Source: Pseudomonadota bacterium
GTDB taxonomy: Bacteria > Pseudomonadota > Gammaproteobacteria > Burkholderiales > Burkholderiaceae_C
Direction of reading: 5' to 3'
Assembly: GCA_030271615.1 (NCBI GenBank)
Contig: JARXKP010000007.1
Span: forward strand, 1 to 32,797
DNA: 32,797 bases
Below the pieces are notes generated by a model, which had not been told where the DNA came from, did no database searches, and was given only the letters and a program-made list of their open reading frames with translations. The number at the start of each line of letters is the position of its first letter. The first letter of the stretch is position 1. Both the position numbers and the translations under genes were made by a program. This document shows, piece by piece, positions 1 through 32,797 of this stretch.

Positions 1-36
1 CTGGGCACTGCACCCGGCCGACGGCTACCGCGACCT

Positions 37-349
37 TTGACGTTCGGTCGGCACCCCCTACTCGAAGACATCAAGAATGCGCTCTGGGCCACCACCGACA
101 AGCTGCGCGCCAACATCGACGCTGCCGAGCAAAACCACTTGACGCTCGGCCTCATCTTCGTCAAGTACATCTCCGACACCTTGCCAGGGAAAGCACGCCG
201 AGCTGAGGCTTCGGCTGGCCGACCCGGAAGACGAATACTTCTACGACGAAGCCGACCCGACCGACATCGCCGCTGAGCTCGAAGACCGCGACTACTACCG
301 CGAGGCCAATGCCTTCTGGGTGCCCGAACCGGCCCGCTGGGAAGCCAAG
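37..349 (+). pseudogene. Type I restriction-modification DNA methyltransferase (HsdM) N-terminal fragment, frameshifted and truncated
   Basis: Reads [38 protein letters not shown], then shifts frame to [49 protein letters not shown], typical of an HsdM N-terminus; no downstream methyltransferase domain. Confidence 0.8.
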
Positions 350-525
350 CCTGACCGAATGGCTGCAGGTGCCTGTCGGGATTGTTGGTCGAATTCGAGG
401 GATCAAACCGAGCGCGACTGCTGAGAAGCATTACAAGCGCCGCCCGCTGGAACTGCGCCTGCGCCACGAGCGAATCAAGCATAGATGCTGGAGCAAGCCG
501 GCATCAAGGTTGACCCGATGGAGGG
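350..525 (+). pseudogene. 3' remnant of a tyrosine integrase gene, paralogous to the integrase at 2222-3655
   Basis: SLTEWLQVPVGIVGRIRGIKPSATAEKHYKRRPLELRLRHERI closely matches SLTEWLEIPAGVVAQIQGHKPSATAEKHYKRRPLELLALHHERI of the downstream integrase. Confidence 0.8.
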
Positions 526-789
526 GCATGTATCGAGTCTGCACATCGTTTCCATTGCCTGACAATTCCAGGCAACTCGGGCCAGAAACTGGCCCGAGTC
601 TCGACCACTGAGCGACACGCGAATACACCGGCCGCCATTTCCCGAGTAGTAGGATCGTCCGGCAAAAGCCACGATATGGAGCGCCGCATCTGCTCGATAG
701 CCATCATGTGACACCTTTGCTCGGTTTGCCTTTGCAGCAACGACATCCAGTCGATCTTTTCATTACGAATCCGAAAGAACCAGCCCGCC

Positions 790-1560
790 ATGAAACCAAT
801 CCGCGTAGCGGTCGAATCGGCTGCAAAGACCTTCGGTTACTCTGTCATCCCGAATTGGAGATTGCCTTCGTACCCGCAGACTCAATACCTCCGTCGGCTG
901 TTTGACTACAGCGGGATCGAGACAGTCATCGATGCTGGAGCGAATGAAGGCCAGTACCGAGATTACTTGCGCAATGAGGTCGGTTACTCCGGCGACATTG
1001 TCTCTATCGAGCCTATTCCCCATCTGGTCGACAAGCTGCGCGCGCGCGCGTCTGGGGATCCGCACTGGCGCATCGAGGGATGCGCCCTTGCGGCGATGCG
1101 CGGCTCCGCAACGCTAAACGTCATGGGAGGCAGCCAGTTCAGTTCTCTTCTCGCGCCCGACCATTCTGAAATTGGACTTTTCTCCGAACAGAACGTTGTC
1201 GTGCAGCGTGTCGAGGTGGAGACGCGAACTCTCGACGAGCTGATGGCAGGTATCACAAGGAGCGATCTACGTAACGTTTATCTCAAGCTCGATACGCAGG
1301 GCTCTGACCTCGAGGCCCTAAAGGGCGGCATCGCAGCACTCCGGCGGGTGGCTGCCCTTCAGACAGAAGCGTCTTTCAAGCGCATCTATCGGGGTGCTCC
1401 GGGGCATATCGAAGTAGTCAATTTCTTGCATGAACACGGCTTTGAAATGAGTGCTGCGTACCCCAACAACGCGGGGCACTTCCCTGTGCTGGTTGAGCTC
1501 GATTTGCACCTGATCAGCCGAGAACTGATTCCCGCGTCGCACCAAGGCACCGTCCAATAG
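790..1560 (+). CDS. FkbM family methyltransferase
   Basis: 256 aa ORF with VIDAGANEGQYRDYL, SIEPIP and LKLDTQGSDLEALKGG, typical of FkbM SAM-dependent methyltransferases. Confidence 0.85.
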   Translation: MKPIRVAVESAAKTFGYSVIPNWRLPSYPQTQYLRRLFDYSGIETVIDAGANEGQYRDYLRNEVGYSGDIVSIEPIPHLVDKLRARASGDPHWRIEGCALAAMRGSATLNVMGGSQFSSLLAPDHSEIGLFSEQNVVVQRVEVETRTLDELMAGITRSDLRNVYLKLDTQGSDLEALKGGIAALRRVAALQTEASFKRIYRGAPGHIEVVNFLHEHGFEMSAAYPNNAGHFPVLVELDLHLISRELIPASHQGTVQ

Positions 1561-1960
1561 CGTGCCCTCCTCACGAGGACTTGACTGTTGAGTTCCATGC
1601 AATGCTGACCAGTTATTGGCGTGAACCGATGAGATGGGCGGTCATCTATCGCCGAGATATTCAAGGCCACCACAGGATGGCCATCGATTCGGAGGCCGGC
1701 GGGCAAGTGATTCAACAAGGTTTGCAGATGATGAACCCTCCGCCGCCGCCAAGGCCGACCACAACAAACTGCCGCCAGCGGTTGGAAACGTCGTACGAAT
1801 ACAGTGCGATTAGCCTGCGACACCACGCCGATTGAGCGCCCGACATTCACTACCCGGCCTATGCGCCCGGTCCGCCGATTCTGGGGCTTGGGCACGCTGC
1901 TGCATTTTTCCGATGTTGAGACCGATTCGGGAAAAAGTCTTACATCCGCCGTTACATGCA

Positions 1961-2001
1961 AAAAGCCGGAAGCACCTTTGGAGGCGCTTACCGGCTTTCG
2001 C
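1961..2001 (-). terminator. Rho-independent terminator-like hairpin downstream of the tRNA-His 3' end
   Basis: AAAAGCCGGAAGC...GCTTACCGGCTTT inverted repeat; on the minus strand it is followed by a T-run. A similar hairpin sits at 9628-9670. Confidence 0.65.
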
Positions 2002-2027
2002 TTGTATGACTTGGGGTGGCTGATGGG
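1986..2027. repeat. Left att core, 42-bp direct repeat copy 1 (contains tRNA-His 3' end on the minus strand)
   Basis: gcttaccggctttcgcttgtatgacttggggtggctgatggg; identical to 9656-9697. Confidence 0.9.
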
Positions 2028-2062
2028 GCTCGAACCCACGACAACAGGAATCACAATCCCAA
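2014..2062 (-). other. tRNA-His(GTG) 3'-half fragment (anticodon arm to CCA); 5' half absent
   Basis: Reverse complement GGGATTGTGATTCCTGTTGTCGTGGGTTCGAGCCCCATCAGCCACCCCA matches the 3' half of bacterial tRNA-His; upstream sequence is not tRNA. Confidence 0.75.
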
Positions 2063-2184
2063 GAAGAAAACATTTCTCATCGTTGACCCACGTAGATACA
2101 ATCTATGTAAATCAACAAGTTAACCGACACATACTGGATGCAAAAACAGGCAATTTGTTGATTGCCATGCATCATTGTCGCGAA

Positions 2185-2207
2185 GACTTGCCTACAGATT
2201 GCCTACA
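2185..2207 (+). repeat. Putative arm-type integrase binding site, copy 1
   Basis: GACTTGCCTACAGATTGCCTACA (two TTGCCTACA units); identical to 9590-9612. Confidence 0.7.
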
Positions 2208-2221
2208 GATTTTGGGTCCAT

Positions 2222-3655
2222 ATGGAAAAGAACGAAAGCCGCGTGCGCCTGACCGCCGGACGGGTTGCCGACTTCGTTTGCCCTGCCAATAAGTCCCAAG
2301 CCTTCCTTTGGGACACTGACGCACCGACCCTGGCGCTTCGCGCATCACCGACTGGGCGAAAGACCTACGTCTTTGAGGCCCGCTTGCGTGGCGCGACCAT
2401 ACGAATCACCATCGGCACGGCTGGTGAACGTGGCTACACCCTTGAGAAGGCACGCCAGAAAGCACAAGTCCTGAAAATGCTGGTGGACGATGGCAAAGAC
2501 CCTCGCGAACTGGAGCGCCAGCGGATAACCGCGGAAGCCGAAGCCAATGCTGCAGCCGTCGCCCGCGTCGAGTCTGAAAAGCTTGACGCCATCGCACAGG
2601 CGCAAGCCGACGAAGCTGCCTCAATCACAGTGGGCGAAGTTTGGGCTGCGTATCTAGCCGAGCGCCGCCCGCACTGGGGCGATTTGCACTATCGAGACCA
2701 CGAATACAAGGCAAAGGCAGGCGGACAGCCATCCGCGCGTCGTGGCGGCAAGGGCACAACCACGAAGCCGGGGCCACTGTTCCCGCTGATGGGGCTACCG
2801 CTGCGTGAACTCGACGCCGCCACCATCGAGGCATGGGCCGCCAAAGAAGGCCAGACCCGTGCAACATCGGCGCGGCTAGCGTGGCGATTGCTGACGGTGT
2901 TCTTGACGTGGTGCAGTGAGCAGCCGGCATACACCGCACTGTTACCCATCAAGAACCCCGGCAAGACCCGCAAGGCTCGCGAATCACTGGGCAAGCCCGC
3001 CACGAAGTCAGATGTTCTCCAACGCGGGCAGTTGAAGTCTTGGTTCGAGCAAGTGCGCCGGGTGCAGAACCGCACCATTTCCGCTGCCCTGCAAGTCATG
3101 CTGTTGACAGGCGCACGTCCTGGCGAAGTCCTGTCCCTACGCTGGGAGGACGTGAACAGCCAGTGGAAGGGCATCACCATCCGCGACAAGGTGGAGGGCA
3201 CCCGCGAGATTCCATTGACGCCTTACGTGGCGCAATTGCTGGCCGCCCTGCCCCGCGCCAATGATTGGATTTTTGCCAGTGCGCGGTGGGTCAATCCGAT
3301 AAGGGGCAAGCCGGGCGCATGGGCCAATACAAGCGCCAGCGGCCGAATCGCCGTGCCAAACAATCCGCACACGCGGGCCTGCAATGTCGCGTGCTTGGAA
3401 GGGTTGACGCTGCATGGCCTGCGCCGCTCGTTCGCCAGTTTGACTGAGTGGCTGGAAATCCCTGCCGGTGTGGTGGCACAGATTCAGGGCCACAAGCCGA
3501 GCGCCACCGCCGAGAAGCATTACAAGCGCCGCCCGCTGGAACTGCTTGCCCTGCACCACGAGCGAATCGAGGCATGGATGCTTGAACAGGCCGGGGTGCA
3601 GTTCGATGCGAAAGCCGTCACACCCGTTGCCTTGCAGTTGGTGACCAGCCGTTGA
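2222..3655 (+). CDS. Tyrosine-type site-specific integrase (P4-like; DUF4102-type N-terminus)
   Basis: Catalytic signatures TGARPGEVLSLRW, LHGLRRSFAS and the C-terminal region IQGHKPSATAEKHYKRR; ATG at 2222 gives MEKNESRVRLTAGRV. The ORF track extends to 2162. Confidence 0.93.
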   Translation: MEKNESRVRLTAGRVADFVCPANKSQAFLWDTDAPTLALRASPTGRKTYVFEARLRGATIRITIGTAGERGYTLEKARQKAQVLKMLVDDGKDPRELERQRITAEAEANAAAVARVESEKLDAIAQAQADEAASITVGEVWAAYLAERRPHWGDLHYRDHEYKAKAGGQPSARRGGKGTTTKPGPLFPLMGLPLRELDAATIEAWAAKEGQTRATSARLAWRLLTVFLTWCSEQPAYTALLPIKNPGKTRKARESLGKPATKSDVLQRGQLKSWFEQVRRVQNRTISAALQVMLLTGARPGEVLSLRWEDVNSQWKGITIRDKVEGTREIPLTPYVAQLLAALPRANDWIFASARWVNPIRGKPGAWANTSASGRIAVPNNPHTRACNVACLEGLTLHGLRRSFASLTEWLEIPAGVVAQIQGHKPSATAEKHYKRRPLELLALHHERIEAWMLEQAGVQFDAKAVTPVALQLVTSR

Positions 3656-3669
3656 AAGACATTGATATG

Positions 3670-3688
3670 TGTATCGCCATGAGATACA
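3670..3688. promoter_or_regulatory. Inverted repeat upstream of higB, candidate HigA operator
   Basis: TGTATC-gccatga-GATACA (6-bp perfect arms, 7-nt spacer) immediately 5' of the higB start. Confidence 0.5.
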
Positions 3689-3695
3689 ATTGACC

Positions 3696-3977
3696 GTGAT
3701 TAAGTCGTTCCGACACAAGGGCTTGAAGGCGTTTTTCGAGCAAGGGAGCATGGCTGGCATTCAGGCGGCACATGCCCAGCGACTGGCCGCGATGCTGCGC
3801 CGCTTGAACGCGACGACGAATGCGCAAGGCATGAACCTTCCAGGCTGGGGCCTGCATCCATTGAAAGGGCGCGGCCTGAAGGGGCATTTTTCAGTGTGGG
3901 TCAGCGGCAACTGGCGCATGACCTTCACATTCGACGGCACCGATGCCGTCCTGGTGGACTATCAGGACTACCACTGA
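3696..3977 (+). CDS. higB: HigB-type (RelE superfamily) toxin
   Basis: VIKSFRHKGLKAFFEQG...HAQRLAAMLRRLNA...GWGLHPLKGRGLKGHFSVWVSGNWRMTFTFDGTDAVLVDYQDYH; GTG start at 3696. Confidence 0.9.
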   Translation: MIKSFRHKGLKAFFEQGSMAGIQAAHAQRLAAMLRRLNATTNAQGMNLPGWGLHPLKGRGLKGHFSVWVSGNWRMTFTFDGTDAVLVDYQDYH

Positions 3978-3993
3978 GGCAGGAGAAGCAACC

Positions 3994-4323
3994 ATGGCAC
4001 CCATGTTCAACCCACCCCACCCCGGCCTGACGCTGCGTGACGACGTGCTTCCCGCTCTGAAGCTGTCCGTTACGGAAGCTGCGCAGCAACTTGGGGTGTC
4101 CCGCGTTGCGTTGTCCCGCGTCCTGAATGCCCGCGCCGCCATCTCGCCGGAAATGGCCTTGCGCATCGAGGCATGGCTGGGTGTTGACCGTGGCGGTGAG
4201 GCCCGCTTGTGGCTGGCAGAGCAAAACGCCTATGACATGTGGCAAGCAGAGCAGCGATTCAAGGCAGCGCCGATGCAGGTGCAGCGCGCGCCAACTGAGC
4301 CACAAGAGGCCACCCCAGCCTGA
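3994..4323 (+). CDS. higA: HigA-type antitoxin (XRE HTH)
   Basis: HPGLTLRDDVLPALKLSVTEAAQQLGVSRVALSRVLNARAAISPEMALRIEAWLG; start codon preceded by GGAGAAGC; directly follows the toxin gene. Confidence 0.9.
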   Translation: MAPMFNPPHPGLTLRDDVLPALKLSVTEAAQQLGVSRVALSRVLNARAAISPEMALRIEAWLGVDRGGEARLWLAEQNAYDMWQAEQRFKAAPMQVQRAPTEPQEATPA

Positions 4324-4426
4324 CCCAAGAAAACCGGCGTCTCAGCGGCCCTGAGACAAGACGGGCCGGAAGCTGCGGAAACAGCGACCGACCCTGACCA
4401 CAACCCATCTACAGGAGAGATGAATC

Positions 4427-4639
4427 ATGGCTGACAAAGATATTAGCGGTGCCGATGGTGCTGCCACCTTCTCGCATTGGCACGATACGCTTTACGACGT
4501 ATTGGCGATGCTGCAAGGCGCTGGCGCATTCAGCGCCGAGGAGCACGGCAGCGGGAATCTCGTTCGGCGACTTCTCAATGAAGCCATCGCACGTTTAGAG
4601 GAGTCCATAGACGGCCTCGACGCCTGCCGGGCTGCCTGA
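4427..4639 (+). CDS. Hypothetical protein, 70 aa
   Basis: ORF with upstream GGAGAGATGAATC (SD-like), co-directional. Confidence 0.55.
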   Translation: MADKDISGADGAATFSHWHDTLYDVLAMLQGAGAFSAEEHGSGNLVRRLLNEAIARLEESIDGLDACRAA

Positions 4640-4736
4640 CCCTTGCGCCCCTGCCTACCTCGACGGAGGGAAGCGCCGGATTCCTTCACCGGCTTGGCAG
4701 GGGCACCCGCTGAAGGCTGACACCTGAAGGGGTGTT

Positions 4737-5210
4737 ATGAAATATGCAGGACCATTAAACAAGCCAATAACGCGGAAACGCATTGGGCTTCTTGCTGACG
4801 AACCGACCTATCAGGCCGAATCTCGACGCATCACCGCCGAGATGTTCTCCAAGCTCCCGGCCTTGTTTGCTGCCCATGGCGTGAACGAGGGCGACTGGCT
4901 GGCACTTTCAATAGAACTCGCAAAAGCCCATGTGCCGGGCTTCAAAGTCCACAACCCTGCTGGCCGAAAAACAGAATGGGGGGTGGCGGACAAGGCCGAA
5001 TTCCATTGCGACGTAGACAGCAAGAGCGCGGAATTGGACTTGTCTGTCGTGGAGTCCATCAAGCAGGTGATTCGACTCGCCGCGTGGAAAGATAAAGCCA
5101 AGCCAATGACCATGGCGGCACTGGAAAAGCACTACTACGAGGCTGAGCCGCGTTGGATTCAGATAGTGAAAGACGCTCGGGCTTATGAATCAATTGTCTC
5201 GACCAATTAA
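4737..5210 (+). CDS. Hypothetical protein, 157 aa
   Basis: Co-directional ORF with plausible amino-acid composition; no family recognised. Confidence 0.6.
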   Translation: MKYAGPLNKPITRKRIGLLADEPTYQAESRRITAEMFSKLPALFAAHGVNEGDWLALSIELAKAHVPGFKVHNPAGRKTEWGVADKAEFHCDVDSKSAELDLSVVESIKQVIRLAAWKDKAKPMTMAALEKHYYEAEPRWIQIVKDARAYESIVSTN

Positions 5211-5360
5211 CTCAGAGCCCGGCGCCTCGTAATCGGTAATCAACGCATCTACATTCATTGACATCAACCAAGCGCAGGGAATGCGCCGGTTGTATCTGGC
5301 GGTCGTGAGGGCCGGCAGATTGTTCAATGACCTAACGCCGAGAGGCGCAGGAGATGCAGA

Positions 5361-5576
5361 TTGCAATCTAAGACCGTTCGTCAGTTCCCCCCGCTGGAGC
5401 TAGAAACCCGCGCTGCCGTCGAAACAGCGTGCGCCGCGTATCACCTGAACAGGCAACCGCAAACACTACGCGGTTGGGCCTGCCATGAAGACGGGCCAAT
5501 TCGCCCCGTTCGCATACATGGCCGATTGGCTTGGCCTGTCGCCGAATTGCGCCGCGTGCTGGGGGTGGCGAAATGA
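5361..5576 (+). CDS. Small DNA-binding/excisionase-like protein
   Basis: 71 aa, AAYHLNRQPQTLRGWACHEDGPIRPVRIHGRLAWPVAELRRVLG, MerR/Xis-like winged-helix pattern; TTG start with GGAG upstream. Confidence 0.6.
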   Translation: MQSKTVRQFPPLELETRAAVETACAAYHLNRQPQTLRGWACHEDGPIRPVRIHGRLAWPVAELRRVLGVAK

Positions 5577-5926
5577 AAAACGCCCGCCCCACCATTGGTA
5601 AGACGAGCGCCCCTGAGCAAGGCAATCTTAAAGCCCCCGCATCATTTCTTGGCACTGACAACCCGCGACACCTGCGAGTCATCCAGGCGGTTTGGGTTCG
5701 TCCAATTCCGCGCGAGCACCTTGACGTAATCGCTGGTTGCTCCAACGGCCCGGAACTGGTGGCCGAACTTCGCCGCCGTGGCTTGGAAATGCCCTGCTCC
5801 CGCACGCGCAAGCAGGACCGCGACCTGTTCGACTGCTGGCCGGGCGTCTATCACCTCACGCAACGGGACCGCCAAAAGCTGGCTGCTTGGAAACGCACGC
5901 GGGCCGCAGGAAGGGGGCAAGCATGA
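5573..5926 (+). CDS. Hypothetical protein, 117 aa
   Basis: Starts MKNARPTIGKTSAPEQGN, overlaps the previous stop (ATGA) and ends at an ATGA overlap with the next ORF. Confidence 0.6.
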   Translation: MKNARPTIGKTSAPEQGNLKAPASFLGTDNPRHLRVIQAVWVRPIPREHLDVIAGCSNGPELVAELRRRGLEMPCSRTRKQDRDLFDCWPGVYHLTQRDRQKLAAWKRTRAAGRGQA

Positions 5927-6009
5927 ACGCAAGCGATTGGCTGCTGGCCGGCCTTGTGGTGGCCGGATGGGTGGCGCTGGTGTGGGCACTGATGGGGGGC
6001 CGTCAATGA
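5923..6009 (+). CDS. 28-aa single-pass membrane peptide
   Basis: MNASDWLLAGLVVAGWVALVWALMGGRQ; 4-nt ATGA overlaps with the upstream and downstream ORFs. Confidence 0.5.
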   Translation: MNASDWLLAGLVVAGWVALVWALMGGRQ

Positions 6010-8076
6010 CTGGAAACGATATCGACCGCGCACGCGATGCGCTGCAATTCCTCGACCCTGGCTGTGGCCGGGAAGACTGGCACCGCATCGGACGTGCTGC
6101 CATCGCAGCCGGACTGAACGTGGACGACATCGACGCATGGAGTTGCAACGCCAGCAACTACAAAGGCGAACAAGACGTTCGCGCTGCGTTCAGGACAGTC
6201 ACGCCGAATGGGGGCACGGGAGCCGGGACGCTGTTTCACCTTGCACGCGCTGAAGGTTGGACCCCGACCGCGAACGATTCAGCGCGGCACACGCAGCGCA
6301 CGCGTCCTGCAAGGGCTCCGCATCGACCCGCACAGCCCACCAAGCCGCAGCGACCCGGCATGAACGCTGCCGAGCGTTTGGCAACGCTGCGAACCGGCCG
6401 CCGCATCGCATGCCTACATCGAAGCCAAGCAAGGCACGGCCGAAGGGCTGCGCGTGGTGCCTGCTGGTGACTCGCTGCGCATCGCTGGCGCATCGGTGGC
6501 CGGCTGGCTGGTGGTGCCAGTGCTGCCGCTGGATGGGAGCGAGCCGGCTTCGCTGCAATTCATCCCGCCGCCCGGTGCCGGAAAGAAGCTGAATCTGCCC
6601 GGTGCGTCGGTGGCCGGTGTGTTCATCGTGGGCGACATGGTGGCCGGTGGCACCACGTTTGTGTGCGAGGGTATCGGGCAAGCGTGGGCATGTTGGAAGG
6701 CGACCGGCTTTGCGGCCGTGGTGTGCTTTGGCTGGGGCCGTGTTCGTGCGGTTGCCGCTGAACTGCGCAAGCGCGACGCATTGGCGCGGCTGGTGGTGGT
6801 GCCTGATGTCGGGAAGGAAGGTGAAGCCGAAACCATCGCCCGCGAGGTGCGCGGTGCATGCGCTCCAATGCCCACTAGCTGGGACACCAACGCGGACGTG
6901 AACGACTACGCGCAGCGCGAGGGGTTCGATGCGTTGGAGGCATTGCTACACAGCGCAAAGGCTCCGCCGGGAAACGGTGTCGTGCTTCTCAACGGTGCCG
7001 ACCTCATCCCACAGCCGGTAGCCTGGCTGTGGCGTGATTGGCTGGCGCTGGGCAAGCTCCACATATTGGCTGGCGCACCCGGGCAGGGAAAGACAACCAT
7101 TGCCGTAGCCATGGCCGCAACCGTCACCAGTGGCGGACGCTGGCCCGATGGTTCACGCTGCGACCGTGGACATGTGCTCATCTGGTCCGGTGAGGACGAC
7201 CCAGCCGATACGCTGCTGCCCCGTCTGATTGCGGCTGGTGCTGACGTATCGCGCATTCACTTCGTGGCTGGCACACGCACAAACGGAGAGCTTCAGCCGT
7301 TCGACCCGGCGTGCGATATGGCCCAGCTCGCAGAGCAGGCGAAGAACCTTGGAGGCGTGCGCCTCATCGTCGTTGACCCGGTTGTTTCTGCCGTGACGGG
7401 TGACAGCCACAAGAACACCGAAGTTCGGCGGGCACTTCAGCCGTTGGTGGACCTCGCATCGAACATGGGCGCCGCGCTGCTTGGCATCTCGCATTTCAGC
7501 AAAGGCGGACAAGGGCAAGACCCGGCATCGCGCGTCGTTGGCTCGATTGCGTTTACCGCTGTTGCGCGCGTGGTCCTGGTGGCGGCCAAGGTGAAGGGTG
7601 ATGACGGACAAGCCCGTCGAATCCTGGCGCGCGGAAAGTCCAACATCGGCCCAGACGATGGCGGTTTCGAATACGACATCACGCAGGTGGAGGCACTGCC
7701 CGGCATTCATGCCTCGCGCATCGAATGGGGCGCAGCGGTGGAAGGCTCTGCCCGCGAGTTGCTCACCGACCCCGCCGAAGAAACCGAAGATGGCAACGCG
7801 CAGAACTCCGCCACTGCGTTTCTTCAAGAAGTGCTGAAAGATGAATTGGTGCCGGTGAAAAGCATCGAGGCCGAAGCTAAGGAAGCTGGCTTGTCCTGGC
7901 GAACCATCCGCCGCGCATCTGATTCGCTGTGCGTGATGAAGAAGAGAGGCACCGAAAACCGTTGGTACTGGAGCCTCCCCAAGTTGTCCAATACCGGCAA
8001 CTTGTCCAACTTGTCCAACGTTGGAACCTTGGACAACCTGGACAACATGACCGAATGCGGGGTGCGCGATGAGTGA
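6006..8076 (+). pseudogene. Replication protein: PriCT-2-like N-terminus, Toprim and RepA/AAA_25 helicase, split by one frameshift near 6390-6405
   Basis: Frame A: MTGNDIDRARDALQFLDPGCGREDWHRIGRAAIAAG...; frame B: AASHAYIEAKQGTAEGLRVVPAGDSLR...VCEGIGQAWA...LHILAGAPGQGKTTIAVAMAATV...VLIWSGEDDPADTLLPRL. Junction at gaaccggccgccgcatcgcatgcc. Confidence 0.75.
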
Positions 8077-8365
8077 AATGCACATCACCTGCCCAAGTTG
8101 CCGGGTTCGCACCTTCGTTCAGGACACGCCTTGGAAGCGGCTGTGCGTGACCTGCTATCTGGAACAGAACCCGACACGCCGCCGAAAGCCTGAACCGGCC
8201 GCAGTCGCACCGCAACCGATGCAGGCCCTTGATGCGGACATGCTGCGCCGTCTGGTGTACCTGTGCCACCCCGACAAGCACGCCGGGAGCGATGCCGCAC
8301 ACACGGCGACCGCGTTCCTGTTGAAGCTGAAGGCCGGGAATCACCTGGAAAGCGAAACAACATGA
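8069..8365 (+). CDS. Small protein with zinc-ribbon-like N-terminus and J-domain-like HPD motif
   Basis: CPSCRVRTFVQDTPWKRLCVTCYLEQ, then LDADMLRRLVYLCHPDKHAGSDAA. Confidence 0.6.
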   Translation: MSEMHITCPSCRVRTFVQDTPWKRLCVTCYLEQNPTRRRKPEPAAVAPQPMQALDADMLRRLVYLCHPDKHAGSDAAHTATAFLLKLKAGNHLESETT

Positions 8366-9036
8366 CAAAACCAAAGCTGACCCGCAAGCCCTTGGGCGCA
8401 CTGCCTCTGCAAACCACGGCCGCGCCAGCCGACGACGGAAAGACACTGCGCGTCACCTCAGAGCCTGGAAAGACTGAGGCGCGCCAATTTGCAGACTTGG
8501 TTTCCCGAGGCATAGCGACCAACGGCATCACCGCCGCCGCCTTCACGGGTAATCAGCTTGGTGCGGTGTCCATCACCGAAATGGTGGCATCGCTCCAAGA
8601 CGCTGGCGAAGCGGTCAATCGTGGCGACCTGTCGAACGCCGAGCGAGTGCTGAATGCCCAAGCCTTGACGCTGAACGCGATGTTCTCCGAACTGGCCCGC
8701 CGTGCCGCTATCAACATGGGCGAGCACTTGGGCGCTGCCGAGACTTACATGCGTCTAGCACTGAAGGCACAGAGCCAATCGAGGGCGACCTTCGAGACGC
8801 TGGCTGCCATCAAGAATCCGCCCGTCGTGTTCGCCAAGCAAATGAACGTTGCCAACGGGCCGCAGCAGGTGAACAACACGGCTGCCCCTCGCACGCTGGA
8901 AAAACAAACCGCGCCAAACAAACTTTCAGGGAAGATGAATGAGCTACGTCAGAACACCAGAGCACCGCAAGCAACAAGCCGAGCGCATCCACGCCTGGAG
9001 CCCGTGGAAGAAGTCAACCGGGCCGAAGACGCCTGA
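8362..9036 (+). CDS. Hypothetical protein of integrative elements, about 224 aa
   Basis: ATG at 8362 overlaps the preceding stop; coherent ORF MTKPKLTRKPLGALPLQ...; no family confidently recognised. Confidence 0.6.
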   Translation: MTKPKLTRKPLGALPLQTTAAPADDGKTLRVTSEPGKTEARQFADLVSRGIATNGITAAAFTGNQLGAVSITEMVASLQDAGEAVNRGDLSNAERVLNAQALTLNAMFSELARRAAINMGEHLGAAETYMRLALKAQSQSRATFETLAAIKNPPVVFAKQMNVANGPQQVNNTAAPRTLEKQTAPNKLSGKMNELRQNTRAPQATSRAHPRLEPVEEVNRAEDA

Positions 9037-9145
9037 AGGCAAGGCCACCTCATCCATGAACGCATGGAAGGGTGGGCACCGGGAGATGCTGCGCGAGTTG
9101 GCGCGTGTGTTGGGCAAGCAGCGCCAGAAACTGGACAATCTCTAG
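8939..9145 (+). CDS. Small basic hypothetical protein, 68 aa
   Basis: MSYVRTPEHRKQQAERIHAWSPWKKSTGPKTPEGKATSSMNAWKGGHRE; phage-like small protein composition. Confidence 0.5.
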   Translation: MSYVRTPEHRKQQAERIHAWSPWKKSTGPKTPEGKATSSMNAWKGGHREMLRELARVLGKQRQKLDNL

Positions 9146-9589
9146 CTGGCGTTGGCCGTGATTTTGCCTCTCCAGTGTTGGCTGAAATGGTCATCTTCAC
9201 GAACCTACCAAGCCTTAAAATGGGAGCCTCCCCCGACATACCATGAAGGTGATTTCATGACGACTACCCACAAGGCATTAGCGGACCGGATGGCAGCAGA
9301 ATCACGGTGGATGTCGATGGCCGCCCCATTGACCCCGGAGCAACAATTGCGGGAAGAGGAGCAGTCGGCGCTGTGGACCAAGGCCTCACAGCAGAGCAGA
9401 TTAACGGGGTTGCCAGTGCTTTGGCCGTACCTCGATTCAGCACCCCGAGAAGCGGGCCAGACCTAAGAGGCGATGCGGGCCGCTACATCGGTGGGCCTGA
9501 TAAAAAGATTTTCATTTCCGACGAACTGGACCCGGCCGCTGCGCCGGGTTCGTCGCTTCTGGAGCTTGAAAGCACCGCAGCATTTGCCG

Positions 9590-9612
9590 GACTTGCCTAC
9601 AGATTGCCTACA
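9590..9612 (+). repeat. Putative arm-type integrase binding site, copy 2
   Basis: GACTTGCCTACAGATTGCCTACA, identical to 2185-2207, 43 bp inside the right att core. Confidence 0.7.
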
Positions 9613-9627
9613 AGCAACAAAAAAGCA

Positions 9628-9670
9628 AAAAGCCGGAAGCATCGTGTTAGTGGATGCTTACCGGCTTTCG
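9628..9670 (-). terminator. Terminator-like hairpin at the right end of the element
   Basis: AAAAGCCGGAAGCATC...GATGCTTACCGGCTTT; mirrors the hairpin at 1961-2001 but with a different loop. Confidence 0.6.
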
Positions 9671-9697
9671 CTTGTATGACTTGGGGTGGCTGATGGG
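9656..9697. repeat. Right att core, 42-bp direct repeat copy 2
   Basis: Identical to 1986-2027. Confidence 0.9.
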
Positions 9698-10236
9698 ACT
9701 TGAACGGCGCACGTAAGTTCTTGTCATTATTGAGGAACATCAACCGAAGAACCGTCACTGTTCCCCTGCCTGTTCCCCTACATCGCATACGCTGCAATGA
9801 GACTTCGAACCAAGACCATTCTGCACCGTCCTACGCAAGCCTGCAACGTCTCGTCCCGTCCCGCGCGGTTGTCCTGATGTCGCCATTCGACGACGTGGCC
9901 GAAGGGGCGGTCAGCGCCCCCCTTGCATGGATTCTGCGTTGTGTATCCAGGTGCTTTTGGCAGCAAAGGCGCGCTGATGCCCCGAGCTTGCGCGACGCAT
10001 GGTACGAATGAGTGCCGAAATCTGATGGCGTCGATAGTGCCGAACCCTGCTTCCGAGAAATGCGCGCGCTCTTGCAGTTGTACGAGGAAGGCCGCGCCCA
10101 CGCTTGGTAAGGATTGGCGCAGCGTAGTCATTGGCCTGCGGTTCCGCGTAGGGGTGGCGACGCGCCCGCACAGCATTTGCCACCGTCTCTTCCAAGAGGC
10201 CACAGCGCAGTGATTTGGCGGGCGATGATCCACAGC

Positions 10237-11298
10237 ATGACTGCACGCGACGTGATCATCATTGGCGGCGGACAAGCCGCCCTCTCGGTTGGCTACTTCC
10301 TGCGCCGCACCAAACGCTCGTTCCTGATCCTCGACTCTGAGGACGGGCCCGGCGGGGCCTGGCGCCATGCATGGGAGTCGCTGCGCCTGTTCTCGCCGGC
10401 AACCTGGAGTTCGCTCGCCGGGTGGCTGATGCCGACTACGGCGCAAGGCTTCCCGAGCCGGGATGAAGTCATCGACTATCTGAGCCGATACGAGGAGCGC
10501 TACGCATTGCCCGTTCGCCGGCCCGCGCTTGTCGATTCTGTCGAGGGTTCGAGCGACGGGCTTATCGTGCGGTCGGGTGACAGCGCATGGCAAGCCCAGG
10601 CCGTGGTAAGTGCCACCGGGAACTGGCGTCATCCGCACATCCCCACCTACCCCGGCCGCGTGACTTTCACCGGTTTGCAACTCCATTCGGCCGACTACGT
10701 GAGCGCAACGCCCTTCGCGGGCCGGCGCGTCCTGATCGTGGGCGGCGGCAACTCGGGCGCGCAAATCCTGGCCGAGGTGTCGCAAGTCGCCGAGGCCTCG
10801 TGGGTGACAGAGAAGCCACCCAACTTCCTGCCCGACGACGTGGACGGTCGCTTGCTGTTCGAGCGCGCGACCGAACGCTGGCGCGCCCAACAGGAGGGCC
10901 TGCCCGTCGAGCACTTGCCGGGCGGCTTCGGCGACATCGTGATGGTGCCGCCAGTAGTGGACGCTCGGGCGCGGGGCGTTCTTCAATCGCGCGGCCCGTT
11001 TGCCCGATTCACTCCGACCGGTGTGCAGTGGGCGGATGGCAGCGGGGCATCCTTCGATGCTGTGATCTGGTGCACCGGATTCAGACCAGCGCTGGCGCAC
11101 CTCGCGCCCTTGGGCATCGTCGACGACACAGGACGCGTCGATGTCGAGGGCACCCGAAGCACGGCCGAACCCCGCCTCTGGCTGGTTGGCTACGGGGACT
11201 GGACCGGGATGGCCTCGGCCACGCTGATCGGCGTCATGCGCACGGCGCGCAGCACCGCTCAGGAGATCGACGCCTTCTTGGCGCCGACGATGACCTAA
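10237..11298 (+). CDS. arsO: Flavin-dependent monooxygenase of ars operons (ArsO-like)
   Basis: Two Rossmann motifs: [41 protein letters not shown] and [18 protein letters not shown]; directly upstream of arsR. Confidence 0.8.
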
Positions 11299-11350
11299 GC
11301 CGGGACCGAGGCAGTCTCCAGCCCAGGCGGCCATCGCAAAAAGGCGGTGC

Positions 11351-11379
11351 TTGACCATCACCCATATTTCTACCAAAAT
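11351..11379 (+). promoter_or_regulatory. arsR promoter (TTGACC-N17-CAAAAT) with overlapping ArsR-type inverted repeat TTCTA-N6-TAGAA (11368-11383)
   Basis: Read directly; the -10 overlaps the dyad and lies 6 nt before the arsR ATG. Confidence 0.5.
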
Positions 11380-11385
11380 AGAATC

Positions 11386-11712
11386 ATGGAAGAAAAAGCC
11401 GCCATCGTTTCGCTCGCAGCGCTCGCCCAGCCCATGCGCCTGCGCGTCTTTCGCGCCCTGGTCGGCGCCGGCCCGCAAGGCATGACGCCGGGTGCGCTGT
11501 CCGCGATGCTGGACGTGCCGGCCTCGACGCTGTCTTTCCACCTCAAGGAACTGACCCACTCCGGGCTGGTGACACAGGAGCGCGAAAGCCGCAACCTGAT
11601 TTATCGGCCGGCGATCGATCAGATGAACGACTTGCTCACCTACCTGACCGCTCATTGCTGCCAGGGCGCGGCCTGCGAGATGACCGTCGCCCCTGGCTGC
11701 ACCACCTGCTGA
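11386..11712 (+). CDS. arsR: ArsR/SmtB family arsenic-responsive repressor
   Basis: LAQPMRLRVFRALVGAG...LSAMLDVPASTLSFHLKELTHSGLVTQERESRNLIYRP; C-terminal cysteines HCCQGAAC...CTTC. Confidence 0.92.
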   Translation: MEEKAAIVSLAALAQPMRLRVFRALVGAGPQGMTPGALSAMLDVPASTLSFHLKELTHSGLVTQERESRNLIYRPAIDQMNDLLTYLTAHCCQGAACEMTVAPGCTTC

Positions 11713-11763
11713 GTCCACTTACCGCACCATCGCCGGCAACTCGCCTGCGACAAAGGAACTCCA

Positions 11764-12258
11764 ATGACTGACAAGGTCTACAACGTGCTGTTCGTCTGCA
11801 CGGGCAATTCGGCGCGCTCCATCCTGGCCGAGGGCCTGCTGAACCAATTCGCGCGCGGACGCTTCATTGCGCATTCAGCCGGCAGTCACCCGAGCGGCAC
11901 GGTCAATCCGTTTGCCCTCTCGACGCTGCAAACGCTGCGCATCCCCACCGATGGCTTCCGCAGCAAGAGCTGGGGCGAGTTTGCCGAGGCCGGCGCTCCC
12001 GCGCTCGATTTCGTGTTCACCGTCTGCGACAACGCAGCCGGTGAGGTGTGCCCGGTCTGGCCCGGCCAGCCGATGACCGCCCATTGGGGCGTGCCCGATC
12101 CCGCAGCCTTCGAAGGTACCGACGAAGAGAAGGCTCGCGTCTTCATGGCAACCGCCGTGACGCTGAAACGGCGCATCGAATTGATGCTGTCACTGCCAAT
12201 CAAGAGCCTCGACTCGATGGCGATCCAGCGCGAGATCACCGACATCGGCAAGAGCTGA
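11764..12258 (+). CDS. arsC: Arsenate reductase, low-molecular-weight PTP type
   Basis: VLFVCTGNSARSILAEG P-loop, FRSKSWGEF, VFTVCDNAAGEVCPVWPG, HWGVPDPA. Confidence 0.9.
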   Translation: MTDKVYNVLFVCTGNSARSILAEGLLNQFARGRFIAHSAGSHPSGTVNPFALSTLQTLRIPTDGFRSKSWGEFAEAGAPALDFVFTVCDNAAGEVCPVWPGQPMTAHWGVPDPAAFEGTDEEKARVFMATAVTLKRRIELMLSLPIKSLDSMAIQREITDIGKS

Positions 12259-12264
12259 GCAAAC

Positions 12265-12760
12265 ATGACCACCAACGTCCTCGTCCTCTGCACCCACAAC
12301 TCGGCACGCAGCGTGCTCGGCGAAGGCATGCTCAACGCGCTCGCGACACGTTTGGGCCACGATGTGCGCGGCTACAGCGCCGGCAGTGCGCCGAGCGGCC
12401 GCATCAACCCGTTCGCCCTGGAAGCGCTCGGCAAATGCGGGAATCGACACCAAGGACTTCCGCAGCAAGAGCTGGGACGAATTCACCCAGCCCAACGCGC
12501 CCGAAATGCGCATCGTCATCACGGTGTGCGACAGCGCGGCGAAAGAGACCTGCCCGTACTTCCCCGGCAGCCCGGTGCAGATGCATTGGGGCTACCCCGA
12601 TCCGTCCAACGCGGATGGCGGCGACGCCGGCAAGCACCGGGCCTTCGAGCTGACGCGCCAGGCCATCGGCTACCGCATGCTGCAACTGCTTCAACTCCCG
12701 CTGGACACGATGAGCAACGCCGAGTTGCAGCGCGCCTTGAACCAGATCGCGCAGTCCTGA
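12265..12760 (+). pseudogene. arsC: Second LMW-PTP type arsenate reductase, frameshifted
   Basis: Frame 1: MTTNVLVLCTHNSARSVLGEGMLNAL...INPFALEALGK; frame 2 continues NAGIDTKDFRSKSWDEF...ITVCDSAAKETCPYFPGSPVQMHWGYPDPS. Shift near 12430-12445 (ggcaaatgcgggaatc). Confidence 0.85.
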
Positions 12761-12775
12761 GGGAGCAACTGAGTC

Positions 12776-13483
12776 ATGGTCGATCTGCGCCGCAAACTCA
12801 TCGCCGAGGCACTCGGCACCGCATTGCTGTTGGCCGTTGTGATTGGCTCAGGGATCATGGCTGAACGCCTTTCAGGCGGCAATGTCGCGATCGCCCTGCT
12901 GGCCAACACGATGGCGACCGTGGGCGGCCTGTACATCCTGATAGAGGTCTTCGGACCCGTCAGCGGTGCGCACTTCAATCCGGCCGTCAGTATCGTGATG
13001 GCAATGCGCGGCGAGTTGCCGAAGGCCGCCCTGCTGCCCTACATCGTGGCCCAGCTCGTTGGCGCGATTCTCGGCGCCTGGCTGGCACACGCGATGTTCG
13101 ACATGGCGATCGTGCAGTTCTCGACCCATATGCGCAGCGGTGTCGGCCAATGGATCGCCGAAGCGGTGGCCACCGCAGGCCTGCTGCTGGTCATCCTGCG
13201 CGCGCCGGCAGGCCGTGCTGCCGCGATGGTCGCGAGCTACATCGGTGCGGCCTACTGGTTCACCGCGTCCACGTCGTTCGCCAACCCGGCAGCAGCCTTC
13301 GGTCGCATGTTCTCGGACAGCTTCGCGGGCATCGCACCGGCTAGTGTGACGGGCTTCGTCGCCGCGGAACTCGTCGGCGCCTTGATCGGCCTGGGGATTC
13401 ACCATGCGCTCGGCGTGCCGCGCTCGGGCCATCCGAACATCGTGGAAGCGTCAGGCGAAGTCGGCACCGCCGAGTTGACCTGA
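12776..13483 (+). CDS. aqpS: MIP family aquaglyceroporin (AqpS-like)
   Basis: Two NPA boxes (GAHFNPAVS, TSFANPAAAFGRMFSDSFAGI), about six TM segments, located between arsC genes as in arsR-aqpS-arsC-arsH operons. Confidence 0.85.
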   Translation: MVDLRRKLIAEALGTALLLAVVIGSGIMAERLSGGNVAIALLANTMATVGGLYILIEVFGPVSGAHFNPAVSIVMAMRGELPKAALLPYIVAQLVGAILGAWLAHAMFDMAIVQFSTHMRSGVGQWIAEAVATAGLLLVILRAPAGRAAAMVASYIGAAYWFTASTSFANPAAAFGRMFSDSFAGIAPASVTGFVAAELVGALIGLGIHHALGVPRSGHPNIVEASGEVGTAELT

Positions 13484-13496
13484 GCACGCCGCGTAC

Positions 13497-13979
13497 GTGA
13501 CCCCGGTGGCTGAACCTCTCACCCTGCCCATGCAACCTGAACTCGACCCTGCCGTGCCCATCACGATTTATCACAACCCCGATTGCGGCACTTCTCGCAA
13601 CACGCTGGCGCTGATCCGCAACAGCGGCGTCGAACCCGTGGTGATCGAATACCTGAAGACGCCACCCGGCCGCGCGAAGCTCGTCGAGCTGATCGCCGTG
13701 ATGGGCGTACCGGTACGCAGCGTGCTGCGCCAGAAGGGCACGCCCTACTACGACCTGAAGCTCGGCGAGCCGACTTGGACCGACGACCAGCTCATCGACT
13801 TCATGGTTCAACACCCCATCCTGATGAACCGGCCGATCGTCGTCACGCCGCTGGGTACGCGCCTGTGCCGCCCTTCCGAAGCGGTGCTCGACATCCTGCC
13901 GTCGGCCCAGCTCGCGCCCTTCGCCAAGGAAGACGGCGAGCCGGTCATCGACGCGAAAGGCCGCCGTGTCGCTTCTTGA
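13497..13979 (+). CDS. arsC: Arsenate reductase, glutaredoxin-dependent type
   Basis: [23 protein letters not shown]...VIEYLKTPP...[27 protein letters not shown]. Confidence 0.93.
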
Positions 13980-14688
13980 CTTGAGCCTGCCCAACGTTGA
14001 CACGGCGCTGTTCGACGCACCGACCGGCACGCGCGTGGCCGGGGCCGGCGCCTCGACGCACGCGCCGCGCTTCCTGCTTCTCTACGGTTCTCTGCGCGAA
14101 CGCTCGTACAGCAAACTGCTGACACTCGAAGCGGCGCGTCTGCTCATCGCCATGGGTGGGGAAGTACGGGTGTTCGATCCCGCCGGTCTGCCCCTTCCAG
14201 ACGCAGCGCCGGAAAATCACTCCAAGGTGCAAGAGCTGCGCGAAGCCGCAGCCTGGGCCGAAGGCATGGTCTGGACCTCACCCGAGCGCCATGGGGCAAT
14301 GACCGGCATCATGAAGGCGCAGATCGACTGGATACCTCTGAGCATCGGTGCGGTCCGCCCCACACAGGGCAAGACGCTGGCGGTGATGGAAGTCTCGGGC
14401 GGCTCTCAGTCATTCAACGCCGTCAACCAGCTGCGCGTGCTCGGCCGCTGGATGCGCATGATCACGATCCCGAATCAGTCGTCGGTCGCCAAAGCCTTCC
14501 TGGAATTCGACGAGGCCGGGCGTATGAAGCCGTCGGCGTACTACGAACGCGTGGTCGATGTGATGGAAGAGCTGATGAAGTTCACGTTGCTGACGCGCGA
14601 TGTGGCGCCCTATCTGGTGGACCGCTACAGCGAGCGCAAGGAGAGCGCTGATGAATTGTCCAAGCGCGTCAACCAGCGCGCGATCTGA
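13966..14688 (+). CDS. arsH: ArsH NADPH-dependent FMN reductase / organoarsenical oxidase
   Basis: [23 protein letters not shown]...[22 protein letters not shown]...[29 protein letters not shown] start overlapping arsC. Confidence 0.93.
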
Positions 14689-14700
14689 GAGAGAGACCTG

Positions 14701-14721
14701 AAAGGGGCGTCGCCCCTTTTC
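14701..14721 (+). terminator. Rho-independent terminator after arsH
   Basis: AAAGGGGCGTCGCCCCTTTTC hairpin 12 nt after the arsH stop. Confidence 0.8.
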
Positions 14722-14732
14722 TTCAGCCAACT

Positions 14733-14796
14733 TAGTTGCTATTGACAACGACCCTAGGAATGCCTATCGTGAGCCTACATAGTTGCTATCCACAAC
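14733..14796 (+). promoter_or_regulatory. Promoter (TTGACA-N17-TATCGT) flanked by two GTTG-N7-CAAC operators
   Basis: TAGTTGCTATTGACAAC (14733-14749) and TAGTTGCTATCCACAAC (14780-14796); -35 at 14742-14747, -10 at 14765-14770. Confidence 0.65.
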
Positions 14797-14799
14797 CAC

Positions 14800-15285
14800 A
14801 TGAGCACAAACCTCGATCAGTCACGCGGCCTGCTGCGCGAAGTGGCCCGTATGTACACGCGGGCCCAGCGTGTGGTCGCCGACTGCTGTCGTACCACCAA
14901 CACGCAGTGCCATCTGCTTACCGAGCTGGCACGCACCGGTCCTTTGCCCCTGTCCGAACTCGGCACACGGGTCTCGCTGGAAAAGAGCTGGGTGTCTCGC
15001 GCGGTCGAGGCGATGGTCGAGCGCGGACTGGTGACCAAGGAGGCGAACCCGTCAGACGCAAGGAGCTGGCTCGTCACGCTCACCGATGAAGGCGTCCGCA
15101 CTGTCGATGACCTGAACCAGACGCTCGACGCCCACGCCGAGCAGTTGCTGGGTTCTCTGAATGCGCGCGAACGTGCCGCGGTCGAGAACTCCCTCTTGTT
15201 GCTGATGAAGGCGTTGCGCGAAGACACGGCAGCCAACTGCTGCCTCCCGCCGCCCGAACGAAAGGAAGCCAAATCATGTTGCTGA
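14800..15285 (+). CDS. MarR family transcriptional regulator with Cys-rich termini
   Basis: CHLLTELARTGPLPLSELGTRVSLEKSWVSRAVEAMVERGLVTKEANPSDARSWLVTLTDEG wHTH; ADCCRTTNTQC and ANCC...SCC. Confidence 0.85.
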   Translation: MSTNLDQSRGLLREVARMYTRAQRVVADCCRTTNTQCHLLTELARTGPLPLSELGTRVSLEKSWVSRAVEAMVERGLVTKEANPSDARSWLVTLTDEGVRTVDDLNQTLDAHAEQLLGSLNARERAAVENSLLLLMKALREDTAANCCLPPPERKEAKSCC

Positions 15286-17156
15286 CCACTACCCCAACGC
15301 TTCGCCACGCGACGCAAGCCGACTGGCTTGCCATCGAGGCGCTGCTCGTGGCGAACAAGCTGCCCACGGATGGCGCTAAGGCGCACCTGACCACCTACCT
15401 GCTGGCAATTTCCAACGCCGAAGTCGTCGGCACTGCCGGCGCCGACATCTACGGCCAGATCGCACTGCTGCGCTCGGTCGCGGTCGCACCCGGCCTGCAC
15501 AAGCAAGGCATCGGCAAGTTGTTGCTGGAGAGGCTTCTGCAGGAAGCTCGCCGCCGCGACATCGGCAAGCTGTATCTGCTGACGGTCACAGCGCCCGAGT
15601 ATTTCGCGCAGTACGGATTCAAGCGCGGAAAGATCGAAGACGCACCGCTGGCACTGAAAGCCTCGGCAGAACTCCAGGGCGCATGCCCTGCCTGCGCAGC
15701 CTTCATGTCGCTCACGCTGCAGGAAGCTCCGCGGCGCAATGAAGCTCTGCCGGTGGCGGTGCTCGGCGCCGGTCCGGTCGGCCTGGCTGCGGCGGCAGAA
15801 CTGCTGGAACGCAGCATCCCGTTCGTCATCCTCGAAGCCGGCCAGCGCGTCGGTGCGAACTTGCTCGACTATGGGCACGTGCGCCTGTTCTCGCCTTGGC
15901 AATACAACGTCGATGTCGCGATGGCGAAGCACCTCGCGCGCACGGGCTGGCAGGCTCCGCCCGCAGCGGAGTTGCCGCTCGCAGGCGAGGTGGCCGAGCG
16001 CGTACTGCAGCCCTTCGCTGCGCTGCCGGCAGTAGCCAGTGCGCTGAAGCTCGACACCAAGGTGGTGTCGGTCAGCCGCGAAGGTTTCGACAAGGTGAAA
16101 AGCGCCGGGCGATCCGAAGCGCCGTTCGTCATTCGTGCGATGCAAGCCGGCACGACCATCGAGCTGCGTGTCCGTGCAGTTATCGATGCCACCGGCACCT
16201 GGGGCACACCGAACCCGGTCGGAGCCAGTGGTCTGCAGGCCATCGGCGAAGCCGAGGCGAAGTCGCAGATCTTCTACGGCATTCCCGACATCGTCGGCAG
16301 CGCGCGGTCACGCTTCGAGGGCAAACGAACCTTGGTCGTCGGTGCGGGGCACAGCGCAGCGAACGCATTGCTGTACCTGGCCGAGCTGGCGGGGCAGGCG
16401 CCCGAGACGCGGCTGCTTTGGTCCGTGCGCTCACCATCGCTCACCCGCGTCTTCGGCGGTGGCGAGGCAGACGCCTTGCCGGCGCGCGGCCGACTGGGCT
16501 CATCGCTGAAGGCACTGCGAGACAGCGGCGCGCTGGAATTCATCAGCGGCTTGCGCATTACGGCGATTCAACGCAGCGCAGGCCAACTGACGGTGATCGG
16601 CCTAGACGCCCGTGGCGAAAATGTCACCCTCAACAGCATCGACGAAATCATCTGCGCAACCGGCCAGCGGCCCGACCTGTCGCTGACGAGCGAACTGCGC
16701 GTCAAGCTCGATCCGTGGCTGGAATCCACCGAAGCACTCGGCCCGCTGATCGACCCGAACGTGCACAGCTGCGGCACGGTGCGCCCGCACGGCCACCGCG
16801 AACTCGCCCACCCCGAGCCCGGCCTGTACACGATCGGGGTCAAGAGCTACGGGCGCGCGCCGACCTTCCTGATGGCCACCGGTTTCGAGCAAGCCCGCTC
16901 GGTGGTCGCAGCCATCGCGGGCGACTTCGAGGCCGCTGACCGTGTGGAGTTGAACCTGCCAGTGACCGGCGTCTGCGGCCTCGGTACAGCGGATACCCCG
17001 GATGCCGACAGCAGTTGCTGTGGCGATGACCCGGTGACGAGTACCGTCGCTCTCACTGCAAACTCTCCCAAGGTCGGATGCGGCCCGACCTCCTGCGGCA
17101 CGAAGCCTGTCGCGCCAGTGATCGCCGCGGCGACGACCGCACGCTGCTGCGGCTGA
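15276..17156 (+). CDS. ArsN2-type GNAT acetyltransferase fused to an FAD/NAD(P)-binding flavoprotein with a Cys-rich C-terminal tail
   Basis: Residues about 1-150 GNAT (LLRSVAVAPGLHKQGIGKLLLERLL...LYLLTVTAPEYFAQYGF), then VAVLGAGPVGLAAAAELL and TLVVGAGHSAANALLYLAELA, tail CCG...CGPTSCG...CCG. Confidence 0.85.
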   Translation: MLLTTTPTLRHATQADWLAIEALLVANKLPTDGAKAHLTTYLLAISNAEVVGTAGADIYGQIALLRSVAVAPGLHKQGIGKLLLERLLQEARRRDIGKLYLLTVTAPEYFAQYGFKRGKIEDAPLALKASAELQGACPACAAFMSLTLQEAPRRNEALPVAVLGAGPVGLAAAAELLERSIPFVILEAGQRVGANLLDYGHVRLFSPWQYNVDVAMAKHLARTGWQAPPAAELPLAGEVAERVLQPFAALPAVASALKLDTKVVSVSREGFDKVKSAGRSEAPFVIRAMQAGTTIELRVRAVIDATGTWGTPNPVGASGLQAIGEAEAKSQIFYGIPDIVGSARSRFEGKRTLVVGAGHSAANALLYLAELAGQAPETRLLWSVRSPSLTRVFGGGEADALPARGRLGSSLKALRDSGALEFISGLRITAIQRSAGQLTVIGLDARGENVTLNSIDEIICATGQRPDLSLTSELRVKLDPWLESTEALGPLIDPNVHSCGTVRPHGHRELAHPEPGLYTIGVKSYGRAPTFLMATGFEQARSVVAAIAGDFEAADRVELNLPVTGVCGLGTADTPDADSSCCGDDPVTSTVALTANSPKVGCGPTSCGTKPVAPVIAAATTARCCG

Positions 17157-17157
17157 C

Positions 17158-18381
17158 ATGGCGGGCTCAGGTCATCTGCCTGTGGTCGCTGCGCTGGGCA
17201 CGGCGCAGACGTTGGCGTGGGCCTCGACCTACTACCTGCCGGCGATGCTTGCCGTACCGATGGCGAAGGACATTGGCGTCTCGACGCCGACGGTCTTCGC
17301 AGCCTTCTCGATGGCGCTGATCGTGTCCGCGTTGCTCGGGCCGTATGCAGGACGTTCGATCGACCGGTGGGGCGCGCGGCCAGTGCTCTCAGGCACCAAC
17401 CTCGTCTTCGCGCTGGGCCTCGCCGCGCTGGCGAATGCGCGCGGGCCGGCCGGCCTGTTCGGCGCGTGGGTGATCCTCGGGATCGGGATGGGAAGCGGGC
17501 TCTACGAGGCGGCCTTCTCTGCGCTGGTGCGGCTGTACGGCCGCGACTCGCGCAATGCCATCACCGGCATCACGCTGATCGCCGGGTTCGCCAGCACCAT
17601 CGGCTGGCCACTCTCGAACCTGCTCGAACATCAGGTGGGCTGGCGGGGTGCGTGCTACGCATGGGCCGTACTGCATCTGCTGATCGGGCTGCCCTCGAAC
17701 TTGTCGCTGCCAAGGCCACGCCCTCTCGGCCAGGCGTCCGGCCGTGAGCAAGCTGCCTCCGCCAGCGACGCTGTCCCGCTGACCGGCGCGCGCTCCAAGC
17801 GCGCAGGCGTGCTGCTCGCCACCGTGTTCGCCGCCACTTGGTTCATCAGCACCGCGATGGCGGCGCACTTGCCGCGCCTGCTTCAGTCAACCGGCGCCAC
17901 GCTGGCAACCGCGGTCGCCGTGGGCGCTCTGATCGGGCCGGCGCAAGTAGCCGGACGGTTGCTCGAGTTCGGGTTCCTGCGACGGCTGCATCCATTGTTG
18001 TCCGCGCGTCTGGCGGCCTTGATGCATCCCATCGGCGCTTTCCTGCTGCTGTTCGTCGGCGGGCCGGCCGCCGCCGTCTTCGCGGTGATGCACGGCGCCG
18101 GCAACGGCATCCTGACAATCGCCAACGGCACGCTCCCGCTCGCGCTGTTCGGGACCAAGGGCTATGGGCAACGCCAAGGGATGCTGATGGTTCCTGCGCG
18201 GCTGGCTCAAGCATCCTCGCCCTGGCTGTTCGGCTTGTGTCTCGACCAGTGGGGCTCGGGGGCACTGTGGGTGTCGGGAGCGGTCGGCTTGCTGGTCTTC
18301 GGGGCGCTGTTCGCAATGCCCAAGCCGCCCGACAAACCTGAGTCTGATGCGTGCCCGAAACATCCTTCGTCATCGTCTTGA
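17158..18381 (+). CDS. MFS transporter of the ars locus
   Basis: About 407 aa, multi-TM, starts 1 nt after the fusion-gene stop; MFS loop GPYAGRSIDRWGARPVL. Confidence 0.8.
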   Translation: MAGSGHLPVVAALGTAQTLAWASTYYLPAMLAVPMAKDIGVSTPTVFAAFSMALIVSALLGPYAGRSIDRWGARPVLSGTNLVFALGLAALANARGPAGLFGAWVILGIGMGSGLYEAAFSALVRLYGRDSRNAITGITLIAGFASTIGWPLSNLLEHQVGWRGACYAWAVLHLLIGLPSNLSLPRPRPLGQASGREQAASASDAVPLTGARSKRAGVLLATVFAATWFISTAMAAHLPRLLQSTGATLATAVAVGALIGPAQVAGRLLEFGFLRRLHPLLSARLAALMHPIGAFLLLFVGGPAAAVFAVMHGAGNGILTIANGTLPLALFGTKGYGQRQGMLMVPARLAQASSPWLFGLCLDQWGSGALWVSGAVGLLVFGALFAMPKPPDKPESDACPKHPSSSS

Positions 18382-18509
18382 ACCAAGACCATCCGCGTCG
18401 CCATGGGCAAAGATGCCGAGGGCAGCGCAGCCATCGACGCGCCTGTCGTCACGGGCACCCTAAGCGTCTGATGAAGGCATCTTGACCAAGCGCTGCTAGA
18501 CTTCGTGGC

Positions 18510-18566
18510 AAGGAGATGGCATTCCTCCTTGAACCGCCGACGCAACGTCGGCTGATGATGCCTACG
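18510..18566 (+). ncRNA. Fluoride riboswitch (crcB RNA motif)
   Basis: aggagatggcattcctccttgaaccgccgacgcaacgtcggctgatgatgcctacg matches the GGNGAUGG...CC...AACCGCC...GGCUGAUGAUGCC pattern, upstream of crcB. Confidence 0.85.
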
Positions 18567-18632
18567 ACAGCCCACAGGACGGGCACGTAGGCGTTCGCCA
18601 TCCGTCCGGGCACAACTTGCACGAGGACGAGC

Positions 18633-19016
18633 ATGGTGATTTCTTTTCTGGCTGTGGTGTTGGGTGGCGCCCTGGGCTGCGTCTCGCGATGGTTGCTAGG
18701 CAATGCCCTGAACCTGCTCTTTCCGGCCGTCCCGCCTGGCACCCTCGCGGCCAACCTTATCGGAGCCTATTTAGTCGGCATTTCCATCGCGTACTTTGGC
18801 GCCCATCCGGAGTTGCCCCCGCAGTGGCGCTTATTGGTCATCACCGGATTCCTCGGGGGGCTGACCACGTTTTCCAGCTTCTCCGGCGAGGTGGTGATAC
18901 TGCTGCGGCAAGACCGACTGGCCATGGCGTGCGCGGCGATGGCGCTGCACCTGGGCGGCTCGCTATTGTTGACCTTCGCAGGCATGGCCACAGCGTCGCT
19001 GCTTCGAGCCCGCTGA
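18633..19016 (+). CDS. crcB: Fluoride exporter CrcB/FluC
   Basis: GGALGCVSRWLLGNAL...GTLAANLIGAYLVGI...ITGFLGGLTTFSSFSGEVVILL. Confidence 0.93.
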   Translation: MVISFLAVVLGGALGCVSRWLLGNALNLLFPAVPPGTLAANLIGAYLVGISIAYFGAHPELPPQWRLLVITGFLGGLTTFSSFSGEVVILLRQDRLAMACAAMALHLGGSLLLTFAGMATASLLRAR

Positions 19017-19195
19017 GCTGGAGCGATTTGCGCTCACCGCCAGCGATGCGACAGCAGAAAATTCCGTTCAGTCCCATTTTGGCGACGACCGACGTGAAGC
19101 CGACGAAGAATAGGCAGGAACGCAAAAGTGACGCACGTCTCCATGGCTGTCTGCCGGGACGATACAAACACTAATTCATCAGGAAGCTTTGCCCC

Positions 19196-19654
19196 GTGCC
19201 GGGCCATCCCGTTTACACCGAGCAGCCGGCAGCATGGGTGGGGTTGGTTCCACCTCGACTCGTGTCGCACGCAGACCTCGGAATCACAGAAAGCCACACG
19301 TTGAATAGCCCGCGCGAACTGTTGGGTGCCTCGGCCTTATTCGCGGCGACAGCCGTGGCTGAGATCGTCGGCTGCTACCTTCCCTGGCTCGTGTTGCGTC
19401 AAGGCAGGCCCGCCTGGCTGCTGCTGCCAGCGATGCTGTCGCTCGCACTCTTTGTCTGGCTATTGACCTTGCACCCGATGGCTGCAGGTCGTGTCTATGC
19501 AGCCTACGGCGGCATGTACATCGCGGTGGCGCTGGCGTGGCTGACCTGGGTCGACGGGGTGGCGCTGACGCGCTGGGATGTGGTCGGTGCCGGCGTGGCG
19601 CTCGTCGGCATGGTGATCATCCTGCTGCAGCCCAATGGCGCGACCCGCCCCTGA
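19196..19654 (+). CDS. YnfA/UPF0060 family membrane protein (true start probably downstream, e.g. TTG about 19301)
   Basis: [48 protein letters not shown]...[46 protein letters not shown]. Confidence 0.88.
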
Positions 19655-19666
19655 ACAGACTGCTCT

Positions 19667-20053
19667 TTAGGTTTCCGCGTCAGTCTCGGGACGAATCAGG
19701 CTGAGCAATTGGGGCAGGCGTTTGGAGATGGCGCGCTCTGCGTCACGCTCGATCGCGCGGTAGACCAACAAAACGCGTTCCCCGGTAGGAGTCAACTGCG
19801 CGCCGCCCCCCGCAACGCCACCCCGTTGCTTTAGCACCAGCGGCTCGATGAAGTCCGCGTTCATCGCCGCCACCAGCGACCAAACGCGTTGGTAGCTCAT
19901 GCCCAGTCGCCGGCCGGCCTCGGCCAGTGAGCCCGTCTCGGCAACGCTTTGCAGCACGTCCGCCTTGCCGGGGCCGATCGCCACGGCATGCTTGATTTGC
20001 ACCCTGAAGCGGGTTTTCTCGTGGAGCGGCGAGGCATTGAGGGTTGGCTTCAT
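19667..20053 (-). CDS. modE: ModE-like molybdate-responsive regulator (LysR-type wHTH; lacks obvious MOP domains)
   Basis: IGPGKADVLQSVAETGSLAEAGRRLGMSYQRVWSLVAAMNADFIEPLVLKQRGGVAGGGAQLTPTGERVL; start MKPTLNASP at 20053. Confidence 0.85.
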   Translation of the reverse strand: MKPTLNASPLHEKTRFRVQIKHAVAIGPGKADVLQSVAETGSLAEAGRRLGMSYQRVWSLVAAMNADFIEPLVLKQRGGVAGGGAQLTPTGERVLLVYRAIERDAERAISKRLPQLLSLIRPETDAET

Positions 20054-20095
20054 GGTGCGAGGAATGTATCCCGGGGCCATCCGGTGAAGAGCAGG

Positions 20096-20121
20096 TCGAT
20101 ATACTTGCCAGGCGATATCGA
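20096..20121. promoter_or_regulatory. Candidate ModE operator between modE and modA
   Basis: TCGATAT-N12-ATATCGA perfect 7-bp dyad in the divergent intergenic region. Confidence 0.55.
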
Positions 20122-20165
20122 AACCGGAAGATAACGCTTTTGCGCTCACCCCGAAAAGACATCAC

Positions 20166-20957
20166 ATGCACAAGTTACGTCGCCGTTTGCTGACCAAGAT
20201 CGCCACCGGACTTCTTGCGAGCGCTTCGCTGTCGCCGGTCGCCGCACAGTCCGGTCCCACGGTTGCCGCGGCGTCCGACCTGAAGTTCGCGCTCGAGGAA
20301 GTCGTTGCGAAGTTCGAGCGCGAAACGGGCAACAAGGTGCGCCTGGTGTTCGGCTCCTCGGGCAACTTCTACTCGCAGATTCTGCAGGGGGCGCCGTTCC
20401 AGATGTACATGTCGGCCGACGAAGACTTCGTCTTCAAGCTGGCCGATGCCGGCAAGGCCGTCGATCGCGGGCGTTTGTACGCGCTGGGGCGCATCGGCAT
20501 CATGGTGCCGACCGGCTCGCCGCTCAAAGCGGACGGCGAGCTCAAGGACCTGGCTGCAGCGCTGAAGGATGGACGGCTGCAGAAGTTCGCCATCGCCAAC
20601 CCCGAGCACGCACCCTACGGCGCACGCGCGAAGGAAGCGCTGCAACACGCCGGCCTGTGGGAGGCCATCCAGCCCAAGCTGGTGCTCGGCGAGAACATTT
20701 CCCAGACCGCGCAGTTCGCCACCTCGGGCTCGACCCAGGGCGGTGTGATTGCGCTGTCCCTGGCCAAGGCCCAGTCGGTCGCCAAACTCGGCAGCTTTGC
20801 GCTGATCCCCAACGACTGGCACGAACCGCTCAAACAGCGCATGGTGCTGTTGAAGGATGCTCCGCCGTCGCTGCGCGCGTTCTACGCCTATATCGCCACG
20901 CCCGCAGCGCAGGACATCATGGTCCGCTACGGATTCGCGATGCCGGCGGGCCAGTAG
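20166..20957 (+). CDS. modA: Molybdate ABC transporter substrate-binding protein
   Basis: Signal peptide, then VAAASDLKFALEEVVAKFERETGNKVRLVFGSSGNFYSQILQGAPFQMYMSADEDFV. Confidence 0.93.
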   Translation: MHKLRRRLLTKIATGLLASASLSPVAAQSGPTVAAASDLKFALEEVVAKFERETGNKVRLVFGSSGNFYSQILQGAPFQMYMSADEDFVFKLADAGKAVDRGRLYALGRIGIMVPTGSPLKADGELKDLAAALKDGRLQKFAIANPEHAPYGARAKEALQHAGLWEAIQPKLVLGENISQTAQFATSGSTQGGVIALSLAKAQSVAKLGSFALIPNDWHEPLKQRMVLLKDAPPSLRAFYAYIATPAAQDIMVRYGFAMPAGQ

Positions 20958-20973
20958 GCGAGGCGGCAGGTCG

Positions 20974-21639
20974 ATGGACTGGCAGGCACTGAGGTTGTCG
21001 CTCGAACTGGCGTCGATCACGCTGGTTGTGCTGCTGCCGCCAGGCCTGTGGCTCGCCCGCTGGCTAGCCTCCACCAGCTTCGCGGGCAAAGGCTGGATCG
21101 AGGCGCTTGTGGTACTGCCGCTGGTGCTGCCGCCGACGGTGCTCGGCTATTACCTGCTGGTGTCGCTCGGGGGCGCGTCCCCACTCGGCCGCTGGGTACA
21201 CGACATCTTCGGCATCCGCCTCACCTTCAACTTTTTCGGCTTGCTGCTCGCTTCCGTTGCCTTCAACGTGCCGTTCCTGGTGCAGCCCGTACAGCGTGCG
21301 TTCGAGGCCATCCCGCGCCACCTGTCGGAGGCTGCGGCGGTCAGCGGTCTGAGTACCTGGCAGACCTTCTGGCGCGTCGAGCTGCCGCTCGCCTGGCCGG
21401 GCGTGCTATCGGCCATGGTGCTGACCTTTGTGCACACTCTCGGCGAGTTCGGCGTGGTGTTGATGATCGGCGGCAGCATCCCCGGCGAGACGAAAACGAT
21501 CGCCATTTCGATCTACGACCGCGTGCAGGCGTTCGACCTGGAGAGTGCCAACCGCATGGCACTCCTGTTGCTCGTTTTCTCGCTCGCCGCCGTGGGCGCG
21601 TCGTTCTTCGCCTCCGCGCGGCTGGCGCTCCGGCGATGA
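20974..21639 (+). CDS. modB: Molybdate ABC transporter permease
   Basis: VVLPLVLPPTVLGYYLLVSLGG, VRAFEAIP...EAAAVSGLSTWQTFWRVELPLAWPGVLSAMVLTFVHTLGEFGVVLMIGGSIPGET. Confidence 0.93.
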   Translation: MDWQALRLSLELASITLVVLLPPGLWLARWLASTSFAGKGWIEALVVLPLVLPPTVLGYYLLVSLGGASPLGRWVHDIFGIRLTFNFFGLLLASVAFNVPFLVQPVQRAFEAIPRHLSEAAAVSGLSTWQTFWRVELPLAWPGVLSAMVLTFVHTLGEFGVVLMIGGSIPGETKTIAISIYDRVQAFDLESANRMALLLLVFSLAAVGASFFASARLALRR

Positions 21640-22784
21640 CGACGCACGAACGGAATGCACCCGCCGCAGGCACGGCGCTGGTCGTCGAAGTCGAACAGAC
21701 GCACCCGATGCCGCTGGCCGGTGCATTCCGCTGCGAACCCGACGAATTGCTCGCGCTGGTCGGCCCGTCGGGCGCTGGCAAGACCTCCATGCTGCGAGTC
21801 CTCGCCGGCCTCATGCGGCCCGAGCGGGGGCACATCATCGTCGGCGGCAAGGTCTGGTGCGACACGGCAAAGGGCCTCTTCGTGCCACCGAAGCAGCGGC
21901 ATGTGGGCTTGGTGTTCCAGAACTACGCGTTGATGCCGCACCTGAGCGCTCTGGACAACGTCGCGCTGTCCCTGCTGCACCTGCCTCGCGGCGAACGTCT
22001 GTCGATGGCCCGGCACTGGCTCGACCATGTGCGGATGACGTCGGAACTGCAGTCCAGACGTCCGGCCAACTTGTCCGGCGGCGAGCAGCAGCGCGTCGCC
22101 GTGGCTCGTGCGCTGGCGCGCCAACCGCGCCTGCTGCTGCTCGACGAACCATTCTCCGCCGTCGACCAGATGAACCGGCAGGGCCTGTATCGGCTGCTCG
22201 CCGATCTGCGGCGCGAGCTGGCCATTCCCATCGTGCTGGTCACCCATGATCTGAACGAAGCCCGCATGCTCGCAGACAGGCTCGTCGTGATGGATGCAGG
22301 CGAAGTGCTGCAGCAGGGCACGCCGGAAAACATCCACCGCGCGCCGCGCAACGCGCGGGTGGCCGACCTGGTCGGCATCCACAACCGCTTCGAGGGGCAG
22401 TGGCTGGGTGCAACCGAACAGCCAGGGCACGGGCTGCTGCGATGGTCGCCCGAGGGCTGCACTGACGGCCACGGGCCAACACTGCAGGTGCGAGACAAAG
22501 GCAAGATTCCGGCAGGCCAGGCGGTCACCTGGATGATTCCGGGCGATGGCATCACGCTGTCGCACCAGCCTCTAGCTCGCGAGGGCGAGTTCGCAGCGGA
22601 AGTGGTCGAGGCCCGCCATCTCGGCGAGATCACGCTTGCGACCTTGACGCTAACCCGGGTGAACGGCGTGCACCTGCGAATCACCTTGTCCGGTTCGCAA
22701 CGTCAGCGACTCGTGGTCGGGACCAACTTGTGTGTGCAGCTCGATCTGGACCTCGTGCACGTGATGCCCTTGCGGGAGCGCTGA
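21636..22784 (+). CDS. modC: Molybdate ABC transporter ATP-binding protein
   Basis: Walker A GPSGAGKTS, LSGGEQQRVAVARAL, LLLLDEPFSAVD; C-terminal TOBE-like region; ATGA overlap with modB. Confidence 0.92.
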   Translation: MTTHERNAPAAGTALVVEVEQTHPMPLAGAFRCEPDELLALVGPSGAGKTSMLRVLAGLMRPERGHIIVGGKVWCDTAKGLFVPPKQRHVGLVFQNYALMPHLSALDNVALSLLHLPRGERLSMARHWLDHVRMTSELQSRRPANLSGGEQQRVAVARALARQPRLLLLDEPFSAVDQMNRQGLYRLLADLRRELAIPIVLVTHDLNEARMLADRLVVMDAGEVLQQGTPENIHRAPRNARVADLVGIHNRFEGQWLGATEQPGHGLLRWSPEGCTDGHGPTLQVRDKGKIPAGQAVTWMIPGDGITLSHQPLAREGEFAAEVVEARHLGEITLATLTLTRVNGVHLRITLSGSQRQRLVVGTNLCVQLDLDLVHVMPLRER

Positions 22785-22788
22785 CAGC

Positions 22789-23592
22789 ATGAACTCGATG
22801 CGCGCAGACAGTCTCGCCCGGTACGCCGCAGCCTTCACCGCGGGCGGGTTGGTCGGGCTCCTCGGCGGACTGGTGGGGCTGGGCGGCGCAGGGTTTCGGC
22901 TCCCACTGCTGCTCGTGGTCTTCGGGTTCGCGGCGCTGCAGGCCGTGATCCTGAACAAGGCGATGAGCCTGGTGGTCGTGACCTCGGCATTGGTCTTCCG
23001 CAGCAGTGCTGTCCCGCCGAACGAAATCGCCGCGCACTGGTCGATCGTCGCCAACCTGCTGGCTGGCAGCCTCGCAGGCGCCTGGCTCGCGGCAGGATGG
23101 GTCACACGCTGGAATGCGGCAACCTTGCAGCGCGTGATCGCGATCCTGCTGGTGTTGATCGCGCTGATGCTGCTGACCCCTCACGACACCGGTGCCGGTC
23201 ATCCGGCACTTGCCGGCGCATGGCTGGTGTTCGCAGGCGTCGCAGCCGGCGTGGCGATCGGTGCGGTCGCCTCCCTTCTCGGTGTGGCCGGTGGCGAGTT
23301 GCTGATCCCGACGCTGGTGCTGTTGTTCGGCGTCGATATCAAGCTGGCTGGAAGCCTGTCGCTTGCGGTCAGCCTGCCGACGATGCTGGTGGGCTTCGCG
23401 CGCTACAGCCAGGGCAGCAGCTTCGCGGTCCTGCGAGCAAACCGCGCGTTCCTTGTCGCGATGGCGGCGGGCTCGATGACGGGCGCCGCGGTCGGCGGCC
23501 GGTGGCTCCGCACGGTGCCCTCCAGCATTCTGTTGCCCGGTCTGGCAGCCATCCTGCTGGTGTCGGCGTTCAAGACTTGGCGCCACAACTGA
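22789..23592 (+). CDS. TauE/SafE family permease
   Basis: GGLVGLLGGLVGLGGAGFRLPLLLVVFGF...; second repeat GAVASLLGVAGGELLIPTLVLLFGVDIKLAGSLSLAVSLPTMLVGFARY. Confidence 0.85.
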   Translation: MNSMRADSLARYAAAFTAGGLVGLLGGLVGLGGAGFRLPLLLVVFGFAALQAVILNKAMSLVVVTSALVFRSSAVPPNEIAAHWSIVANLLAGSLAGAWLAAGWVTRWNAATLQRVIAILLVLIALMLLTPHDTGAGHPALAGAWLVFAGVAAGVAIGAVASLLGVAGGELLIPTLVLLFGVDIKLAGSLSLAVSLPTMLVGFARYSQGSSFAVLRANRAFLVAMAAGSMTGAAVGGRWLRTVPSSILLPGLAAILLVSAFKTWRHN

Positions 23593-23870
23593 CAAACGCC
23601 GGACAAATGCACGATGACTCTGGGCAGTCTGTTGTTCGGGTGCGGCGATGCGGGCTCGGCAGTGGCGCATCCGCGCTCAAGGCGCGCGGCGAAGATGCCG
23701 CTGACAAACCGCACGTCATTCCGCCCGTCGTTTCAGCTCGGTGCGCACTGGATCCGAAACCGCCATTGTCGTTGGCGCGGTAATCGGGCATGACGCCCTC
23801 GCAGCGCTACGCCAGCGTCAAACTGGCCAACTCCGGAGTAAGCCGAAACTGGTGCGCCGCAATGGAAGAA

Positions 23871-24539
23871 TCAAAGGCTGCTCACGAACTGCTCGACAGA
23901 CGGCCTGACACGCGGCGGTTTGCGTTTTGAGACCGAACCGACATTGACAAAGCAAACCGCCGTCTCGTCTTCGCTCAGCGTGAAGAGCGTGCGCATGCGG
24001 GGCGATGCCATCGCCTGACCGCTGGTCAACCCGCTGCCGAAGCCCATCGCGTGCGAGGCGAGAAGCATGTTTTGCACCGCACAACCGAGCGACACCATGC
24101 GTTCGAGGTCCGGAATTTCCGGCTCCTGCTCGGACACTAGGCGGGCGACGGCCAGCATCAGCAGCGGCGCGCGATGCGCCTTCTCGCGTGCCGCCTCGAT
24201 CTGAACCATCGTCGCGCCGGGGTCGCGGTCGATCAACGCGAGCGCGAAGACATCCGCCAACAAGCCGCGCTTGTCCTGAGGAACGATCACGAATCGCCAG
24301 GGCAACAGTTGGCCGTGGTCGGGCGCTGCAGCGGCCGCAACGAAAAGGCGGTCCAGCTGGACGACGCTCGGGCCGGGTTCCACCAAGCGCTTCGGCGAGA
24401 CGTTCTGACGCGACACGATCAGCGCGCAAGCGGCCTCGGCAAGTGCTTCTCCCGACCGGGCAGGCGCCTGCACATCAGCGGGCCTGCCATCTCCGCGCGA
24501 GCGCGTCCGGACTTCAACATGCTCGGTGGCATTCATCAT
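23871..24539 (-). CDS. Nitroreductase family protein (aoxC-like, downstream of arsenite oxidase)
   Basis: LDRLFVAAAAAPDHGQLLPWRFVIV...VSLGCAVQNMLLASHAMGFGSGLTSG; GGAG upstream of ATG at 24539. Confidence 0.85.
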   Translation of the reverse strand: MMNATEHVEVRTRSRGDGRPADVQAPARSGEALAEAACALIVSRQNVSPKRLVEPGPSVVQLDRLFVAAAAAPDHGQLLPWRFVIVPQDKRGLLADVFALALIDRDPGATMVQIEAAREKAHRAPLLMLAVARLVSEQEPEIPDLERMVSLGCAVQNMLLASHAMGFGSGLTSGQAMASPRMRTLFTLSEDETAVCFVNVGSVSKRKPPRVRPSVEQFVSSL

Positions 24540-24610
24540 TAGCGCTCCATTGAAGGGAGGCACTCGGCACTTGCGGCACCCGTGCCGAACATACGCAACA
24601 GCGTCAAAAC

Positions 24611-27094
24611 TCAGGCGTACCGGCGTTCCTTGAGCGACACCGTGGCCTTGTAGTCCTCGACCGTGCCGACGCGGCGGATGCTGCCCCAGGTGCCCTTGTA
24701 GTAGGGCACCACGCTGCGATCCACCCAGTCGGTCGTCACGTTGCCGGCGATACCGTTGAAGTAACCGAACATCATGAAGGTCTGGCCGGCCTTGATCGAC
24801 TTCGACGGGTACACCATCGCATAGCTGCTGCCGAAGTCATTGAAGATCTCGACCACGTCGCCCGGGTTTGCGCCGACGGTCTTGGCGTCGTCGGGGTTCA
24901 TCTCCAGAAATGACATCGGGTAGCGGTCGCGCACCGCCGCGTCGTACTGGTTGTGATAAGCCGTCTGCCACACCTCGTTGGCGCGACCGTTGTTGACCCA
25001 GAACTTGTGCTTCTCCTTCTGGCCTGCCACCGGCTTCGGCAAACCGTTCCACGGCGCCGGCTTGAACGAGGCCTTGCCGTCCTTGGTGTCGAACTTGCCA
25101 TCGGTGTAGTGCATCGCGGTGCCGATCATCTTGCCGTCCTTGACCTCCTTGATCGGCAACTGCACGCCGTTGTTGCCGGCCGTGCGCAGCAGCGCATAGG
25201 TGGCCAGGTAGCCGGTGTCGCCGCCTTGGCTGTCGATGGGGCCCACACCCGGCCTGCCCGCACGGCGGAAGCCGTCGTTGAAGGCGTCTTCCTCGGTCTT
25301 CCAGTCGAAGCCGTCGAAGCGCGCGGCCATCTCGGCGTTGCCGGCCTGCGCGTACAGCGCCTTCAGCGTGTTCGCGATGTCAGCGGCAATCAGGCAGTCC
25401 GGCTTCGCAGACCCCGGCGGGTCCATGAATTTCTCCGACAGGCGCAGCCGGCGTTCGCCGTTCATCGAGGTCAGGTTCATCTCCCCTGGATGCGCGGCCG
25501 GCAGCAGCATGTGCGCCGCCTCGGCGAGCTTGGTCGGGTACAGGTTGATGCCGACGACGAACATCCCGCCCTTGTTTTTGCAGGCGTCGTAGATCACATC
25601 GACCATCTGCGCCACGTTGGCACCCTTGGCCTTGCTCATCGCCTCGCGCACGATGTTCGCGCGCTTCATCAGCACCTCACGGTGCTGTTCGGCATTGAGG
25701 GTGCTCTGGAACGGGTTGGTGCCCCAGATCGTGTACATCAGCCCTCGACCCTGGATCACTTCCTGGTCGATGTAGATCTTCTTGTCGCCCGGGTACGGCG
25801 GCCGGGTGTAGCCCTCCTGATGGCCGCCCATACGAACAACGCCAGTGCCACGTCGTCCGACGTTCTGCGTCGCGAGCACGAGGCTGACGAGCGAGCTCTG
25901 GATGACGTAGTTGTCATTGCCCCAGATGATGCCTTTTTCGTAGGCGTGCATCGTGCGCGGGCGGTGGCCCGACGCCTTGGTCTTGTAGGCCCAGTCGGCG
26001 GCTTGCTTGATCTTGGCGACGGGGATGCCGGTGATCTTCGAGCCCTCTTCGAGCGTCATGCGGTTGGTCTTCACCGCATCGTCATAGCCGCTGGTGAACT
26101 TGGCGATGAAGTCCTTGTCCTGCCAGCCCTGATCGACGACGTAGGTGAACAGCGTATTGAACAGCGCCGTGTCGGTGCCAGGCTCGATGTCGAGGTGCAG
26201 CACGTTCTCCTTGCCGGCCACCTGCTCGCTGATCGCCACGGTTGCGGTGCGGCGTGGGTCGACGATGATGATCTTGGCGGCAGCCGCCGTCTCGCCGGGG
26301 AACCACTTTTTCTTCTTGTCGACGGTGCCACCGTTCAGGTTGGGTACCCAGTGGTTCAGGAAGTAGTTGGTCTGCGTCTCGTAGGAGTTGCAACCCGTCG
26401 CGACGATGCAGTCCGCGACCTCGGCATCTTCGTAGCTGTTGTTCAGCTCACCGACGCCCATGTCGCGCGTGGCGTGGCATTCAGAGTTGTACGCGGGCCG
26501 GTTGTGGATGCGCACCATCGGCGTCTTCAACGCGCTGAACATCAGCTTGCCAGTGCCCCAGGTGTTCTCGAAACCGCCACCCGCGCCGCCGTGGTCGAAG
26601 CAATCAAACAGCGCGCCGCTCGGGCCGTCAGTGTCGAGAATCTTCTTCGTCACGCCGGCATAGATGGCGAGCGCCTCGGTCCAGTTGGTGTCCAGCCATT
26701 CGCTGCCGCGAAAGATGCGCGGATTCTTCAGCCGCTCCTTGCCGGCGCCATCCGGCGAATACATGTACGAGCCCATGCGTCCGCCGCGCGTGGACGACAG
26801 GCCGCCGTTGACCACGCACTCCTTGTCCGGCAGCACCATGATGTTCCAGCGCTTGCCGGCACGGTCGGTGATGGTGTTGGTCATCGCCTGCGTCATCGTC
26901 ACGGCGAATGGCGGGAGCTGCTTGCGGAAGTCCAGGCCGAGCGCGTTGTCGCCGGGCGCACGGCCGCCTTCGCGGTTCGCATCCCACTTGTACACGTGAT
27001 ATCCACATCCAACGATGCAGAAGTGGCAGGTCAGGTTGGTCTTCTGCGCGTCCTTGGTCGGCAACGCGATGCGATCTTTGATGTTCGTGCTCAT
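24611..27094 (-). CDS. aioA: Arsenite oxidase large (molybdopterin) subunit
   Basis: 827 aa; [23 protein letters not shown] (Cys ligands of 3Fe-4S cluster), [39 protein letters not shown]; preceded by a Rieske subunit gene. Confidence 0.97.
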
Positions 27095-27106
27095 GGTGGT
27101 GGCTCC

Positions 27107-27661
27107 TTACAGCACGTTGGATTGACGGCCGTACAGCAGGCCGTTGATGGCCACCGCGCGCACGCTGTCGGTCTTGGCGTCGTATTCCAGCATCACCTGC
27201 GGCAGGTCTTCGGTCGCCTGCCCGCACACCATCTGGCCGTTGTTCTCGGGGTCGAAGATCGAGAAGTGGCAACCGCACTTGAAGGTCTTCGTGCCGGCCT
27301 CGTAAGACACCGGGCAGCCCATGTGCGTACACATGCCGCTGTAGGCCACGATGTCCTTGTTCGGGCCAACGCCGCCGGGCACGGGCGCGCCCATGCGGAT
27401 GGCCCAGCACAGCGAGCTGGCATCCGGATAGTTGAAAGCGACAGCTTGATTGACCGGCATGCCGCCGGCCTTGCCGACTGCGAGCTTCGGGTATGCGAGC
27501 GTCGTGCCACCGGCGGGTGCGCCGGCCGGGCCAGCCGCTTGAGCGGCACCAGCGGGCAACAGCGAGGCACTGGCAACGGCCGCAGCGCTGCCACTGGACA
27601 CCATGAAGATGCGCCGACTGACCTTGGCGCTGTTCGTTGAGCTGGCTTCCGACTTGTCCAT
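27107..27661 (-). CDS. aioB: Arsenite oxidase small (Rieske) subunit with Tat signal
   Basis: [21 protein letters not shown] Tat-like signal; [10 protein letters not shown]...[23 protein letters not shown] Rieske motifs; GGAGACAAG SD before ATG. Confidence 0.96.
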
Positions 27662-27697
27662 CTTGTCTCCGGGTTGTTTGAGCAAACGCCTCAACAA

Positions 27698-27713
27698 CGC
27701 AAGCCAAGTGCCA
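27698..27713 (-). promoter_or_regulatory. Sigma-54 promoter of aioBA
   Basis: Minus strand TGGCACTTGGCTTGCG (TGGCAC-N5-TTGC), 37 nt upstream of the aioB ATG. Confidence 0.85.
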
Positions 27714-27796
27714 GCAGACAACCTCAATGAATTCAACGACTTAACAAATCCAGCGCTCGGGAATGTCCGGATGGCGTAACCATCCGCCGCTCGGTA

Positions 27797-27814
27797 CGTT
27801 ACGAATAAGTAACG
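27797..27814. promoter_or_regulatory. Palindromic site, candidate AioR upstream activating sequence
   Basis: CGTTAC-GAATAA-GTAACG, 6-bp perfect arms, 84 bp upstream of the -24 box. Confidence 0.6.
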
Positions 27815-27828
27815 CCGATGGATGAGTC

Positions 27829-28692
27829 ATGCAGCGAAGAGCGGTGCTAAAACTGGCAATCGGCACGGCCGCGAACATCGGCGCGGCGGCGAGCGAGGCG
27901 CAGGCCACGGGCGGGGAACGCATTCGCATCGGACTGACCGCCGTCATCCTTGCCGACCAGGTCGCCTTCCTCTCTCGTTGGGGCCAGTACCTGTCCGCGC
28001 AGACGAACCGCCCGGTCTCGTTCATTGCGCGCGAGTCGTACCAGAGCATCCTCGATCTGATGTTCGGTGGGCAGCTCGAAGCGGCCTGGATTTGCGGCTA
28101 CCCGTATGTGCTGCACCGATCACGCCTACAACTGCTGCCGATGCCGATCTTCCAGGGCAAGCCGCTTTACCAGTCGTACTTGATTCGCCCACGCGGCGCA
28201 ACGGACGGCATCACCGGATGGGCCGATCTCAAGGGAAAGGTACTGGCCTATTCGGACCCGTTGTCCAACTCGGGCTGGTTGGTCCCCCAAGCACAGCTTC
28301 GGGCCGCTGGCGTGGCACCGCGAGACCTGCGTCGAGGCTTCTTCACACACGGCCACCGCAACGTCGCCGAAGCGGTGGCGGCGCGACTGGCGCAGGCGGG
28401 CTGCATCGACGGATATGTATGGGAGACGATGCGCCGCCAGAAGATGGCAGCCGTGGACCAGACCGAGGTCATCTGGAAATCGCCGCTTTACGCCTTTCCA
28501 CCCCTGGTCACCCGCGACGGCGTCTCCGAAGACATCGTCGCCAGTCTGCGAACGGCACTGGCAGGCATGACGCAGGACAAGGAAGGTCGCGGCCTGCTGG
28601 ACGCGCTGAACCTCGACGGGTTCAGGCATGAGCCGCCGAAGCTGTTCGAGTCGATCGCGTTGCTCGCCGCAGCCCAGGACCGCGCGGGCTGA
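27829..28692 (+). CDS. aioX: PhnD-like periplasmic As(III)-sensing binding protein
   Basis: ERIRIGLTAVILADQVAFLSRWGQYLSAQTNRPVSFIARESYQSILDLMFGGQLEAAWICGYPYV; first gene of an X-S-R operon divergent from aioBA. Confidence 0.9.
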   Translation: MQRRAVLKLAIGTAANIGAAASEAQATGGERIRIGLTAVILADQVAFLSRWGQYLSAQTNRPVSFIARESYQSILDLMFGGQLEAAWICGYPYVLHRSRLQLLPMPIFQGKPLYQSYLIRPRGATDGITGWADLKGKVLAYSDPLSNSGWLVPQAQLRAAGVAPRDLRRGFFTHGHRNVAEAVAARLAQAGCIDGYVWETMRRQKMAAVDQTEVIWKSPLYAFPPLVTRDGVSEDIVASLRTALAGMTQDKEGRGLLDALNLDGFRHEPPKLFESIALLAAAQDRAG

Positions 28693-28695
28693 CGG

Positions 28696-30150
28696 ATGCT
28701 GCTTCGCTTTCCCTATCGATTCCAGATACCGCTCGGCCTGGCCCTCGCGGTGATGACCTCGGCCCTTCTGGTCAGCGCGGTCGCTGCGCAAATCTCCGCG
28801 CGCTCGGCTCGCTCGGAGATCGTCACCACGGTCAAGCAGGCGATGGTCTTGCTGGCGGCACAGGCCAAGCCGCTGCTGGTGGCCGACGACACCTGGCGCA
28901 CTTATGCGTTGCTGCGCAACACCGCAGCGCTGCTGCCAGGTGCAGATGCATCCCAAACGCGCGCTGCGATCCTGGATGCCGACGGTCGCTTCGTCGCGGG
29001 CTCGGACCCTGCCCGACTTCCAACAGGTCAAAAGGCTTTGGGCCTAGTGGTCGACGGCAAGGCGCTGCCCGAAGCCGCAGCGCTGCGCTCGCAAGTGCGC
29101 ATCGAGAGCGCCGACGGCGGAGTCACCATGATCGACCCCATCCAGAGCGAGGACGGGCAAGTCTTGGGCTTTGTTTACGTGGACGTGGACGGCCCGGTGT
29201 TCAGACCCGACTGGGCCGCCGTGGCCAAACCCGCGATGATCGGGGCGTTGCTTGCTGCGGTCGTTCTTGTGCCAGCAGGTTGGTTGGTGGGCGAACGCAT
29301 GGCCCGACCCGTCGCGCGCGTCGCGAACTGCATCGCGCGCATCGGCCACACCGATGCAACCCAGCTGAAGAACGAGCTCCCGGTCGAGACCGACCCCGAG
29401 CTGCGTCGAATCAGCGAAGCGGTGCATCGCTTGCTGTCGGAAATGGAAGTCAGGCAAGCGGCCGAACAGCGTGCCTTGTCGGCAGAACGACTTGCGGCCG
29501 TGGGACGAATTACAGCCGCCGTCGCACACGAAATCAACAACCCCCTCGCGGGCCTGCTCACTGCTGCGCAGACACTGCGGCTTCACGGCGCAGCGGAAAG
29601 CACGCGACTTCGCAGTATCGATCTCATCGACCGAGGTCTGAGGCAGATTCAAACGATGACGGCAGCGCTGCTGCCGCAGGCTCGTGTGGAGGACCGTGCA
29701 CTGACGCCGGGCGACCTCGAAGACGTGGTCACCCTTGTGCAGCCCGAGGCTTCGCGGTTGCAAGTCGAATTGACTTCCGACCTGGAAGTCACCTCTGCCT
29801 TGCGCGCACCTTCGGCGGTCGTGCGTCAGGTGATGTTGAACCTGCTGTTGAACGCCATCAAGGCGGCGGGGATGGGTGGGGCGGTGCACATCGCGCTTGC
29901 CGGTGACGCACAGCGAATTCAGCTGGCGGTGCGCAACACCGGCGCGCGCCTGACGCACGCGCTGCTGGAGTCCCGCATCGCCATCGAAGGCGGCAACGAC
30001 CCCGACGGCTTCGGCCTGTGGATATGCCGCGAGATCGCCGTTCGATTCGGTGGTGGTTTCGACCTGATCGACACGCCTGCAGCGGCCACCGACTTGCAGT
30101 TCTGGATACCCAATCGCGAAGCTCATGAGCAAATCACTGCTGCTGGTTGA
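28696..30150 (+). CDS. aioS: Sensor histidine kinase
   Basis: Two TM segments with periplasmic loop, H-box AAVAHEINNPLAGLLTAAQTLR, N-box VMLNLLLNAIKAA, G2 DPDGFGLWICREIAVRFGG. Confidence 0.9.
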   Translation: MLLRFPYRFQIPLGLALAVMTSALLVSAVAAQISARSARSEIVTTVKQAMVLLAAQAKPLLVADDTWRTYALLRNTAALLPGADASQTRAAILDADGRFVAGSDPARLPTGQKALGLVVDGKALPEAAALRSQVRIESADGGVTMIDPIQSEDGQVLGFVYVDVDGPVFRPDWAAVAKPAMIGALLAAVVLVPAGWLVGERMARPVARVANCIARIGHTDATQLKNELPVETDPELRRISEAVHRLLSEMEVRQAAEQRALSAERLAAVGRITAAVAHEINNPLAGLLTAAQTLRLHGAAESTRLRSIDLIDRGLRQIQTMTAALLPQARVEDRALTPGDLEDVVTLVQPEASRLQVELTSDLEVTSALRAPSAVVRQVMLNLLLNAIKAAGMGGAVHIALAGDAQRIQLAVRNTGARLTHALLESRIAIEGGNDPDGFGLWICREIAVRFGGGFDLIDTPAAATDLQFWIPNREAHEQITAAG

Positions 30151-31456
30151 AGACGATCCCATCATGGGCGAATCGCTGTTGCAGCGGTTCGAGCTTGAAG
30201 GGTTCAAGGTGGCCTGGTGCCGGCGCCTGGCCGAGGCTGAAGGTCGAATGGACGAGCCCTGGAGTGCCGTCATCAGCGACGTGCGTCTGCCCGATGGTCT
30301 GTCAACCCAATGGTTCGCAGAGTTGCCGGTGGCCAGCCGCAGCATGCCGTGGTTCTTCCTCACGGGATACGGCAGCGTAAACGACGCCATTGCGGCAATT
30401 CGATTGGGAGCCCGCGAATACCTCACCAAGCCCTTCGAGATCGAGCGCCTCGTCGCGCTGGTGCACGCGGCTGCGTCGTCAACCGAGCAGGTATTGGACG
30501 GTGCAGTGCTCGGCGTCTCGCCCGCGATGCGGCGCGTCGAAGAGATGCTCCGAAAGGTCGCTGGGCAGAAGTCGTCCGTACTGCTCACCGGTGAATCGGG
30601 CGTCGGAAAGGAAGTCGCCGCACAACTGGTGCACAGCCTGGACCCCCGCAGCGCCAAAGGCGAGTTCATCGCGGTGAACTGCGCGGCGGTTCCTGAGACC
30701 ATGATGGAGGCTGAGTTCTTCGGCTACGAGAAAGGCGCATTCAGCGGCGCGCAGCGTTCGCACAAGGGCTACCTGGAGCGAGCCCACGGCGGCACGCTGT
30801 TCCTCGACGAGGTCGGCGACCTGCCGTCCAGCATGCAGGCCAAGCTGCTGCGAGCGCTGCAGGAGAAGTGCTTCTTCCGGCTTGGCTCGGAGCGCACGAC
30901 GCACAGCGACTTCCGCGTGATCGCCGCAACGAATCGCGACCTTTACGCAGACATGATGGTCGGCACCTTCCGCGAAGACCTGTTTTACCGGCTTGCCGTC
31001 ATCAACTTGTCGCTGCCACCGCTACGCGAGCGGCCGGAAGACATTCGTTGGTTGACCGAGCGGATGCTGCTGCAGCTCACTGTTGAGCAGGGTCGACCCA
31101 TCGCAGTCTCAGAGGCCTTCATGCGCGATGTGCTCGGCCGCAACTGGAAGGGCAACGCGCGTGAACTCCGGTCGTATCTGGAACAGGCTGTGGTACTCAG
31201 TGATGAAGGCATCCTCGATCTGCCAATTCAACCGAAAGCAGTTGATCGACTCGACCCCGACAGCGGCGAATTCGTACCGCTGCAGGCCATGATCGAAGAG
31301 ACGGAGCGCGTGCACATTCAGCGCGCTCTCGGTCGCACCAGCGGCAGCGTATCGAAGACTGCCGACTTGCTGGGAATCAGCCGCAAGACTCTGTGGGAAA
31401 AGATGAAGAAACTCAAGATTGGAAACGGTACGCCGCATCCTGCCGGTCATGTTTGA
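30125..31456 (+). CDS. aioR: Sigma-54-dependent NtrC-family response regulator
   Basis: Receiver LLLVEDDPIMGESLL/VISDVRLPDG/LTKPFE; AAA+ GESGVGKEV, GAFSGA loop, GGTLFLDEVGDLP; C-terminal Fis-type HTH SVSKTADLLGISRKTLWEKMKKL. Confidence 0.95.
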   Translation: MSKSLLLVEDDPIMGESLLQRFELEGFKVAWCRRLAEAEGRMDEPWSAVISDVRLPDGLSTQWFAELPVASRSMPWFFLTGYGSVNDAIAAIRLGAREYLTKPFEIERLVALVHAAASSTEQVLDGAVLGVSPAMRRVEEMLRKVAGQKSSVLLTGESGVGKEVAAQLVHSLDPRSAKGEFIAVNCAAVPETMMEAEFFGYEKGAFSGAQRSHKGYLERAHGGTLFLDEVGDLPSSMQAKLLRALQEKCFFRLGSERTTHSDFRVIAATNRDLYADMMVGTFREDLFYRLAVINLSLPPLRERPEDIRWLTERMLLQLTVEQGRPIAVSEAFMRDVLGRNWKGNARELRSYLEQAVVLSDEGILDLPIQPKAVDRLDPDSGEFVPLQAMIEETERVHIQRALGRTSGSVSKTADLLGISRKTLWEKMKKLKIGNGTPHPAGHV

Positions 31457-31535
31457 ATCAGGTGACCGCGACGAATTTGACCAGGCAATGGAGGTCGGCC
31501 TTTGGGGAGGTCGGTTGAACTGTCGCCTGACGTGC

Positions 31536-32087
31536 TCAGTTCGCGTCGGCGATCAGGCTGTGCTCACAACATGAGGTAAACGCGCACCGCCGGCAGACGC
31601 CCGCCGAGCGCGTGTGGCCGGGCGCCAATCGACCCGTAATGATCGCTTCCCGACGGGCCGCAAGCTCGATCACATCGGTGATCGGCATGAGTCGTACACG
31701 ATGAACCCTGAGAGCATTGCCACCGTGGCGCTTGACCGCGACAAATGCATGATCCGCCACGGCTTCCCCCGTTTGAAGTTCCACGGCAACGCGCTGCGCC
31801 GACAGCTCGATCGCATCAGACAAATAGGGTTGGTCGATTTCGCGGGTTTTGAGTTCGAGCAGCACGACCACCCCTGACCGCAAGCGATAGGCACGGTCCA
31901 CCCGCGCAGAAATGGACAGCCGGCCCGTCGCCGTGAACAACTGCTCGGCATAGAGGAGCCGTGCTTCGCGAAGTTCCTTCGGCAGATTTACGAGCAGCGG
32001 GCCAGCACGGCGCCGCGTCCACAAGCACCAGGCACCCCCGAGGATGCTCGCGACCGCCAGCATCGCGACCACGACGCTAGCAATCAT
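31536..32087 (-). CDS. Membrane-anchored PD-(D/E)XK (RecB/Cas4-like) protein
   Basis: N-terminal TM IASVVVAMLAVASILGGAWCLW, then ISARVDRAYRLRSGVVVLLELKTR (D...ExK) and C-terminal CRRCAFTSCC. Confidence 0.65.
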   Translation of the reverse strand: MIASVVVAMLAVASILGGAWCLWTRRRAGPLLVNLPKELREARLLYAEQLFTATGRLSISARVDRAYRLRSGVVVLLELKTREIDQPYLSDAIELSAQRVAVELQTGEAVADHAFVAVKRHGGNALRVHRVRLMPITDVIELAARREAIITGRLAPGHTRSAGVCRRCAFTSCCEHSLIADAN

Positions 32088-32538
32088 GGCGCCCCCTCTG
32101 CCACTCAAGCCACCGGCCGGCGACCGAAACCACTCCGCGCAGCAGCCATCGCGCGACGGGAAGCAGACTCGGACGGCGATCCAAAATCCGACACATCGCT
32201 GGCGCGAACCGGTAGTACACGGCGATGCAACGGCGCCCCAGCGGCCGAGGCCGCATGACCTGATCTCGGAAGCGTCTCAGGATGCGGGTCTCTGGCGCTT
32301 CGCCGAACACCAGCGTCGCCACAAAGCAGCGCCCGCCAGTTCGCGCGACGTCTTGGCCATCGCGGTAAAAGGTTTCATGGGCCCGCAGCCCCCGCTCCAT
32401 CGCTTGCAGTTGCTCGGGCGTCCGTCGCCTGCCACGGTCATGCTCGAACTTGACCCGTCTCTCGCAGACGCCCATCTGCGCGAGCTCGGACGCGCTGACC
32501 CGATCCGCCTTGGCAACTCGTCGATTCCTGCCGGTCAC
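32077..32538 (-). CDS. Protein with Cas4-like N-terminal Cys motif and CFI-box-like C-terminal domain
   Basis: VSASELAQMGVCERRVKFEHDRG; C-terminus CFVATLVFGEAPETRILRRFRDQVMRPRPLGRRCIAVYYRFAPAMCRILDRRPSLLPVARWLL. Confidence 0.6.
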   Translation of the reverse strand: MTGRNRRVAKADRVSASELAQMGVCERRVKFEHDRGRRRTPEQLQAMERGLRAHETFYRDGQDVARTGGRCFVATLVFGEAPETRILRRFRDQVMRPRPLGRRCIAVYYRFAPAMCRILDRRPSLLPVARWLLRGVVSVAGRWLEWQRGRHDC

Positions 32539-32547
32539 GGTACGCCC

Positions 32548-32796
32548 CTACTCGCTCAGCGGCTGTCCGAACATCTGGTTCGTGACAGTCGGTTCACCGA
32601 GATCGAAGCCACCCGCCGTCGGACCTGCAGGCAACGGAAGTGCAGCCGCAGCGCCAGCCATCGCTGGCACGAGCAACCAGTTCTGCGCCAGCAGCCCTTC
32701 GTGCGCGAGAAAGCGCAGACGGTTGACCCGCTTCGTGCCTTTAGTTTTTTCACGGTGACCTTCCTTAGTTTTCTTATTGCACGTGTGTAAATCGCT
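32548..32796 (-). CDS. 3' end of an ORF running off the window, unknown function
   Basis: Minus frame SDLHTCNKKTKEGHREKTKGTKRVNRLRFLAHEGLLAQNWLLVPAMAGAAAALPLPAGPTAGGFDLGEPTVTNQMFGQPLSE*; open to the window edge and ends 9 nt before the next GTG. Not in the supplied ORF track because it lacks an internal start. Confidence 0.5.
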   Translation of the reverse strand, partial: SDLHTCNKKTKEGHREKTKGTKRVNRLRFLAHEGLLAQNWLLVPAMAGAAAALPLPAGPTAGGFDLGEPTVTNQMFGQPLSE

Positions 32797-32797
32797 T

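Follow-up and report, generated by a model that had tools for sequence, protein, structure and literature searches.

A predicted organoarsenical-detoxifying protein that joins an ArsN2 domain to a flavoprotein with a cysteine-rich tail, encoded in a marR-linked transcription unit

What does an ArsN2 acetyltransferase contribute when it is encoded as one end of a flavoprotein? The ArsN2 clade was named by Nadar et al. in 2019; ArsN1 acetylates arsinothricin, a glutamate mimic, while ArsN2 is closer to the glutamate N-acetyltransferases and has no settled substrate (PMC6465285). The literature that we searched contained no demonstrated ArsN2 substrate, and a 2026 study doubted the arsenic role of one ArsN2 (PMC13163355). 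In the stretch of bacterial DNA analysed here (32,797 nucleotides, called the window below), a single gene encodes an ArsN2 domain, an FAD/NAD(P)-binding flavoprotein and a cysteine-rich tail (Table 1). From its sequence and setting, we think that its product is a bifunctional organoarsenical-detoxifying enzyme in a dedicated marR–fusion–MFS transcription unit, a reading to which we assign a probability of roughly 0.55.

Table 1. Positions in the window of the fusion gene, its parts, its control region and the adjoining ars genes
Feature	Position	Strand	Evidence or remark
arsO, separate flavin monooxygenase	10114..11298	+	NF040505, 559 bits against a cut-off of 425
Upstream ars genes: arsR, two low-molecular-weight arsC, aquaglyceroporin, glutaredoxin-type arsC, arsH	11347..14688	+	profile matches
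Operator-like palindrome 1, GTTGCTATTGACAAC, overlapping the -35 TTGACA	14735..14749	.	GTTG-N7-CAAC match
Sigma-70-like promoter TTGACA-17-TATCGT of the marR–fusion–MFS unit	14742..14770	+	consensus scan, 10/12; weak evidence alone
Operator-like palindrome 2, GTTGCTATCCACAAC, 47 bp downstream of palindrome 1	14782..14796	.	GTTG-N7-CAAC match
MarR-family regulator with C29-C30, C37, C147-C148 and C160-C161	14800..15285	+	PF01047, E 8.1e-14
ArsN2–flavoprotein–Cys-tail fusion gene	15276..17156	+	single ORF, 626 aa
ArsN2 GNAT domain, residues 17-146	15324..15713	+	NF040501, 133 bits against a cut-off of 125, E 4.9e-39 (NCBIfam); dN/dS 0.11
Flavoprotein domain (FAD/NAD(P)-binding), residues 158-567, invariant C499 and C567	15747..16976	+	PF13738; Foldseek; Cys in 41/41
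Cys-rich disordered tail, residues 568-626, CCG ... CGPTSCG ... CCG	16977..17153	+	pLDDT; Cys conservation
ArsK-like MFS exporter	17158..18381	+	PF07690; NF033733, 239.5 bits, below the ArsK cut-off of 400

The first-pass annotation of this locus had proposed one open reading frame composed of an ArsN2-type GNAT domain, a flavoprotein with two GxGxxG motifs and a tail with vicinal cysteines, next to an MFS exporter and within an ars context. The reading frame, the tail, the ArsK-like exporter and the ars setting are all as described, and the two domain assignments hold against curated profiles, the flavoprotein through a Pyr_redox_3 match at residues 162-473 that scores above the Pfam gathering threshold. 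Its wording was slightly loose for the dinucleotide motifs: GAGPVG (residues 164-169) is a genuine GxGxxG, whereas GAGHSA (residues 356-361) is a GxGxxA. Together with an ATGQRP motif at residues 461-466, these provide the FAD- and NAD(P)H-binding motifs that characterize ArsV. Like known ArsN2 proteins, the acetyltransferase part is encoded in an ars operon, with arsR, arsC, aquaglyceroporin and arsH genes upstream that keep an identical order in relatives. ArsN2 proteins are typically free-standing and about 133-150 aa long, but here the domain sits inside a protein of 626 aa, so we class the product as an ArsN2 domain-containing protein.

The join has a traceable history. A scan of GTDB species contigs matched 41 loci of other species, and ArsN2 and flavoprotein are joined in 27 of these (one of them, L037, has its GNAT part divided over two ORFs); the possibility that both parts are separate in all close homologs, which had been named as a refutation of the fusion, is thereby removed. 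The best match, from Rhizobacter sp. Root404, is 87% identical along the 626 aa, end to end. In the family of the window, 32 of 401 genomes have a match and 21 have the joined form, as counted from the query ranges of the matches. Among 399 genomes of the order, the window's own aside, the fusion was not found and its two parts occur only separately. Of 321 genomes of the class, 21 have an ArsN2 above its cut-off and 2 have the flavoprotein. Among plasmids, no relative covered 80% of the protein; only the flavoprotein part was seen there, not the fusion. The fusion is missing from fourteen congeneric genomes, while most genes of the operon are 80-95% identical to those of Rhizobacter sp. Root404, which would fit either horizontal gain or a misbinned contig.

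Pairwise comparison with the Root404 protein gave dN/dS values of 0.09 for the flavoprotein domain and, as tabulated, a similarly low one for the GNAT domain, so both enzymes are under purifying selection. A tree of 72 flavoprotein domains places every one of the 34 joined proteins in one clade of 42 rows (support 100/99), together with 8 unfused rows; outside it only unfused proteins are found, in Streptomyces, Rhodococcus, Planococcus, Staphylococcus, Rhizobiaceae and other Burkholderiales. Strict monophyly of the fused proteins is rejected (p-AU 2.6e-6), with unfused members nested in the clade. The fewest changes of fusion state on this tree number 8, most simply one gain followed by about seven losses of the GNAT part rather than many gains. 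In the corresponding tree of ArsN2 domains, the joined ones mostly cluster apart from the free-standing ones; support is weaker here, and some long branches intrude.

About seven losses within the fused clade suggest that the GNAT domain is dispensable for the work of the flavoprotein, which acts alone in most lineages, and this is what would be expected if the fusion served co-expression only, that is, if two independent resistance enzymes for different compounds had been joined for equal dosage, without a shared substrate or channelling. ArsN2 is also a promiscuous fusion partner, a point that would equally favour such an explanation: ArsN2-ArsC, glutaredoxin-type ArsC-ArsN2 and ArsN2-ArsN1 joins occur at further loci (L117, L128, L115, L005, L075). 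Throughout a large clade the fusion has nevertheless persisted, and purifying selection acts on both of its domains, although a shared substrate is not thereby required. We regard mere co-expression as a serious possibility, with the odds somewhat against it. One further chimera bears on the substrate of the ArsN2 part. At an equivalent operon position in Roseateles sp. YR242 (L056, 7953-9068), a single ORF of 371 aa consists of ArsN2 (140 bits), a short flavoprotein stub and ArsN1b (257 bits), both acetyltransferases scoring above their respective cut-offs. As the arsinothricin acetyltransferase ArsN1b here takes the place of the flavoprotein behind ArsN2, this swap points to a connection of ArsN2 with arsenical amino acids.

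The cysteine-rich tail carries 6 Cys in 59 residues compared with 5 in the other 567 (positions 137, 140, 460, 499 and 567), which makes 11 in total and a binomial p of 1.4e-5. The relevant codons are those of C567 at 16974, the pair CC581-582 at 17016, C602 and C607, and the terminal CCG with C624-C625 at 17145-17153. In two structure predictions the tail has a pLDDT of about 30. An unconserved tail would have spoken against a function, but in 22 fused proteins the cysteines of the two vicinal pairs are conserved to 95-100% while the remaining tail residues average 27%, and the tail dN/dS relative to Rhizobacter sp. Root404 is 0.17; by this conservation pattern the tail appears to be a set of thiols on a disordered tether. 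The tail had been presented as the third part of a tripartite fusion. Stand-alone flavoprotein homologs of other phyla also carry it, so it is better assigned to the flavoprotein than to the fusion. In many flavoprotein tails (at L004, L059, L063, L104 and other loci) a second motif, CCxxDxxxKxxGxxGCGC, is found, which may be a separate small metalloid-binding module.

The variability of the tail could mean that it is a mere sink for arsenite or metal, or a chaperone towards the MFS exporter, and takes no part in catalysis. Indeed, the number and spacing of the cysteines vary greatly: among 74 distinct proteins the part that follows TGVC spans 12-123 aa (median 57) and has a median of 6 Cys, a CC is present in 72 of the 74 tails, and 57 terminate in CC or in CC plus one residue. 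What makes a role outside catalysis rather unlikely is that the core residues C499 and C567 are invariant together with the tail pair (C581 invariant, C582 in 40 of the 41 aligned proteins), which suggests a single thiol pathway.

For the flavoprotein itself, the nearest folds of the predicted structure in Foldseek are NADPH/FAD-dependent N-hydroxylating monooxygenases and the bacillithiol disulphide reductase YpdA. The class B (N-hydroxylating) flavin monooxygenases head the list with TM-scores of 0.5-0.63, modest values that reflect the poor modelling of the tail and of residues 477-501; the disorder extends over about residues 476-501, and the segment around C499 has a pLDDT below 50 in both predictions. 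YpdA reaches a target-normalised TM-score of 0.79. This last match, and the CCG at the end of the tail, could be taken to mean that the protein does not oxidise arsenicals but is a reductase or thiol-disulphide enzyme, whose tail cysteines form a redox relay like that of thioredoxin reductase. We consider a reductase improbable, as the flavin core lacks a Cys pair, an exporter adjoins the gene and the closest long structural matches are monooxygenases. The flavoprotein is most likely an NADPH/FAD oxidase of trivalent organoarsenicals that resembles ArsV. According to papers that cite the original work (doi 10.1111/1462-2920.15488, 10.1111/1462-2920.15817), ArsV is a flavin monooxygenase that oxidises trivalent organoarsenicals and Sb(III) and is accompanied by the MFS exporters ArsW or ArsK; methylarsenite is given as a substrate and ArsW as the partner exporter (PMC10080717). 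An MFS gene likewise lies directly 3' of the flavoprotein here and in most homologous loci, and the unfused flavoprotein is present in soil bacteria of several phyla. As cofactor, habitat and neighbour are those of ArsV, we think it likely that the flavoprotein is ArsV itself, judged by these features rather than by sequence; the NCBIfam profile search gave no match to an ArsV model. An assignment to ArsO was rejected at 35.7 bits, far below the NF040505 cut-off. That two separate ORFs were merely united by an assembly error or frameshift can be dismissed: the window is one of the 381 contigs of a genome that is 79% complete, but many independent assemblies, some of them complete genomes, show the identical join.

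The regulatory setting refines the earlier notion of a fusion beside an MFS exporter, since the adjacency is part of a marR–fusion–MFS unit with its own predicted promoter. The start ATG of the fusion gene, preceded by the Shine-Dalgarno-like AAAGGAAG, overlaps the marR stop by 10 bp, and 1 nt separates the fusion stop from the MFS start, which suggests translational coupling of the three genes. Two GTTG-N7-CAAC sequences are the only ones in the window, and they bracket the promoter-like site between arsH and marR. Each of the 34 marR homologs compared has one or more such sites in the 130 bp upstream of it, often two about 47 bp apart, and two more distant marR genes beside ArsN2-ArsN1 double acetyltransferases (L005, L075) are likewise preceded by one. 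In the encoded MarR proteins, C29-C30 and C37 are present in 32-34 and C147-C148 in 30-31 of the 34 homologs, and C160-C161 is C-terminal. A putative private promoter, conserved palindromes and a Cys-rich MarR together argue that these genes probably form a regulon of their own that senses an arsenical, and the regulator is possibly an arsenical sensor from outside the ArsR family. Among flavoprotein homologs the usual order is a regulator (arsR), the flavoprotein and an MFS gene, in nearly all contexts examined. In Ensifer adhaerens E-60, for example, a GNAT gene (ArsN1-like, below cut-off) is followed by arsR, the flavoprotein and a bona fide arsK (513 bits against a cut-off of 400). A hairpin, AAAGGGGCGTCGCCCCTTT, is located at 14701-14720 on the 3' side of arsH; it is absent from the consensus scan output and is perhaps a terminator.

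Elsewhere in the window, the minus strand encodes the large and small subunits of arsenite oxidase (TIGR02693, TIGR02694) within 24611-28692, and a divergent PhnD-like periplasmic binding protein at 27829-28692 may be AioX. Between the ars genes and the arsenite oxidase, at 19667-22784, are a modE-like regulator and a molybdate transporter (modA, modB and an ABC ATPase), which could plausibly supply the cofactor metal of the molybdenum-containing arsenite oxidase.

The observed anatomy, conservation, selection, operon structure and operator conservation can be combined into a tentative mechanism for the bifunctional detoxifying enzyme, whose chemical steps, like any direct channelling between the domains, we infer. 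A trivalent organoarsenical, such as methylarsenite or an arsenical amino acid like reduced hydroxyarsinothricin (AST-OH), would release the Cys-rich MarR from the two palindromes. The vicinal pairs of the tail would capture R-As(III) and pass it on to the core thiols C499 and C567, much as the MerA cysteine pair handles Hg(II), and the NADPH/FAD domain would turn As(III) into As(V), a much less toxic form, as published for ArsV. On arsenicals that bear an amino group, the ArsN2 domain would acetylate this group and thus end the glutamate mimicry, and the MFS protein would pump out the product. Trivalent AST-OH combines trivalent arsenic and a free α-amino group in one molecule (PMC8552651), and an oxidase joined to an acetyltransferase would suit it for this reason. 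In its boldest form, which we put forward as a speculation and would not bet on, a single polypeptide uses its tail to capture an antibiotic that is a trivalent arsenical amino acid (reduced AST-OH or a related compound), oxidises the arsenic and acetylates the amine, and this two-hit inactivator is governed by a MarR that senses the same compound and is served by a dedicated exporter. If true, ArsN2 would have its first substrate. ArsN2 genes are widespread in ars operons without a known substrate, and the fusion and the ArsN1b swap point to amino-bearing organoarsenicals, a question that one clone makes directly testable. The Cys-rich MarR with its conserved operator-like sites could moreover represent an arsenical sensor of a new type, which biosensors might exploit.

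Compared with known systems, the component parts all belong to familiar types. What appears to be undescribed in the literature searched is the join itself, the pattern of the tail and the Cys-rich MarR. That search, with most subscription journals outside its coverage, retrieved no description of an ArsN2-flavoprotein fusion. Other ars functions are likewise united in one polypeptide in the known ArsN-ArsC, ArsN-ArsD and AqpS-ArsC fusions (PMC6205960) and in ArsRM (PMC10190100), but a flavoprotein partner is not reported in the literature examined. With ArsN2 (NF040501) the protein shares a GNAT domain above the curated cut-off and the ars operon location, but most known members stand alone and have about 150 aa, whereas here the domain is the N-terminal fifth of the chain. 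The likeness to ArsV, one of description and not of sequence, comprises the FAD/NADPH flavoprotein, the spread among soil bacteria and the MFS partner in ars operons; the parts of the ArsV literature examined mention no ArsN2 fusion. ArsO is also an FAD/NAD(P) flavoprotein of ars operons, but the true ArsO of the window is a separate protein, to which the fusion has about 25% identity over half its length. The downstream exporter matches the ArsK profile over its full length, though below the cut-off, and is 32% identical to ArsK of E. adhaerens E-60. MerA, finally, is a flavoprotein with a flexible C-terminal Cys pair (here C624-C625), which in MerA delivers the metal to the active site (PMC4500099). 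The active-site CXXXXC and the dimerisation domain of MerA are absent from the fusion, and its tail is much longer. By analogy, arsenic would be handed from the tail to the flavin in parallel with the MerA arm, and the long Cys-rich tail is a possible counterpart, in arsenic biology, of this metal-delivery arm.
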